Origin: Xenorhabdus khoisanae
GTDB taxonomy: Bacteria; Pseudomonadota; Gammaproteobacteria; Enterobacterales; Enterobacteriaceae
Direction of reading: 5' to 3'
NCBI RefSeq assembly: GCF_001037465.1
Contig: NZ_LFCV01000028.1
Location: 1 to 64,000 of the forward strand
DNA: 64,000 nucleotides
Program-made: the position numbers and the translations under genes
The notes under the pieces: model-generated
Seen by the model: only the letters and a program-made list of their open reading frames with translations
Database searches by the model: none
What the model was told of the DNA's origin: nothing
Shown: positions 1 through 64,000 of the stretch, piece by piece
Position numbering within the stretch: the first letter of the stretch is position 1
How the letters are laid out: each line of letters starts with the position of its first letter

Positions 1-117
1 ACACTAATCCAATCTATCAATTAGTTTCAATACAACAGTGACATAAATGCGTTTCATATGTAACATTAGATAAGTTGATCAACTAGATATAGTTTATTAA
101 AAATAATAAGGGTAGTA

Positions 118-1365
118 ATGAAAAATAATATGTCATTTTTTTTATATCAAATATCTGATATTTTATTTACATCCTCCACAAGGGCATTTGGCATGCTATT
201 TTCATGGTGGATGATTGAAGTGCTGAATCTCGACTTCCAGCTTGGATGGTTTATCTTTTCGTCATGGTTATTGCAAGTCTTATTTCTGGTTTTTATGAGT
301 GATCTTGGCGACAAATCCAATAAAAAAAATATAATACTATGTTGTATCATCCCAACAGCCTTGCTTTTTATTCTTTCTAATTTTATAGATAAAAACCTAT
401 ACCTTCCTTTAGGTATTATCTATATTTTCGCTTCTATCTCAGCCATACTTATTCAACCAATTGGTACCAGTATCCTCCCAGAAATAAGCGATAAAAACAA
501 ATTAGAATCTGCATTTAAATATAGAGGGATTGTTAATTCCGTTAATATTATTCTTGGCCCTGCCATATCCGGGATCGTAATCCACTATTTAAAAATTGAT
601 GGCGCTTTAATTTTTATTTCATCAATGGCTATTTTATCCATTATTGGGTTTTACTTTATCAAGAGTAAACAAACCGAAAAACCATTAAAAAATCATAAAA
701 GTAATATAGGAAGCATTAGAATCATTACTAAAAACCCGACAGAGACAAGTTTAGTGATTGTTTCCTCCTTTTTTAATTTCACCATAGTTCCATTAGTCAC
801 TTATATCACCCCACTTATTATTATAAACGAATTTAAACTGAGCGCCTTACAAGTAGGAATTGCCGAAGCTACATTTGGATTAGGCATGATGATTGGAAGT
901 GTCATTATTATTAAACATATGAATAAATTATTCTGTAAAGCCCACAGTGCCTTTATTGCAGCGTTCACAATATCTGTATGCATAGCTGGGATCTCTACAG
1001 CAACTTCATTAACTGGATTATGTGGTTATATGTTAATTAGTGGAATGGGTGTGGTCATTTACAACATCAATACCACCTCAATTCGATGCCTTGCAACACC
1101 AGAAACCCATCGTAATACAATGGAATCCAAGTTTCTTGCTATCTGCATTGTATCAATACCGTTGGGAATGATATCCGCTACCTATATTGTAGAAAGCTAT
1201 GATATAAGAGTGTTATTGCTCGTCTTTTCTGCTTTAATGGGATTAGTGTCATTTTTGGTTCTGTTTTCACCGAAATATATAGAAATATCAAAAATGTCAG
1301 AATCTGAATTGGATAGCTATTATGGTAAAATTTACCCTAAAGCTTACCATTCAGAAAATGGATAA
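118..1365 (+). CDS. MFS transporter, probable drug or metabolite exporter
   Basis: A 415-residue hydrophobic protein with about twelve predicted membrane segments. A loop after the second helix (SDLGDKSNKKN, about residue 60) is a degenerate version of the MFS motif A, and the overall pattern resembles the macrolide-efflux-like MFS branch. The start has a plausible AAGG ribosome site about 7 bases upstream. The gene is more AT-rich than the bet genes that follow, so it may have been acquired. It stands alone, convergent with betT. The substrate cannot be read from sequence. Family assignment is fairly secure; direction of transport (export) is inferred. Confidence 0.8.
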   Translation: MKNNMSFFLYQISDILFTSSTRAFGMLFSWWMIEVLNLDFQLGWFIFSSWLLQVLFLVFMSDLGDKSNKKNIILCCIIPTALLFILSNFIDKNLYLPLGIIYIFASISAILIQPIGTSILPEISDKNKLESAFKYRGIVNSVNIILGPAISGIVIHYLKIDGALIFISSMAILSIIGFYFIKSKQTEKPLKNHKSNIGSIRIITKNPTETSLVIVSSFFNFTIVPLVTYITPLIIINEFKLSALQVGIAEATFGLGMMIGSVIIIKHMNKLFCKAHSAFIAAFTISVCIAGISTATSLTGLCGYMLISGMGVVIYNINTTSIRCLATPETHRNTMESKFLAICIVSIPLGMISATYIVESYDIRVLLLVFSALMGLVSFLVLFSPKYIEISKMSESELDSYYGKIYPKAYHSENG

Positions 1366-1414
1366 AAAATTAATCATTAATTGTAAACGATTAATTAGCC
1401 CAGATAGACAAAAG

Positions 1415-1446
1415 AACGCCCGCACTGTATGAGTTGCAGGCGTTTT
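1415..1446. terminator. Rho-independent terminator between the MFS gene and betT
   Basis: An AACGCC-CGCA / TGC-GGCGTT hairpin followed by TTTTT on the plus strand lies between two convergent genes. It probably ends the MFS transcript. Confidence 0.7.
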
Positions 1447-1459
1447 TCATTATTTAACC

Positions 1460-3502
1460 TTATCCTCCGCCCGGAAAAATCAATGTCTGCCCCGGAGCTT
1501 CACGATTAAGATGAATAAAGTTCAAATGCTTTTCATAGTGATCAAGAATGTCGCTGATAATTTGCTCTTTTGTGTAATCCATCAAATCATTACCCTGCGT
1601 CCCTTCCATCAAAAACGTTTCCAGGCGGTAATAGTAAGACTTGCCAGATCTGGCTCGATAGGTAAATCCGGGTACGGAATAACGCTGCGGCCAAATCTGA
1701 TAGATAAAATTTTGCTCATCACCCAAATCAACAACCAACTCCAGTGGATTTAATCGCCTGTCCTCTTTTGAAGGCAAGGCATGGAACTGAACTTTCGCGC
1801 CACGCACGACTAACTCTTTCGCAACTTCCAACATGGCGGGACGACATACCATATCCAGCATCCGCTGAGTGTTTTTCGTACCAGGAAAATGCATCATACG
1901 GCTTAAGCGCTGCTTCCAATTCAATGACCCATTATCATGCACAAGAGTCGGTGAGGTATTTTGCAATGAACTGGCTTTACGGAAATCTTCTACACGCAAA
2001 GATTTATACAATCCCGCCATAACAAAGAAGATCACAAAACTAAAAGGCAACCCCATGATGACCGTTGTATTCTGCAAAGCAGAGATACCATCTGTCATGA
2101 GTATACCCAATGTTAAAACGCCAATCGCCACAGACCAGAACACACGCAACCAATTAGGGGCATCATTATTGATATCACTCAGATTAGATGTGAAATTCCC
2201 CAAAACCAACGATCCAGAATCTGCGGATGTCACATAAAACAGCAATCCCGTAATCGTGGCTACAGATGCACTGAATGTGAAAGCAGGATAAAGTGCCAAC
2301 AAACCATAAAAACCTTGCTCTGGGTGTTGCAGCACTGTTTCGGCCAATTGGCGATTACCATGAAGGATTTCATACAACACACTATTACCAAAAATCGATA
2401 ACCATAACAGTGTAAAAACAAATGGAATGACTAATGTTCCCATAACAAACTGACGAATGGTTCTGCCACGGGAAATACGCGCCAAAAACAGGCCAACAAA
2501 CGGCGACCAGGCCACCCACCATGCCCAGAAGAATAGCGTCCAGCTATTCATCCATTCAGTCGGACGTTCGAATGCAAAACTGTTCAGCGTCATGCCCATG
2601 AAACGACTGATATAATCCCCGACATTCTGCACCAGTCCGTTAAGCAAGAATTCAGTATCACCCACAAACAAGACAAACAGAACCAATCCCAGAGCCAATA
2701 GCACATTCAACTCAGATAAAAATCGAATTCCCTTGTTAACACCAGAAGTCACAGAAACAATTGCCATCACTACAGACAACAGTATCAAGCCTCCCTGAAC
2801 TCCCAAGCCTTGAGGTAATCCGAAAAGTACTTTCAAGCCATAATTCAGTTGTACCACCCCAATTCCCAGCGTGGTTGCAATCCCAAAAATTGTCCCTATC
2901 ACTGCTGCAATATCCACGGCATGACCGATTGGGCCTTTTATCCGGTTACCGAAGATAGGATAAAGCGCCGAACGAATGGTCAGAGGCAGGTTATAACGAT
3001 AACTAAAATAGCCCAATGCAATTCCCATCAAAGCATACATAGACCAGCCCGTCAGGCCATAGTGGAACAATGTCCATACCATCGCCTGACGAGCTGCTTC
3101 AATCGTTTCCCCTTGACCCGTTGGGGGTCGCATATACTGCGTCACAGGTTCAGCCACCGAGAAAAACATCAAATCAATGCCTATTCCAGCAGCAAACAGC
3201 ATTGCAGCCCAACTGAGTAAACTGAACTCTGGCTTGGATTGCTCTGGCCCTAATTTGATGGAGCCAAAACGGGAGGCAGCAACAAAAATAACAAACACAA
3301 TGTAAAGCGTAGCAGCAAGTAAGTAGTACCAGCCGAAAGTTTTAGAGACCCAGCCCAGAGTATTTTTTATCCAGGCACTCGTTGCATCGGTAAAAAAAAT
3401 CGTAAATAGCGAAAAAATAATAATCAGTCCAGCAGAGGCAAAAAAAACGACAGAGTTCAGCGTATCCTTCTGAGTGTTTTTTGGACTGTCTTGTACGTTC
3501 AT
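1460..3502 (-). CDS. betT: High-affinity choline transporter BetT (BCCT family)
   Basis: This 680-residue BCCT (betaine/choline/carnitine) secondary transporter is nearly the same length as E. coli BetT. It has twelve membrane segments in about the first 500 residues, including the tryptophan-rich BCCT signature FFWAWWVAWSPFVG. A soluble C-terminal domain of about 170 residues follows; in BetT this region senses osmotic stress. It imports choline with protons for conversion to glycine betaine by BetA and BetB. The gene is divergent from betIBA and shares a 209-base control region containing a BetI-like palindrome. The start has an AGGAAC ribosome site. Confident assignment from both sequence and synteny. 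Confidence 0.95.
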   Translation of the reverse strand: MNVQDSPKNTQKDTLNSVVFFASAGLIIIFSLFTIFFTDATSAWIKNTLGWVSKTFGWYYLLAATLYIVFVIFVAASRFGSIKLGPEQSKPEFSLLSWAAMLFAAGIGIDLMFFSVAEPVTQYMRPPTGQGETIEAARQAMVWTLFHYGLTGWSMYALMGIALGYFSYRYNLPLTIRSALYPIFGNRIKGPIGHAVDIAAVIGTIFGIATTLGIGVVQLNYGLKVLFGLPQGLGVQGGLILLSVVMAIVSVTSGVNKGIRFLSELNVLLALGLVLFVLFVGDTEFLLNGLVQNVGDYISRFMGMTLNSFAFERPTEWMNSWTLFFWAWWVAWSPFVGLFLARISRGRTIRQFVMGTLVIPFVFTLLWLSIFGNSVLYEILHGNRQLAETVLQHPEQGFYGLLALYPAFTFSASVATITGLLFYVTSADSGSLVLGNFTSNLSDINNDAPNWLRVFWSVAIGVLTLGILMTDGISALQNTTVIMGLPFSFVIFFVMAGLYKSLRVEDFRKASSLQNTSPTLVHDNGSLNWKQRLSRMMHFPGTKNTQRMLDMVCRPAMLEVAKELVVRGAKVQFHALPSKEDRRLNPLELVVDLGDEQNFIYQIWPQRYSVPGFTYRARSGKSYYYRLETFLMEGTQGNDLMDYTKEQIISDILDHYEKHLNFIHLNREAPGQTLIFPGGG

Positions 3503-3646
3503 AGGCAGTTCCTGAAATTATTGGGAGCAGAAAAACAAAAAAGAATAATTGATATAACGAATTGAATTAAAAACAAAATTTAAACCATATTGAATAATTT
3601 TGATTGCAGATTGTGAAAATATTGTAATAAAACATATTTAATTTTG

Positions 3647-3660
3647 ATTGAACATTCAAT
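3647..3660. promoter_or_regulatory. Probable BetI operator
   Basis: A perfect inverted repeat, ATTGAA-CA-TTCAAT, lies in the divergent betT/betI promoter region. It resembles the known E. coli BetI box core (TTGAACGTCCAAT). Choline is expected to relieve BetI repression here. Assignment rests on position and resemblance. Confidence 0.6.
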
Positions 3661-3711
3661 TAAAAAAAAGTTTAATAAGCGCCGAATGTTTGATTTTCTG
3701 AGCATAAAATC

Positions 3712-4302
3712 ATGCCAAAAATTGGAATGCAGTCGATAAGAAAACAGCAACTCATTGATGCAACATTAATCGTCATCAATGAAGTTGGTATGCAGGAAGC
3801 AAGTATTGCGCAAATAGCCCGGAAAGCTGGTGTTTCCAACGGAATTATCAGCCACTACTTCAAGGACAAAAACGGGTTACTCGAAGCCACCATGCGTTAC
3901 TTATTGCATCAACTGGGAATGGCTGTAGCACGTCGATTACGCCTGCTGGACAACGCAACGCCCACTCAAAGGTTAAAAGCCATTGTCGAAGGGAATTTTG
4001 ATCCCAGCCAAATCAACGGCGCTGCAATGAAAACCTGGTTGGCATTTTGGGCAAGCAGTATGCACCAACCCAAGCTTTATCGGTTACAACAAATCAATGA
4101 ACGCCGTTTGTATTCCAATATCTGTGTCGAATTCAAACGCACTCTGCCAAAAACAGAAGCACGGCTCGCGGCACAAGGGCTTGCTGCATTGATTGACGGC
4201 ATTTGGCTGCGAAGTGCATTAAGCAGCAAGCCTTTTAACCTGGATGAGGCGTTAAAAATCACCATCAATTACATTGATCAGACTACATCAAGCAAAAAAT
4301 AG
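3712..4302 (+). CDS. betI: Choline-responsive TetR-type repressor BetI
   Basis: This 196-residue protein has the length of BetI. A TetR_N helix-turn-helix fills about residues 10-55 ([20 protein letters not shown]), followed by an alpha-helical ligand-binding domain. It represses the bet genes and is relieved by choline. It is first in a betI-betB-betA operon, 63 bases before betB. The ribosome site before the ATG is weak, which fits low repressor production. The betIBA plus betT order is the classical enterobacterial arrangement. Confidence 0.95.
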
Positions 4303-4365
4303 GTGTATCTGATATGGCTTGAGTTCTGGTTTACAACCTCATGGATAAGCTTTTAAGGAGAATCT

Positions 4366-5859
4366 ATGACCTATTTCGGCTCACAGAAACTTTATATCCA
4401 CGGTGCTTATGTTGATAGTACCAATTCCAATAAAACAGCTCCCGACAACGCAACTTTTGATGCAATCAACCCGGCCAATGGTGAGGTTATTGCTCAATTT
4501 CAGTCTGCAACTGAGCAGGATGTTGATCGGGCTGTCGAAAGTGCCCATAAGGGGCAGAAAATCTGGGCGGCCATGACGGCCCTAGAACGTTCACGGATCT
4601 TACACAAGGCAGTGAATATATTGCGTGAACGCAATGATGAACTGGCTGAATTAGAAACACTGGACACAGGAAAACCCCTTTCTGAAACCCAACAGGTTGA
4701 TATTGTCACGGGCGCCGATGTTCTGGAATATTATGCAGGCTTGATCCCTGCCCTCGAAGGCCAGCAAATTCCACTACGTGAATCGTCTTTCGTGTATACG
4801 CGCCGTGAACCACTGGGTGTCGTCGCAGGTATCGGCGCATGGAACTATCCCATTCAAATTGCGCTCTGGAAATCAGCACCGGCGCTGGCTGCCGGCAATG
4901 CTATGATTTTCAAGCCGAGTGAAGTCACTTCCCTCACCGCCCTGAAATTAGCTGAAATCTATACCGAAGCAGGTTTGCCTGATGGTGTATTCAACGTCCT
5001 GACTGGGGCGGGTCATGAAGTGGGGCATTATTTGGCAATTCACCCGAAAATCGCCAAAATATCTTTTACGGGTGGCATTGCCACCGGCAAAAAAGTCATG
5101 GCGAATGCTTCAGGGACAACGTTAAAAGAAGTCACGATGGAACTGGGCGGTAAGTCTCCGCTAATCATCTTTGATGATGCCGATCTGGATCGTGCTGCTG
5201 ATATTGCCATGATGGCAAACTTTTTTAGTTCAGGTCAGGTTTGTACCAATGGAACGCGCGTTTTTGTTCCCAAAACCCTGCTTCCACAATTTGAAGCTAA
5301 AATTCTGGAGCGGGTTAAACGCATTCGCATTGGTTCACCTCTCGATCCCAACACCAACTTTGGCCCTCTGGTAAGTTTCCCACACATGGAATCTGTTTTG
5401 CGCTATATCGAAAGTGGCAAAAATTCCAATGCCCGCTTGCTCTGTGGTGGCAACCGCCTGCTGGAAGGCGATTTGGTAAAAGGCGCATTTGTTGCACCAA
5501 CGGTATTCAGTGATTGTACTGATGACATGCTGATTGCACAGGAAGAAATCTTTGGCCCCGTGATGTGCATCCTGACTTATGAGACGGAAGATGAAGTCAT
5601 TGCGCGAGCCAATAACACAAAATACGGGCTGGGTGCGGGATTGGTAACAAAAGATCTTTCCCGTGCGCATCGTGTGATCCACCAACTGGAAGCCGGGATC
5701 TGCTGGATCAATACATGGGGAGAATCTCCCGCAGCTATGCCTGTTGGCGGTTATAAACACTCTGGTGTTGGCCGCGAAAATGGGTTGGTCACACTGCAAC
5801 ATTACACACAAATCAAATCAATACAGGTGGAACTGGGCAATTTTGAATCCCTATTTTAA
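4366..5859 (+). CDS. betB: Betaine aldehyde dehydrogenase BetB
   Basis: An NAD(P)-dependent aldehyde dehydrogenase of 497 residues (E. coli 490) that oxidises betaine aldehyde to glycine betaine in the cytoplasm. The ALDH catalytic residues are visible: N160 (WNYP), general base E259 (MELGGKSP) and nucleophile C293 (GQVCTNGTR). An AAGGAGA ribosome site sits just before the ATG. It is the second gene of betIBA, 27 bases before betA. The N-terminus is slightly longer than usual. Confident. Confidence 0.96.
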
Positions 5860-5886
5860 TCCATGACTGAAACAGAGGAGATAACG

Positions 5887-7566
5887 ATGGTATTCGATTA
5901 CATTATTATCGGTGCTGGTTCAGCGGGTAACGTGCTTGCAACTCGCTTGACAGAAGATCCCGATGTGACTGTCCTGTTGCTGGAAGCCGGCGGGCCAGAT
6001 TACCGATTCGACTTCCGTACCCAAATGCCGGCAGCGCTGGCATATCCCTTGCAGGGAACCCGTTATAACTGGGCATATGAAACCGATCCTGAACCCCATA
6101 TGAACAATCGGCGCATGGAGTGTGGGCGTGGAAAAGGGCTTGGTGGATCTTCACTCATCAATGGCATGTGTTACATTCGTGGCAATGCGATGGATTTTGA
6201 TAATTGGGCGACGCAGTTGGGTCTGGAAGACTGGACTTACCTTGATTGCCTTCCTTACTTTCGCAAGTCGGAATCGCGGGATATTGGCGAAAATGACTAT
6301 CACGGCGGTGATGGTCCCGTCAGTGTCACGACACCCAAGGCGGGAAACAACGAACTCTTTCACGCAATGATTGAAGCCGGTATCCAAGCCGGATATCCAC
6401 GTACTGATGATTTGAATGGATATCAGCAAGAAGGCTTCGGCCCGATGGATCGTACTGTTACCCCTAACGGGCGTCGTTCCAGTACAGCCCGTGGTTATCT
6501 GGATCAAGCGCGATCACGTGCTAATCTCACTATCATTACCCATGCGTTGACTGATACCCTCGAATTTGCAGGAAAAACGGCTGTTGGCGTCAATTTTTAC
6601 CGGGGCAATAGCCCGGCATTAACACAGGCAAAAGCACGTAAAGAGGTGTTACTCTGTGCCGGTGCGATTGCTTCCCCACAAATTTTGCAACGATCAGGCA
6701 TTGGCCCTGAAGAAGTATTAAACGAGTTCGGCATTCCTGCGGTGCAAATATTGCCGGGCGTCGGGCAAAATCTACAAGATCATCTTGAGATGTACTTGCA
6801 GTATGAATGCCTCAAGCCTGTCTCCCTTTATCCCGCTTTGAAATGGTATAACCAGCCTCAAATTGGTGCTGAATGGCTATTCAAAGGAACCGGCATTGGT
6901 GCCAGCAATCAATTTGAAGCTGGCGGATTTATTCGTACCAATGAGAAATTTGCCTGGCCAAATATTCAGTTTCACTTCCTACCCGTTGCTATTAATTACA
7001 ACGGCAGCAATGCCGTCAAACAACATGGCTTTCAGGCTCACGTGGGTTCCATGCGTTCCCCAAGCCGTGGCCGAGTGAAAATTAAGTCACGAGATCCGCG
7101 TCAACATCCCAGCATTTTGTTCAACTATATATCAGCGGAGCAAGATTGGCAGGAATTCCGCGATGCTATTCGCATTACACGGGAAATTATGGCACAGTCC
7201 GCATTGGCTCCGTATTGTGGACGTGAAATCAGCCCCGGCGCTGCAATCCAGACAGATGAACAGCTAAATGCCTTTATTCGTGAACATGCCGAAACAGCAT
7301 TTCACCCATCATGCAGTTGCAAAATGGGAACAGATGAAATGGCTGTCGTGGATGGTCAGGGACGTGTGCATGGTGTTGAAAATTTGCGTGTTATCGATGC
7401 TTCCATTATGCCGGAAATCATAACGGGTAATTTGAATGCCACGACGATTATGATGGCAGAAAAAATTGCTGATAAAATTCGTGGTATTTCTCCTCTGCCA
7501 CGTAGTCAGGTTAAATATTATGTTGCCAATGGCGCACCAGTTCGCCAGTCAGTAAAAAATAATTAA
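5887..7566 (+). CDS. betA: Choline dehydrogenase BetA (GMC oxidoreductase)
   Basis: An FAD-dependent GMC-family enzyme that oxidises choline to betaine aldehyde and feeds electrons to the membrane respiratory chain. The start is taken at 5887 (559 residues, close to E. coli 556) because GAGGAGATAACG precedes this ATG; an upstream in-frame ATG at 5863 lacks such a site. The FAD-binding GAGSAG motif is at residues 9-14. The GMC active-site histidine is in [11 protein letters not shown] near residue 470, with a conserved asparagine-rich segment GNLNATTIM near the C-terminus. It is the last gene of the operon and is followed by a strong terminator. Confidence 0.95.
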
Positions 7567-7600
7567 TAAATTTATTTTCGCGATATGGAATAAAACTCTA

Positions 7601-7627
7601 ATACGGGAAATTTTTCCCGTATTTCTA
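7601..7627 (+). terminator. Rho-independent terminator after betA
   Basis: A perfect ten-base-pair stem (ATACGGGAAA / TTTCCCGTAT) with a TT loop is followed by a T-rich tract. It ends the betIBA transcript and may also serve the convergent GNAT gene. Confidence 0.8.
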
Positions 7628-7643
7628 TTTCCAATAGAAATAA

Positions 7644-8081
7644 TTATGTCAAATCCAATGTCATGAAAATATGCTCTGCGCCGTCTTCCAAATAAATTTC
7701 TCCCTGAGCCTGATAACCAAGACTTTCATAAAATGGTCGAGCATGACATTGTGACGATAACCCAATGGTTGTCACTTTATTTTTTCGCCCATAATCCTCA
7801 ATAAACTTCATGACATCACGGCCAATTCCCTGTCCACGGTAATCTTTCAATACCGCAACCCGCCCGACTTTAAGCATGTTATCGTCTTGCGGGATCGCCC
7901 GTAAGACGCCTATTGGCTTTTCATCATCAAATATCACCACATGTAAGGCGATATCATCATATTCGTCAATATCAATTTCGGCATCAAATCCCTGTTCATC
8001 CGTAAATACCTGTTTGCGAATAAAAAAGGCTTGTTCTATCAACGCTAAATCCTGTCTTCCTATGCTGTGTTTTATTTTCAT
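7644..8081 (-). CDS. GNAT-family N-acetyltransferase
   Basis: A 145-residue single-domain GCN5-related acetyltransferase. The acetyl-CoA loop is visible as RGQGIG (about residues 82-87) after the beta strand VGRVAVLKDY, and the fold ends with FYESLGYQ. The pattern is closest to the ElaA/YjcF-type small acetyltransferases. An AGGATA ribosome site lies 7 bases before the ATG. It is monocistronic and convergent with betA. The acceptor substrate is unknown. Confidence 0.85.
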   Translation of the reverse strand: MKIKHSIGRQDLALIEQAFFIRKQVFTDEQGFDAEIDIDEYDDIALHVVIFDDEKPIGVLRAIPQDDNMLKVGRVAVLKDYRGQGIGRDVMKFIEDYGRKNKVTTIGLSSQCHARPFYESLGYQAQGEIYLEDGAEHIFMTLDLT

Positions 8082-8190
8082 TATTATATCCTGAGTCTGT
8101 TTTTCAGAGTCCTATAAACTACTTTTAAACAGATAATTAAGTCAAGCCAGAAAGATATAAAAATTATTTGGCTGAAATCATGTAAAAAAT

Positions 8191-8217
8191 AAGGGTGATC
8201 ATTTACAGATCACCCTT
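8191..8217 (-). terminator. Terminator of the repeat-rich lipoprotein gene
   Basis: A perfect stem AAGGGTGATC / GATCACCCTT with a seven-base loop. On the minus strand it is followed by ATTTTTTA, so it ends the lipoprotein transcript at 8262-8783. Confidence 0.7.
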
Positions 8218-8261
8218 CTGGTGTTATTTATTTCACTCTAACAGATTATTAAACCGATAAA

Positions 8262-8783
8262 TTATCTTTCTTCTTTTTTACCACTTTCATCTTTAGGGCT
8301 ATTGATTAAACCATCCGTTTTTTTATCGATTTCAGATTTTATTTCTTCCGTTTTCGATTTCATTCCATCTGAAAGCTGATTAATCTTGTCGGTGGCCTGA
8401 TGTTGTATATCCTCAGTTTTCGATTTCATACTATCTATCATATCGTTTGCTGCCTTGGCTGCCTGATTCTGGACATCTGCTGCCTTAGACTTCATTTGCT
8501 CAGTGATATCATTGACAGAATGAGTAACCTGATTTTGCACTTCCTTGGATTTATCAGCCATACTATGACTCTCACTCAGGGCTTTTTCCTTTAATCCTTG
8601 TGATTTCTCTTTTGCACTATCCAATATGCCTGTGGATTTCTGTTCAGTATCGGTTTTCATTTGTGCTGCCTTATCTTCGGTTTGCTGTGCAACATCTTCT
8701 GCCTTTTTAGAAGCATCATCACAGCCAGCAATCAGTGCCACGATACCTGCCAAGATAAGAGAACTCAGTATCTTTTTGTTCAT
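8262..8783 (-). CDS. Repeat-rich coiled-coil lipoprotein
   Basis: A 173-residue predicted lipoprotein with lipobox LIAGC and lipidated Cys21. The mature part is almost entirely charged and polar. About five degenerate repeats of 20-25 residues are built on MKSKxxDxQxQAxxxxND, giving a long amphipathic helix resembling LEA-like or apolipoprotein-like repeats. Aspartate at position 22, after the cysteine, is the classical Lol-avoidance signal, so inner-membrane retention is inferred. It is monocistronic with its own terminator. No specific function is recognised; an envelope stress or structural role is possible. Confidence 0.75.
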   Translation of the reverse strand: MNKKILSSLILAGIVALIAGCDDASKKAEDVAQQTEDKAAQMKTDTEQKSTGILDSAKEKSQGLKEKALSESHSMADKSKEVQNQVTHSVNDITEQMKSKAADVQNQAAKAANDMIDSMKSKTEDIQHQATDKINQLSDGMKSKTEEIKSEIDKKTDGLINSPKDESGKKEER

Positions 8784-8981
8784 TGACTAACCCCTTGCAC
8801 TTACGGAAATGACCTCGCCAATGAGTGTTCTGGCTATTCTGTGCCACAACATCCCATAAGCACTTTGATCTCATTGCCAACACTAGTCAGCATCAGAGAA
8901 GGCGTAACGAAATAAACAATTATTTCAATCAACTGCAATGAATAAAGACTATACATTCTTCAGCAAAACACATTTAACAAA

Positions 8982-9000
8982 AATAATTCTCATTTTTATT
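8982..9000 (+). promoter_or_regulatory. Probable Fur box upstream of the TonB receptor gene
   Basis: An AT-rich 19-base site agrees with the Fur consensus at 12 of 19 positions by my count. It lies about 70 bases upstream of the TonB receptor start, in the right place to repress an iron-acquisition gene. Confidence 0.45.
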
Positions 9001-9070
9001 TACCTGATTTAGTTTCTCAGGTGACTTATAGCAATGAAAATATTTTACTTGATCATATTTCAGGAAATTT

Positions 9071-11389
9071 ATGGCAAATAATAGTCAAAAATTAGAAAAA
9101 CGCCCAATCACAAGCGTGATCCAACACATTTTAAGAGGCACAGTATCAGGGACACTCGTGTTGAGTTCTGCCTTCTCCGGCTTTGCTTACGCGATAGAAA
9201 ATCCAACTGAACAGAAACCTGAAAAGAAAAATGAGGTAGTAAAATTACCCTCACTTTCCGTTGTAGGAAGTTTACACAACAGCACCAGTGCGGGCAGTTC
9301 AGCGCTTAAAAAGGAAGATATTGACCGGACTCAGGCTGATAACGTTGCCCAATTGCTCGATCAGCTTCCCGGTGTTTCAATGTCAGGTTCGCCGCGCCCC
9401 GGCGGGCAAACGCTGAATATCTGGGGAATGGGAGACCAGGAAGATATCAAAATTACACTGGACGATGCACCAAAAGGATTCGAGAAGTATCAGCAAGGTT
9501 CCGTTTTTATTGAACCTGAATTAATCAAACGTGTAGAGGTTGATAAAGGGCCACACAATTTACTCAACGGTAATGGTGGATTTGGTGGATCTGTCAAAAT
9601 TGTGACAAAAGATGCCAACGACTTATTACGTCCTGATGAAGATTGGGGTGGCTTTGTTAAACAGAGCTACCACACAAATGACAGGCAGTGGATCAATAGC
9701 GGAGCAATATATGGCAGAGATCCTAACGGCTTTGCGGATGGATTACTCTATGTAAGCAAGCGCAATGGACATAATATTAAACGCCCTGATGGCACACGTT
9801 TTGAATATTCGCAAAATAACCAAACGTCCTATTTATTGAAAACCAACTTTTATCCCAGTGACGCCCATACGATTAGCTTATCTGCTATGCGATCTGAATC
9901 AGATGGCTGGCAGCCTTGGGCGGCCAAACGGAATAAAATGAATGTGCCGTCTGCCAGTGATATAAAAAAATATGGCTGGGATGGGGCATGGAAAAGAAAG
10001 CTGGTCTTTCGCGATCAAATTGATCAAAGTTACTCTGCTAAATGGAATATCGCCCCGGAAGATAACCCATGGATAAATTTGACGATGACCTATGCTTATT
10101 CCAAAACCAAGCAAAACGATAGCCGCCCTGAAGATTCTTCAGCTTCTTTCAGTGGATTAATGGGCAATCAGAGCTGGGTTGATTACACCGATAATCTGAT
10201 AGATATCAACAATAACAGCGTATTTTCAACGGGTATTATCGAACATGAATTATTGGTGGGAATCCGTTGGCATAAAAACGAACGCAATGTACTGATATTT
10301 GATAAAGACAAAATAAAGAATAAAAAATACAACTATGGTTATTATCAACCAGGCTATATGCCTGCTGGAGATCAATCAACTTACAGCTTCTATATTCAAG
10401 ATTCCCTGAAAATAGGCAGCGTCACCGTTACACCGGGTGTTCGCTATGACCATATCAAAAATATAGGGAGAGAAAATAACGCATCCATGTATAACGATAA
10501 ATCACCAGAAGTCAATCATGACTATAGCAGTGTAACCTATACTGGTTGGTCACCTCATTTAGGCATGATGTGGCAAGCAAATAAAAACCTTTCGTTGTTT
10601 GCAGATATCAGCCATACATGGCGTGCACCAGTAGTTGATGAACAATATGAGGTACAAGGAGCCGGTAGCCTTAAAGGCTCCAGCCGTAATCTTGATGTTG
10701 AAAGAATGACAGGGATACGCCTCGGTGCAATTCTCGACTTCAATAATATGATACTTGAAGATGACAGCTTGCAAATCCGTACCACCTTATTCCGTAACCG
10801 TGGCAAAGATGAGATCTTTAAAAGACGTGGGGTTTATTGTAAAGCCCAGGCCGATGGCTTAGTACCTTACTACAACTGTGAAAAACCACAAGCAAACTAT
10901 CGTAACCTGCCGGGATATACTATTGAGGGGCTGGAGGTAGAAACCTTCTACGACAGCCGTACATTATTCGGAAAATTCTCGCTTTCTGCTATGCGTGGCC
11001 AGCGTGATACTTCTATGCGCGATCCATGGTCAGGACATAAATCCTGGATTTCGGAAATACCGCCAACTTCTGCCCATGCTATGTTAGGGTTCAAGATCCC
11101 ACAATGGCAGATGGTAATGGGATGGAAAGGTGATTTTTTCCGTAAGCAAGACCGTTCACCCGCAGATGATGAACCATTGGTTAAATCCTGGTCACTACCT
11201 AAGAGTAAGGGCTACGCCCTGCATGGACTGTTCGCAAGCTGGCGCCCTACTTTTATGGAAGGCTTTGAAGCCCGGATCACTGTCGATAACCTGTTCAACC
11301 GCGATTATTATCCATACTTAGGGGGTACAGGGGATGCGATTTCTGGTATTGGCCGTAATTACAAATTCAGTATTTCACAACAATTCTAA
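9071..11389 (+). CDS. TonB-dependent outer-membrane receptor (heme/hemoglobin type)
   Basis: A 772-residue outer-membrane receptor. An extended signal peptide (cleavage near AYA, residue 41) is followed by a plug domain (about residues 60-180: LSVVG, QADNVAQLLDQLPGV, VEVDKGP) and a 22-strand barrel ending in the typical terminal phenylalanine (FSISQQF). The plug wording and the VDNLFNRDYYPYL segment resemble the hemoglobin/transferrin/lactoferrin receptor class. There is no N-terminal STN signalling domain despite the adjacent ECF sigma factor. An AGGAA ribosome site precedes the ATG and a Fur-like box lies upstream. The ligand (heme, hemoprotein or siderophore) is inferred only. Confidence 0.88.
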   Translation: MANNSQKLEKRPITSVIQHILRGTVSGTLVLSSAFSGFAYAIENPTEQKPEKKNEVVKLPSLSVVGSLHNSTSAGSSALKKEDIDRTQADNVAQLLDQLPGVSMSGSPRPGGQTLNIWGMGDQEDIKITLDDAPKGFEKYQQGSVFIEPELIKRVEVDKGPHNLLNGNGGFGGSVKIVTKDANDLLRPDEDWGGFVKQSYHTNDRQWINSGAIYGRDPNGFADGLLYVSKRNGHNIKRPDGTRFEYSQNNQTSYLLKTNFYPSDAHTISLSAMRSESDGWQPWAAKRNKMNVPSASDIKKYGWDGAWKRKLVFRDQIDQSYSAKWNIAPEDNPWINLTMTYAYSKTKQNDSRPEDSSASFSGLMGNQSWVDYTDNLIDINNNSVFSTGIIEHELLVGIRWHKNERNVLIFDKDKIKNKKYNYGYYQPGYMPAGDQSTYSFYIQDSLKIGSVTVTPGVRYDHIKNIGRENNASMYNDKSPEVNHDYSSVTYTGWSPHLGMMWQANKNLSLFADISHTWRAPVVDEQYEVQGAGSLKGSSRNLDVERMTGIRLGAILDFNNMILEDDSLQIRTTLFRNRGKDEIFKRRGVYCKAQADGLVPYYNCEKPQANYRNLPGYTIEGLEVETFYDSRTLFGKFSLSAMRGQRDTSMRDPWSGHKSWISEIPPTSAHAMLGFKIPQWQMVMGWKGDFFRKQDRSPADDEPLVKSWSLPKSKGYALHGLFASWRPTFMEGFEARITVDNLFNRDYYPYLGGTGDAISGIGRNYKFSISQQF

Positions 11390-11412
11390 CTGACCTTTAA
11401 CCACTCAATTTC

Positions 11413-11439
11413 TCACCCTCTTAATTTTTAAGGGGGTGA
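11413..11439 (+). terminator. Hairpin after the TonB receptor gene
   Basis: A TCACCC-CTTA / TAAGGGGGTGA stem-loop lies 24 bases after the receptor stop. It has no clear T-run, so it may be a weak terminator or a processing or stability hairpin. Confidence 0.4.
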
Positions 11440-11478
11440 TGTCTAGAATGCTGCGTTGACTTCCTCTCGCCAAATACA

Positions 11479-11497
11479 AATAATAATTATTATCATA
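11479..11497 (+). promoter_or_regulatory. Probable Fur box upstream of the ECF sigma gene
   Basis: An AATAATAATTATTATCATA segment matches 13 of 19 Fur consensus positions by my count, 30 bases upstream of the sigma-factor start. It suggests iron-repressed expression of the sigma factor. Confidence 0.5.
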
Positions 11498-11526
11498 TTT
11501 ACTCTATCCCATCAGGCAATAACATC

Positions 11527-12042
11527 ATGGCGGTGCAAAAAAGCACATTTGGGCACAATGAAATCGTCCAGAAACTCTATTCCGATTACCACCATTGGTT
11601 ATGCAACTGGATCAGACAAAACAGTGCCTGCCCAAACCATGCCGAAGATCTCACCCATGAGATCTTCATCAAACTGATGCTATCTCCAGATCTGGAAACT
11701 ATCCGTCAGCCAAGAGCTTTTTTAATGACGATAGCACGCAGAACCCTTTCCAATTACTATCGTAGAAAAAAGCTCGAAGACAACTATCTGGCATATATCA
11801 ATGCAATACCCGAAATTTCATCAAATTCTTCTGAGTATCAGCTCGTATTGTTAGAACAGCTAGAAAAGATAGATAAAACACTTGATGAGCTTCCAGCAAA
11901 AGTGCGGCAGGCTTTTTTGCTCACGCAACTGCAAGGCTGGTGTTACAAAGAAGTCGCGAAAGATTTAGATATCTCAATCAGTTCAGTGAAGAACTACTTA
12001 CATCAGGCTCATAGAAAGTGTCATCCTTTCAACACACTTTGA
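11527..12042 (+). CDS. ECF sigma factor, FecI-like
   Basis: A 171-residue ECF sigma factor. Region 2 spans about residues 15-85 (AEDLTHEIFIKLML, RAFLMTIARRTLSNYYRR) and region 4 about 110-165 (LDELPAKVRQAFLLTQLQGWCYKEVAKDLDISISSVKNYLHQA). Both resemble FecI/PvdS-type iron-starvation sigmas. It follows the TonB receptor, is preceded by a Fur-like box, and has its own terminator. No FecR-type anti-sigma or transducer gene is present on either side, and the neighbouring receptor lacks the STN domain. Control may therefore be by Fur alone. Family confident; regulon unknown. Confidence 0.9.
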   Translation: MAVQKSTFGHNEIVQKLYSDYHHWLCNWIRQNSACPNHAEDLTHEIFIKLMLSPDLETIRQPRAFLMTIARRTLSNYYRRKKLEDNYLAYINAIPEISSNSSEYQLVLLEQLEKIDKTLDELPAKVRQAFLLTQLQGWCYKEVAKDLDISISSVKNYLHQAHRKCHPFNTL

Positions 12043-12087
12043 ATGATGATATGCAGCATCTGATAACTTTACTGAACGGGAAGCAAA

Positions 12088-12122
12088 AACCCGCTGTTTA
12101 TCTGGCAGCGGGTTACTTTTTT
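12088..12122 (+). terminator. Rho-independent terminator after the ECF sigma gene
   Basis: A perfect nine-base-pair stem AACCCGCTG / CAGCGGGTT with a nine-base loop, followed by ACTTTTTT. Confidence 0.85.
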
Positions 12123-12153
12123 AATCGTAAAGTCTTTTAACGGCATTATCGCA

Positions 12154-12378
12154 TTAAAGAATACGATTTTTCTCCAATTGTGCAAGACGAGCAGCTTCCC
12201 TTGCCATGCGTTTTTTGCGGGCATCACAAGGTTCAGGACAATCACAGACTTTTTCTACACCAATGCTTCCCAAACCACCACAGCTTCCCTGAATGCTCTT
12301 ACGCTTAAAGATGTAGCCCAACGCCATTCCTGCAAAAGACAGCAGGAAAAAGATAAAAGCAGCAATAAAAACTTCCAT
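12154..12378 (-). CDS. nqrM: Na+-NQR maturation protein NqrM
   Basis: A 74-residue protein of the DUF539/NqrM family. One N-terminal membrane helix (about residues 3-24) is followed by a cysteine-rich segment with Cys33, then Cys45, Cys47 and Cys51 in VCDCPEPC. NqrM is needed to insert the iron centre between NqrD and NqrE. It is the last gene of the nqr-apbE cluster, 15 bases after apbE, as in Vibrio. Confident from length, cysteine pattern and context. Confidence 0.93.
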   Translation of the reverse strand: MEVFIAAFIFFLLSFAGMALGYIFKRKSIQGSCGGLGSIGVEKVCDCPEPCDARKKRMAREAARLAQLEKNRIL

Positions 12379-12393
12379 AACCTTTCCCCTCTC

Positions 12394-13422
12394 TTATTTC
12401 TTCTGTAAGTATGCCTTAAAAGCCGGGCTATAGCGCTCTTCAAAACCGTCTTTGGTTTTAACAATCATAAAGACCGGGATATTCAGTTTCTCAGCTACTT
12501 CCATGCCTTTTTCTGGCCCTAATACATCTAATCCTGTAGAAAAGCCATCAGCACCCATACAGGTCTGAGCAATCACAGTGATTGAAACCAGATTATGCGT
12601 GATCGGCCTGCCGGTTTTAGGATTAATGGTGTGAGAGTAACGAATACCATTTTGTTCAAAATAGTTACGGTAATCACCTGATGTCGCTATGGACATATTA
12701 CCCGGCTCAATAATCTCTTGCGCACTCTGTGCCATACCACTATCCGATGGTTTCTCAATCGCTATCCGCCACGGATTCCCTTTACCATTGTTACCCGATG
12801 TACGAACTTCCCCCCCAATATCCACCATGTAATCTTTGATATTCTGGGATTCCAGATACTCAGCGACAACATCAACGCCATAACCTTTGGCAATGGAAGA
12901 AAGGTCAACATAAAGTTCGGGAATAGATTTAATCAGGTTATTCCCTTCAACAGACAAGTTATTGATGCCTGTCCAGGCACGACGGGTCGCTAATTCTTCA
13001 TCCGTCGGGGCTTTAGTAATTCGTCCTTCCGGCCCGAATCCCCACAAATTCACCAATGGGCCAACAGTGACATCCAATGCGCCGTCTGTCAGTTGATTGA
13101 TTCGGATCGCTTCTTTGACAACTTTCGCTGTAGCGGCAGAAACCGGAAAAGGTTTATTCACTTCACGGCTTTGATTAAAACGACTCAATTCAGAATTTGG
13201 CCGATAAGTGGACATCTGGTCGTTCACTTCTTCCAATAACCTGTCAATCTCTTTTTGCAGGTATTCAGGAGCAGGTGAAGATGAATCAGCAACATATTTA
13301 ACGGAGTAATACGTCCCCATTGTTTGCCCATTCAGGTTTTGTTGTTCAGGGCTACCACATGCCGCCAGTAGCACAACGGAAAACAACAATACACCCCAGT
13401 GGATAATTTTTTTACTCAGCAT
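12394..13422 (-). CDS. apbE: FAD:protein FMN transferase ApbE
   Basis: A periplasmic lipoprotein of 342 residues with a lipobox ending at Cys22 (LLAACGS). ApbE family segments are visible: MGTYYSVKY near the start of the mature protein, DVTVGPLVNLWGFGP, the DLSSIAKGYGVD nucleotide-binding region, and SHTINPKTGRPI near the C-terminus. It attaches FMN covalently to threonines of NqrB and NqrC, both encoded upstream in the same transcript direction. An AAAGAGTG ribosome site precedes the ATG. A gap of 92 bases separates it from nqrF. Confidence 0.95.
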   Translation of the reverse strand: MLSKKIIHWGVLLFSVVLLAACGSPEQQNLNGQTMGTYYSVKYVADSSSPAPEYLQKEIDRLLEEVNDQMSTYRPNSELSRFNQSREVNKPFPVSAATAKVVKEAIRINQLTDGALDVTVGPLVNLWGFGPEGRITKAPTDEELATRRAWTGINNLSVEGNNLIKSIPELYVDLSSIAKGYGVDVVAEYLESQNIKDYMVDIGGEVRTSGNNGKGNPWRIAIEKPSDSGMAQSAQEIIEPGNMSIATSGDYRNYFEQNGIRYSHTINPKTGRPITHNLVSITVIAQTCMGADGFSTGLDVLGPEKGMEVAEKLNIPVFMIVKTKDGFEERYSPAFKAYLQKK

Positions 13423-13514
13423 AATTCACTCTTTCTGACTCATTTTGGCTCTTTCTGAATCGTCAGCGCCCACTATGTGTGGGCGCTTGTCGTTAAATCA
13501 AAATGTTACAAACA

Positions 13515-14741
13515 TCAGCCACCGAAATCATCCAACAGGATGTTTTCATCTTCTACGCCGAGGTCTTTCAACATCTTGATGACCGCTGCGTTCATAACCG
13601 GAGGCCCACACATGTAGAATTCGCAGTCTTCTGGTGCCGGATGATCTTTCAGATAGTTTTCATACAGGACGTTATGGATAAAACCTGTGTAACCATCCCA
13701 GTTATCTTCCGGCAGAGCATCAGACAATGCCACATTCCATGTGAAGTTCTCATTTTCTGCCGCCAGTTGGTCGAAATCTTCGGTATAGAACATTTCACGC
13801 TTGGAACGCGCACCATACCAGAAAGAGATCTTACGCTTGGAGTTCAGACGATTGAGCTGATCAAAAATGTGAGAACGCATTGGTGCCATACCCGCACCAC
13901 CACCGATGAAGATCATTTCAGCATCAGTATCTTTCGCAAAGAATTCACCGAATGGGCCGGAAATGGTCACCTTATCACCCGCTTTCAGTGACCAGATATA
14001 AGAAGACATAATACCCGGAGTCACATCCGGGTTTCTTGGTGGTGGCGTAGCGATACGCACGTTCAGCATGATAATGCCGTGTTCTTCTGGGTAGTTAGCC
14101 ATTGAGTAAGCACGAACCGTCGGCTCGCTGACGTCAGAAACATAACGGAACAGATTGAATTTATCCCAATCTTCACGGTATTCCTGTGGCACATCAAAAT
14201 CAGAATAACGGGCAACGTGTGGAGGACATTCAATCTGAATGTAACCCCCTGCACGGAATGGAACAACTTCCCCATCAGGAATTTTCAGCTTCAATTCCTT
14301 AATGAAGGTTGCTTTGTTATCGTTGGAGATAACTTCACATTCCCATTTCTTAACGCCGAAGATTTCCTCTGGCAAATCGATTTTCAGGTCTTGCTTAACG
14401 TTAACCTGACATGCCAAACGGCAGCCTTCTTTCGCTTCACGCTTATTGATGTGAGAAAGCTCGGTTGGCAGGATATCACCACCGCCTTCCTTGATTTTCA
14501 CACGGCACTGACCACAAGAGCCACCGCCGCCACAAGCAGAGGACACAAAAATTCCCTGATTGGAAAGCATATTCAACAACTTGTCACCGGCAGGGGCTGA
14601 GAAACTTTTATCCTCATCACCGTTGACTTCAACTTTAATATCCCCGGTGTTCACTAACTTGGATTTTGCGAACAAAATCATTGCCGTCAGTACCAACACA
14701 ATCAGGGTAAACATTACTACGCCTAGAATGATTATATCCAT
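13515..14741 (-). CDS. nqrF: Na+-translocating NADH:quinone reductase subunit F
   Basis: The 408-residue NADH-oxidising subunit. It has an N-terminal membrane helix and a 2Fe-2S ferredoxin domain with Cys70, Cys76, Cys79 and Cys111 ([10 protein letters not shown], then CRLAC). A ferredoxin-reductase-like FAD/NADH domain follows ([11 protein letters not shown] for [14 protein letters not shown] for NADH, final DDFGG). Electrons pass from NADH through FAD and the Fe-S cluster to the membrane subunits. It is the last structural nqr gene. Confidence 0.97.
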
Positions 14742-14756
14742 GAATTCTTCCCGCCT

Positions 14757-15353
14757 TTAGAGCTGCACACCGGAGAAGGACATAAAGCCCAATGCCATCA
14801 AACCGGTGGTGACAAAGGTGATCCCCAATCCTTTCAGACCAGCCGGAACATCCGCATATTTCATTTTTTCGCGGATAGCAGCCATCAGAACAATCGCCAG
14901 CATCCAGCCCATACCTGAACCGAAACCATATACGATGGATTCACTAAAGTTATAGTCACGCTGTGCCATGAAAGAAACACCACCGAAAATTGCACAGTTA
15001 ACCGTAATCAACGGCAGGAAAATCCCCAGCGCATTGTAAAGAGCCGGTACATAACGGTCTAAGATCATTTCAAGGATCTGTACCAGTGCAGCAATCACCC
15101 CGATAAAGGTAATGAAGTTCAGGAAGCTCAGGTCAACCCCATCCATCAAGGCTCCATCACGGAGTACCAGATTGTAGACAAGGTTATTGGCAGGAACAGA
15201 AATTCCCAGCACAACAGTTACAGCAACACCCAGGCCAAAAGCTGTCTTCACATTCTTTGATACCGCCAGAAACGTACACATACCGAGAAAGAAAGATAAC
15301 GCCATATTCTCGATAAAGACTGCGCGGACAAACAAACTAATATAATGTTCCAT
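14757..15353 (-). CDS. nqrE: Na+-NQR subunit E
   Basis: A 198-residue integral membrane protein with six predicted helices and a length equal to other NqrE proteins. It pairs with NqrD, and each contributes conserved cysteines to the intramembrane iron centre (here [10 protein letters not shown] and [11 protein letters not shown]). It lies 15 bases before nqrF and 8 after nqrD in a tight operon. Related to RnfA, but the nqr context settles the name. Confidence 0.96.
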
Positions 15354-15361
15354 TTTGTTTG

Positions 15362-15991
15362 TTACTCCTTCTCAACCTGCGCAGGTTTCAGCGTCCGCAG
15401 ACCCCAAATCAGCATACCAATAATGAAGAATGCACTCGGCGCCAGCAGAAACAGGCCATTTGGCTGATACCAGCCGCCATTTTTGACAGATTCCAGCACC
15501 GTCATACCGAACAATTTTCCTGAACCAAACAGTTCGCGTAAGAAGCCAACCAACAACAGAATAACGCCATAGCCTAATCCGTTGCCGATACCATCCATGA
15601 AGCTTTCAACGGGTGGTGACTTCATGGCATAGGCTTCAGCACGCCCCATGACGATACAGTTCGTGATGATGAGGCCAACAAACACCGATAACTGTTTGGA
15701 GATTTCGTAGGCATACGCCCGCAAAATCTGGTCTACCACAATCACCAGCGACGCAATGATCGCCATCTGTACAATGATTCGCACACTGCCGGGGATATAG
15801 TTACGAATCAATGAAATAAAAAAGTTAGAAAATGCTGTCACCAGTGTTACAGCAAGCGTCATAACCAATGCAGTTTCCAGTTTGGTGGTAACAGCCAGCG
15901 CTGAACAAACCCCCAAAACCTGCAATGCAATTGGGTTATTATCAAACAGCGGCCCGAGAAGGACGCGTTTTATCTCTTTGTTATCAGCCAT
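15362..15991 (-). CDS. nqrD: Na+-NQR subunit D
   Basis: A 209-residue integral membrane subunit with six predicted helices. The conserved cysteine segments [12 protein letters not shown] and [12 protein letters not shown] provide the iron-centre ligands shared with NqrE. It overlaps the end of nqrC by eight bases, consistent with translational coupling. Related to RnfE; identity follows from the operon. Confidence 0.96.
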
Positions 15992-16778
15992 CTTTCAAGG
16001 CTCCTTCGCGCACTTTTTTCAGGAATGGGCCAAAACCGTTATCACCCAGCCAGAAATCAAACATATGCTGAACACCGTTAGAGGTCAGAGTCGCACCGGA
16101 CAAGCCATCTACACCGTAAGGGTTATCACCCGCACCACCACGAACGATCTTAAGCGCAGGAGCACCCTGTGGGTTATAGAGTTTTTTACCTACCCATTGC
16201 TTACGCCATTGTGGGTTATCAACTTCACCACCCAAACCCGGGGTTTCACCATGGGAATAGTAAGTAATGCCGCGGGATGTTACGCCATCAACATCAATGG
16301 AAATAAAGGCATACATCATTGACCACAACCCAGAGCCATATATTGGCAGAACCAATTCAGTGGTTTTGCCGTGCTCATCCTTGACCAGATAAACTTCTGC
16401 CATATTGGCGCGACGACGGATTTTCGCCAAATCCTGCTCTGGAGACAAAGCAATGCTAGTTTCATCACTGCGAAGCGCATTGTTCAGGTCAAAATCACCA
16501 TTGCCTTTTTCCAACGTTGCTGTTTTCAAATCAAGCAATTCAGGTTGAATACGGCTGATATAGGTTTCTTTGATTTCTGCTGTCGTCATATTAGGCTTTA
16601 ATAAACCCGCTACATCCAGAATATTGCGCTGTTTATCCAGTAACTTTTGTTCCTGTTGCTGCGCTTTCAAGCCAACTGCTGAGCCGGCAACAACAATCGA
16701 ACACACAAGACACAGCACAAAAACAACAAGAAACGTTCTGCCGATGCTGTCATTACTTTTTGGTTTATCATTAGCCAC
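15984..16778 (-). CDS. nqrC: Na+-NQR subunit C, covalent FMN subunit
   Basis: A 264-residue protein with one N-terminal membrane helix (about residues 13-35) and a periplasmic FMN-binding domain. The flavinylation motif [10 protein letters not shown] places the covalent FMN on Thr230. The FMN is installed by ApbE, encoded downstream. It overlaps nqrB and nqrD by eight bases each. Confidence 0.97.
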
Positions 16779-18009
16779 GGGCTTTCCTCCGCTTAATATT
16801 GGCCTGCACGACCAGATAATCGAACAGTGGCGCGAACAGGTTAGCGAACAGAATCGCCAACATCATCCCTTCTGGATAGGCTGGGTTTACTACTCTGATC
16901 AAAATACACATAACACCAATCAGAATACCGTATGCCCATTTCCCTTTATCCGTAAATGCAGCGGAAACCGGGTCAGTAGCCATAAAGATCATGCCAAAAG
17001 CGAAGCCACCCAGAACCATATGCCAGTACCACGGCATAGCGAACATTGGGTTAGTGTCAGAACCCATCGCATTAAACAGGTAAGACGTGGCAATCATACC
17101 AAGCATCACACCAGCAACGATGCGCCATGAAGCAATACGGGCGAAAAGAATGATGGCACCGCCGATGAAAATCATCAGAGTGGAGACTTCACCAACTGAG
17201 CCCGGAATGTTACCAATAAAAGCATCCATCCAGGTTACAGGTTGACTGGTAATGGTATTCACCAGACCGTGGCTACCTGCTGTTGCCCACTGAGACAATG
17301 GCGTCGCCCCAGAAAAGCCATCAGCCGCCGTCCAAACCAAATCACCTGAAATCTGAGCAGGATAAGCAAAGAACAGGAAAGCACGCCCCGCCAGCGCTGG
17401 GTTCAGGAAGTTACGACCTGTACCACCGAAGATCTCTTTCGCAACCACAACACCGAAAGTAATCCCCAATGCAGCCTGCCACAATGGCAGTGTCGGCGGC
17501 ACAATCAATGCAAACAGAATGGAGCTGACAAAGAAACCTTCGTTGATTTCATGTTTGCGGATAATGGCGAATAAAACTTCCCAAAATCCACCAACAGCAA
17601 AAACAACAGCATAAATTGGCAGGAAGTAGATCGCTCCCAGCAACATTTTGCTGCCCCACCCGGCATCTGGTGTCAATGACGCACCAAGATACTGAGCAAG
17701 TACGTAATGCCAATCAGAAGACAATACTTGCTGTAAGGCATCTCCGCTGTATAAGTGGGTCAGGGCTGGAATCGCCTGATTACCAACGTTGTACATTCCC
17801 CAGAACATGGCAGGAAAGACAGATAGCCATACCAAAATCATCATACGTTTGAGATCGATGGCATCACGGACGTGAGAACGCCCTTTTGTTACTATTCCCG
17901 GCGTATAGAAAACGGTGCTCACTGCCTCATAGAGAGGATAATATTTTTCCAGTTTGCCACCGGCCTCAAAGTGGTGTTCTACCTTTTCAAATAAATTTTT
18001 CAGGCCCAT
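16771..18009 (-). CDS. nqrB: Na+-NQR subunit B, covalent FMN subunit
   Basis: The 412-residue membrane subunit with about ten helices. It carries a covalent FMN on Thr236 ([10 protein letters not shown], same residue number as Vibrio cholerae NqrB), and it binds riboflavin and ubiquinone in the family. It forms the main sodium path. It lies three bases after nqrA and overlaps nqrC. Confidence 0.97.
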
Positions 18010-18012
18010 GAA

Positions 18013-19356
18013 TTACCCTTCCAGCTCAATCTTAGTCAGCACGTCACGCAATACCTGACCGTACTCATATTTGCCGGGGCAAACATAGGTACACAGTGCC
18101 AAATCTTCCTCATCCAGCTCCAGACAACCCAGTGCCTGAGCACTGTCAGTGTCGCCTGCAAGCAAGTCACGCAACAGATGTGTTGCCATAATATCCAATG
18201 GCATCACACGCTCGTAGTTGCCAATTGGCACCATTGAACGCTCTCCACCATTTGTTGTGGTTGAGAAAGCGAAACGTTTCTTTTTCAGGAAATGGCCAAT
18301 AGTGGTACGGGTAATGGAGAACTTATTAACCCCTGGTGCAATCCAACCTAACAGCTCTTTTTCACGACCTTCAGTAAGAACTGAAACCAAAGTATGGAAA
18401 CGACCAAGGTAATGACGAGCATCATCTGATTTTGTACCCCACAATACAGAACCAGAAATAATGCGGTTTTCACCCTCTTTCAGCTGATCTTGCGTCAATT
18501 CCAGCAAATCAGCGCCCAATTGGGTGCGTACTAAACGGGGTGATTTAACCTGCGGCCCTGCCAGAGATACCACACGATCAGTGTAAAGTTCACCGGTAGT
18601 AAATAGCTTGCCAATAGCAATGACATCCTGATAACCCAGATGCCATACCGTTTTTTGGGCACTGACAGGCTCAATAAAATGAATATGGGTGCCAACCAGA
18701 CCTGCGGGATGTGGACCTGCAAACTGGTTATAGGTAATTTGAGCGTTGTTTCCTGCTGTTGGAATCTTTCCAGCGCCGTGACAAACGTGGATTTTTCCAT
18801 CTGTCAATTTTGACAGAATATTCAGGCCATCAACAAAAGCCTCTTCCTGTGTTGCAATAACGACCAATGGATCAGCAGCCAGTGGCTGGGTGTCCATTGC
18901 CGTGACAAAGATTGCCTTTGGTGTGGAACCGGGAACAGGAGAATGACTGAAAGGACGTATACGCAATGCAGTCCACAACCCAGATGCAAGCAGATTCTTT
19001 TCTACTTGTTCACGGCTTAAACCAGCAAGTTCTGCACGATCATAACGATCAAACGTGATTTTTTCATCACCATTCAATTCAATGACGACAGATTGCAGAA
19101 CACGACGTTCACCACGTCCGATGGTTACAACTTTCCCACTTGCGGGACTGGTGAAAACAACCCCTGGATTCTTCTTATCTTCAAAAAGAATTTGACCTTT
19201 TTTGACATACTCACCTTCCTTAACCAGCATAGAAGGACGCATTCCAACATATTCTTCGCCCAGTAAGGCAACATGGCGAATTGTCGGACCATCTTCTATA
19301 ACTTGGGCAGGCGCTCCTGCTATCGGGAGGTTGAGTCCTTTTTTAATTTTAATCAT
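18013..19356 (-). CDS. nqrA: Na+-NQR subunit A
   Basis: The 447-residue soluble subunit of Na+-NQR and first gene of nqrABCDEF-apbE-nqrM. The N-terminal lipoyl-like region ([27 protein letters not shown] split around residue 55) and the C-terminal [21 protein letters not shown] match the family. Together the operon supplies a respiratory sodium pump. Upstream lies a 420-base leader or promoter region. Confidence 0.96.
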
Positions 19357-19790
19357 AAGATTTGCACAAGTTTATCAGTTAAATCATATGCTACAAATTA
19401 CCCTGCGATATTTCCCTGGGGTAATGCAGCGACTTCAGTAATAAAAAAACACCTTGAGCGACATATATCTCAAGTTATTCACTCCGATAATCGTTACAAT
19501 TTTCTCTTAAGTTTCGCCGGCGGTAATTCTAACATCTCCCCCACTGGCTGTCTGATTAATCGAGTGACTTAGCTCAAGCAAATAGGAATAATTTCTCTGC
19601 TGAACAGTTAATTACTCGGTAAAGGCGAATTCAACCCTCACTTTTACCTACAATGGTGTAATTTTTGACCAAAAAGTAACTTCACAGAGACTGGAGATCA
19701 CTGCTATCTTTTACTCTATATTTCGCCAAAACATGACAACCCTAAACTCAACATTTCATCAATTTATTACCTTTTTTGCACGGTTATGTT
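19357..19790. promoter_or_regulatory. Divergent leader and promoter region of nqrA and the LdtF/DpaA-like gene
   Basis: About 430 bases without a gene. On the minus strand, a CTTGAG/CTCAAG stem (19454-19473) is followed by GTGTTTTTTT, so a weak terminator or attenuator sits about 90 bases upstream of the nqrA start. No riboswitch or named operator is recognised. Confidence 0.35.
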
Positions 19791-20555
19791 ATGAAAAAAA
19801 CGGTTCTTTACCTTTCATTGAGCTTATTGCTATTACATATGCCGCTTTTTGCTGCCACACAAAGTGGTTTATCGTGGCTCAAGCCATCAACCGACAAGCC
19901 ATCAACCAAACAGGCACCATTGAAACAAATTGGCGCCGAAATTTTCATTCAAATATTCAAGGAAGAAAAACTTCTTGAACTTTATACAAAAAACAGAAAT
20001 GGCCGTTATCAATTAACACAAAGCTACCCTATCTGTAATTACTCTGGCGGACTTGGTCCCAAAACACTGAAAGATGATTTCAAAAGCCCGGAAGGGTTTT
20101 ACCATGTCAGCATTAAACAGTTAAATCCGAATAGCCGCTATTATCGGGCCATTAATCTGGGCTTTCCTAATGAGTTCGATAAATCCAAAGGTTATTCTGG
20201 CAATAATTTAATGATTCATGGTGAATGCAAATCCATTGGATGTTACGCCATGACCAATCGCTATATAGAGGAAATATACCAATACGCGGAAAAGGCACTT
20301 TATCATGGACAACATGAAATCAAGATCAATATTTATCCCTTCAGAATGACGTCACAGAATATGGGACGGCATAAACATAACGACAACTACCAATTCTGGA
20401 AACAATTACAGCCCGCCTATGAGTATTTTGCCAACACTGGCATACCAGCCACTATCAGCATAATAGACGGGCGATATGTTGTTAACGAAAAAACTGGAAA
20501 TCCTTCATCCTTCTGGAGTACTGAATCAAACTATACGATTTCCAAGCTGAAATAA
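19791..20555 (+). CDS. dpaA: L,D-transpeptidase-fold protein, LdtF/DpaA (YafK) type
   Basis: A signal peptide (about residues 1-22, ending FAA) is followed by a YkuD-type catalytic domain with the motif IHGECKSIGCYAMTN, carrying the catalytic histidine and cysteine (HG...S.GC.A). E. coli YafK/DpaA (LdtF) releases Braun lipoprotein from peptidoglycan rather than cross-linking it. The start at 19791 (254 residues) is preferred to an upstream in-frame TTG at 19776 because it begins directly with the charged signal sequence MKKT. Synteny with yafJ-gmhA-fadE is as in E. coli. It is convergent with and overlaps the yafJ end by 30 bases. Confidence 0.88.
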   Translation: MKKTVLYLSLSLLLLHMPLFAATQSGLSWLKPSTDKPSTKQAPLKQIGAEIFIQIFKEEKLLELYTKNRNGRYQLTQSYPICNYSGGLGPKTLKDDFKSPEGFYHVSIKQLNPNSRYYRAINLGFPNEFDKSKGYSGNNLMIHGECKSIGCYAMTNRYIEEIYQYAEKALYHGQHEIKINIYPFRMTSQNMGRHKHNDNYQFWKQLQPAYEYFANTGIPATISIIDGRYVVNEKTGNPSSFWSTESNYTISKLK

Positions 20556-21293
20556 CACATAGTTTCCGGATTCAATCCGATGCCAATTTTCATTTCCGGT
20601 TAAGGGCTGGGTGGCAATCACTGATACAACATCCCCTGGCTGGGTATGCTGCTGAAAATCAATTTCAACATCCTGATCCAGTAATTTAGCCTTGCCGAAA
20701 GGAGCACGACGCGTGATCCAATGTAATTGGGTTGAACAATAAGCCATGACAAATTCGCCATCTGACAACAGCATATTGAAAACACCTTTTGCCCTCAATT
20801 GGTCAGCCAAAGATGCAATGAACTTAAAGACCGCAGGCCAATTGGAAGGACGTTTAGGATATTTCAAGGATAATTGATGTAATATCCAGCAAAATGCCCA
20901 TTCACTGTCTGTTTCACCTACAGGGCTGTAATTCCCCGTTTTCAGCTTACTATATCCCTTCAGTTGTCCATTGTGGGCGTAAGTCCAATATTTGCCCCAT
21001 AGTTCACGGGTAAACGGATGGGTATTCACCAGAGAAACATTACCTCGGTTTGCCTGGCGAATATGAGCCACAATCACTTCTGATTTGATCGGGTAGCCTT
21101 GTACAAATTGAGCCACAGGTGAGTAACAACTGGATTGGTGGTCTTTAAACGTCCTGTATCCCAATCCCTCATAGAAAGTGATCCCCCAGCCATCCTTGTG
21201 GGGACCGGTATGCCCTCCACGCTGAATCAAGCCACTCAGACTAAAAACAATGTCTGTTGGCACATTGGCACTCATGCCAAGTAATTCACACAT
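20526..21293 (-). CDS. yafJ: Class II glutamine amidotransferase YafJ
   Basis: A 255-residue Ntn-type glutamine amidotransferase domain (GATase type 2). Cys2 is the nucleophile once Met1 is removed (MCELLGMSAN). Family segments are GHTGPHKDGWGITFYEG, HIRQANRGNVSLVNTHPF and TYAHNGQL. No partner synthase domain is attached, so the ammonia acceptor is unknown. It lies between gmhA and yafK as in E. coli. Confidence 0.92.
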   Translation of the reverse strand: MCELLGMSANVPTDIVFSLSGLIQRGGHTGPHKDGWGITFYEGLGYRTFKDHQSSCYSPVAQFVQGYPIKSEVIVAHIRQANRGNVSLVNTHPFTRELWGKYWTYAHNGQLKGYSKLKTGNYSPVGETDSEWAFCWILHQLSLKYPKRPSNWPAVFKFIASLADQLRAKGVFNMLLSDGEFVMAYCSTQLHWITRRAPFGKAKLLDQDVEIDFQQHTQPGDVVSVIATQPLTGNENWHRIESGNYVLFQLGNRIV

Positions 21294-21316
21294 CGCCTAC
21301 CCCTAACAAACTGCAA

Positions 21317-21898
21317 TCAGGCTTTTACCATTTCTTTTTCAATCAACTGAATCAAGATATGAATCACTTTGATATGAATTTCCTGAATACGATCCGCATA
21401 ACCAAAATGTGGTACCCGAATTTCAACATCTGCTGTTCCAGCCATTTTTCCGCCATCCTTACCCGTCAGCGTAATGACTTTCATTCCCTTAGCGCGAGCG
21501 GCTTCAATCGCCTTGATGATGTTACCTGAATTCCCTGAAGTCGAAATGCCCAATAACACATCACCTTTCTGGCCTACAGCTTCTAAGTAACGGGAAAATA
21601 CATATTCATAACCAAAATCATTGCTCACGCAGGATAAATGGCTAGGATCGGAAATTGCAATCGCCGGATATCCCGGACGGTTTTCGCGGTAACGGCCTGT
21701 CAATTCTTCCGCAAAATGCATAGCATCACAGTGCGAGCCACCATTGCCACAAGACAGCACTTTTCCTCCTGCCTTGAATGAATCAGCCAGCAAAACAGCC
21801 GCTTTTTGAATAGCGTCAATATTCGCATCATCGTTAAGGAATTTAGCCAGCGCGTCTGCGGCTTCAGATAATTCACTGCGGATCAGATCTTGATACAT
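21317..21898 (-). CDS. gmhA: Sedoheptulose-7-phosphate isomerase GmhA
   Basis: A SIS-domain enzyme that makes D-glycero-D-manno-heptose 7-phosphate, the first step of the ADP-heptose pathway for the LPS inner core. The start at [10 protein letters not shown] (193 residues, E. coli 192) is chosen because it matches E. coli and has a CAGGAG site about ten bases upstream; a longer in-frame start exists at 21937. Visible motifs are [21 protein letters not shown] and [15 protein letters not shown]. Confidence 0.96.
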
Positions 21899-22100
21899 GA
21901 ACTCATACTCCTGAAAGGTCTTCGGGATTAATAACATCAGTTATTCAGTGTAACGGATTCCCCCTCTTGAAAGAAGATGCCATCACATCTCCATGAAATT
22001 CTCACGTGTAAAACTACAATCACTTTGTGAGCTAGATTGTAATTAAGATGTAAATACATTGATAAAAACCTTTTCCTCATCTACAAAAGAAGGACATCAC

Positions 22101-22117
22101 AACAGGTCAGACCTCTG
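22101..22117. promoter_or_regulatory. Probable FadR operator upstream of fadE
   Basis: The site AACAGGTCAGACCTCTG closely follows the FadR consensus (AACAGGTCGGACC on this strand) and lies 35 bases before the fadE start. FadR would repress fadE in the absence of long-chain acyl-CoA. Inferred from consensus and position. Confidence 0.6.
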
Positions 22118-22151
22118 ACAACTCAACCTGAGATTTACAGGAGTTTTTACT

Positions 22152-24599
22152 ATGACCGCTCTCAGCATTATTTTGTTTTTAGTCTTGCTTGGCGGGCTTT
22201 GTTACCGCAAAGTCAGCCTGACTCTCAGTAGTTTATTGCTTGTTGCCTATACTTTAGTCATGGGCATCACCGGCCTTTGGAGTTACTGGTTGCTGTTACC
22301 ACTCGCGATTGTCCTGTTTCCTCTTGTCTTTACACCAATACGTATTTCTCTCTTCTCTGCTCCCGGCTTAAAAGCTTTCCGCAAGGTTATGCCAAGCATG
22401 TCCACCACAGAGAAAGAAGCCATTGATGCAGGAACAACCTGGTGGGAAGGCGATCTGTTCCGTGGCAGCCCTGACTGGCAAAAACTGCACAACTATCCAA
22501 AACCACAGTTAACCGCAGAAGAACAAGCATTTATTGATGGTCCGGTCGAAGTAGCCTGCCGCATGGCAAATGATTTCGAAATCACCCATGAATTGGCTGA
22601 CTTACCTCCAGAACTTTGGGCGTATCTGAAGGAACATCGCTTCTTTGCCATGATCATCAAGAAAGAATACGGTGGTCTGGAATTTTCCGCTTATGCCCAA
22701 TCTCAGGTACTGCAAAAACTCGCAGGTGTCTCCGGTATTCTGGCGATTACCGTCGGTGTCCCTAACTCTCTGGGACCGGGCGAATTGCTGCAACACTATG
22801 GCACTGATGAACAGAAAAAACGTTACCTGCCAGGTCTTGCCCGTGGCGAAGAAATTCCTTGCTTTGCCTTAACCAGCCCAGAAGCTGGCTCCGATGCCGG
22901 CGCTATCCCTGATACAGGCGTGGTCTGTATGGGTGAATGGCAAGGTGAACAAGTTCTTGGGATGCGACTGAACTGGAACAAACGTTACATTACGCTTGCT
23001 CCTATTGCGACAGTGCTGGGATTGGCATTCAAACTGTACGATCCTGACCATCTGCTGGGAACGACCGAATCACTCGGCATTACTTGTGCTTTGATCCCAA
23101 CCAGCACCCCGGGGGTTGAAATTGGTCAGAGACATTTCCCATTGAACGTCCCATTCCAGAATGGGCCAACCCGTGGGAAAGACATTTTCGTTCCTATCGA
23201 TTACATCATTGGTGGGCCGAAAATGGCAGGGCAAGGCTGGCGTATGCTGGTTGAATGTCTGTCCGTTGGTCGTGGCATTACCCTGCCATCCAACGCGACC
23301 GGAGGATTAAAAAGCGCTGCAATGGCAATTGGTGCTTATTCCCATATTCGCCGTCAGTTCAAATTGCCAATCGGCAAAATGGAAGGTATCGAAGAGCCAT
23401 TGGCACGTATCGCAGGTAACTCTTACCTGATGGATGCGGCTGCAACCATGATTACCAGCGGTATCATGCAAGGCGAAAAACCTGCTGTTCTGTCTGCTAT
23501 CGTGAAATACCATTGTACTCACAGAGGGCAACGCTCTTTTATTGATGCAATGGATATCGCAGGCGGTAAAGGCATTTGTCTCGGGCCATCCAACTTCCTT
23601 GCCCGTAGCTATCAGGGCGCACCCATTGCTATTACCGTAGAGGGTGCAAACATTCTGACCCGCAGCATGATCATCTTCGGCCAAGGTGCAATTCGTTGCC
23701 ATCCTTATGTACTGGCTGAAATCGCAGCAGCAGAGGGTAATAATGTTAAAGCCTTTGATAAGGCTCTGTTTGGTCATCTGGGTCATGTTGCCAGCAATAC
23801 CCTGCGCAGCCTGTGGCTTGGTATTACTAAAGGCAGAACCAGCAGCTCACCAGTCAATGACGCAACTCGCCGTTATTACCAACAGATCAATCGGTTAAGT
23901 GCCAACCTTGCCCTTCTCTCTGATGTTTCAATGGGAGTATTGGGTGGCAGCCTGAAACGCCGTGAACGCATTTCAGCCCGTCTGGGGGACATTCTGAGCC
24001 AAATTTTCTTAGCTTCCGCTGCACTGAAACGCTATGAAGACGAAGGCCGCCAGAAAGAAGATTTGCCATTAGTGCAATGGGCAGTCGAAGATAGCCTGAA
24101 CCAAGCTGAACTGGCTATGAACGATTTACTGCGCAATTTCCCTAACCGTTTAGTTGCTGGTTTAATGCGAGTGATTGTCTTCCCATTGGGTCGTGCACAT
24201 ACTGCACCATCCGATAAACTGGATCACAAGCTGGCCCAGATATTACAAACTCCTTCCGCAACCCGCAGCCGGATTGGACGTGGACAATATCTGACTCCAA
24301 GTGAGCACAACCCTCACGGGTTATTGGAAGCTGCATTGCACGATATTATCGCCGCAGAGCCAATCCATGCTCGTTTGAGCCGCGAAGCAGGCAAAAACCT
24401 GAGCTTTACTCGCTTGGATAAATTAGCTGAAACAGCATTGGCAGAACATAAGATCACTCAGGAAGAAGCTGATATCCTGAAACAGGCTGAAAACAGCCGA
24501 CTACGTTCAATCAATGTCGATGAGTTTGAGCCAGATGCATTTGCTGTACCAAACTCAGCAAAAAAGCCTGAAAGTCAGCGTCAAACTAAAGCAGCCTGA
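22152..24599 (+). CDS. fadE: Acyl-CoA dehydrogenase FadE
   Basis: An 815-residue membrane-associated acyl-CoA dehydrogenase (E. coli FadE 814). It performs the first oxidation of fatty acid beta-oxidation. Two or three N-terminal hydrophobic helices (about residues 1-65) precede the FAD-binding dehydrogenase core ([43 protein letters not shown]). A FadE-specific C-terminal extension follows. A CAGGAG ribosome site precedes the start, with a FadR-like operator upstream and a strong terminator downstream. Confidence 0.96.
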
Positions 24600-24622
24600 T
24601 GCTGACCAGAAAATATGATTAT

Positions 24623-24652
24623 AAAATACGGGGCATTTGCCCCGTATTTTAT
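24623..24652. terminator. Bidirectional terminator between fadE and lysA
   Basis: A perfect twelve-base-pair stem AAAATACGGGGC / GCCCCGTATTTT with an ATTT loop. The A and T tracts at its ends let it serve both convergent genes. Confidence 0.85.
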
Positions 24653-25948
24653 TTAAATGGATTCCAACGATAACAACTCTTCTATTGTCTGGCGACGACG
24701 AATCAAACGCGCTTCTCCGCCAGTAAACATAATTTCAGGAATCAAAGGACGGCTATTATAATTCGAAGACATAGACGCGCCATAAGCGCCCGTATCGTGG
24801 AAGATCAGATAATCTCCGACACTTACCTGAGGCAGCATGCGCGGGATAACGTCTCCACCTTCCAACTGAGTAAAAACATCACCTGATTCGCATAACGGCC
24901 CTGCAACTAAGGTTTCGCTCAGATTTGTTTCGCTCAGATTCGTTTTCTGTAAATCCGCACCATTATCACTGCCATCCGCTGACAAAACAGAAATATGGTG
25001 ATAACTGCCATACATAGCCGGGCGCATCAAATCATTGAAGCCGGCATCCACCAGCACATAATGACGGCGGCCCATAGATTTTACCGCCCGCACTTCTGCC
25101 ATTAAGATCCCTGATTCAGCAACCAGAAAACGGCCGGGTTCAATTTCCAACTTAACATGATGCCCCACATGTTGTTCAATACGCTGACGGGCTTCATGCC
25201 ATAAACTGTAATAATGTTCAGTATCTACCGTTTCCTCACCGATTTTATAAGGAATTGATAATCCGCCTCCTGCTGAAATAGATTGGATGTCTTCTCCGCA
25301 TAATATGACCTGCTCTACCATCGCATTACATACATTGGCGAGATGTTGATAATCCACGCCTGAACCGATGTGCATATGCAGCCCCACCAGTTTCAAACCA
25401 TACTGATGGATCTTTTCAATCGCCAAAGGTAGATCCTGATACCAAATACCATGTTTGCTATTTTCACCACCGGTATTGGTTTTTTGACTGTGTCCATGCC
25501 CAAATCCAGGATTGATGCGCAACCAGACAGGATGACCAGGTTTACATTCCCCAATCTGTTCCAACATATCAATAGAGCCAGTATTGACAGGAATATCCAA
25601 CTCAATAACACGCTGCAACGTTGCCTTATCAATCACGTCGGCAGTAAAAACAATCTCCGATCTATCGCGCCCTGGTTGAAAGCCCGCATAAAGCGCCCGT
25701 TCGATTTCCCCCAACGAAACCGCATCTACTTTCACGCCCTGCTCTCTCATTAAACGCAGGATATGGGTATTGGAACACGCTTTCTGTGCGAACCGGATAA
25801 CATCAAACTGCTTTAATTTTTTGATTTTCTTAATGATGTTATCGCCATCATAAAGCCACAATGGTGTTCCATACTGAACAGGTAATTGAAGTAAATTCTC
25901 AGGGGTAAAATTTTCCCCTAATCCATTAGGAAAAGTTGAAATTGCCAT
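24653..25948 (-). CDS. lysA: Diaminopimelate decarboxylase LysA
   Basis: A PLP enzyme of fold type III (431 residues) that converts meso-diaminopimelate to lysine. PLP- and substrate-binding segments include the Lys in FAQKACSNTHIL, HMHIGSG, EPGRFLVAESG, and the active-site cysteine in GPLCESGDVF. A short internal duplication near residue 347 gives NLSETNLSET, apparently a recent insertion in a surface loop. A GAGG ribosome site precedes the ATG. It is divergent from its activator lysR, as in E. coli. Confidence 0.95.
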   Translation of the reverse strand: MAISTFPNGLGENFTPENLLQLPVQYGTPLWLYDGDNIIKKIKKLKQFDVIRFAQKACSNTHILRLMREQGVKVDAVSLGEIERALYAGFQPGRDRSEIVFTADVIDKATLQRVIELDIPVNTGSIDMLEQIGECKPGHPVWLRINPGFGHGHSQKTNTGGENSKHGIWYQDLPLAIEKIHQYGLKLVGLHMHIGSGVDYQHLANVCNAMVEQVILCGEDIQSISAGGGLSIPYKIGEETVDTEHYYSLWHEARQRIEQHVGHHVKLEIEPGRFLVAESGILMAEVRAVKSMGRRHYVLVDAGFNDLMRPAMYGSYHHISVLSADGSDNGADLQKTNLSETNLSETLVAGPLCESGDVFTQLEGGDVIPRMLPQVSVGDYLIFHDTGAYGASMSSNYNSRPLIPEIMFTGGEARLIRRRQTIEELLSLESI

Positions 25949-26090
25949 TGAAGTGCCTCACAGAATCAGCAGATGCTTTATTATTGACAACAATAAGGCA
26001 GGAATAAAAATATCCATTTAGCTATAGTCTATTCATTCATGATATCGATTAGTCTGTTTTTCCATCACGAGGTAACAAGAGGTAAATAAT

Positions 26091-27035
26091 ATGCATTCCT
26101 GCTCATGGCGACATATTTCATGGCGACACATAGAAATTTTTCATGCAGTAATGACCACTAAAAACCTGACTGATGCGGCAATCTTATTGAAAACTTCGCA
26201 ACCAACCGTCAGTCGTGAACTCGCCCGCCTGGAACAGTTACTAAAATTCAAATTGTTTGATCGTATCAAAGGGCGCTTGTTTCCCACCGCGCAAGGATTG
26301 CGGTTATTCGAAGAAGTACAACGCTCTTATTATGGACTGGAAAGAATAATCAACGCGGCTGACAGTATTCGCCAGTTTGAGCATGCACAATTGTCCATCG
26401 CTTGCCTGCCCATGTTTTCTCAGTCTTTGCTACCAAAAGCCTGTCGCAGCTTCATCCAGTGTTACCCAGAAGCAAAATTGACCATCATTCCACAAGAATC
26501 TCCTCTCTTAGAAGAATGGCTCTCAGCACAACGCCATGATATTGGCCTGACCGAGCACTTACAGACTCCCGCAGGTACTGAGCAAGATACGTTGATAACC
26601 TTAAATGAAGTTTGTGTCTTGCCCATTAATCACCCACTCTGTCAAAAATCACAATTGACCCCGGCAGATTTTCACGGACAAAAATTTATCAGCTTATCGA
26701 TCACAGACAGTTACCGGCAGCTCATTGACACGATCTTTACTGAGCATCATGTCAATCGCAATATGGTAATGGAAACTCATAGCGCGGCCTCAATTTGTGC
26801 CATGATCAACGAAGGTATCGGTTTATCGATCGTCAACCCACTCACTGCGCTGGATTATTTAGATAACAATGCAGGGATCTGCATCCGGCCATTCAGCATC
26901 GATATTCCCTTTACAGTGAGTTTAATTAAACCCATACACCGCCCCTCTTCAGAGCCAGTTGAAATCTTTATTCATCATTTAAAACAACAAGCCGCTCAGT
27001 TTCCCTTAAAGTTGGCCTCAGCTTTTCAGCATTAA
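26091..27035 (+). CDS. lysR: LysR, activator of lysA
   Basis: The prototype LysR-type regulator (314 residues), with a winged helix-turn-helix near residues 25-65 (AAILLKTSQPTVSRELARLEQLL) and a periplasmic-binding-protein-like effector domain. Strong resemblance to E. coli LysR persists through QESPLLEEWLSAQRHD and ETHSAAS-CAM. It activates lysA in response to diaminopimelate. Divergent placement beside lysA confirms the name. Its 3' end overlaps the next gene by 18 bases. Confidence 0.94.
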   Translation: MHSCSWRHISWRHIEIFHAVMTTKNLTDAAILLKTSQPTVSRELARLEQLLKFKLFDRIKGRLFPTAQGLRLFEEVQRSYYGLERIINAADSIRQFEHAQLSIACLPMFSQSLLPKACRSFIQCYPEAKLTIIPQESPLLEEWLSAQRHDIGLTEHLQTPAGTEQDTLITLNEVCVLPINHPLCQKSQLTPADFHGQKFISLSITDSYRQLIDTIFTEHHVNRNMVMETHSAASICAMINEGIGLSIVNPLTALDYLDNNAGICIRPFSIDIPFTVSLIKPIHRPSSEPVEIFIHHLKQQAAQFPLKLASAFQH

Positions 27036-27932
27036 CTGCTGCCAATGAGGAGATGTTGCAAACCACTTCACCAAGAAATCCAACAACGCCCGAAGAGTCG
27101 CGGGCATATTCTGGCGGCTGGCATAAATGCCATAGATCCCCATTGACTGAGGTTGATAATCAGGTAACAACTCAACCAACTTCCCAGACGTCAAATGAGA
27201 AGAAACAGAATAATAAGGCTGCATTGCTATCCCCGCTCCCTGCAAAGTCGCCTCCATTAATACCGTCGATTCATTGGCACTTAACGTACCGCAGACAGGA
27301 ACTGAATATTTCTCATGCTGTTTTTCAAACAGCCATAAACTTTTGCCAAAAAAGTTATAAGTCAGGCAATTATGTGATGCTAAGTCCGCAGGATTTTGGG
27401 GGATAGGTTTTCCAGCTAAATAAGAAGGTGCAGCACAAACGACAGAATGACAAGTCGATAATGGACGGGCAATCAGGTTTGGTTCCAGATTATTGGTGAT
27501 ACGGATCGCTAAATCAATGCGTTCCTCAATTAAGTTGATGGCTTTATTATTCATTTGCAGATTGACAGCGATCTGTGGATATAGCCGCATAAATTCAGGT
27601 ATCGCGACTGACAGCGCACTGGTACTCAATGATTGGGAACAACTCAGCCGCAATAATCCTTTCAAAGTCTGCGCTCCCAATGATTGCTGTACAGGCATTG
27701 CTTCCGCTAATTCCATCAACTTCAGACTGCGTTGATAAGCACTCTCTCCTGCCGAGGTCAGGCTAATCTTGCGTGTTGTACGATGTAATAAGCGAATACC
27801 TGCCCATTTTTCCATTTCAGCCAAATACCGGGATACCATCGCTCTCGACATATCCAAACGTTCTGCTGCCGCGATTAAACTTCCCTGCTCTACAATCGTG
27901 ACAAATACCTGTGCTGCTGTGACTCTATCCAT
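27018..27932 (-). CDS. LysR-family transcriptional regulator
   Basis: A 304-residue LysR-type regulator with its DNA-binding domain in about residues 1-60 (AAERLDMSRAMVSRYLAEME) and a LysR substrate-binding domain after it. An AGACGG ribosome site precedes the ATG. It is divergent from the exported MBL-fold protein gene. A perfect 16-base palindrome lies 19 bases upstream of its start, so it probably controls itself and that neighbour. Effector unknown. Confidence 0.9.
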   Translation of the reverse strand: MDRVTAAQVFVTIVEQGSLIAAAERLDMSRAMVSRYLAEMEKWAGIRLLHRTTRKISLTSAGESAYQRSLKLMELAEAMPVQQSLGAQTLKGLLRLSCSQSLSTSALSVAIPEFMRLYPQIAVNLQMNNKAINLIEERIDLAIRITNNLEPNLIARPLSTCHSVVCAAPSYLAGKPIPQNPADLASHNCLTYNFFGKSLWLFEKQHEKYSVPVCGTLSANESTVLMEATLQGAGIAMQPYYSVSSHLTSGKLVELLPDYQPQSMGIYGIYASRQNMPATLRALLDFLVKWFATSPHWQQLMLKS

Positions 27933-27950
27933 TTTAACCGTCTCATTACT

Positions 27951-27966
27951 CGCTCTAATTAGAGCG
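27951..27966. promoter_or_regulatory. Perfect palindrome, probable LysR-type operator
   Basis: The sequence CGCTCTAATTAGAGCG is a perfect 16-base palindrome in the 140-base region between the divergent LysR regulator and the MBL-fold gene. Position fits an autoregulatory operator. Confidence 0.55.
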
Positions 27967-28072
27967 ATCTATGCAACAAATAATTGCTTATTTTGTGGTT
28001 TTTCAATCGAAAAATGCAACCTATCATACATGCCATTCAAGCAAATAAGTATTTTGATATAGGAATTCGATT

Positions 28073-28957
28073 ATGGCTCGCAAAACAACATCAAATATCG
28101 CTCTGGCGGCGACCCTTTCTTTAGGAATGGCATCACTGGCCCAAGCAACCGATCTCAAACTGGATATCTATAATCCGGGTGAAAAAGGCATTTTCCCTGT
28201 TTCTTCTGAAATCATCAGTGGCGATCGTGAAGTTGTTCTGATCGATGCCCAGTTTAAGAAAAATGATGCTCAAGAACTGGTGAAAATGATCCAGCAGACA
28301 GGTAAGAAACTGACAACGATCTATATCAGCCAATCCGATCCTGATTTTTACTTTGGCCTTGATGTCATCACCGAAGCCTTCCCGAAAGCCAAGGTCATTG
28401 CATCACCGGAAACCATCAAAGCGATCAATGAAACCAAAGACGGTAAATTAGCCTATTGGGGTGGAATTCTTACCGATCAGGCTCCTAAGAAAGTCATTGT
28501 ACCTGAACCACTGAAAGGAAATACTTTCACCGTTGATGGTGAAAAACTGATTGTTGAAGGTTTGGATGGCCCGGCTCCCGATCGTACTTTTGTTTGGGTT
28601 CCTAAACTGAAAGCGGTTGTCGGTGGTGTTACTGTTTCTGACAATATTCATGTATGGATTGCAGACACTCAAACCAAAGAATCTCGCCAACATTGGATAC
28701 AAACATTGGATCGAATCAAGAGCTTAAAACCTGAAACGGTTGTGCCGGGCCATTATCTGGGTAATTCATCAATGACATTAGATTCCGTGACTTTCACGCA
28801 AAATTATCTGACCACATTGGAAAAAGAATTACCAAAAGCAAAAGATGCCGATGCGCTGATTACAGCGATAAAAAATCACTATCCAGACCTTGCTGATGAA
28901 TCCAGCCTTGAGCTAAGTGCCAAAGTATTAAAAGGCGAAATGAAGTGGCCTCAGTAA
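28073..28957 (+). CDS. Exported metallo-beta-lactamase-fold protein with a degenerate metal site
   Basis: A 294-residue protein with a signal peptide (cleavage after AQA, about residue 25) and an MBL fold. The usual HxHxDH metal motif aligns with SQSDPDFYFG at residues 86-95. Here the three histidines appear as Gln87, Asp89 and Phe92, and only Asp91 is kept. A later histidine in VVPGHYLG is retained. The length and segments DNIHVWIAD and RTFVWVPKLKAVVGG suggest a periplasmic MBL subgroup. It may be a non-hydrolytic binding protein or use an altered metal site. The adjacent LysR gene probably regulates it. Confidence 0.85.
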   Translation: MARKTTSNIALAATLSLGMASLAQATDLKLDIYNPGEKGIFPVSSEIISGDREVVLIDAQFKKNDAQELVKMIQQTGKKLTTIYISQSDPDFYFGLDVITEAFPKAKVIASPETIKAINETKDGKLAYWGGILTDQAPKKVIVPEPLKGNTFTVDGEKLIVEGLDGPAPDRTFVWVPKLKAVVGGVTVSDNIHVWIADTQTKESRQHWIQTLDRIKSLKPETVVPGHYLGNSSMTLDSVTFTQNYLTTLEKELPKAKDADALITAIKNHYPDLADESSLELSAKVLKGEMKWPQ

Positions 28958-28965
28958 GTTGAAAT

Positions 28966-29000
28966 AATACGGATGTTGTGGATAGCAACGTCCGTATTTT
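28966..29000 (+). terminator. Rho-independent terminator after the MBL-fold gene
   Basis: A 13-base stem beginning AATACGGA and ending TCCGTATT, with one G-U pair, followed by a T tract; it starts eight bases after the stop. Confidence 0.8.
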
Positions 29001-29060
29001 AGATATTTATCTAACAAATAATAATTATTGATATATAACTTGACTATTCCAACATACAAA

Positions 29061-29090
29061 TGCCATGCCATGCCATGCCATGCCATGCCA
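29061..29090. repeat. Pentanucleotide tandem repeat (TGCCA)6
   Basis: Six perfect copies of TGCCA lie in an AT-rich intergenic region. Copy number is likely to vary by slippage. No surrounding gene is convincingly coding, so any phase-variation effect would have to act on transcription or RNA. Confidence 0.9.
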
Positions 29091-29099
29091 TAATAATAT

Positions 29100-29475
29100 A
29101 TGGAACTAAGAATTATTCCCCTCAAAAAACATCATCCTTCCAAAATATATATTCTCAAAGAAAGTCAAAATATCGGCACTATGATTATAAAATGTGAAAT
29201 ATTATCTTAATGAAATTTATCACCTCAATTTCAAACAACCCGGTACACAGAAAAAACGGCAACAATCTATAATTACACCTGTATCAAAAAACAAATTATT
29301 AGTTTATATTAAATTTCATATGAAATTTAATAAAATAAGACCATTAATAATGGAGAAAACTTATCAGATAAACATAACTTCATCTTAATCGGTGTGATAT
29401 TTAGTGCCTTTTTATGATTCGCAATAATAAATAAACCGAAGTTGTGATCATTTATTCATAACGCAATAAATCGGC
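29100..29475. other. AT-rich intergenic region, no gene recognised
   Basis: About 375 bases between the pentanucleotide repeat and the tRNA-like array. Short open frames exist but have no ribosome site or recognisable protein. A -35/-10 pair at its right end probably starts the array RNA. Confidence 0.6.
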
Positions 29476-29504
29476 TTGAATAAAAATCCCACTTTTTTTA
29501 TTGT
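29476..29504 (+). promoter_or_regulatory. Putative sigma-70 promoter of the tRNA-like array
   Basis: TTGAAT and TATTGT are separated by exactly 17 bases. A start 7-8 bases downstream would fall at 29511-29512, the first base of the long closing stem of the structured RNA. Confidence 0.45.
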
Positions 29505-29511
29505 TGGAGTC

Positions 29512-29811
29512 GGCGGAGAGACAGGCTGGCAGTCTCAGCTAACTAGATGCTTCAAACATCTAGAATATGCAGGGTAAGCAGCCTAAAGCCAACTAGATGC
29601 TTCAAACGTCTAGCGCATACAGGATAAGCGGCCTAAACCAACTAGATGCTTCCAACGTCTAGCCGTATACAGGATGAGCTGCCTAACCATCTGGATGCTT
29701 CTAACATCCAGCATGGCAGAATAAGCAGCCTAAACCATCTGGATGCTTCAAACGTCCAACATGGGCAGAATGTGTACTATAGGTGCAAGTCCTTTCTCTC
29801 CGCCACTTTTT
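29512..29811 (+). ncRNA. tRNA-like RNA with five tandem anticodon-type hairpins
   Basis: A roughly 290-base segment closed by a perfect ten-base-pair stem: 29512-29521 pairs with 29795-29804, followed by A and a TTTTT tract. Its inner seven pairs, GGAGAGA with TCTCTCC then GCCA, equal a serine-tRNA acceptor stem with discriminator G and encoded CCA. A D-arm-like GCTG/CAGC hairpin follows the 5' strand. A T-arm-like AGG-TGCAAGT-CCT precedes the 3' strand. In between are five 48-50 base units starting at 29543, 29593, 29642, 29691 and 29739. Each has a stem CTRGATG/CRTCYAG (last copy ends CAA) and a seven-base loop CTTCAAA, CTTCAAA, CTTCCAA, CTTCTAA and CTTCAAA. Stem changes covary (CTAGATG/CATCTAG versus CTGGATG/CATCCAG). 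Loop CTTCAAA equals the E. coli selenocysteine tRNA anticodon loop. Structure is seen; function is unknown. Confidence 0.7.
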
Positions 29812-29855
29812 ATTTCCCTCAGTTTACAATCAACATCAATACAACCGATGATGAA

Positions 29856-30227
29856 TTATTGTTTATTTTCTTTTTTCCTTATTTCTCCTGAATATAAAAA
29901 ATTATCACTGATATGCATTTCATTCTTAGAAAAAAAAGTATCAAATCTTTCGAGTTCAATTTGTTTGGATAATTTTTTGAATGTCAAGGCTGTATTCTTT
30001 GTCATTACCCAACCATAATATCTTTCATTTTTAACTTCAGGATGACAAATCAATTTGGCATCAGTAAAACCTGATTTTCCAATAAAGCCGTTATCTTTAA
30101 TGTCATAATAGATTTCATCTCCTCTATAAACGTATACCCGTCGTCTTTCAAGTTGCCGCTTTGTTGGCTGCATCTTGAAATCCATTGGGTATAGTAAGAG
30201 AATGAACTTTTTAAAAGAAATATTCAA
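29856..30227 (-). CDS. Unrecognised small protein, start inside a palindromic repeat
   Basis: An open frame of up to 123 codons rich in Lys, Tyr and Phe (RVYVYRGDEIYYDIKDNGFIGKS...). I recognise no family. Candidate starts at 30227 and at the codons for MDFKMQPTKR lie upstream of or within a 59-base palindromic intergenic repeat, which encodes about residues 13-32. This suggests that the native 5' end was replaced when the repeat inserted. It may be an expressed hypothetical gene or a remnant. No good ribosome site is visible. Confidence 0.4.
   Translation of the reverse strand: MNISFKKFILLLYPMDFKMQPTKRQLERRRVYVYRGDEIYYDIKDNGFIGKSGFTDAKLICHPEVKNERYYGWVMTKNTALTFKKLSKQIELERFDTFFSKNEMHISDNFLYSGEIRKKENKQ
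30134..30192. repeat. Palindromic intergenic repeat bounded by ATACCC/GGGTAT
   Basis: A 59-base imperfect inverted repeat. The left arm begins ATACCC and contains TTTCAAGTTGC; the right arm contains GCATCTTGAAA and ends GGGTAT. The wording (ATACCCAATGGATTTCAAG on the other strand) matches a dispersed repeat I associate with Xenorhabdus and Photorhabdus intergenic regions. It probably forms a strong RNA hairpin when transcribed. Confidence 0.6.
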
Positions 30228-30313
30228 GCCTTATTGTTATAAATCCCCCTTCCCTTCATTTGCAAATTGTTGCTTGGTTAGCCGCTCTGTTAACTTGGAA
30301 GATTAAGAATATA

Positions 30314-30763
30314 TTAGACAGAAGTAATATCAAGATCACCCAGTGAAAACCCCACCAACACTATTGCGGATAAACATAAATAAGGCCCAAATGCGATAAA
30401 TTCAGGGTAAGACCTCCTTTTCAATCCCATCAGTATAAACCCCAACAGACCAGATAATGAAGCCATCAGCATCAGTATTGGTATCATTTCCACTCCCAAC
30501 CATGCACCAATGGCTGCGGTTAATTTAAGATCTCCATAGCCTATCCCCTCTTTCTTGAAGGTGTATCGACACAACCAATACAAAAACCATAAAAATAGAT
30601 ACCCTGATATGGCGCCGTATATTGCACTCTCTATTGGAACCAGATGAGCATCAATATTAAATAAAAGCCCAATCCATAATAAAGGCAGTGTAATAACATC
30701 CGGCAAACTATACGTTTTAATATCAATAACTGATAATAATAGTAAAGTGCTACAGAAGAACAT
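30314..30763 (-). CDS. Short A24 prepilin peptidase-like protein
   Basis: A 149-residue membrane protein containing the aspartyl A24 peptidase domain. Both catalytic aspartate segments are present (IDIKTYSLPD near residue 14 and GYGDLKL near 76). The N-terminal cytoplasmic methylase domain of full-length GspO/PilD enzymes (about 100 residues with CxxC pairs) is missing. No ribosome site precedes the ATG. It is either a natural short A24 enzyme or a 5'-truncated gene. The only other type IV pilus-like gene nearby is yggR (pilT-like) at 34 kb. Confidence 0.65.
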   Translation of the reverse strand: MFFCSTLLLLSVIDIKTYSLPDVITLPLLWIGLLFNIDAHLVPIESAIYGAISGYLFLWFLYWLCRYTFKKEGIGYGDLKLTAAIGAWLGVEMIPILMLMASLSGLLGFILMGLKRRSYPEFIAFGPYLCLSAIVLVGFSLGDLDITSV

Positions 30764-31148
30764 TATTATTATACAATCTAAGTTAGTTAAAATAACAAAT
30801 TACCTTTTACGCCCGTAAATACCATGCCTTTATAAAAAGCCACCTTATAAATCCCTCTTTTGTAAATAACATCCTTGTTACTGTATTCTTTCCATATTTC
30901 CCAATATCAATCAGGACAGGAGGAATACTAATTTTTTATTCCCATCATTGGCAACAGATATTTATTTAAAACAGCAATTACAAAATAAATATGCGAGCCA
31001 GCTCGCAAGGATATATCCTGTATTCCCGAAGATAAGAGATAGCTTGATCACGCAAACAGCGCTCATTTATCATGGCTATGAATCAATTTTGTCATATGGC
31101 TGTTTGCGCCATGCCGGAGACATCCGGAAAAAGAAGGAAAGAAGAAAT
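30764..31148. other. AT-rich region before rsmE, no gene recognised
   Basis: About 385 bases. The rsmE frame stays open upstream to 30948, but the extra 67 codons resemble no family known to me, and a good ribosome site (AGAAGGAAAG) sits just before the standard rsmE start. It probably contains the rsmE promoter. Confidence 0.5.
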
Positions 31149-31880
31149 ATGCGAATTCCCCGCATCTATCACCCTGAACCGCTCTCAGCAGGGGCCAAAA
31201 TCTATCTGAGCGATGATGCAGCCAATCACGTTGGGCGCGTACTCAGAATGAGTAACGGGCAGGCATTACAACTCTTTGATGGCAGCAATCAGGTTTTTGA
31301 TGCAGAAATCACTGAAGCCAGTAAAAAAACAGTTCAGGTGCGTATCCTTAATAGCCAATTATCTGATCATGAATCCCCCCTGAACCTGCATTTGGGGCAA
31401 GTCATGTCCCGCGGTGAGAAAATGGAATTTACCATCCAAAAATCCGTGGAACTCGGTGTCAGCACTATCACACCATTACTTTCTGAACGTTGTGGTGTAA
31501 AACTGGATGCGGAAAGACTGGAGAAAAAATTACAACAATGGAAAAAAATTGTCATTTCTGCTTGTGAACAGTGTGGACGTAATCGTATTCCTGAGATCCG
31601 TCCGGTCATGTTACTTGAAGCATGGTGCAAGGAAAATGATGACAGCCTAAAATTAAATCTGCATCCCCGTGCTAACCAAAGCATCAATACTCTCCCGCTG
31701 CCCGTGGAAAAAGTACGCCTATTAATTGGGCCTGAAGGAGGCTTGACCGCTGAAGAAATTGAAATGACAGCAAAATATCAATTTACTGATATCCTGTTAG
31801 GGCCTCGCGTCCTGAGGACAGAAACTACGGCACTCACCGCAATTACCGCACTGCAAGTACGTTTTGGTGATCTGGGTTAA
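31149..31880 (+). CDS. rsmE: 16S rRNA m3U1498 methyltransferase RsmE
   Basis: A SPOUT-class methyltransferase of 243 residues, equal in length to E. coli RsmE when started at [10 protein letters not shown]; an AAGGAAAGAAG site precedes it. C-terminal knot motifs are visible: [17 protein letters not shown] and [15 protein letters not shown]. It methylates U1498 of 16S rRNA. It lies 9 bases before gshB, as in enterobacteria. Confidence 0.95.
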
Positions 31881-31889
31881 GGAGAAGAA

Positions 31890-32849
31890 ATGATCAAGCT
31901 CGGTATAGTGATGGATCCAATTTCATCCATCAAAATCAAGAAAGACACTAGTTTTGCCATGCTGTTGGAAGCACAAAAACGTGGCTGGGAAATCCATTAT
32001 ATGGAAATGAACGATCTCTACCTGCACCAAGGAGAAGCCCGTGCCCGCACCCGTTTGCTCACAGTAGAAGAAAATCCACAGCAATGGTACCAGTTTGGTA
32101 GTGAACAAGAGATAGCCCTTGATACTTTGCAAGTCATTCTGATGCGCAAGGATCCGCCTTTTGATACTGAATACATTTATGCTACCTATATTCTTGAAAG
32201 AGCTGAAGCTAAAGGCAGCCTGATTGTTAATAAGCCTCAAAGCCTGCGCGACTGCAATGAAAAGCTATTTACAGCCTGGTTCCCAGAGTTGACCCCCGAT
32301 ACACTGGTAACCCGCAATGCAAAAAATTTACGCGAATTCCACCAAAAACATGGTGATGTAATTTTTAAACCGTTGGATGGTATGGGAGGCGCTTCAATTT
32401 TCCGTCTGAAGCAAGACGATGCCAACGTCGGGGTAATTATTGAAACCCTGACTGAACATGGCAGCCGTTATTGTATGGCTCAAAACTTCCTGCCAGCCAT
32501 CAAAGATGGTGATAAACGCGTATTGGTTGTTGATGGCGAACCTGTACCTTATTGTCTGGCTCGTATTCCAGCTCAGGGAGAGACTCGTGGTAACCTTGCA
32601 GCCGGTGGACGTGGAGAAGCCCGCCCATTGTCAGAAAGTGACTGGGCGATCGCCCGTGCAGTTGCTCCGGTCTTAAAAGAGAAAGGGTTAATCTTTGTTG
32701 GGCTAGATATCATTGGTGATCGTTTAACTGAGATTAACGTCACCAGCCCGACTTGCGTTCGTGAAATAGAGGCTGCATTCCCTGACATCTCGATTACTGG
32801 CATGCTGATGAATGCTATCGAAAAACGATTGGAAAAACAGATAGCATAA
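31890..32849 (+). CDS. gshB: Glutathione synthetase GshB
   Basis: An ATP-grasp ligase of 319 residues joining gamma-glutamylcysteine and glycine. Family segments include MRKDPPFDTEYIYAT, the ATP loop PLDGMGGASIF and the terminal NVTSPTCVREIE. An AAGGAG ribosome site precedes the ATG. It is part of the conserved rsmE-gshB-yqgE-yqgF string. Confidence 0.97.
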   Translation: MIKLGIVMDPISSIKIKKDTSFAMLLEAQKRGWEIHYMEMNDLYLHQGEARARTRLLTVEENPQQWYQFGSEQEIALDTLQVILMRKDPPFDTEYIYATYILERAEAKGSLIVNKPQSLRDCNEKLFTAWFPELTPDTLVTRNAKNLREFHQKHGDVIFKPLDGMGGASIFRLKQDDANVGVIIETLTEHGSRYCMAQNFLPAIKDGDKRVLVVDGEPVPYCLARIPAQGETRGNLAAGGRGEARPLSESDWAIARAVAPVLKEKGLIFVGLDIIGDRLTEINVTSPTCVREIEAAFPDISITGMLMNAIEKRLEKQIA

Positions 32850-32957
32850 TAGCCCGAACAACTTTCGTTTCCTGGCAACATTTGCCATTTATAATAAGTG
32901 CCCACATACTGTGGGCCAAATTACCTTTACATTGCCAAAATAATTATCAGAAAACAC

Positions 32958-33521
32958 ATGAATCTACAGCACCACTTTCTTATTGCCATGCCTTCGCTCT
33001 CTGATCCTTATTTCAACCGCTCTGTAGTTTATATCTGCGAACATGATCAAAACGGGGCAATGGGATTAATTATCAATAAACCGATAGCCCAAGTTTCTAT
33101 CCAGAATATCTTACAGAAGTTGGATATCGCTCCCGAAGATAGAGACATTACTATCGATCTCAATAGACCAGTAATGGCTGGCGGGCCTTTATCTGAAGAG
33201 CACGGCTTTATTCTGCATACACCACAATCAGGTTTCAGCTCCAGTATCCAGATCTCTGATGAAACCATGGTCACAACCTCCAAAGATGTGCTGGAAGCAC
33301 TGGGAACTCCCCGTCAACCGAAAAATGTGTTGATGACTCTCGGATATTCAAGTTGGGAAACAGGCCAGTTAGAAAAAGAAATTATGGAAAATAGCTGGCT
33401 GACTGTCAGTGCAGAACTTTCTATCATTTTTAATACCCCTATTGCTGATCGCTGGCGTGACGCCGCGTCTCTGTTAGGGATAAATATTTATAATCTCGCA
33501 TCACAAGCAGGACATGCCTGA
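32958..33521 (+). CDS. yqgE: UPF0301/AlgH family protein YqgE
   Basis: A 187-residue member of the DUF179/AlgH family, matching E. coli YqgE in length when started at [10 protein letters not shown]. The motifs [14 protein letters not shown] and [14 protein letters not shown] are typical. The biochemical role is unsettled in the literature I know. Its TGA overlaps the ATG of yqgF by one base (TGATG), so the pair is translationally coupled. Confidence 0.93.
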
Positions 33522-33943
33522 TGAAAAACCGCACTATCATCGCCTTCGATTTTGGTACTCGCAGTATTGGTGCAGCCATTGGGCAAGAAGTCACGGGTAC
33601 AGCCAGAGCACTATCTGCTTTCAAAGCCAACGAAGGCTCACCAAATTGGGAGCTTATCGGGAAATTGCTCAAAGAGTGGCAGCCAGATCTGGTTATTGTT
33701 GGCTTGCCACTCAATATGGATGGCACAGAACAACCTGTCACCGCACAAGCCCGTAAGTTTGCCAATCGCCTGCACGGGCGTTTTGGTGTTCAGGTTGAAC
33801 TGCATGATGAACGATTGACCACTGTGGAAGCCCGTTCTAATCTGTTTGATCACGGAGGCTACAAGGCGCTGAATAAAGGTAAGGTTGATGCAGCTTCTGC
33901 TGTTATCATTTTGGAAAGCTGGTTTGAGCAACAATATTCGTAA
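33521..33943 (+). CDS. yqgF: Holliday-junction resolvase-like protein RuvX (YqgF)
   Basis: A 140-residue RNase H-fold protein. Acidic active-site positions are visible: the aspartate in [11 protein letters not shown], the glutamate in LHDERLTT and the aspartate in [11 protein letters not shown]. It acts in 16S rRNA 5'-end maturation or as a resolvase-like nuclease. It is coupled to yqgE. A 24-base segment spanning its stop codon is repeated 45 bases downstream. Confidence 0.95.
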
Positions 33944-33997
33944 TAGCCACATTTTTAGTGTCAATTTTGATAACAGCAATATTCGTAGTAGCCATAC
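33929..33997 (+). repeat. Direct repeat spanning the yqgF stop codon
   Basis: Two 24-base copies (33929-33952 and 33974-33997), identical at about 20 positions with a period of 45 bases. The first contains the last codons and TAA of yqgF; the second lies in the 3' region. Confidence 0.75.
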
Positions 33998-34031
33998 TTA
34001 TCTATAAGAAATGGCTATAACTGCCTCACAA

Positions 34032-35045
34032 TTACCAGCCCCCCTCATCTGCCAGCAATCCTAACGATTTGCGCTGCTGTCGGCTTTGCTCGTAAGTTTG
34101 CATACCGCAAGCAGCGCCTGTCTGCATTAATGTCGCTATTTGATGATTCTTACCTTCCCTAACCAAATGGCTGACGGCTTGATTGACGACCAGAACTTCA
34201 TGAATAGCCACTCTCCCTCCATCTCTGGTAGGAATCAGTTGTTGGGATATAACCGCTTTTAAACTGCCGGCTAATTGGCTACACGCCCAGCCTTTCTCTT
34301 CTGTAGAAAAAACATCAACCAGACGATCTATCGCTTGAATCGCACCACGGGTATGTAGCGTTGATAAAACCAAGTGCCCCGTTTCAGCCGCTGTCAGAGC
34401 CAGCCGAATCGTCTCTTTATCACGTAACTCTCCCAGCAAGATCACATCAGGATCTTGCCGCAATGCACCTTTCAATGCTGTTTGATAATCCGGTACATCT
34501 TTACCAACTTGCCTTTGCTGTATAAGGCAATTCCGGCTTTGATGAACGAACTCTATCGGGTCTTCCAGCGTGATGATATGTTTATTGCCATGACCATTTA
34601 ACGCATTAATCATCGCTGACAGCGTTGTAGATTTACCGCTTCCCGTCGCCCCTGTCACTAATATCAAACCACTTGTCTCCTGCAAGATAAGGCGTTGGAT
34701 AATATCAGGGGCATACAGTTGTTCCAGAGTCGGGCATTTATCCGTAATTAACCGCAATACCAATGACAGGTGAGATTGTTGATAAAACAGATTCCCTCTG
34801 AGCCGCTGTTTATTTGGCATTTCCACGACAAAATCAACATGACCGTGCTTTTGTAACTGCTGCTTCTGAATTTCCGATAAGATTTCCTCGCTCCATGTCA
34901 CAAGGGCATTGGGTTTAATTTCTTCCAATTGCAGCTGTGGGTATAGCACACCATTAACGCGCAAAACCGGAACTTGCCCGATACAAAGATGCAGATCAGA
35001 AGCATTATGCTTTACACTAAGGGCCACCAATTTTTCCATATTCAT
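34032..35045 (-). CDS. yggR: PilT-like twitching/retraction ATPase (YggR)
   Basis: A 337-residue secretion ATPase of the PilT class. Walker A GATGSGKST is at residues 132-140, with an Asp box (TLEDPIEF), Walker B (DPDVILLGELRD) and the PilT-type AIRNLIRE-like region here as VSHLVREGKNHQ. No pilus assembly genes are adjacent; the position beside yggS is as in E. coli, where the role is unclear. A GGAG ribosome site lies eight bases before the ATG. It is divergent from yggS. Confidence 0.9.
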   Translation of the reverse strand: MNMEKLVALSVKHNASDLHLCIGQVPVLRVNGVLYPQLQLEEIKPNALVTWSEEILSEIQKQQLQKHGHVDFVVEMPNKQRLRGNLFYQQSHLSLVLRLITDKCPTLEQLYAPDIIQRLILQETSGLILVTGATGSGKSTTLSAMINALNGHGNKHIITLEDPIEFVHQSRNCLIQQRQVGKDVPDYQTALKGALRQDPDVILLGELRDKETIRLALTAAETGHLVLSTLHTRGAIQAIDRLVDVFSTEEKGWACSQLAGSLKAVISQQLIPTRDGGRVAIHEVLVVNQAVSHLVREGKNHQIATLMQTGAACGMQTYEQSRQQRKSLGLLADEGGW

Positions 35046-35067
35046 TTTTTAATCTCCTGAGTCAATT

Positions 35068-35763
35068 ATGAACAATATCGAACAAAATCTTCACGATGTC
35101 AGGAACCGCATTACTCTTGTTGCTCAAAAATGCGGACGTTCTCCAGAAGAAATTACTTTACTTGCAGTCAGTAAAACCAAACCTGCGGATGCTATCGCAG
35201 AAGCCATCACTAATGGTCAAAGGGAATTCGGCGAAAATTACGTCCAGGAAGGCGTCGAGAAGATTCAACACTTTTCCAACCATAGCGATTTAGTGTGGCA
35301 CTTTATTGGCCCATTACAGTCCAATAAGAGTCGTCTGGTTGCAGAAAATTTTGACTGGTGTCATACCATTGACAGATTGAAAATCGCCCAGCGTTTAAGC
35401 GAACAACGCCCTGAAAATCTGGCTCCGCTCAATGTACTGATTCAAGTTAATATCAGTGGTGAAGACAGTAAATCAGGTATTTTGCTAAAAGAATTAATGG
35501 AATTGGCCGCAATCATCAATGCGTTGCCTAATCTTGTATTACGCGGACTCATGGCGATCCCTGCACCAGAAAGCGACTTTGAACGCCAAATCACCGTTTT
35601 TCGCCAAATGGAGCAAGCATTTATTAAAATGAAAACGCAATATCCACAAGTCGATACACTATCAATGGGCATGACAGATGATATGGAAGCCGCCATTACC
35701 TGTGGTTCCACACTTGTTCGGATTGGAACAGCAATATTCGGGGCTCGCCAGTATAAGTCTTAA
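35068..35763 (+). CDS. yggS: PLP homeostasis protein YggS
   Basis: A 231-residue single-domain alanine-racemase-fold protein (COG0325). The PLP-binding lysine is K36 in LLAVSKTKPA. Other family segments are FGENYVQEG, WHFIGPLQSNK and LSMGMTDDMEAAI. It buffers pyridoxal phosphate and affects amino-acid pools. It is the first gene of the yggS-proC-yggT-rdgB-hemW run. Confidence 0.96.
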   Translation: MNNIEQNLHDVRNRITLVAQKCGRSPEEITLLAVSKTKPADAIAEAITNGQREFGENYVQEGVEKIQHFSNHSDLVWHFIGPLQSNKSRLVAENFDWCHTIDRLKIAQRLSEQRPENLAPLNVLIQVNISGEDSKSGILLKELMELAAIINALPNLVLRGLMAIPAPESDFERQITVFRQMEQAFIKMKTQYPQVDTLSMGMTDDMEAAITCGSTLVRIGTAIFGARQYKS

Positions 35764-35773
35764 CTTAAGTCTT
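35754..35773 (+). repeat. Short tandem duplication at the yggS stop codon
   Basis: TAAGTCTT occurs twice with a 12-base period; the first copy carries the first base of the stop codon. Confidence 0.55.
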
Positions 35774-35833
35774 GCTGAGAAAAATACCTAACTTGATACC
35801 TCAAATTAACTGATCAATATGCGAGGTTGTTTC

Positions 35834-36670
35834 ATGGAAAATTATTTAATGGAAAGTCGTAAAATCACCTTTATTGGCGCAGGAAATATGGCTCATGCCA
35901 TTATCGCCGGATTGGTCAAAAAAGGTTATCCAGCCGAACTCATCACGGCCTGTTCTCCAAACACAACCCGCCGTGATGTGTTGGCAAAAGAATATGGCAT
36001 CAATAGCCAAAGTGATAATATCCGTTACGCACAGGAAGCCGATGTCATTGTGTTAGCGGTTAAACCCCAGATGATGGCGGAAGTTTGTCATGCGCTACGG
36101 TCGCAAGTCGATTTCAGCCGAAAACTGATCCTTTCTATTGCTGCGGGTATTCCAACTGCTCGTTTTTACACACTGTTGCAGGATAATCTAAATATTATCC
36201 GTATAATGCCAAATACCCCTTCTCTTATCGGGCAAGGAGTCAGTGGGCTATTTGCACCTGATAACGTTTCTCAGACCGATCGCGAATTTGCAGCATCGCT
36301 GATGAGCAGCGTCGGTACAGTCTGCTGGGTAGATAACGAAAACGGGATTAACGATATTATCGCCGTTGCAGGCAGTGCCCCTGCCTACTTCTTCCTGTTC
36401 ATGGAATCCATGCAACAAGAAGCAGAACGTCTGGGATTCGATAGCGAAACTGCCAGAGAACTTGTCCTGCAAGTCGCCATGGGTTCAGCTAAACTTGCTG
36501 AAACGCAAAAAGATCTCCCTTTTGCTATCCTGCGCGAGCAGGTAACATCTAAAGGCGGTACAACGGCGGAAGCATTACGCATTTTTTATGAAGGCAATCT
36601 GCCTGAAATTGTGTCTCGGGCTATGCAAGGAGCAATCCACCGAGCGCAGGAAATGGAAAAATTATTTTAA
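35834..36670 (+). CDS. proC: Pyrroline-5-carboxylate reductase ProC
   Basis: A Rossmann-fold reductase of 278 residues, slightly longer than E. coli ProC (269), that makes proline from pyrroline-5-carboxylate with NAD(P)H. The dinucleotide motif FIGAGNMAHAIIAGL is at the start, with NTPSLIGQG and the P5CR signature REQVTSKGGTTAEALRIF near the end. The start at 35834 is preferred because GAGG lies eight bases upstream; in-frame ATGs at 35819 and 35849 are alternatives. Confidence 0.94.
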   Translation: MENYLMESRKITFIGAGNMAHAIIAGLVKKGYPAELITACSPNTTRRDVLAKEYGINSQSDNIRYAQEADVIVLAVKPQMMAEVCHALRSQVDFSRKLILSIAAGIPTARFYTLLQDNLNIIRIMPNTPSLIGQGVSGLFAPDNVSQTDREFAASLMSSVGTVCWVDNENGINDIIAVAGSAPAYFFLFMESMQQEAERLGFDSETARELVLQVAMGSAKLAETQKDLPFAILREQVTSKGGTTAEALRIFYEGNLPEIVSRAMQGAIHRAQEMEKLF

Positions 36671-36690
36671 TTCAATTGGTTTAATTCAAT
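36666..36690 (+). repeat. Tandem duplication spanning the proC stop codon
   Basis: TTTAATTCAAT is present twice with a 14-base period (36666 and 36680). The TAA stop of proC lies in the first copy. Confidence 0.65.
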
Positions 36691-36702
36691 CAGGGCTGCT
36701 AC

Positions 36703-37266
36703 ATGCAATTCTTAAACTTCATCTTTTTCACAGTTCTGGATTTATATATTGCCGTTTTACTGCTACGAGTCTGGATGCAGTGGGTGCGTTGTGATTTTTA
36801 TAATCCATTCTCACAATTTATTGTTAAAATAACCCAACCGGTGATACGTCCATTACGCAGAATAATCCCTGCCGTTGGCCCCATTGACACAGCGTCAGTT
36901 CTGTTCGCTTATCTGCTTGTACTGGTCAAAATAGAATTACCGGTTTGGTTATCTACAGGTCAATTTTTAATTCCTGTTAGCCTGTTACTTCCTGTTGGGA
37001 TCATTGAATTGCTGACCGCTGCCGGAAAACTCGTATTCTGGTTGGTGATCGCCCGTGCATTATTGAGCTGGATCAGTCAAGGCCGTAATCCTGTTGACTA
37101 TGTTCTGATTCAATTGACCGAACCATTAATGACACCTATCCGTCGTATCATCCCTTCTATGGGTGGTCTTGATTTCTCAGCCATGATTGTGATCCTCATC
37201 CTCTACGCACTGAACGCTCTGCGTTATGACGTAATGGGCTGGCTGGCTACAATGCTCGCAAGTTAA
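36703..37266 (+). CDS. yggT: YggT-family membrane protein
   Basis: A 187-residue protein with two YGGT repeats. Each has two membrane helices around an amphipathic NPxxxFxxxxTxPxxxPxRRIIP motif (IVKITQPVIRPLRRIIPAVG and QLTEPLMTPIRRIIPSMGG). It is implicated in osmotic or potassium homeostasis in the family. An AGGG ribosome site precedes the ATG. Confidence 0.92.
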   Translation: MQFLNFIFFTVLDLYIAVLLLRVWMQWVRCDFYNPFSQFIVKITQPVIRPLRRIIPAVGPIDTASVLFAYLLVLVKIELPVWLSTGQFLIPVSLLLPVGIIELLTAAGKLVFWLVIARALLSWISQGRNPVDYVLIQLTEPLMTPIRRIIPSMGGLDFSAMIVILILYALNALRYDVMGWLATMLAS

Positions 37267-37329
37267 TGAGATACATCAGTTAATTGAATATATAGGTTAA
37301 TTAAATACGCAGGTTAATTAAATAAATGG
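37262..37329 (+). repeat. 17-base tandem repeat joining yggT and rdgB
   Basis: Four degenerate 17-base units beginning GTTAATG or GTTAATT (37262, 37279, 37296, 37313). The first contains the yggT stop codon and the last runs into the rdgB start, so the whole intergenic spacer is made of the repeat. Confidence 0.75.
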
Positions 37330-37925
37330 CAATGCAAAAAGTTGTTCTCGCTACAGGAAATGTCGGCAAAGTACGTGAAATGGCTGATTTATTGGCCGAC
37401 TTTGGCTTAGATATCGTGGCTCAAACCGAGTTAGGCGTTAACTCTGCCGAAGAAACGGGCCTTACTTTTATTGAAAACGCAATCATCAAAGCCCGTCATG
37501 CAGCAGCAGTCACCGGGTTACCTGCCATTGCGGATGATTCGGGGCTGTCCGTTGATGCACTGGGTGGTGCGCCCGGCATTTACTCCGCCCGTTATGCAGG
37601 CAGTGATGCCTCCGATCAGGAGAATCTGGAAAAACTGTTGGAGGCCATGCGTGATGTTCCTGACGAACAACGTCAGGCCCAGTTCAACTGTGTTCTGGTC
37701 TATTTACGCCATGCCGAAGATCCTACCCCTCTGGTGTTTCACGGCCGCTGGTCAGGCATTATTACCCATGAACCTGCTGGAGAAGGCGGTTTTGGGTATG
37801 ACCCTGTGTTTTATGCACCAGAATTTAGCTGTACCGCTGCCCAATTGAGCCGCGAGCAAAAGCAGGCCGTTTCCCACCGTGGAAAAGCGTTAAAAATGTT
37901 GTTGGAAGCCATGCGTAATGCTTAA
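37326..37925 (+). CDS. rdgB: XTP/dITP pyrophosphatase RdgB
   Basis: A HAM1-family house-cleaning pyrophosphatase (199 residues) that removes deaminated purine nucleotides. Motifs are [11 protein letters not shown] for substrate binding, [21 protein letters not shown] split around the catalytic aspartate near residue 71, GGFGYDPVF, and SHRGKALK. The ATG at 37332 would give 197 residues like E. coli; neither start has a good ribosome site because the upstream spacer is a tandem repeat. Overlaps hemW by eight bases. Confidence 0.95.
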
Positions 37926-39048
37926 GTTGCCACCTCTGAGTCTTTATATTCATATTCCTTGGTGTGTGCAAAAGTGTCCTTATTGTGATTTCAATTCGCA
38001 TGCTTTAAAGGGAGATGTACCGCATCAGGAATATGTTGATCACCTACTGGCGGATCTGCGTTCAGATCTGCCAATGATTGGTGATCGCGAGGTATCAACG
38101 ATTTTCATTGGTGGAGGAACGCCGAGCCTGCTAAGTGCCGGGGGTATGCAGCGATTGCTGGATGGAGTGAGATCCTCACTCTCGCTCTCCCCACACGCAG
38201 AAATTACGATGGAAGCCAACCCCGGAACAGTCGAAGCAGATCGTTTCAGTGCCTATCAGCAGGCCGGCATTAATCGGATTTCTATCGGGGTACAAAGCTT
38301 CGGTTCAGATAAGCTGATCCGTTTAGGTCGCATTCACGGCCCGGAAGAGGCCAAACGAGCGGCAAAATTAGCTGACGGGCTTGGCTTACGCAGCTTCAAT
38401 CTGGATTTGATGCATGGGTTACCCAACCAGACACTCAATGAAGCACTGAATGATTTACGTCAGGCCATTGAGCTATCTCCGCCGCATTTGTCTTGGTATC
38501 AATTAACCATTGAACCCAATACCAGTTTTGGCTCCCGTCCACCCGTTTTACCGGATGATGACGCACTATGGGATATTTTTTCCCAAGGCCATCAATTACT
38601 GACGAAAGCAGGTTACCAGCAATATGAAACCTCGGCGTATGCCAAACCGGGTTATCAATGCCAACATAACCTCAATTACTGGCGTTTTGGTGATTATTTG
38701 GGTATTGGCTGTGGTGCGCACGGCAAAATCTCGTTTGAAGACGGTCGCATTCTCCGCACAGTGAAAACCAAACATCCGCGCGGATATATGCAGGGGCGTT
38801 ATTTGGATCAACAAAATCAGGTGGATAATGAAGATCGTCCATTTGAATTTTTTATGAACCGTTTTCGCTTACTGGAATCCATGCCACGCCAGGATTTTAG
38901 TGATTTTACCGGATTACCTGAAAGTGCAATTCGCCCACAAATTGATGAAGCACTGGCGAAGGGTTATATCACTGAAAGCGATACTCACTGGCAAATCACG
39001 AAACACGGGAAGTTATTCCTGAATTCCTTATTGGAGCTATTTATCTAA
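37918..39048 (+). CDS. hemW: Heme chaperone HemW (radical SAM)
   Basis: A 376-residue radical SAM protein with the CxxxCxxC cluster motif at Cys16, Cys20 and Cys23 (WCVQKCPYC). It has the HemW-type C-terminal domain and is shorter than the coproporphyrinogen oxidase HemN. HemW binds heme and serves as a heme chaperone. It is the last gene of the run and is followed by a strong terminator. Confidence 0.94.
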
Positions 39049-39049
39049 A

Positions 39050-39075
39050 AATAAACTGCTTCTCTAATAAACTGC
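39050..39075 (+). repeat. Direct repeat just after the hemW stop codon
   Basis: AATAAACTGC occurs at 39050 and 39066, period 16, starting two bases after the TAA. The second copy forms the left arm of the hemW terminator. Confidence 0.6.
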
Positions 39076-39099
39076 ACCTGAAAATTAGGTGCAGTTTTT
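39069..39099 (+). terminator. Rho-independent terminator after hemW
   Basis: An AAACTGCACCT / AGGTGCAGTTT stem with a seven-base loop and T-run. It may also serve the convergent leuD-like gene. Confidence 0.85.
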
Positions 39100-39104
39100 C
39101 TATA

Positions 39105-39656
39105 TCATTTAATTCTTCCGGTCGCGCGAGCGTAAGAAAACAGTCCACCAGCAGAGACAATATTGGCAAGTTCACCAATAGGATCAGTTTGATATTTCTC
39201 ACTCTTTTTCAATAAAGTCACTGTCCGGTTTTCAACATCAATCTCAATACTATCTCCCGTGACTAATTTGTCACACAAACGCTCCTGTGCAGCAATGGGC
39301 AATAACTGCCCGGTTGATACGCAATTCCGGAAGAATATTCGGGCATAAGATTGGGCAAGGACGGCTTGCACACCAGAAGCTCCCAATGCGGCAACAGCAT
39401 GTTCACGCGAAGATCCACAACCAAAGTTCTGCCCTGCCACAATAATCGGATATTTTGCTTTACCCTTATCTTCATCAATAAAAGGCAAAAATCCTTCCGG
39501 TAATCCACACATCGCCAGTGAAGCCAGTTGTGCATATCCTTCAGGTGTAGAAGGGTTTACCTTGAGATATTCGGCTGAGAGGATCTGGTCAGTATCAATA
39601 TTATCGGCCAAGACATAAACCTCACCCCGAATGATATTTTCCTTTAACTCACTCAT
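39105..39656 (-). CDS. Aconitase-family small subunit, LeuD-like (second copy type)
   Basis: A 183-residue swivel-domain subunit of a 3-isopropylmalate dehydratase / homoaconitase-like enzyme. The motifs NIDTDQILSAEYL and GQNFGCGSSREHAV are typical. Its length and wording fit the LeuD2/HacB branch rather than the E. coli LeuD branch (about 200 residues). It overlaps the large-subunit gene by four bases. The substrate is a 2-alkylmalate or homologue, not resolved from sequence. A homocitrate-synthase-like gene 4 kb away could supply it. Confidence 0.85.
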   Translation of the reverse strand: MSELKENIIRGEVYVLADNIDTDQILSAEYLKVNPSTPEGYAQLASLAMCGLPEGFLPFIDEDKGKAKYPIIVAGQNFGCGSSREHAVAALGASGVQAVLAQSYARIFFRNCVSTGQLLPIAAQERLCDKLVTGDSIEIDVENRTVTLLKKSEKYQTDPIGELANIVSAGGLFSYARATGRIK

Positions 39657-40951
39657 AAAAACTCCTCAGGATTTGTAATCTGACCCGTAATCGCTGCCGC
39701 AGCAACAGAATAAGGGGAAGCGAGATAAATATTGGCGCGTTTATGCCCCATCCTACCGACGAAATTGCGATTGGTTGTCGATATCACAGATATTGGATCA
39801 TTAACGCGTCCGAAGGTATCTGGCGGGCCACCACAACAGGCGGCACATCCTGATTCTGAAGAAAGTTTCACTCCCGCATCGCTTAAAATCTGATAGACAG
39901 AAACGCCATCAATTTGCGTAGTAATCGTTTTATGGAAAACTTCTTTTGTTGCAGGCACGGCGTAAGTCGGAATTGTTACTTTATGCCCTTTGATAATGCG
40001 GGCTGCCGCAACAAAATCCTCTAATTTTCCGCCAGTACAAGAACCAATATAAGCTTGAGAAATTGCAACATTAGCAACCTGTTCAATAGAAACCACATTA
40101 TCTGGAGAATGAGGTTTAGCAATTTTTGGCTGCATTGCGGAAACATCAATATTTAATACACGGCTATATTGTGCACCTTCGTCAGGATAAACAATTTCAA
40201 AAGGGACATTATTCCGTTCTGCCAGATAATCCAAAGTCGCCTGATTGGGAACCATGATGCCATTTTTCGCTCCACATTCAACGACCATATTACAAATCGT
40301 CATGCGCTCTTCTACTGATAATTCATCAATGACATTACCGCCAAATTCTATGGCCTGATAAGTCGCACCATCGACAGTTAATTCTGACAGTACCGATAAA
40401 ATCATGTCCTTCGCCAAGACATGGGCGGGTTTGTTTCCGGTAAAATTGACTCGAATCGTCGTGGGAACTTTGAGAGGAATTTCACCCGTACCTAACGCAT
40501 AAGCTGCATCAGTAATTCCTAACCCAATAGCAAATGCACCAAAAGCACCGGCGGTTACAGTATGAGAATCCGTACCTAATAACACTTCTCCGGGGCGAGT
40601 GTGCCCTCCTTCTGCCAGCCCTATATGGCAAACACCTTTATAATTGGGAGTTCCTACGTCATAAAAATATTTTATGTTCTGTTCAGCGGCAAATTCACGC
40701 ATGACACGAATGTTCTGATTGGCTTGTGAATCTGCCGAATAGACAAAATGGTCTGGGATGAGAATAAAACGTTCGGGATCCCATATTCGCGCATCCTGAC
40801 CGAACTCTTTTTTAAATACGCTGGCCACGCCCGGTGTACATGGGTCGTGAGACATTAAAATATCCACTTTCGCCCAAACCACTTCGCCTGGAGTGACGTG
40901 CTCACGCCCACTTGCCCGCGCAAGAATTTTTTGTGTAATAGTTTGGCTCAT
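39653..40951 (-). CDS. Aconitase-family large subunit, LeuC-like (second copy type)
   Basis: The 432-residue large subunit of the same dehydratase. Fe-S cluster cysteines are in SCTGGKLEDF and CAACCGGPPDTFG. The substrate loop GTDSHTVTAGAFGAFAIGLG is also typical. The length matches the LeuC2/HacA group (about 420) rather than the 466-residue leucine-pathway LeuC. It is divergent from a LysR regulator over 275 bases, the usual layout for a locally regulated catabolic or secondary pathway. Confidence 0.87.
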   Translation of the reverse strand: MSQTITQKILARASGREHVTPGEVVWAKVDILMSHDPCTPGVASVFKKEFGQDARIWDPERFILIPDHFVYSADSQANQNIRVMREFAAEQNIKYFYDVGTPNYKGVCHIGLAEGGHTRPGEVLLGTDSHTVTAGAFGAFAIGLGITDAAYALGTGEIPLKVPTTIRVNFTGNKPAHVLAKDMILSVLSELTVDGATYQAIEFGGNVIDELSVEERMTICNMVVECGAKNGIMVPNQATLDYLAERNNVPFEIVYPDEGAQYSRVLNIDVSAMQPKIAKPHSPDNVVSIEQVANVAISQAYIGSCTGGKLEDFVAAARIIKGHKVTIPTYAVPATKEVFHKTITTQIDGVSVYQILSDAGVKLSSESGCAACCGGPPDTFGRVNDPISVISTTNRNFVGRMGHKRANIYLASPYSVAAAAITGQITNPEEFL

Positions 40952-41226
40952 CTCACATTACCCCCGAAAGATTAAAACAGACTAGATAGATTGTAATCCT
41001 AACAAGATTACTACGCCTTATCGTAGGGAAATACCATTGTATCGCTCACTGTTTCCATGATGAGACAGTCGTTCGCAAAATGGGAAATTTCTGCCCCTTA
41101 AATCTGACACTTATTCTCCTACATGTTTTCTTACGGAACAGTGATAAATAAGGAATATTGGCATTTCTCTGCACGATATGTGGTATGTTATAGGGCAATT
41201 TCCGGAGTAAATCATTAGGTTATTTC
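40952..41226. promoter_or_regulatory. Divergent promoter region of the leuCD-like pair and its LysR gene
   Basis: 275 bases between divergent starts, presumably carrying the LysR-type binding sites. I see no clear perfect palindrome. Confidence 0.4.
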
Positions 41227-42138
41227 ATGAATAATATTGATAATCTTACCTCAATGGTGGTTTTTGCCCGCGTAGTAGAAACGTTGAGTTTTACCGAAGC
41301 TGCAAAATCACTGAAGCTATCCAAGTCTTCCGTCAGCCGTGAGATTGCACAGTTGGAGGTGAGATTAGGTACTCAGTTACTCAACCGCACCACACGCAAA
41401 ATTCAGGTGACAGAAGTCGGGATGAGTTATTACCAATATTGCCACCGGATTCTTACCGAAGCCCAAGACGCGGAGCATTTTATCCGCAATTTTCATGAAG
41501 AACCGATGGGAAGTTTACGCCTGATTGCTCCGGTATCTTTTGGCAGTCAATGTATTGTCCCTGCCCTGAATAGTTTTATTGCCGGAAATATTCATATCAG
41601 CGTTGATCTGGAATTGACCGACAGAACAATTAATATGGAAGAAGATCAATGCGATATTGCGATTGTCATCGGGCGGGAAATGCCACATCATTCACTTGCC
41701 ACACCGCTGATTGATATCACTTGGGGGCTTTACGCTACCCCAGACTACATACGCCAATTTTCCCCAATAGAGAAACCTGACGATCTTCCTCGTTACGATT
41801 ACCTCCTTTTCCGCGGCCCTGCACATACGATTTCTCTCCCATTTCGCAAAGAGAGGCACAAGCTGGATATTGAAGTACGCAGCCGATTTCGCATCAATAA
41901 TAGCGTGGCATTGATGAGTTCTGCGCTGGCGGGAGCTGGTATTGCCTATCTGCCGGACTATGTAGCCCATGAAGCAGTGGCAGAAGGAAAATTAATACGG
42001 CTTCTTCCTGAATGGAATATGGATATTTATCAAGCCTGGATATTATTTAAATCAGAGAGCACGCTATCTTCACGTGTACAACAGTTTGCTCTCTCTTTGC
42101 AGAATAAACTGAAGCAAAATTTAGGAAATTCCCCGTAA
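41227..42138 (+). CDS. LysR-family regulator, probable controller of the leuCD-like pair
   Basis: A 303-residue LysR regulator. The helix-turn-helix is at about residues 18-40 (AAKSLKLSKSSVSREIAQLE), followed by a substrate-binding domain ending in the proteobacterial CrgA-type pattern (AGAGIAYLPDYVAHEAVAEGKL). An AGG ribosome site precedes the ATG. Divergent placement suggests that it controls the LeuC/LeuD-like enzyme. Effector unknown. Confidence 0.9.
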   Translation: MNNIDNLTSMVVFARVVETLSFTEAAKSLKLSKSSVSREIAQLEVRLGTQLLNRTTRKIQVTEVGMSYYQYCHRILTEAQDAEHFIRNFHEEPMGSLRLIAPVSFGSQCIVPALNSFIAGNIHISVDLELTDRTINMEEDQCDIAIVIGREMPHHSLATPLIDITWGLYATPDYIRQFSPIEKPDDLPRYDYLLFRGPAHTISLPFRKERHKLDIEVRSRFRINNSVALMSSALAGAGIAYLPDYVAHEAVAEGKLIRLLPEWNMDIYQAWILFKSESTLSSRVQQFALSLQNKLKQNLGNSP

Positions 42139-42243
42139 ACCCTCGCCCAATGTGGCATAGGTATCTACACAATATAGTGGCATGATAATTCCGGACATCT
42201 CAGAAGCCTGTTAATCTAATGACAGTCAAAGAAGGTGTAACCA

Positions 42244-42768
42244 ATGAAAAAACATCAAATAACACGGCGCTATTTTCCCCGACATTCAGGCTGGAAGCGG
42301 TAGAACAAGTCCATTCAATTGCACCAAAATCCTGTTGATGTCGCACGCAGCCTTGATATTGACCCCAGCCTGCTGCGCAAATGGGTGAAAAGTACCATGC
42401 TGAACTTCAGGGAGTGACACCGCGTGGTCAAGCGATGCCCCTTGAACAACGCCGTATCAAGGAGCTGGAAGCTCAGGTGAAATAGCTAGAAATGGAGAAA
42501 GCCATTTTAAAGTAGGCCGCTGTATTGATAAGCGAGATGCCCAACAAGTTTATACGCTCATCACACAGCTGAACGATTCGATCGCTTTGTCAGGTATTAC
42601 AGGTGTCGCGAAAGGCTTATTATGACTGGCAACACAGAGGCGTTGACGGCCGCCGTCTGGCCTTAAGGAGCCGGATCAAAGAATTGCATCAGGAAAGCCG
42701 GGGAGCAGCTGGTAGCCGGACCCTGAGTGCGTTACTGAAAGCAGAAGGAAAAGCGGTAGGATATGAAT
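42244..42768 (+). pseudogene. Degraded IS3-family transposase (orfA and 5' part of orfB)
   Basis: Translation in shifting frames gives IS3 OrfA pieces: RLEAVEQV, then DVARSLDIDPSLLRKWVK, then YHAELQGVTPRGQAM and RRIKELEAQVK with in-frame stops. The OrfB N-terminal part follows (CQVLQVSRKAYYDWQHRG, then RIKELHQESRGAAGSRTLSALLK). At least two frameshifts and two stop codons mean that no functional transposase remains. The frame is then broken by an IS110-type segment. Confidence 0.85.
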
Positions 42769-42775
42769 GTACATC

Positions 42776-43098
42776 CCAACTCCTTATCACAGCAAGCGAT
42801 AATCCAGAGCGTCTGCGTTCAGAATCCGGCTTTGCAGCCTTATGCGGGGTTAACCCGGTTCCCGTGTCCTCGGGGAAAAATCAGCGTCATCGGCTCAATC
42901 GGGGAAGTGATCGGGCAGCGCGCTTCACATCATAGCCATTGGCAGATTACGTACCGTACAGATGCTAAAACGCAGGAATATGTTGCCAGGCGGATCGGAG
43001 AAGGCCATTCAAAACTGGAAGCAATACGTTGCCTGAAACGCCATATTATCCGAGAACTTTATCCATTAATTTTGACTAAATTAAAATATATTCCGTGA
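42776..43098 (+). pseudogene. IS110/IS1111-family transposase C-terminal fragment
   Basis: The Transposase_20 domain wording is evident: ASDNPERLRSESGFAALCGV, SSGKNQRHRLNRGSDRAA, then in another frame TDAKTQEYVARRIGEGHSK and IRCLKRHIIRELYPL. Only the C-terminal third is present, with a frameshift near 42925. The following TTGACATAGGAGCGTC resembles the right end of IS1111-type elements. It sits inside the IS3 remnant. Confidence 0.85.
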
Positions 43099-43116
43099 CG
43101 ATGCTTGACATAGGAG

Positions 43117-43270
43117 CGTCAATAACCCGATGGAAAGGGGCTTTCGTAGCTTAAAAATCGAATGGGTACCGAGCGAGGGCTATGAAACTTTCGAGGTAGC
43201 TATAATGGGGGCGTTCCACCTGCTGTTTATGAGGAGAAGAGGACAGAGGCCAAAAAAGTGTCCGCTATTT
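43117..43270 (+). pseudogene. IS3-family orfB 3' fragment
   Basis: The segment encodes NPMERGFRSLKIEWVPSEGY, the typical catalytic-core end of IS3 OrfB, then drifts into unrelated sequence. It is probably the other flank of the IS3 copy interrupted by the IS110-type fragment. Confidence 0.75.
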
Positions 43271-43435
43271 CTTGACCGCTACAATTTGTCCTCAGTTTGT
43301 TGGATTTCGACTTGTTTTTTGCCTTCCCAATAGCTTCTTAGTCAAATAACCATCCTACGCCAGCTCGCCCTGTGATTATACCGAGAGCAATGGCTTGTGG
43401 ACAGGAGCAACTTTATTTCGATATTTATACCGACG

Positions 43436-44329
43436 TTATTCTGATAATGACCGGCGCAAATAATCAGCAAAAAGTGTATGTAAATCACTCTGAGCTGCAA
43501 CTTGTAAAACAAGCTGGATTGCTGGAACACTGGGTACTCCATGTTCGGAGGATAATACACATTGGTCATCATTTAATGCACTACGTGGCAATAATCCAAT
43601 CCCCAACCCATGTACTATTGCACTTCTTATGTTTTCAAATGAAGAACTGACATACGCAAAGAAGTACGGTTTGTTCACATGTTCCAGCGTTTTTATGGCA
43701 TATTGGTGGATAACACAACCTTTGGGAAAAATAACCAAAGGAATTTCTTGCAGTTCGCTGAAATATAAGATCTCTGAAGCAACCCAATGCAATGACTCAG
43801 TAAATAAAATGTTTTTATTATTAGTGTTAATTGGCCGTCCTGCTATTTCTTTTGTTATCGCCATATCTAATTGTTGTTTTTCCAATAGTGCAGAAAGTAC
43901 AGGCGATGAAGCGGCAGTAATCTCTATTTTTAATTCAGGATGTTCAACCAGACACCAAGAAATTGCTTTGTGCAGTTTTGTAATACTGAAATCGTTGGGC
44001 ACACCGAGCGCAATTTTACTTCTCAATTGGTATTTTTTCACTAATTGCAGCGCTTGTGCTATACGGGAAAGAATTTCCTTTGCCGCAGGTAAAAGATGCT
44101 TTCCCTCATTAGTTAATCCAATAATATGGCCTTGACGCCTATCGATTAAACGACAGCCAATATCATCCTCAAGCCGTTTAATACTGAAGCTAAGTGTAGA
44201 TTGCGTTCTCCCCAGTTCTTCGCCAGCTTTAGCAAATCCCCCATGTGTAGCAACAAACACAAAGGCACGTAGTTGCTCAAGAGTAATACCGCGCCCATCA
44301 AAACGATTAATACTAATATTCTGCTTCAT
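43436..44329 (-). CDS. LysR-family regulator beside the homocitrate-synthase-like gene
   Basis: A LysR-type regulator of 297 residues when started at MKQNISINRF, which has AAGGGTGGTGCT directly upstream; a longer frame starts at 44377. The helix-turn-helix is near residues 30-50 (AGEELGRTQSTLSFSIKRLE), followed by an effector domain. It is divergent from the HMGL-domain synthase gene 148 bases away and probably regulates that gene and the AEC transporter. Confidence 0.88.
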   Translation of the reverse strand: MKQNISINRFDGRGITLEQLRAFVFVATHGGFAKAGEELGRTQSTLSFSIKRLEDDIGCRLIDRRQGHIIGLTNEGKHLLPAAKEILSRIAQALQLVKKYQLRSKIALGVPNDFSITKLHKAISWCLVEHPELKIEITAASSPVLSALLEKQQLDMAITKEIAGRPINTNNKNILFTESLHWVASEILYFSELQEIPLVIFPKGCVIHQYAIKTLEHVNKPYFFAYVSSSFENIRSAIVHGLGIGLLPRSALNDDQCVLSSEHGVPSVPAIQLVLQVAAQSDLHTLFADYLRRSLSE

Positions 44330-44477
44330 AGCACCACCCTTGTCATTATTATTGATAAATTCAATGATAAGAAACAAATTACTTATTTAACAAAATAAAA
44401 ACATTTAAGCAACATTATTAAGGCTGAATATTTTTTAATAAAAACAAAGTAAACTAAATTAAGAGAGAGGTTACAAC

Positions 44478-45707
44478 ATGGCCTTATTGACACTACCTAA
44501 AAATCACAAACCACGATTCTCAAACTTTAATATTGATGGGATTTTGGATGAAACACTGAGGGAAGGATCTGAAAGGTGTCCTTTTTCGGTTCAAACAGAT
44601 AGAAAAATCCCTTTAATATCAACTATATTTAAAACAGGAATAAGGGACATTGTTTTTGGTTCAGGTCCAAAAGACCCAACAGATTTAGCTTCTGTTATAA
44701 AGCAACTTGCTCATCAAGATAAACTTCCATCTGATGCTAAATTTTCGTTTATCATGCTATTAAATTGCTATGAACCTCTTATGAAGCAATTTAAATATTT
44801 TCCCGATGAATTTAAAAAATATGTAACTATTAGCTTTGGAATGGTTTCATATAAATCAGATGAAAAAATATTCGAAAGAGCAACTGAGGAACTTCGTGGC
44901 TATGGTTTTACAAATTTTAGGGTAAGTTTGCTAAACAATTTTAGCTCGGGAGTAGATGAAGTATCTTATGAAAAAATAATAAAAGAGATTGATCGAACTC
45001 TAAATATGGATATCAATGTAGTTCGAATTAATGATTCATTAGGAACGATATATCCTGAAGCAATGGCTATACTGGCTGCCAATCTACGCCATGATTACCC
45101 TTTTGTCAATTTTTGCCTGCATGCCCATAATGATAGAGGCTTGGGATTACAAAATGCTTTAGTATCGATTTATAACGGCTTCAATTTAATTGAAGGGGGA
45201 TTTTCTGGTACTGGAAATAGATCTGGGCTGCCTGCAATTGAAATTCTAAATTTTATTTTCAAAGAGAAATCAATTTCTATTAATGGTAAATATCTTGATG
45301 GTTCTCTTGTATTGGATGCAGCACGGTTGACTGAGCGTACATTTTTATCTATTCCTGATTTGTATAGACCAGTCAGTGGACATATTGTTGAGCAAGAAAA
45401 TATGGGAGTAGCTAACATTCCTTCATTCCTTGGCGCTGCTCGTGATGTTCCTTATTTTTTGAACAGCATAGGATTGCATGATGCAACATTACAAAAAATC
45501 ATGTTTGATGAAGGATTGCTTGATGCTGCGAATGATCCTGGTCTTGTTCAGCAAGTAAAAGAAAGATTTGATAGCATGCTGGTTGAAATTTACTCAAAAA
45601 AAGAAAAGGAATTTGAGCAAATTAGAAATCAGTTAGACCAGTTCTATGCTACAGATGTCTTATATACATCTTCTGTTGGAAAATATACTAGGGAGTTCTT
45701 AAAATAA
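44478..45707 (+). CDS. HMGL-family acyltransferase, homocitrate/alkylmalate synthase-like
   Basis: A 409-residue DRE-TIM barrel enzyme. The metal and substrate motifs are LDETLREG (residues 23-30) and HAHND (H215, H217). LREG, rather than LRDG, is the form seen in homocitrate synthases (NifV, LYS20). The GxGERxGN loop is altered to GTGNRSGL. No LeuA-type C-terminal regulatory domain is present. The predicted reaction is condensation of acetyl-CoA with a 2-oxo acid. A GAGAGG ribosome site precedes the ATG. The gene is AT-rich and sits in a LysR/synthase/transporter group; the exact oxo acid is unknown. Confidence 0.82.
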   Translation: MALLTLPKNHKPRFSNFNIDGILDETLREGSERCPFSVQTDRKIPLISTIFKTGIRDIVFGSGPKDPTDLASVIKQLAHQDKLPSDAKFSFIMLLNCYEPLMKQFKYFPDEFKKYVTISFGMVSYKSDEKIFERATEELRGYGFTNFRVSLLNNFSSGVDEVSYEKIIKEIDRTLNMDINVVRINDSLGTIYPEAMAILAANLRHDYPFVNFCLHAHNDRGLGLQNALVSIYNGFNLIEGGFSGTGNRSGLPAIEILNFIFKEKSISINGKYLDGSLVLDAARLTERTFLSIPDLYRPVSGHIVEQENMGVANIPSFLGAARDVPYFLNSIGLHDATLQKIMFDEGLLDAANDPGLVQQVKERFDSMLVEIYSKKEKEFEQIRNQLDQFYATDVLYTSSVGKYTREFLK

Positions 45708-45710
45708 CAT

Positions 45711-45740
45711 ATACCCCCCAGTTAAATCTGGGGGAGTATG
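45711..45740 (+). terminator. Hairpin between the synthase and AEC transporter genes
   Basis: An ATAC-CCCCCAG / CTGGGGG-AGTAT stem with a TTAAAT loop lies three bases after the stop. It lacks a long T-run, so it may be a partial terminator that sets the expression ratio of the two genes. Confidence 0.55.
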
Positions 45741-45776
45741 TTACCATATTTCAAACTAATATGAGGTTGGCTTTAA

Positions 45777-46736
45777 ATGTTTATGATAGTTGCGCCAATA
45801 TTTCTGGTCATATTTATTGGGTATTTTTTTGGACGTTTGCGTCCTGATAGCGGGCTTTCCGATAAATTAATCAATGATTATGTACTTTATATTGCACTCC
45901 CTGCCTTATTGTTTCTTGCCATTGCTCGTGCAGATATTAGTGAGCTGCAACAATGGGGTTTTATCACTGCCACTCTTGCTGGTATTTGTGTAGTGTATGT
46001 TTTGGGAATGTTAGCGGCAAAAATCATGGGGATTGGTTTGCCGCAATCATCGATTCTAAGTATGGGGGCATGTTATGGTACAACTGGATATATGGGGGTT
46101 CCAATCCTGATTGCGGTTTATGGTGAATCTGCCGCGCTTCCTGCCGCTATTGCTACAATCTTGCATAACATCCCTGCTATTATGGCTGTTATCATTACTT
46201 ACGATATTTTTTCTACCCGCCAATCGAGTGGAAGAATATCCATTAACCAAAGTTTCGTTAGGGCATTAAAGACGACATTGAGCAATCCCTTGACGATCTC
46301 AGTGATTTCGGGATTGATCTTTGTTTGCTTCGGTATTCCCGTTCCAATATTTTTGCAAACATTTGCTGAATTTCTTGGTAATGCCGCAGGTCCAACAGCG
46401 TTGTTCGCCTTGGGGTTGGGGTTATCTCGGCTTAAGGTCAAAGAGCATATCAACGGAGAGGCGTTAAAGCTGGCTATACCGATGTTGTTACTCAAACTAG
46501 GGATACAGCCGTTGATTACGTTTATCTGTGCTTACTATCTATTTGGTATGCAGCAGGCAAATAATATTTGGCTGATTACCGCGATTGTCATGGCTGCACA
46601 GCCTATCGGAGCGGGAGTTTATGTTTTTGCTAATAAGTATGGTTTTAAACAAGAAATTATTTCTTTTTCCATTATCATCTCTTTACTTATTGCATTGGTA
46701 ACAATACCAACTATTTTAGAATTGTTGCCTGCGTGA
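45777..46736 (+). CDS. AEC-family transporter (auxin efflux carrier / malonate permease type)
   Basis: A 319-residue membrane protein with about ten helices and the AEC family layout: an N-terminal IFLVIFIGYFFGR segment, a central charged loop, and a second set of five helices. Characterised relatives move organic anions such as malonate or malate. Position after the homocitrate-synthase-like gene suggests export or import of the related organic acid. A GAGG ribosome site lies ten bases before the ATG. Confidence 0.85.
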   Translation: MFMIVAPIFLVIFIGYFFGRLRPDSGLSDKLINDYVLYIALPALLFLAIARADISELQQWGFITATLAGICVVYVLGMLAAKIMGIGLPQSSILSMGACYGTTGYMGVPILIAVYGESAALPAAIATILHNIPAIMAVIITYDIFSTRQSSGRISINQSFVRALKTTLSNPLTISVISGLIFVCFGIPVPIFLQTFAEFLGNAAGPTALFALGLGLSRLKVKEHINGEALKLAIPMLLLKLGIQPLITFICAYYLFGMQQANNIWLITAIVMAAQPIGAGVYVFANKYGFKQEIISFSIIISLLIALVTIPTILELLPA

Positions 46737-46827
46737 CATTTTAGTATGTAGTACTACAGCCATAGGAAATTTTCTCAGCAGAAAAGGCCATTGCGGGTAC
46801 AAAAGCACCCGCAAAAGATATCTAAAT

Positions 46828-46881
46828 ATTAATAGTAGCTATCGTATTAATAGTGGCTATCACATTAATAATAGTTACCGT
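46828..46881. repeat. 18-base tandem repeat over the stop codon of the YrdC-domain gene
   Basis: Three units of 18 bases beginning ATTAATA (46828, 46846, 46864). The third includes the last codons and the stop of the minus-strand gene; the other two lie just downstream of it. Confidence 0.75.
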
Positions 46882-47644
46882 GACGATAATCCCAAGTTGT
46901 GAAAATATCGGACATTATCACCATGATCTTATTCACATCCAAACCTTTGCGAATCAATACCGGACACGGAGTAATATCACGCTGACCATTTTGCGATGGT
47001 ATTAATTTACCCTCGTCATCTACCATTGAAACCATCACACCTTGCTCATAACGGGTTTGCTCAGTTTCATTTGGCTGGATAGATTCAACATAGCCATTAG
47101 CTGAGATAATCAGATCAGCCCGTTCCTCGATCCGCTCACCGATACATTCAACCAATCCACGATTGCCTTTACCAGATGGGTTCGCTGAACTGGCAAAAGA
47201 AAACTTGCCATATTTTTCCCACAGCTCTTTGGCCAGAATTTCGCCCGGTTTACCAAATTTAATCACGAAACAGCTCGTACCACGCTGATCCATCATCAAT
47301 TCTTTGGAACCATCATCAGGAATACGGGCGATTGCTTCTTCTTTCCATGGCAGTATGCAGCCCAGCAATACATCTTCATCCCAATGTCTTTGATAAAGCT
47401 CTTCAATTTCCGCGTTAAGCTGAGCCAATTCTTTTAACTGCTCCAGAGATCCACACAAAACAACACCGGGTTTGTTGCGATTACGCTGCTTCGCTTCAAA
47501 TTTGCGCTCCAAACCTCGTGCATCAGAGGTCATGATAATGTAACCCACTTTGGTTGGGCAGACGATCATTCCACCATCATTAGAGAGGATCTCTACCGCT
47601 TCCTGCTGTAACCCATTATTCCATTGAATTTTTTTGCTGCTCAT
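46865..47644 (-). CDS. Sua5/YciO/YrdC-domain protein
   Basis: A 259-residue protein whose N-terminal about 200 residues form a YrdC-type fold. GGMIVCPTKVGYIIMTSD corresponds to the nucleotide-binding strand-loop, and FSFASSANPSGKGN matches the family PSANxSG motif. A C-terminal extension of about 50 residues ends in HGNYY. It is not the essential TsaC by wording; the specific role is unknown. An AAAGGG ribosome site precedes the ATG. Its stop lies in an 18-base tandem repeat. Confidence 0.78.
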   Translation of the reverse strand: MSSKKIQWNNGLQQEAVEILSNDGGMIVCPTKVGYIIMTSDARGLERKFEAKQRNRNKPGVVLCGSLEQLKELAQLNAEIEELYQRHWDEDVLLGCILPWKEEAIARIPDDGSKELMMDQRGTSCFVIKFGKPGEILAKELWEKYGKFSFASSANPSGKGNRGLVECIGERIEERADLIISANGYVESIQPNETEQTRYEQGVMVSMVDDEGKLIPSQNGQRDITPCPVLIRKGLDVNKIMVIMSDIFTTWDYRHGNYY

Positions 47645-47688
47645 ATTGATACCCTTTACTGGAAACGGAAGAATTATTAATCAATCAG

Positions 47689-48083
47689 TTAACGCTGGTA
47701 ATAACCGGTAATCGTCGCTGTCGCCAAGGTATTGGCCTGAATCATAAAACGCGCAATCGCATTTGTTGCTTCAGCGTCAATTCCCAGTTTTTCTACCGAT
47801 AAGCATGTACAGTGAAAATATAGCGATGCGCTTTATCCCCCACTGGCGGACAAAGGCCACCGAAACCCGGCAGGCCATAATCATTTCTGCTTTGAATTGC
47901 ATTGATTGGCAATTTACTGCCATCGCTTCGCCCTGCATTTGCTGGCAAGGTTTTTGTTTCAACTGGTGCATCTGCCCAAGCAAGTTCAGGCGAACGATTA
48001 TTACCATTGCCACCAAATTCATTAAATTCATGCTCTTTTTTCAAGAAGTCATTATTCTTAAATTCAGTTGAACTGATAATCAT
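47689..48083 (-). pseudogene. Broken YbhB/YbcL (PEBP-family) gene
   Basis: The start MIISSTEFKNNDF and segments SPELAWADAPVETK, GLCPPVGDKAHRYIFTVHA are clearly PEBP family. However, the central ligand segment (about 30 residues with the DPDAP and HW motifs) is deleted. After FTVHAYR the frame hits a stop while the correct C-terminus (VEKLGIDAEATNAIARFMI) continues in another frame to a TAA at 47689. An internal deletion plus a frameshift make it a pseudogene. Confidence 0.85.
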
Positions 48084-48208
48084 GCTTGTGTCCTCATTGG
48101 ATGCCTTTTGAAACATCCTAACGCAGTTTTTCCATGCTACAAGGCCAGAAGATAATTTTGGTTGATTGTTTCAATTTGGGAACAATAAGAGCCTAGTGGG
48201 ATAAATTT

Positions 48209-48240
48209 ACCCCGAAATCTGGATAGTCAAATTTCGGGGT
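48209..48240 (-). terminator. Hairpin after the siderophore-binding protein gene
   Basis: A perfect ten-base stem ACCCCGAAAT / ATTTCGGGGT with a 12-base loop lies between the gene stop at 48273 and the PEBP pseudogene. The T tract on the minus strand is short. Confidence 0.55.
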
Positions 48241-48272
48241 AATTTCAGGAAGGATAAGATTAAACTGCGAAA

Positions 48273-49214
48273 TTACAACGCATCAGCAACCGCATTAACT
48301 TGTTTCGTTATGCTGTCCAAACCACCGCCAGACAAGTACCAGAGATCAGATTGCAAATACACTATTTTACCGTTTTTATAAGCATTGGTTGATTTGACTT
48401 GCTCGTTTTCAAATTGAGTTTTTTCCAACTTACCGGCTCCAATCGCTTCACTACGATCGATAATGAAAATCACATCAGGGTTTGCTTGTGCAATCATGTC
48501 TGCCGTCACAGCTCGGCTTTTGCTGTCTGATTGAGCTGGCAATACTGCACGAGGAGCCTTAATCACGTTGTAAACGATGGCTTGGTTATTGGGATATAAC
48601 TCACCAGCATTATGCAGTAACACCAATACCTTTTTATTCGCCGTTTTCGCTTTTTCCTGGGCGGCTGCAATGGTTTTTCCCAAACCAACCGTTTGTGATT
48701 TAACGATATCCTGCTTATTGAATACCTCTCCCAATAACTTAAGGTTGCTATCAACGGATGGCAGGTAATTTTTATTGTCCGTACTTAAATCAATGGTTGG
48801 CGCTATTTGTGACAAACGATCGTAAAAAGCACCTTGACGCCCTGTAATGACAATTAAATCTGGTTTTATTTCCGCTAACTTTTCCAAATTAGGCTCTTTC
48901 ATTCCCCCTGCATTGTGCATACTGGCAGGCACACTGCTACGTACATATTCGGGTAAATTATCGATGGGGAGTGCAATCACTCGCTCAGAAAGCCCCAACT
49001 TCATCATTGAATCATAAGTTCCGAAATCGAACAGAACGACTCGTTGTGGATTTTTTTTAACCTGAGTTTCACCAGAAAGATGTTTTACTGTGACATAGTC
49101 ACCAGATTGAGCGATGACTGAGTTTGGTGTAATTAATTCTGATGACTGACTAAATACAGAGTAGCTGGTGACAGAAAGCAGTGATGCAATAACAATTGGC
49201 AGGATTTTTTTCAT
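48273..49214 (-). CDS. Periplasmic iron-siderophore or heme binding protein
   Basis: A 313-residue ABC substrate-binding protein with a Sec signal peptide (cleavage near SVFSQ, residue 23). It has a Peripla_BP_2 domain: VVLFDFGTYDSMMKLGL, NLEKLAEIKPDLIVITGR, and ADMIAQANPDVIFIIDRS. The wording is closest to FatB/YclQ/VctP-type catecholate siderophore binding proteins. No permease or ATPase gene is adjacent, so it must share a transporter encoded elsewhere. A Fur-like box lies about 90 bases upstream. Confidence 0.87.
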   Translation of the reverse strand: MKKILPIVIASLLSVTSYSVFSQSSELITPNSVIAQSGDYVTVKHLSGETQVKKNPQRVVLFDFGTYDSMMKLGLSERVIALPIDNLPEYVRSSVPASMHNAGGMKEPNLEKLAEIKPDLIVITGRQGAFYDRLSQIAPTIDLSTDNKNYLPSVDSNLKLLGEVFNKQDIVKSQTVGLGKTIAAAQEKAKTANKKVLVLLHNAGELYPNNQAIVYNVIKAPRAVLPAQSDSKSRAVTADMIAQANPDVIFIIDRSEAIGAGKLEKTQFENEQVKSTNAYKNGKIVYLQSDLWYLSGGGLDSITKQVNAVADAL

Positions 49215-49302
49215 TGTTACACCTGGACTTAAGCATATTAGTAAGAAGTGACTCGCATTCTAAGTGGCGACACCAATATGTCAATCAAATAAGAATGAAT
49301 TT

Positions 49303-49321
49303 GATATTGATTATTATTTGC
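49303..49321 (-). promoter_or_regulatory. Probable Fur box upstream of the siderophore-binding protein gene
   Basis: GATATTGATTATTATTTGC matches 14 of 19 Fur consensus positions by my count, about 90 bases upstream of the start. Confidence 0.5.
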
Positions 49322-49409
49322 TTTAAAAGGGCCTGATTTCAGATGAAATTAGAAATAGGAATTAATGCGATACCCGATATTTTAAAAAAATCACAAAAAA
49401 ATAACCCAG

Positions 49410-49436
49410 AAGGAATCAATTTATTATTGATTCCTT
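49410..49436 (-). terminator. Rho-independent terminator after yggN
   Basis: An 11-base-pair stem AAGGAATCAAT / ATTGATTCCTT with a TTATT loop. On the minus strand it is followed by a T-rich run (TTATTTTTTTG). Confidence 0.75.
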
Positions 49437-49456
49437 CCGGATAAATATCTTGTAAT

Positions 49457-50179
49457 TTACTTGATAGAATTCATAAGACTGACGCGCTGCTGTTCCAAAT
49501 TACTGGCTTTACCACAAACTTCCTCTTTTAAGCGTTTCAGCTCTTGCTCTTGTTTTTTCCATTCTGCATCAAAACTATTTTGCTTCCCGCCCAATCCTCC
49601 GAGGAGAGACATTAATAGCTGGTTGCCGCCATCATTTTGCTCACTCTTCTTACGGCTCATTTCGTTAATGCTATCCTGCAAAATACCGCCAAGGCTCTGT
49701 TCAACAAGTTTTTGGCCTTCAGATTCTACCTGTTTGATTGCCTGATAATTGAATGCAAAACCATTAGCGCGGGTTTCTATCACTTTATCAATTTGCTTAT
49801 TGAGGCCAGATTCCAACTGAGACAGACGGTTACGGACATTACTGTCTTGCCCCATCATATCAGCAACCACTTTATCCAATGATTGACGCGCACTTGACAA
49901 ACGATTCTGAGCCTTTTCCTTAACCCACGGCAAATCCTGACGAATTGTCTGTTGATATTGCTGGGCTTGTTTTCGTTGTTCTGCATTCAATGACAGCGCC
50001 TTGCCATCACGCATTATGGAGCCATCAGGTGATATTTTCAGGTTGCCATTGGCTCCAACAATTTGGACAGAGTTTGGTGTGACAATAATGTCATCCTTAA
50101 GTGTCATTTGACATTCAGAGCCTGCCTGTGCCTGAAATACAAATAATAATGATGCAGCAATCATAATCCTGCGTAACAT
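49457..50179 (-). CDS. yggN: DUF2884 family periplasmic protein YggN
   Basis: A 240-residue secreted protein. The signal peptide (residues 1-19, FQAQA) precedes SECQMTLKDDIIVTPNSVQI, the conserved DUF2884 opening, followed by a long charged helical region. Function is unknown in the family. The location beside glsB-yggL-trmB-mutY agrees with E. coli. An AGGAG ribosome site precedes the ATG. Confidence 0.92.
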   Translation of the reverse strand: MLRRIMIAASLLFVFQAQAGSECQMTLKDDIIVTPNSVQIVGANGNLKISPDGSIMRDGKALSLNAEQRKQAQQYQQTIRQDLPWVKEKAQNRLSSARQSLDKVVADMMGQDSNVRNRLSQLESGLNKQIDKVIETRANGFAFNYQAIKQVESEGQKLVEQSLGGILQDSINEMSRKKSEQNDGGNQLLMSLLGGLGGKQNSFDAEWKKQEQELKRLKEEVCGKASNLEQQRVSLMNSIK

Positions 50180-50230
50180 ACTTTCTCCTGCTCTCTTTTG
50201 CCTGATGGCTCCGCATCAGCACGGACGAGG

Positions 50231-51160
50231 TTAAAAAATAGAGCGTCCAATACGCCCTGCCAATCTTTCCAATGCCGCACAACCCGCCAATGAGTTACCT
50301 GATTTATCCAGTTCAGGAGACCACACCGCAACGGTGAATTCTCCCGGAACAACGCAGACAACTCCGCCACCAACCCCCGATTTCCCCGGCATGCCTATTC
50401 TGAAAGCAAATTCCCCAGAACCGTCATACATCCCACATGTTAACATAAGTGCATTAATCTGCCGGGTTTGTCGAAGGCTCAAAATTTGCTGACCAGAGCC
50501 CAGCATGCGCCCTTTGTTAGCTAAGTAAATAAAACACTGAGCCAACTCAACGCAATTCATTTTCAAAGCGCAATATTGGAAGTAATTTTGCAGAACCGTA
50601 ATAACATCGTTCTCAAAATTACCGAATGACTTCATCAAGTAAGCTATCGCGGCATTACGGCTGGAATGCTCCATCTCTGAACGAGCAACGGCATCATCAT
50701 AGCAAATATCTTTTTGCCCAGTGAGGCTACGGACAAATTCCAGCATTCTATGCTTAGGGGCACTCAAGCGCGATTGCAGCATATCGCAAATAATCAATGC
50801 TCCCGCATTAATAAAGGGATTGCGGGGAATTCCTTTTTCCAATTCTAATTGTACTAATGAGTTAAACGGCTGCCCCGAAGGTTCTGTACCCACTCGCCGC
50901 CAGATATCCTCTTCCTTATAACGTGTCATCGCTAATGTCAGGCTCAACACTTTAGAAATGGATTGGCTGGAGAAACGCTTTTCTGCATCTCCCGCTTTAA
51001 AAACCTGCCCATCAACCGTACAAATGGCCATCGCCAAATTATTTACCGGAACTTCCGCCAAAGCAGGAATATAATCTGCTACTTTTCCTTGGCCAATCAA
51101 AGGGCGTACTTCATCTAAGATATCTGCCAATAACGAATTAGAGAACCTTACCTTCACCAC
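50231..51160 (-). CDS. glsB: Glutaminase GlsB
   Basis: A serine-dependent beta-lactamase-fold glutaminase. The start is taken at a GTG (51160), because GGAG lies five bases upstream and the protein then begins near [20 protein letters not shown], as in E. coli; a longer frame reaches 51202. Family segments include [19 protein letters not shown] with the catalytic serine and lysine, [15 protein letters not shown], and [13 protein letters not shown]. It hydrolyses glutamine to glutamate and ammonia. Two adjacent GTG codons leave the first residue uncertain. Confidence 0.94.
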
Positions 51161-51249
51161 TTTTTCTCCAGACAAACAAGGGCCCCCAAGGAGCCCCTGC
51201 ATACAGCGCTATTTTTGCGTAAAACGCTATTTTTTTATGCAACAGCGAA

Positions 51250-51576
51250 TCAATCCCACCACACATCAAAAAGTTCTGATGTGATAACGTCTTCCATATC
51301 GCGGTCTTTCAACCATTTCTCAACCAATTGACGGTGTTCCTCAGTACATTTGCCGATTTTTTGCATGCAGACAATACCTTCCCACTGCAAATAACCGCTG
51401 GCATCCAGAGCAAGGCCATTTGGCTCGATCAGTTCTTCAATCAAAGCATCAACCGTGCTGTCAACAACTTCAACAGATGTATTAGCCGGGAAATTCCACT
51501 TTACTGAAAAACCTAATTCCTGAAACTCATCAATACGCATTTTTTTACGCAGACGACGACTACGGTTTTTAGCCAT
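51250..51576 (-). CDS. yggL: DUF469 family protein YggL
   Basis: A 108-residue protein of the YggL family, with the conserved opening KNRSRRLRKKMRIDEFQELGFSVKW. It is associated with 50S ribosomal subunits in E. coli. Its ATG overlaps the trmB stop (TAATG), giving coupled translation. Downstream, before glsB, is a short imperfect repeat containing AAAATAGCG twice. Confidence 0.93.
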   Translation of the reverse strand: MAKNRSRRLRKKMRIDEFQELGFSVKWNFPANTSVEVVDSTVDALIEELIEPNGLALDASGYLQWEGIVCMQKIGKCTEEHRQLVEKWLKDRDMEDVITSELFDVWWD

Positions 51577-52295
51577 TATTTTACCCTCTCAAACATTAGA
51601 TCCCATACGCCATGCCCTAACCGCTGACCGCGCATCTCAAATTTCGTGACCGGACGCGAATCCGGGCGTGGCACATAATCACCGTTTTCCGATAAGTTAC
51701 GATATCCTTCTGCTTCGCTCATTACCTCAAGCATATGTTCAGCATAAGGTTGCCAGTCGGTTGCCATATGGAAGACACCGCCGATTTTCAGTTTACTTTT
51801 AATCAGTTGAGCAAATTCAGGCTGCACAATCCGGCGCTTATTATGACGTGCTTTATGCCATGGATCAGGGAAGAAAAGCTGTACCATCGCCAGACTCTGA
51901 TCCGGGATCATATTATTCAGCACTTCAATGGCATCATGGCACATGACACGCATATTATTGAGATTTTTCTCTTCTGCTGAAGCCAGACATGCTCCCACTC
52001 CCGGTGCATGAACTTCAATTCCGAAAAAGTTTTTCTCTGGATTTTGGCTTGCCATCGTAACCAGTGATGCACCCATACCGAAACCAATTTCCAATACAAC
52101 GGGAGCATCACGGCCAAATAGCCCTGCCATATCAGACATTTCTGCCTGATAATCCACTCCCATTTTCGGCCACACATTATCAAGTGCTTGCTGCTGACGA
52201 CTCGTTAACCGTCCCTGCCGACGCACAAAACTGCGGACACGGCGCAAAGCCATGCCATTTTCATTATATTCCGGTGAAATTACGTTATTTATCAT
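51576..52295 (-). CDS. trmB: tRNA (guanine-N7-)-methyltransferase TrmB
   Basis: A SAM-dependent enzyme making m7G46 in tRNA. It is 239 residues, exactly the E. coli length, when started at [10 protein letters not shown]; upstream in-frame starts extend to 52376 but are not conserved. SAM motif [25 protein letters not shown] and [13 protein letters not shown] are typical. Divergent from mutY as in E. coli. Confidence 0.95.
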
Positions 52296-52538
52296 GGTAC
52301 TTTCTGTCAGTTTTAAAGACATTTGCTCAGGCGTCCGGGGCTTTATGTACCGCAGGATTGCCCAAAGAGAGCGCAATTATGCAAAGATGGATGAGTTTAT
52401 CAAGTTCAATATCCATAAGCACAACTTTAATGCTAATTTGCGGAGTGCTTCGAAACAAAGTTCGGGTTTACACCGAGGTTACACTATGTTGCAATCCTGT
52501 TCACAAAACAATTATTCGATATAAAGACAATTATTCTA

Positions 52539-53579
52539 ATGATGGAAGCTGAGCAATTTTCACAAGTGGTGCTTGAATGGTATCACCGTTATGGCCGCAA
52601 GACTCTGCCATGGCAATTGGAGAAAACATCCTATCACGTCTGGCTTTCAGAGGTGATGCTGCAACAAACTCAGGTCGCGACAGTTATTCCCTATTTCCAA
52701 AAATTTATTTCACGCTTTCCTGATGTTGCGTCTTTAGCTGCTGCGCCGCTGGATGAAGTGCTCCATTTGTGGACAGGCTTAGGGTATTACGCCCGCGCCC
52801 GTAATCTGCATAAAGCAGCGCAACAAATCGTAGCGTTACACAACGGTAAATTCCCAACAACTTTCGATAATGTTGTAGCTTTACCCGGTGTAGGGCGTTC
52901 GACCGCAGGCGCTATTCTCTCCCTGTCTCAAGGCAAACACTTTCCTATTCTTGATGGTAATGTGAAGCGTGTTTTAGCTCGTTGCTATGCCGTTGATGGC
53001 TGGCCGGGGAAAAAAGAGGTTGAAAACCAATTATGGGATATCAGTACGCGCGTCACTCCTGAACAAGGCGTCGAATATTTCAACCAAGCAATGATGGATT
53101 TAGGGGCAATGGTCTGTACCCGCAGCAAACCAAAATGTGAAATTTGCCCGCTCAATACAGGCTGTATCGCTTACGCCAATCATAACTGGGCTGATTATCC
53201 GGGTAAAAAACCGAAACAGAGCATCCCTGAAAAAACGGCTTACTTTTTACTAATGCAGCATGGCGATACAGTTTGGCTGGAACAGCGCCCACTTTCTGGT
53301 ATTTGGGGTGGCCTGTTTGCCTTTCCACAATTTGCAGATCAAACATCACTGGAACAGTGGCTGAAAGATTCGGGTATATCGCACAGCAAACTTGAACAAC
53401 TAACCGCATTTCGCCATACATTCAGTCATTTTCATTTAGATATCGTTCCCATTAAAATCGATATTTTATCTTTTAATTCCTGCATGGATGAAAACAAGGG
53501 ACTTTGGTATAACTTACGCCAGCCAGCAATAATTGGATTGGCAGCTCCCGTTGAATATCTTTTGCAACAATTGGGTTAA
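52539..53579 (+). CDS. mutY: Adenine DNA glycosylase MutY
   Basis: A 346-residue repair enzyme that removes adenine opposite 8-oxoguanine. Catalytic Glu38 (SEVMLQQTQ) and Asp139 (LDGNVKR) are visible. The helix-hairpin-helix [12 protein letters not shown] and the 4Fe-4S cysteines at 193, 200, 203 and 209 are also present, followed by a NUDIX-like C-terminal domain. It is the first gene of mutY-yggX-mltC. Two adjacent ATGs start the frame. Confidence 0.96.
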
Positions 53580-53605
53580 TTTGCCCATTACTTTGAGGAT
53601 TAATT

Positions 53606-53878
53606 ATGAGCAGAACTATTTTTTGTACTTTTTTACAACGAGAAACCGAAGGCCAAGATTTTCAGCTCTATCCGGGGGAGCTGGGCAAGCGTATTTTCAA
53701 TGAGATTTCTAAAGAAGCATGGCAACAATGGATGAGCAAACAAACCATGCTAATTAATGAGAAAAAATTAAATACCATGAATCCAGAAGATCGCAAATTG
53801 CTTGAACAAGAGATGGTGAAGTTCCTGTTCGAAGGTCATGACATACAGATCGATGGTTATACACCACCAGAACAATAA
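53606..53878 (+). CDS. yggX: Fe(2+)-trafficking protein YggX
   Basis: A 90-residue protein with the family opening [13 protein letters not shown] (conserved Cys7) and [16 protein letters not shown]-like segment. It protects iron-sulfur clusters from oxidation. The position between mutY and mltC is conserved. Confidence 0.96.
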
Positions 53879-53951
53879 TATTGGCATAATAAGAGCCATG
53901 TTGTATGGCTCTAACTACTGATGGCATTCCAATATCCAACGGCACTGTAAA

Positions 53952-55025
53952 ATGAAAAAACTGCTGGCTCTGATCCTTCTCGCCCCACTTTTAATTTCCT
54001 GCTCTAGCAAAAAAGACCTTGAATACAATGAAGAGTATGTAAAAGATACGAATGGTTTCGATATCTTAATGGGGCAATTTGCCCATGATATTGAAAATAT
54101 CTGGGGATTGCAGGAAGTTTTAATCGCAGGCCCGAAAGACTACGTGAAATATACGGATCAATACCAAACCCGCAGCCATATTAACTTTGAGTCGGGAAGC
54201 ATCACGATTGAAACGATATCCCCGATTGAACCCACAGAACATTTACGCAAAGCGATTGTCACTACTTTGCTGATGGGGGATGATCCAGGATCAATCGATC
54301 TTTATTCTGACGCTAATGATATTCAGATCAGCAAAGAGCCATTCCTTTATGGACAAGTTTTGGATAACAGCGGCGAACCCATTCGCTGGGAGTGGCGTGC
54401 ACGTCATTTTGCCAATTACCTGATTGAAAATAAATTACAAAAACGCCAATCAGGATTGCATGTCATTTGGTCTGTCACCATGCAGTTGGTTCCTAACCAT
54501 ATGGACAAACGCGCCCATAAATATCTCCCTCTCGTTCGCAAAGCCTCCATTAAATACGGCGTTGATGAATCCCTTATCCTTGCCATCATGCAGACTGAAT
54601 CCAGCTTTAACCCTTATGCCGTCAGCCGTTCTGATGCCTTAGGACTTATGCAAGTCATGCAACATACGGCCGGAAAGGATGTTTTCAGGATGCAAGGAAA
54701 ATCAGGCCATCCTAGCCGTAGTTACCTTTTCGATCCAGAGAACAACATTGATGCCGGCACTGCCTATCTATCAATATTGCAGAATGCCTATTTAGGCGAA
54801 ATTCAGAATACAACCTCACGTCGGTATGCTGTTATCACGGCCTACAATGGCGGCGCAGGTAGTGTACTACGCGTATTTTCCAGTGATAGAAAGAAAGCGG
54901 CTCAAATCATCAACGCAATGGCACCTGGCGATGTTTATGAAACTCTGACCAATAAACATCCATCCGCTGAATCACGTCGTTATTTGGTGAAAGTAAACAA
55001 CGCACAAAAAAGCTATCGCAGGTAG
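53952..55025 (+). CDS. mltC: Membrane-bound lytic murein transglycosylase C
   Basis: A 357-residue lipoprotein (lipobox LLISC, Cys17). A DUF3393 N-terminal domain is followed by a C-terminal SLT lysozyme-like domain from about residue 195. The catalytic glutamate is in [14 protein letters not shown], and the motif GLMQVM follows. It cleaves peptidoglycan to anhydromuropeptides. It is the last gene before tRNA-Phe, as in E. coli. A short tandem repeat begins at its stop codon. Confidence 0.95.
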
Positions 55026-55059
55026 TTGATGGCAATATCGTTGATGGCAATTAGTTGAT
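55025..55059 (+). repeat. Tandem repeat starting at the mltC stop codon
   Basis: GTTGATGGCAAT occurs at 55025 and 55040, with a third partial copy (GTTGAT) at 55054. The first G belongs to the TAG stop. Confidence 0.65.
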
Positions 55060-55207
55060 AGAAAAGAAGTAATGAAAGGTGGAGGAGCGATTGTTTCTCC
55101 ATCTTGTTTGGATTTATAGCTTTTTGCGCAAATTAAAAGCACACAGATAAAATTATGCAGAAAGTGTTTGACGGATTTATCTGAATACGGTTTAATGCGC
55201 CCCGTTA

Positions 55208-55283
55208 GCCCGGATAGCTCAGTCGGTAGAGCAGGGGATTGAAAATCCCCGTGTCGGTGGTTCGATTCCGCCTCCGGGCACCA
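55208..55283 (+). tRNA. tRNA-Phe (anticodon GAA)
   Basis: A complete 76-base cloverleaf. The acceptor stem is GCCCGGA/TCCGGGC with discriminator A and encoded CCA. The D arm is GCTC/GAGC, the anticodon stem GGGGA/TCCCC has GAA at 55241-55243, and the T arm holds TTCGATT. It is a classical integration target; the element that follows begins with an integrase. Confidence 0.98.
55262..55283 (+). other. Probable left attachment site of the island
   Basis: The 3' end of tRNA-Phe (T arm to CCA) lies 359 bases from an integrase gene. Integrases at this tRNA in enterobacteria recombine within this segment. The partner copy would be outside the window, so this is inferred. Confidence 0.45.
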
Positions 55284-55641
55284 AAATTTTAAGGCTCATT
55301 TGTTTTAGTTATCATAGACTTAACAAGTAAGTTAAAATTTATGGCCGTTAAGAAAATGTTAAACAATGGATATTCTGATTTGCATACTCAATGTTTAAGA
55401 AAGCCGTAAATAAAGAATACAGAGTGTTTGCATCAGCAAGCACTCTTTTTTCGTTCAAGGTAATGATTTCAGTAATTGATTCTGATGTCAAGTGAGGTGA
55501 AAACTTCACGCGGGATGCAGGATCGATATTAACGTTTTTTTGACGCTATCAATGTTGATGCAGGGCAGTTCACCTATCCCATCGCTTTAATCCCTCCTGC
55601 GGCCTGCCCTGTCTTTTTGGTCTTTTTGCCTGATGTCCTCC
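55284..55641. other. Island edge between tRNA-Phe and the integrase gene
   Basis: About 358 bases with no gene recognised. It contains loosely spaced inverted arms GCAGGGCAG and CTGCCCTG (near 55560 and 55605) before a T-rich tract on the plus strand. It probably holds integrase arm-binding sites. Confidence 0.4.
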
Positions 55642-56649
55642 TTACACAGAAAGATCCAGATATAACGCCAGCTCACTCTCCAGTGTTTTGCCCGCAACTT
55701 CCATATCAATATCAATATACTCCATTGTCGTCGCCAGACTGCGGTGCCCCAGCAGGCTTCTGACCAGTTGCAGATTACGATCCGGCGCTTTCATCAGCTC
55801 CGTGGCCAGCGTATGACGAAAACGGTGAGGGGAAACAGCAAAGCCACACTCTTTGGACAACCGATTAAAAAAAGAACGGATATGTTGCTTTTCTTTATCG
55901 TAATTGTACTGGTAACGGGTCATCCTGCCGTGATAACGAAAGCCCAGGCGGGTTAAGTCAAACAGCGGATCGTCGTCTTTCGCCCCACAGGCTCTCGCCT
56001 GTTCAACCAGTTGTGCCAGCCGGGGCCGGAGTTGCCGGATCATCGGTACCCGCCACTCGCTGTGGTTTTTGCTGCCTTCGGTACGCAGTTCAATATAATG
56101 GCCTTCCAGATTGATATCCCGCAAGCGAAGATGCAGTAACTGGTTCTGGCGCATGCCCGTTAACCGGAACGTATCCAGAACGGTCAGCCAGTACCCTGTC
56201 GGGTACAAGGCACAGCGCCCTCCCCGGGGAGCCACCTGCGCGCGCTCCTCTTCCTCATACTGCCCCATCAGCAGATAGAGACGGATGATCTGAGATTTGC
56301 TCAGAATTTTCTTCTTTTTCTTCTCTTTTTTCACTGCCGTATCGTTAAACGGATTTTCCGTGTGTGGCAGGAGTTTTCGTTCCATGCCGAAATTAAAAAT
56401 GGCCCGCAGGTGAGACACCTTATTGTTCCAGGTATGACCGGACTGTTTTTTCTCCATTAGCGAATGACGCCGCCAGCGCAGCACATCCCGGTGCGTGATC
56501 TGCTCCGGTAGTACCATTTCCCCCATAAACCGGGTAAACACCCGTTTCACTTTGCTGTAGCTCCACTCAGAGGATGGGCGTAACATATGCGAGAAAAAAT
56601 ATTCCTCCAGTAACTCATCCCAGCCCATTTTTTCTTCTGTTCCGTGCAT
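55642..56649 (-). CDS. int: Tyrosine recombinase / integrase of the tRNA-Phe island
   Basis: A 335-residue tyrosine recombinase with an N-terminal SAM-like DNA-binding domain (about residues 10-100) and a complete catalytic set: Arg167 (TGMRQNQ), His275 and Arg278 (PHRFRHT), His302 (GHRS) and nucleophile Tyr311 (TMEYID). A CAGGAAAA ribosome site precedes the ATG. It points back to tRNA-Phe, the standard layout for an island or integrative conjugative element. Confidence 0.93.
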   Translation of the reverse strand: MHGTEEKMGWDELLEEYFFSHMLRPSSEWSYSKVKRVFTRFMGEMVLPEQITHRDVLRWRRHSLMEKKQSGHTWNNKVSHLRAIFNFGMERKLLPHTENPFNDTAVKKEKKKKKILSKSQIIRLYLLMGQYEEEERAQVAPRGGRCALYPTGYWLTVLDTFRLTGMRQNQLLHLRLRDINLEGHYIELRTEGSKNHSEWRVPMIRQLRPRLAQLVEQARACGAKDDDPLFDLTRLGFRYHGRMTRYQYNYDKEKQHIRSFFNRLSKECGFAVSPHRFRHTLATELMKAPDRNLQLVRSLLGHRSLATTMEYIDIDMEVAGKTLESELALYLDLSV

Positions 56650-56751
56650 TATCTTTTTCCTGTTATCAATAAATCATCAAGACGGCCTGCCGATATCATC
56701 AGCAGCCAATTAATCACCAAAAAACAAATAACTAATTAAATTATTTTATTG

Positions 56752-57753
56752 TTAATATGATGACTGACTCCCTGCGGGAGCAACACTTTTTGGCTTTTTG
56801 CGGGTGGGTTTGGATAATTTCAAATCGATATGATTATCATTTACATCAATTTGCTCTGAAACTTCATCATTTGATTGAAATAATGACAATAACGTCTGTG
56901 TATCATCACAAACAGATTGCCCGGTGGCTGATGCGGAGATCGAAGCAACAAAATCAGAATCTGTTGGTGTTGATACCGTGTCCGCCACCGGGCATTCAGC
57001 AGGCACTGAGGATTTCAGCGAAGGAGATTGCACCTGTGTCGCGGCTTCCTGAAGCAGTTCATTAATCAATAACACCGGGGAAGGATGTCCCCCCAGTCGT
57101 AAAGCCAGGCAGTTCCATGCCTCCGGCACCAGAAATAACCAGCTTACCGCGTCTTCCGGCAGGAAACGGGTGGCGATCATGGCTTCCAGCGGTGCTGATA
57201 AATCGGGCTGAGACGGCCGGAAGCGAAAACGAAAGCGACGCGCTGGCATCCATAATCCCGGCTGCCAGCCATGCCCGTCCTCCAGTTCCCCTTCCAGTTG
57301 CCGCAACAGGGGCAGGTGATAAAACAACGCGGCCCAGAACACCACCGACTGCCACAAAACACCCTGTGCCGCCTGTGTTTCCGGTGCCGCCCCCGGCGGT
57401 AACAGGTGCCCTTTCGCCAGCCGTACGGCGCAGGTGGTAAATTGCAGCGTCAGGTCAGCAAATCCCCCTGCCCCTGACCAGTCGCCTTCCGGTGTAGCGG
57501 GCACCTGCTGGACACTGCCCAGCAATTGCTTCACCGGCGCGAGATAAAAACGCTGATACAGCCCTTCGGGCAAGGCACTGTTTTGCCATAATTGCATCAG
57601 ACACTGACGACGCAGCGGTGTGGCCAGTAACTTATCCGCCGATTGCGGCCGGAAATAACCCTGACTGTCACGAAGGGCTTCCGGTTGTTGTTCGGATGAT
57701 TTTTGCGGTGTGGCAGACTGGCGGGCAAAATGCGATTTAAAACGCTGAAACAT
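56752..57753 (-). CDS. TraI_2-domain protein with a degenerate HD relaxase core
   Basis: A 333-residue protein. About residues 40-190 follow the TraI_2 (MobH relaxase N-terminal) layout: LATPLRRQCLMQLWQNSALP, VQQVPATPE, RLAKGHLLPPGAAPE and WAALFYHL. The usual catalytic segments are changed: the HHHxxGGLLxH region reads GDWSGAGGFAD, and the LLHDLGK histidine-aspartate is FYHLPLL. The C-terminus is low-complexity and basic. It is probably an inactive paralogue or accessory of an ICE relaxase. A GAGGAAAAACC ribosome site is present. Next to the integrase, as the TraI-type gene is in SPI-7-like elements. Confidence 0.65.
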   Translation of the reverse strand: MFQRFKSHFARQSATPQKSSEQQPEALRDSQGYFRPQSADKLLATPLRRQCLMQLWQNSALPEGLYQRFYLAPVKQLLGSVQQVPATPEGDWSGAGGFADLTLQFTTCAVRLAKGHLLPPGAAPETQAAQGVLWQSVVFWAALFYHLPLLRQLEGELEDGHGWQPGLWMPARRFRFRFRPSQPDLSAPLEAMIATRFLPEDAVSWLFLVPEAWNCLALRLGGHPSPVLLINELLQEAATQVQSPSLKSSVPAECPVADTVSTPTDSDFVASISASATGQSVCDDTQTLLSLFQSNDEVSEQIDVNDNHIDLKLSKPTRKKPKSVAPAGSQSSY

Positions 57754-57967
57754 GGTTTTTCCTCTTTCGGTTCAAATTGGGCTCAGTGTCGGTGAATCCC
57801 AGTCTGAAACAAGGAAAAACTCTTTTTGCGGAAATGAAAATTAATTTGACTCGATTCATCCATTGACGCGCTTACTCAATCAGCTTAATTTTCACTATAA
57901 ATCAATCTATTAATGTGATTTTAAAATAGGAAAAGCGCCCCGAAAGGCGCCAAAGTGAAAAGGGAAT

Positions 57968-58657
57968 TTATGCCGCCTGGGGCTGTTGATAGGCCTGCAA
58001 ACGGCTCGCCCAGTTACCCAGATAATGCGCCGGTGTATAACGTGTCCGTTTGCTGCCGCCATCAGCCAGCGCATTGCCGATAGTGACCGCTGCCGGAATG
58101 CCGGTCAGGGACAGCTGGACATAAGCCATCACCGCAGCCAGCGGGTCAATATCAATCGCTGACACCCACAGGCTGCATAACGGATCATGCCCCTGCTCTC
58201 TCAGGACGTCAGCGGCGGCCAGTGTCATACTGCCCGCCCCACAAGCCGGCTCGTGCAGTGTCACAAAGGGTTGATCCTGCAAGCGTGCGGAGACATCCTG
58301 CAACTGTATCTCCGCCATCATTCTGGCCACGCACCAAGGGGTAAAAAACTGATTGAGGGCTTTATCCCCCAATCCCAGCTGCATAAACACACTGCCCAGA
58401 AAATCGCAGGGCTCCTGGGCTAACCCCAGCACCACATGGGAAAACAGCTGCACAATCCGGTCAACATCTTCCCGTTCGTACTTTTTGATGGTTTTCAGGT
58501 AATACTGCTCCAGCTCCTCGCTGTAACAGTATTTATTGTGAATGGCGGCCATCGCACAATTACAAAAATCCTGAAAGACCTGATAACGACGGTGGTAACG
58601 CGCCGTCTGGTTAAACAGAGAAATAAACTCTTTCTGATGATCGGGTTGAAATGCCAT
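57968..58657 (-). CDS. Small N6-adenine methylase-like protein
   Basis: A 229-residue protein started at MAFQPDHQKE, where AAGGAAAAC lies upstream; a longer frame reaches 58744. The N6_Mtase features present are QFFTP (residues 103-107) and SAM motif I PACGAGSM (137-144), then an acidic motif II (SAIDIDP). The catalytic (D/N)PP(Y/F) motif IV expected after this is absent, and the protein ends soon after. Such short proteins are common in mobile elements. It may bind SAM without methylating DNA, or act with a partner. Confidence 0.75.
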   Translation of the reverse strand: MAFQPDHQKEFISLFNQTARYHRRYQVFQDFCNCAMAAIHNKYCYSEELEQYYLKTIKKYEREDVDRIVQLFSHVVLGLAQEPCDFLGSVFMQLGLGDKALNQFFTPWCVARMMAEIQLQDVSARLQDQPFVTLHEPACGAGSMTLAAADVLREQGHDPLCSLWVSAIDIDPLAAVMAYVQLSLTGIPAAVTIGNALADGGSKRTRYTPAHYLGNWASRLQAYQQPQAA

Positions 58658-58771
58658 AACGTGTTTTCCTTGCAAAAAATACAGGGAAAACACGTCCGAA
58701 AAGGGAAAATGTTTCCCCTTTCGGTTGAAGTAAAGATAAAACAATAAATTAATAATGAGTTAAACAACGCG

Positions 58772-59695
58772 TTATTGCCCAACGGCGATGGCCGGCACGG
58801 GCAGGTTCATATCCCGCTTTTCATCGTTGACCAGATAAAGCGCCGGCCGGTTCTCCCGTCCTGACTGCCCGTTACCACTGTCCACATGCTCGCCCTGGTC
58901 ATAGCAATCGTAACCTTTGAGCTGACCTGACGATTCGCTGTACCAGTGGCGGATTTCACAGTCAAACACCGATGACAGCTCGCCCATCAGTTCTGCTGAA
59001 GGTGGTGACCACGGGGAGTCAAAGCGCACGGTTAAGCTGCTGACATTGCGGCGCTCCCAGCGGACATGGTGACCCAACGGCCATTCCATACCGTATTGCC
59101 CGTCGTAAAACTGCGCCGGGGTCGCGATGCCTTTCAACAACCCACTGTTACCGTTAACCTCAGTCGCCAGCCGGGTCGGCATTATCATCAGCATATCGCA
59201 GGGCTGCGCAGACTCTGGGTAAGTGTTCAGCTTATCCCAGCATACCCCGATATCAGGCGTCTCAGACCAGCCCACCATCCCAAACCAGTCGGTATATTGC
59301 CGGGTCAGGAGACGGGCGATAATGTCACGCGCCGGCTCCGGTACGCTTTCCCAGCGCACCAGGCTGATACAAGACTGGCGGTACAGGTTATCTATCCGTT
59401 TCATGTTGTCGCTGCTTAACGGCACATTATCCTGCAACAACTTTAGCCACTGTTCAAAAGCCAGGTTCTGCGCTGTCGGTGCCGCCGTGCTGCGCACCAG
59501 CTCCGGATAAGGCGCATAGGTTTGCGGTTTGGTGGGTTTCAGTATCCCCGCACAGCCTGCCAGAAATAACCGCAGGCTTTGCAGCACTGCCTGGCGGTAA
59601 CGGGGAATTTCTTCACCGCAGACCCATTGTTGCATCACGTCAATACACACCGATTTGCCGGTGATTTCCAGTTGATTGGTGACCCATTCTGCCAT
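58772..59695 (-). CDS. YubB/DUF1281 ferredoxin-like-fold island protein
   Basis: The start is taken at MAEWVTNQLEI (307 residues), which has GAGGAAC upstream, rather than at the in-frame 59746 start. The opening WVTNQLEITG and the late segment TVRFDSPWSPPSAELMGELS with CEIRHWYSESS are typical of the api92/YubB ferredoxin-like domain found on plasmids and islands. Function unknown. It is part of a minus-strand block with short spacers. Confidence 0.72.
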   Translation of the reverse strand: MAEWVTNQLEITGKSVCIDVMQQWVCGEEIPRYRQAVLQSLRLFLAGCAGILKPTKPQTYAPYPELVRSTAAPTAQNLAFEQWLKLLQDNVPLSSDNMKRIDNLYRQSCISLVRWESVPEPARDIIARLLTRQYTDWFGMVGWSETPDIGVCWDKLNTYPESAQPCDMLMIMPTRLATEVNGNSGLLKGIATPAQFYDGQYGMEWPLGHHVRWERRNVSSLTVRFDSPWSPPSAELMGELSSVFDCEIRHWYSESSGQLKGYDCYDQGEHVDSGNGQSGRENRPALYLVNDEKRDMNLPVPAIAVGQ

Positions 59696-59785
59696 GGTCA
59701 GGTTCCTCATTGGATGGATAAGAATAAACCGGAGGAACCGCGCCATCAGGGCACAATTCCCCCGATGGGTGATTAAAAAAATGGG

Positions 59786-60094
59786 TTACTTGAATTGTGA
59801 CCCGTTGTCCTGACTGAGCAGCGTCCCGGTAATACCGCTGTCGAAAATCACCCTCAGTTCATCATGAATACCCAGATACGGTGACCTGCGCGGGATACCC
59901 TGCGCATTCAGCCGGGTTAAACCGTATTTATCCACCAACGCGTTGATGGCTTCAAATGGCGGGACGCCATTGGCCATCAGTTCAGCCACCGTGTCGGCTT
60001 CACACAGTGCCGTATCATTCAGGTTCAGGCCAAAATGCCGCTTCAGCAGCGTGCCGGCAATCACCTGCCAGACGGTTAAACGTAAAGGTGCCAT
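59786..60094 (-). CDS. CbtA/YkfI/YeeV-type toxin-like protein
   Basis: A 102-residue protein aligning with the CbtA family: TVWQVIAGTLLKRHFGLNLN corresponds to E. coli VEIWQILLSRLLDQHYGLTL, and INALVDKYGLTRLNAQG to the VNFLVEKYALVRTDQPG region. CbtA toxins bind MreB and FtsZ. It is shorter than the usual 124 residues. No CbeA/YeeU-type antitoxin gene is seen upstream, where it normally lies. A GAGG ribosome site precedes the ATG. Confidence 0.8.
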   Translation of the reverse strand: MAPLRLTVWQVIAGTLLKRHFGLNLNDTALCEADTVAELMANGVPPFEAINALVDKYGLTRLNAQGIPRRSPYLGIHDELRVIFDSGITGTLLSQDNGSQFK

Positions 60095-60110
60095 GGTGAT
60101 ACCTCATGTG

Positions 60111-60653
60111 TTAAACGCTGACAGTCCTTCCGTGCCGGAGAATATCCTGCACTTCACGGCACTGTTGATAACAGGGTGAAACCACATGCAACGACAATAA
60201 CGCGGCTTCATGCCTCAGGACACGGGCTTCCGGGGCATTCTGCCAGCCCTGCTCAAGTACGGCTGACTGACACAACTGCTGCTGTTGCTTTTCCAGTGAC
60301 AGGCGTTCTGATGCCAGCGTCACCGGCTGTGCCCAGACAATCTCGTCATAAAACCGGCCGCCGAGCACTTTTTCATCCTGAGCGTCATAAATCATGACGG
60401 TCAGCGGGAAAAAAACGCCTTTCGTTTGATGAGATAACGTTTCCGGTACTGGCCAGTCGCCCAGCAGATGGATAACCTTCAGGCGCTGCACCGCTTCGGT
60501 TACCGAAGCCGTTTCGCACACGGTCAGGGTTTCTTCCCGCAGAGACTGTGGCATTTGCGGGTGCTGCATCAGGCCGGTGACCTGCACGGTAAAAATGTCT
60601 TCACGTAATGCCGGACCGGTGTCATCCGGTACCGGTAAAAAAATGGGGTTCAT
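60111..60653 (-). CDS. Unrecognised island protein
   Basis: A 180-residue soluble protein with no family that I recognise. It has an acidic N-terminal half and a Gln-rich helical stretch (RLSLEKQQQQLCQSAVLEQG). An AAGGAAA ribosome site precedes the ATG and it lies 16 bases before the CbtA-like gene, so the two are probably co-transcribed. Its position is where a CbeA antitoxin would normally be, but it does not resemble CbeA. Confidence 0.65.
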   Translation of the reverse strand: MNPIFLPVPDDTGPALREDIFTVQVTGLMQHPQMPQSLREETLTVCETASVTEAVQRLKVIHLLGDWPVPETLSHQTKGVFFPLTVMIYDAQDEKVLGGRFYDEIVWAQPVTLASERLSLEKQQQQLCQSAVLEQGWQNAPEARVLRHEAALLSLHVVSPCYQQCREVQDILRHGRTVSV

Positions 60654-60774
60654 CGGTATTTCCTTGATTGGATGTCAAATAAAGAAAACACCCGCCCGAT
60701 ATCAGGAAGGTGTTTTCGGCTCCCTGGTCAGGCGCTTAAGAAAAGGGTTAACAGCATCTCATGGGCTGATAACG

Positions 60775-61245
60775 TCAGTTATGATTATTATTATTGACAC
60801 TGCGGATTAATGACGGACTCAGCACCTTATCCGGCGTGCTTAAATCCAGTACTGTACGTATCAGTTCGGTTTCTGGGTGTTGCCGCGCATATTCACGCAG
60901 TTCGCCGAACCGGTACGCATCCTCATCGGATTCATCCAGTACCGCGATACGGGCAAACACCGCTGTCGTCACCGCCAGCCCGAACGCATCGGCAGACAGC
61001 GTGACGGTTAACGCACTGTCCGGCAGATAAACAGAATACGTGGCGGCAGATGTCGGCACCATATAGGTCAGCGGTTCAGAGGCATCCCGCCTGTCCCAGC
61101 ATTCATACCGGTACTCACCACATAACTGCGCGGCGGTATTGGCAATCAGAAACCCCAGAAACAACCGCTCCAGCGGTTTTTTACCGGAAAATGCCGCAGA
61201 CAGCGCGGGACTGTCCAGCATGATAAGTTCACTTTTTTGCATCAT
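60775..61245 (-). CDS. ArdB/KlcA-type antirestriction protein (copy 1)
   Basis: A 156-residue protein with ArdB/KlcA family order: CGEYRYECWDRR, then YMVPTSAATYSVYL, the signature VTLSADAFGLAVTTAVFARIA, and FGELREYARQHPETELIRTVLD. ArdB proteins counter type I restriction when mobile DNA enters a host. AGGAGAAC precedes two adjacent ATGs. The C-terminus has an extra tail ending in NNNNHN. Confidence 0.85.
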   Translation of the reverse strand: MMQKSELIMLDSPALSAAFSGKKPLERLFLGFLIANTAAQLCGEYRYECWDRRDASEPLTYMVPTSAATYSVYLPDSALTVTLSADAFGLAVTTAVFARIAVLDESDEDAYRFGELREYARQHPETELIRTVLDLSTPDKVLSPSLIRSVNNNNHN

Positions 61246-61346
61246 GTTCTCCTGTCAATAAAAAAAGACGGAGAACACCCTGCCCGACGGGAAGCATGTT
61301 CCCCGTCCGGGTAGCTGGCGTAATGCCAGGGTGGATTAAATTATCG

Positions 61347-61781
61347 TCATGACCCCGCTAAACCTAAAGCCTCCCGAATACACTGGGCCTGGGGATGTTG
61401 CAGCGCGTATTCCCGCAAATCACACAACCGTTCAGCGATTTCATCCTGCTTTATCAGTGCCGTCAGATAGCCCAGTACGCTCAGGGTGACCATCAGCCCG
61501 AACGTATCCGCTGACACCTCGCCGTTAAAGTCAGTGGTCTCGGTTTTGACCACATACGTGTCAGCGCGTGTCGGCACGGCATAGGCAATATTGTCCGACA
61601 CTTTCCGGCACTGCCATGTATCACACCGGTAATCCTCACAAAGCGTGACCGCCGCTTTAATGACCGTGTGTTCCAGCAGCATCAATTCCAGTGGACTGGT
61701 TTGCGGAAAAACATCCTCAAAAGGGGACAATTCAGACACCGGTACAGAATGCACCGTTGTCCTGGTTTCGTTTTGTGGCAT
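61347..61781 (-). CDS. ArdB/KlcA-type antirestriction protein (copy 2)
   Basis: A 144-residue paralogue of the neighbouring gene started at MPQNETRTTV, where CAGGGAG lies upstream; a longer frame reaches 61811. Family segments are CEDYRCDTWQCRK, YAVPTRADTYVV, EVSADTFGLMVTLSVLGYL and CDLREYALQHPQAQCIREAL. The pair is diverged, so it is an old tandem duplication or separate acquisitions. Confidence 0.85.
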   Translation of the reverse strand: MPQNETRTTVHSVPVSELSPFEDVFPQTSPLELMLLEHTVIKAAVTLCEDYRCDTWQCRKVSDNIAYAVPTRADTYVVKTETTDFNGEVSADTFGLMVTLSVLGYLTALIKQDEIAERLCDLREYALQHPQAQCIREALGLAGS

Positions 61782-62050
61782 TGTGGACTCCCTGAAAACA
61801 ACGGAGAACACATTACCCGACGGGAAACGTATTCCCCGTTGGGTGGCTGGCGTATTGGCCAGAGTGGATTAAATAACCTTCATCATCAACAACGATGATA
61901 TCTGCTTCCAAAGGTGGGCAGATGTACCACACAGTGTGTACTCCCTTGCAGGCTACGGGAGTGTTGGTGTCGCTGCCCGAAGGTGATCCTTACAAGCGAC
62001 CGGATCATCGATAAGTCTTACCACGCTAATGAACGGAAATCATAAGGTCA

Positions 62051-62152
62051 ATGCGTAATTCATTTTCCGAGACAAAAAATAATATCAGAAGCGCGATGGC
62101 ATTATTTGAATTGATTAGAATGCAATCTACCCGTTCCAATTTTATGGTGTAA
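62051..62152 (+). CDS. Candidate 33-residue small ORF
   Basis: ATG to TAA on the plus strand, with AAGG four bases upstream. The peptide has no signal sequence and ends RSNFMV. I recognise no family. It may be a chance frame, but it is the only plus-strand candidate in this part of the island and lies next to the borosin-type gene. Confidence 0.25.
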   Translation: MRNSFSETKNNIRSAMALFELIRMQSTRSNFMV

Positions 62153-62176
62153 CAAAATCAGGCAACTTGCTCTAAC

Positions 62177-62196
62177 TCACTTCTGGACAGAAGTGA
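62177..62196. promoter_or_regulatory. 20-base palindrome in the island spacer
   Basis: Nine-base arms TCACTTCTG / CAGAAGTGA flank a GA centre. It lies 178 bases beyond the stop of the borosin-type gene on its 3' side. It could be a regulator site or a processing hairpin. Confidence 0.45.
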
Positions 62197-62374
62197 TTTG
62201 GGGCAATCTGCCAGACTTAATCACATTGTAGCAATGAAACTGACAGATTGTGTCCAGACTTATACATGACATAAAAGAGAAATCGTACGGTTCAAGGCCA
62301 TTGGCTTGCCCTCGGCAGAACCCTTTTATCTGTTGGCTATCTAAAAAATCAGCATAACTTTTGTTGATTTCACG

Positions 62375-64000
62375 TTATTTATGCAACAGAGGATCCCCTA
62401 TGACTAATTCTGCTGCTTCTGCTGTTTGGGCCGGTACCTCTAATGGTTCTACCGGATCCCCACCGGGGTTAGATTCTGCGACATGTTCCTGAATCGCATC
62501 TTCATTATTACCTTCCATCGCGACTTGCTGAGGCGTTTTTTTCATGACTGCACGTATCCGACCAGGCTGAGACGAGATAATCGCGGCATGTTCTTTTGCA
62601 GAGAGTCCCTCGAATCGTTGTAAGAAATCCTGTGGATTACGCAGCCATTCTTCTTTCATTTCGGGATATAGTGAAAGCTGTGCTAGCGCGTCGAACATAC
62701 TGGATGTTGTTCGCGTGCGTTTATAATTCTCCGGAATGGTATGTCCGTCCAGTCCTGAAACAGCAGCAAGCTCGCGTTCGCTGTAAGGTTTGCCCGGGGT
62801 GTAGGGACCGGCATACCCCACATTACCGAGAACTTTCAAACCCAAAAGTTTACCGACGGCAGGATCAGACTCACGGATAGTTTTTGGTGGCAAATAGAAC
62901 GTTGAGATCCCCGTTACCTGTTTTACAACCTCGGGTTTAAGAAAATCGGCGATTTTATATTTTTCAACCAGAGGCTTCGCTATTGCTATGCTTGGTGCGA
63001 CATACAGATAAACGTCGTGTTGCGGCCCATATTCTTTTATCAGACGGTCAATCAGCACCTGAAAGTGTTGATTTTTAAAACCACTAAAATTGAAACCTAG
63101 ATTGCCAACGGCACCAACCTGAAAAATCACAACATGCGAATCGGTAAGCAAGATGCGTTTACGTAGCAGCAAGTCGGTTGCTTCAAGGGTCTGACAACCA
63201 TGAAGTGAGGGATCGATGCCAATATCGGCAAAGAGATTATCTTCGGCGGAAATCCCAGCGAGCATTTCTGCACGGAATCCTTCCTCTTTAGCTATCGCAA
63301 TGGCCCGGTGCGAAGGGTTAACAAAAACACCAGGATGACCATAAAAAACCCCTACCACATATTTCCCCTGGCGCAAGGCACGCAACATGACCTCTGCCAT
63401 CTGGACATACGTCTGGAGGCGCGGTTTGCCATCATCGTAAAGGATATACATATCATGGGCTTTTTTGGCGTTCTTCTCGATAAAAGCTTCAGTCAAGGGA
63501 TCCGCTACAGCATAAAACACTTCATCAGCTGCTTTAATATGGCCCACGGCCTCCATCGTCAGTTGCGCCAAACTTTTGATCCCTGAACCAACAATCACAA
63601 GATGACCGGGGCGAACCCCGAACGCATGCGCAATGCGGCTTGGTCTGGTGCTGGTAGCCCCTGCGCGCTCGGTCGCCAGAGTGCTAAGTCTGGCTCCACG
63701 GAGCGGCTGAGGACGGAAGGGCTGAAACTGTTTTGTGGTGTTGCTCGCGGCTGAGTCCACCTCAGGTGCATCAATTTCCAAGGCTACGACTACCACTTGC
63801 CACTGAGGATCGTCGCTCAGCTCCTGCTCCTCTAGGTAGAACTGTTTTTTGGTGTTGCTCGCGGCTGAGCACGCCACTGAGTCAACAATTTCCACTTCTG
63901 CGGCTACCGCCAGTTCGGAAGGATTTTCGTCTTCAACTGGGAAATCTGTGTTAAACACATCGTTGCTCAGTTCCCGCAGGTGATTACCAATGATATCAGC
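62375..64000 (-). CDS. Borosin-type peptide backbone alpha-N-methyltransferase/precursor fusion (5' end beyond window)
   Basis: This minus-strand frame is open to the window edge; a GTG at 63958 would give 527 residues but has a poor ribosome site, so the gene is treated as partial. Numbering from that GTG: two 38-residue tandem repeats (about 3-78, each ending SAASNTxKQF), a linker, then a tetrapyrrole-methylase-fold domain (about 117-355). GHLVIVGSGIKSL, VVGVFYGHPGVF and GISAEDNLFADI closely follow fungal OphMA. The OphMA catalytic residues Tyr66, Arg72, Tyr76 and Tyr98 correspond to Tyr174, Arg180, Tyr184 and Tyr206. A helical clasp/peptide-binding region (about 420-475) and a 54-residue tail follow, where fungal proteins carry the core peptide. 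The methylated segment is not identified. Borosin enzymes methylate backbone amides of their own or a partner peptide. Confidence 0.85.
   Translation of the reverse strand, partial: ADIIGNHLRELSNDVFNTDFPVEDENPSELAVAAEVEIVDSVACSAASNTKKQFYLEEQELSDDPQWQVVVVALEIDAPEVDSAASNTTKQFQPFRPQPLRGARLSTLATERAGATSTRPSRIAHAFGVRPGHLVIVGSGIKSLAQLTMEAVGHIKAADEVFYAVADPLTEAFIEKNAKKAHDMYILYDDGKPRLQTYVQMAEVMLRALRQGKYVVGVFYGHPGVFVNPSHRAIAIAKEEGFRAEMLAGISAEDNLFADIGIDPSLHGCQTLEATDLLLRKRILLTDSHVVIFQVGAVGNLGFNFSGFKNQHFQVLIDRLIKEYGPQHDVYLYVAPSIAIAKPLVEKYKIADFLKPEVVKQVTGISTFYLPPKTIRESDPAVGKLLGLKVLGNVGYAGPYTPGKPYSERELAAVSGLDGHTIPENYKRTRTTSSMFDALAQLSLYPEMKEEWLRNPQDFLQRFEGLSAKEHAAIISSQPGRIRAVMKKTPQQVAMEGNNEDAIQEHVAESNPGGDPVEPLEVPAQTAEAAELVIGDPLLHK
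63726..63908. repeat. 114-base in-frame repeat within the borosin-type gene
   Basis: Two copies with a 114-base (38-codon) period. The best-conserved 30 bases begin at 63726 and 63840 and differ at one position. They encode the SAASNTxKQF ends of the two N-terminal repeat units. Confidence 0.85.

Follow-up and report, generated by a model that had tools for sequence, protein, structure and literature searches.

An open reading frame at the end of the window, a 64,000-nucleotide stretch (positions 1 to 64,000) of contig NZ_LFCV01000028.1 of the insect-associated bacterium Xenorhabdus khoisanae, raises two questions: whether its product is a borosin methyltransferase akin to the fungal enzyme OphMA, and what such an enzyme would methylate. 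Ribosomal peptides methylated along the backbone are rare and useful; the methyl groups aid membrane crossing and protease resistance. The analysis finds an enzyme that is truly of the borosin type, its clasp and tail in one chain, and places it in a mobile-looking region; the notable part is a proposed double-ended arrangement.

Enzyme family and extent of the gene

The part of the frame that lies within the window encodes 541 residues, and its phmmer match to dbOphMA has an E-value of 6e-102 over residues 129-494, so that chance can be excluded. Matches to dbOphMA and OphMA range from 1e-97 to 6e-102 and span the methyltransferase and the clasp. The PDB matches comprise 25 distinct sequences. 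Of these, 19 belong to the fungal OphMA type and match over the methyltransferase and clasp (1e-88 to 6e-102), whereas the match of the six SonM-type entries lies in the catalytic domain (5e-36 to 3e-35). When the clasp region alone is used as the query, dbOphMA is found at 5.1e-8. As judged from sequence, the frame encodes an OphMA-family peptide backbone N-methyltransferase of the borosin type.

Pfam reports the fold family TP_methylase only (6e-18), a family common to this enzyme and to the ordinary tetrapyrrole methylases, and a siroheme or cobalamin methylase is one rival identity. No NCBIfam model for such enzymes scores better than 3e-5, however, and all fall well short of their cut-offs (CysG, 23.2 bits against a cut-off of 400); even the best NCBIfam model, YabN, reaches only 3e-10 and 39.6 bits against a cut-off of 525. 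Set beside an OphMA match of 6e-102 that includes the clasp, these scores exclude a siroheme or cobalamin methylase at the sequence level, and the chance that the protein is one is very slight indeed. The sequence-only reading, which had placed the protein nearer to OphMA than to the ordinary tetrapyrrole methylases, had proposed a sequence and HMM search as the check, and had described a clasp-like region and C-terminal tail in one chain, is upheld on each point, the OphMA family being the best match, the clasp being recognised and a tail of some 50 residues following it.

On the contig the frame has 643 codons, with its stop end at 62375, and continues past the right edge of the window as far as a TTG at 64291. 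Behind a conserved TGAGGATAC stretch stands an ATG, at contig position 64258, which is aligned with the ATG start of a relative in Erwinia. Because of this match the gene likely starts near 64258 and encodes a protein of 627 amino acids, which makes the GTG at 63958 internal; that GTG had earlier been taken as the start, giving a protein 100 residues too short. The window edge cuts the gene and hence the N-terminal domain of about 107 residues lies mostly outside the window. The counterpart in Xenorhabdus sp. BG5 is 98% identical to the window protein.

The predicted order of parts is the N-terminal domain, a two-unit tract, a linker, the methyltransferase, the clasp and the tail (Table 1). 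For the N-terminal domain, the Pfam search found no family, PDB sequences gave nothing better than E 0.36, plasmid records nothing better than E 2, and no viral contig was found. PHROGs and PADLOC returned nothing for the window protein or for the Erwinia protein. Structure predictions of the full-length BG5 protein (five rows, mean pLDDT 41.7) and of the N-terminal domain (two rows, mean pLDDT 49.1) were too poor to use.

Table 1. Features of the locus, in window coordinates; residues are numbered from the ATG at contig position 64258
Feature	Position	Strand	Remarks
tRNA-Phe	55208..55283	+	
Integrase beside tRNA-Phe	55642..56649	-	Phage_integrase 1.7e-18
Antirestriction protein	60775..61245	-	PF03230 7e-17
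Antirestriction protein	61347..61811	-	PF03230 5e-27
Predicted fused borosin methyltransferase gene, in-window part	62375..64000	-	open frame to window edge
C-terminal tail, residues 577-627; putative site of the core peptide	62378..62530	-	aligned with stretch leading into Erwinia C-terminal array
Clasp region, residues 466-576	62531..62863	-	matches OphMA clasp
Methyltransferase domain, residues 216-465	62864..63613	-	Y271, Y274, R280, Y284, Y306, Q380
N-terminal tract unit 2, residues 149-178; candidate substrate	63725..63814	-	ends SAASNTTKQF
N-terminal tract unit 1, residues 111-140; candidate substrate	63839..63928	-	ends SAASNTKKQF
N-terminal domain, in-window end (about 107 residues whole; contig 63938-64258)	63938..64000	-	conserved in 4 alignment rows

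The six catalytic-domain residues listed in Table 1 align, in that order, with Y63, Y66, R72, Y76, Y98 and Q172 of OphMA. Four of them had been picked out beforehand, counted from the GTG as Tyr174, Arg180, Tyr184 and Tyr206, and these are Y274, R280, Y284 and Y306, the counterparts of Y66, R72, Y76 and Y98. The positions of Y66, R72, Y76 and Q172 are kept in all 26 aligned rows and that of Y98 in 25, with split bacterial enzymes included, whilst that of Y63 is kept in 10. Since Y66, R72, Y76 and Y98 are common to the split bacterial enzymes, they mark borosin enzymes generally and not the fungal type. The conserved segment YGHPGVFVNPSHR, also highlighted at the outset, is identical in the fungal rows among the matches listed. 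According to the available part of one report, methylation by OphA was at first undetectable in the variants R72A, R72K, Y76F, Y98A and Y98F, and activity was reduced but present in Y66F (PMC6108569); in KchMA the counterpart variant, Y73F, retained most activity, as stated in the accessible text of PMC11395268.

Affinity to the fungal enzymes was gauged in the methyltransferase domain, where identity to the window protein is 99.6% for BG5, 90.9% for Erwinia, 57.0% for OphMA and 55.4% for dbOphMA, followed by Burkholderia (50.6%), the proteobacterial genome G612 (48.5%) and Azospirillum (46.5%), the remaining 18 rows kept lying between 32 and 45%. In this domain the protein is nearer to OphMA than to all bacterial proteins in the comparison that lie beyond its own clade, none of which exceeds 51%. 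In a tree of 26 rows the three Xenorhabdus and Erwinia rows group with the fungal pair, at a moderate support of 90/92 on a branch that is not starred, and with only two fungal rows that are very similar to each other. G591 (badly translated, 8% identity) and, among the 14 genome loci, L033, L037 and L052 (no usable ORF) were left out of the tree, as were L040, L041, L045, L046 and L050. AU tests reject a grouping with the bacterial fused proteins by a narrow margin only (p 0.0445 and 0.036), and the groups had been named after the tree was seen. As a description of what the sequence resembles, ‘fungal-type’ seems fair.

Candidate substrates on either side of the enzyme

The relative in Erwinia phyllosphaerae (locus L021) is a protein of 1000 amino acids with the same N-terminal domain as the window protein. 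Between that domain and the methyltransferase it has a 9-bp array of 8.2 copies (Ala-Glu-Val), and at its very C-terminal end a second 9-bp array of 17 copies (Ala-Glu-Ala/Val), so that within one chain repeats of one kind stand both before and after the enzyme. The C-terminal array is preceded by a beta-rich insert of about 350 residues after the clasp, which includes a hydrophobic, membrane-like stretch (read by eye) before the array; part of the insert is related by BLASTP to the ORF adjoining the Burkholderia enzyme (7e-10) and also to the G612 protein in its C-terminal part (5e-8). In the alignment the two arrays stand at homologous places, the tail of the window protein being matched with the stretch that runs up to the C-terminal array. 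The window protein is without the insert, the hydrophobic stretch and both arrays, and keeps two degenerate units upstream of the enzyme.

These units are imperfect, of 30 residues each, and end in SAASNT-KQF; they contain a 30-bp repeat at 96.7% (E 8e-10), and at the protein level none of 5000 shuffles matched as well. No array was detected by TRF in the window gene. Similarity to the tail is seen for unit 1, which 11 of 5000 shuffles equalled, and not for unit 2 (1179 of 5000). In a composition test of 14 proteins, four stood at 0 of 500 shuffles (Erwinia, Burkholderia ORF 2, Azospirillum H3 and Mycetohabitans H2) and the other ten did not stand out, among them the window protein (320 of 500), the N part of Xenorhabdus szentirmaii (420) and G612 (83). 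By this same test the alternation of acidic and other residues described for type III cores is clear in Erwinia (0 of 500) and not in the window protein (320 of 500). The case for substrates in the window protein comes from homology with Erwinia: the tail is homologous to the stretch before the Erwinia C-terminal array and stands where OphMA has its core, and we infer that it may be the core peptide.

The protein is probably a fused borosin, in which backbone amides of its own chain or of its dimer partner would be methylated at the expense of SAM. By analogy with OphMA, two chains would clasp each other, the C-terminal tail of one would enter the active site of the other, and methyl groups would be placed on the amides of mainly aliphatic residues. 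More tentatively, because Erwinia has expanded Ala-Glu-Val/Ala units of the same kind before and after its enzyme, the tract that separates the N-terminal domain from the methyltransferase could be a second substrate, although the odds are somewhat against it. Equally speculative is the fuller picture of a double-ended borosin that methylates its own N- and C-terminal tracts, the tracts growing and shrinking by 9-bp units and mobile elements carrying the gene between enterobacterial species. If this is true, the clasped dimer would admit two routes to the active site, and a double-sided fused enzyme would offer a compact means of producing N-methylated repeats.

The methyltransferase might instead act in trans on a separate precursor, with the tail and the N-terminal tract as mere linkers. 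Acidic and aliphatic arrays, which also count in favour of repeat tracts as substrates, do occur in a separate protein beside the Azospirillum and Mycetohabitans relatives of the enzyme and, in Burkholderia, in the ORF that follows it; the composition of the window tracts is unremarkable. However, no neighbour bearing an array is present among the ORFs around the window gene, and the Erwinia relative has its arrays in the same chain, so that action in trans is considered unlikely.

Self-methylation could also end within the protein itself, the methylated repeats serving in, for example, a surface or membrane protein of Erwinia, and no small peptide being released. For Erwinia this draws on the beta-rich insert, whose lectin-like match is weak (Pfam SBD 0.021, below cut-off), and on the hydrophobic stretch, and no maturation peptidase or tailoring gene is recognised among the annotated ORFs around the window gene. 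The window protein has neither the insert nor the stretch, and other borosins are also without a nearby peptidase, the available text of PMC11395268 noting the ‘absence of a specific peptidase’. A protein that keeps its methylated repeats is thus a rather improbable outcome.

Comparison with Erwinia shows strong constraint on the methyltransferase (dN/dS 0.043), with values of 0.065 for the clasp and 0.14 for the N-terminal domain, at a dS of 1.2 to 2.1 that is near saturation. The fastest change is in the tail (dN 1.17) and the N-terminal tract (dN 0.45). The Xenorhabdus gene could be viewed as a decaying copy that has lost the insert domain and arrays and no longer yields a product, a view with which the broken copy in X. 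szentirmaii, the absence of the insert and of both arrays from the window protein, and the 12 non-synonymous against 9 synonymous changes between the window and BG5 are all consistent, the last being too few, over 627 codons, to decide on selection. Yet two species, the window's and BG5, both keep an uninterrupted frame of 638 codons, and only one non-synonymous change falls in the 250 methyltransferase codons, which leaves decay with a low probability. The fused, self-methylating enzyme is the preferred reading.

Several related loci have arrangements of their own. Plasmids of Azospirillum and Mycetohabitans (L027:2306-11014 and L028:4115-10878) carry a long borosin methyltransferase beside large proteins, one of which contains long arrays of Val-Asp/Thr-Asp, together with a gene that is annotated StrG. 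On a Burkholderia arboris plasmid (L026:8004-10328) the ORF after the methyltransferase ORF contains a Thr-Thr-Glu-Val array. In G612 (L058:6842-10363) a single chain of 1174 residues runs from methyltransferase and clasp through a long region akin to the Erwinia insert to an acidic tail. A contig of the viral collection (L062:4566-5792) encodes a LigA-like N-terminal part (weak, Pfam 0.011), an acidic tract and then a borosin methyltransferase, an order that resembles the one described for type 0 borosins.

Genomic surroundings and distribution

The gene had been proposed to lie on a mobile tRNA-Phe island. The tRNA, the integrase and the two antirestriction genes are indeed in place (Table 1), but the right boundary is not found, no second copy of the tRNA-Phe end being present on the contig, which runs to 73149. 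Further neighbours are TraI_2, an N6-methylase-like gene and DUF1281, with a second integrase beyond the window. The same region has a CbtA-like toxin of a type IV toxin-antitoxin system (window 59786-60094), and past the second integrase a Cro-like regulator, a Vut_1 transporter and QueF stand in a row (contig 69049-71385; L002:9049-11385). The window and BG5 are collinear over about 7.5 kb at 92%, and the Erwinia copy adjoins a primase-helicase gene and lies about 3.7 kb from a tRNA-Leu.

Copies are rare, being present in three of 30 genomes of the genus, that of X. szentirmaii having one N-terminal unit, being broken over two contigs and ending before the tail does; one of 37 genomes of Erwinia's genus carries a copy. 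Across 198 genomes of the family there are 17 matches, two close (the window's and BG5's) and 15 weak (E 1e-3 to 2.8e-12), and in the order the N-terminal domain occurs in two of 295 genomes. Within the class, 10 of 369 genomes match the enzyme profile at E 1e-25 or better, and within the phylum 15 of 398 do. Searching GTDB contigs by pattern, a method that detects close relatives only, gave three loci. Plasmid records hold 13 matches, all of them more distant and all with less than 80% of the query covered, and viral contigs one; phage records have no match to the enzyme and E. coli genomes no DNA match. Searches around G612 gave no further fused relative (one of 48 and one of eight genomes, G612 itself both times). 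This patchy spread, together with the mobile-gene context, suggests horizontal movement among enterobacteria and, with the closeness to the fungal enzymes, bears on how borosins passed between fungi and bacteria.

Comparison with known borosins

In the literature searched, no paper was found on borosins in Xenorhabdus or Erwinia. The split type IV system SonM/SonA belongs to the same catalytic family (4.8e-36), but its enzyme and precursor are separate proteins, as the available text of PMC8429565 describes. OphMA and dbOphMA, the fungal fused enzymes of the omphalotin pathway, are much closer, being 57% and 55% identical in the catalytic domain and sharing the catalytic residues, the clasp and a tail after the clasp. 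In the window protein, however, the catalytic domain is preceded by about 215 residues that include a domain and a tract absent from OphMA; moreover, its tail differs in composition and its clasp is only 26% identical.

Amongst bacteria, the sequence-only reading had regarded a fused borosin as unusual. Enzyme, clasp and tail do stand in one chain here, but fused bacterial borosins are already in print, namely KchMA and types 0 and XI in the accessible part of PMC11395268. KchMA (type III), which can be compared by its published description and not by sequence, is likewise bacterial and fused and methylates its own tail; type III cores consist of alternating acidic and other residues, and only a C-terminal core is described for KchMA in that part of the paper (PMC11395268). 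Type XI (XulAM), also compared by description only, has a domain of unknown function before the methyltransferase, as the window protein has, although the methyltransferase is at its C-terminus (PMC11395268, in the same partial text). In type 0 borosins the core is N-terminal and the methyltransferase C-terminal; the window protein has an N-terminal tract too, yet its clasp and tail come after the methyltransferase. As fused bacterial borosins are known, the fusion itself is not new, whereas repeats that flank the enzyme at both ends, as in the Erwinia relative, look to be a new architecture.
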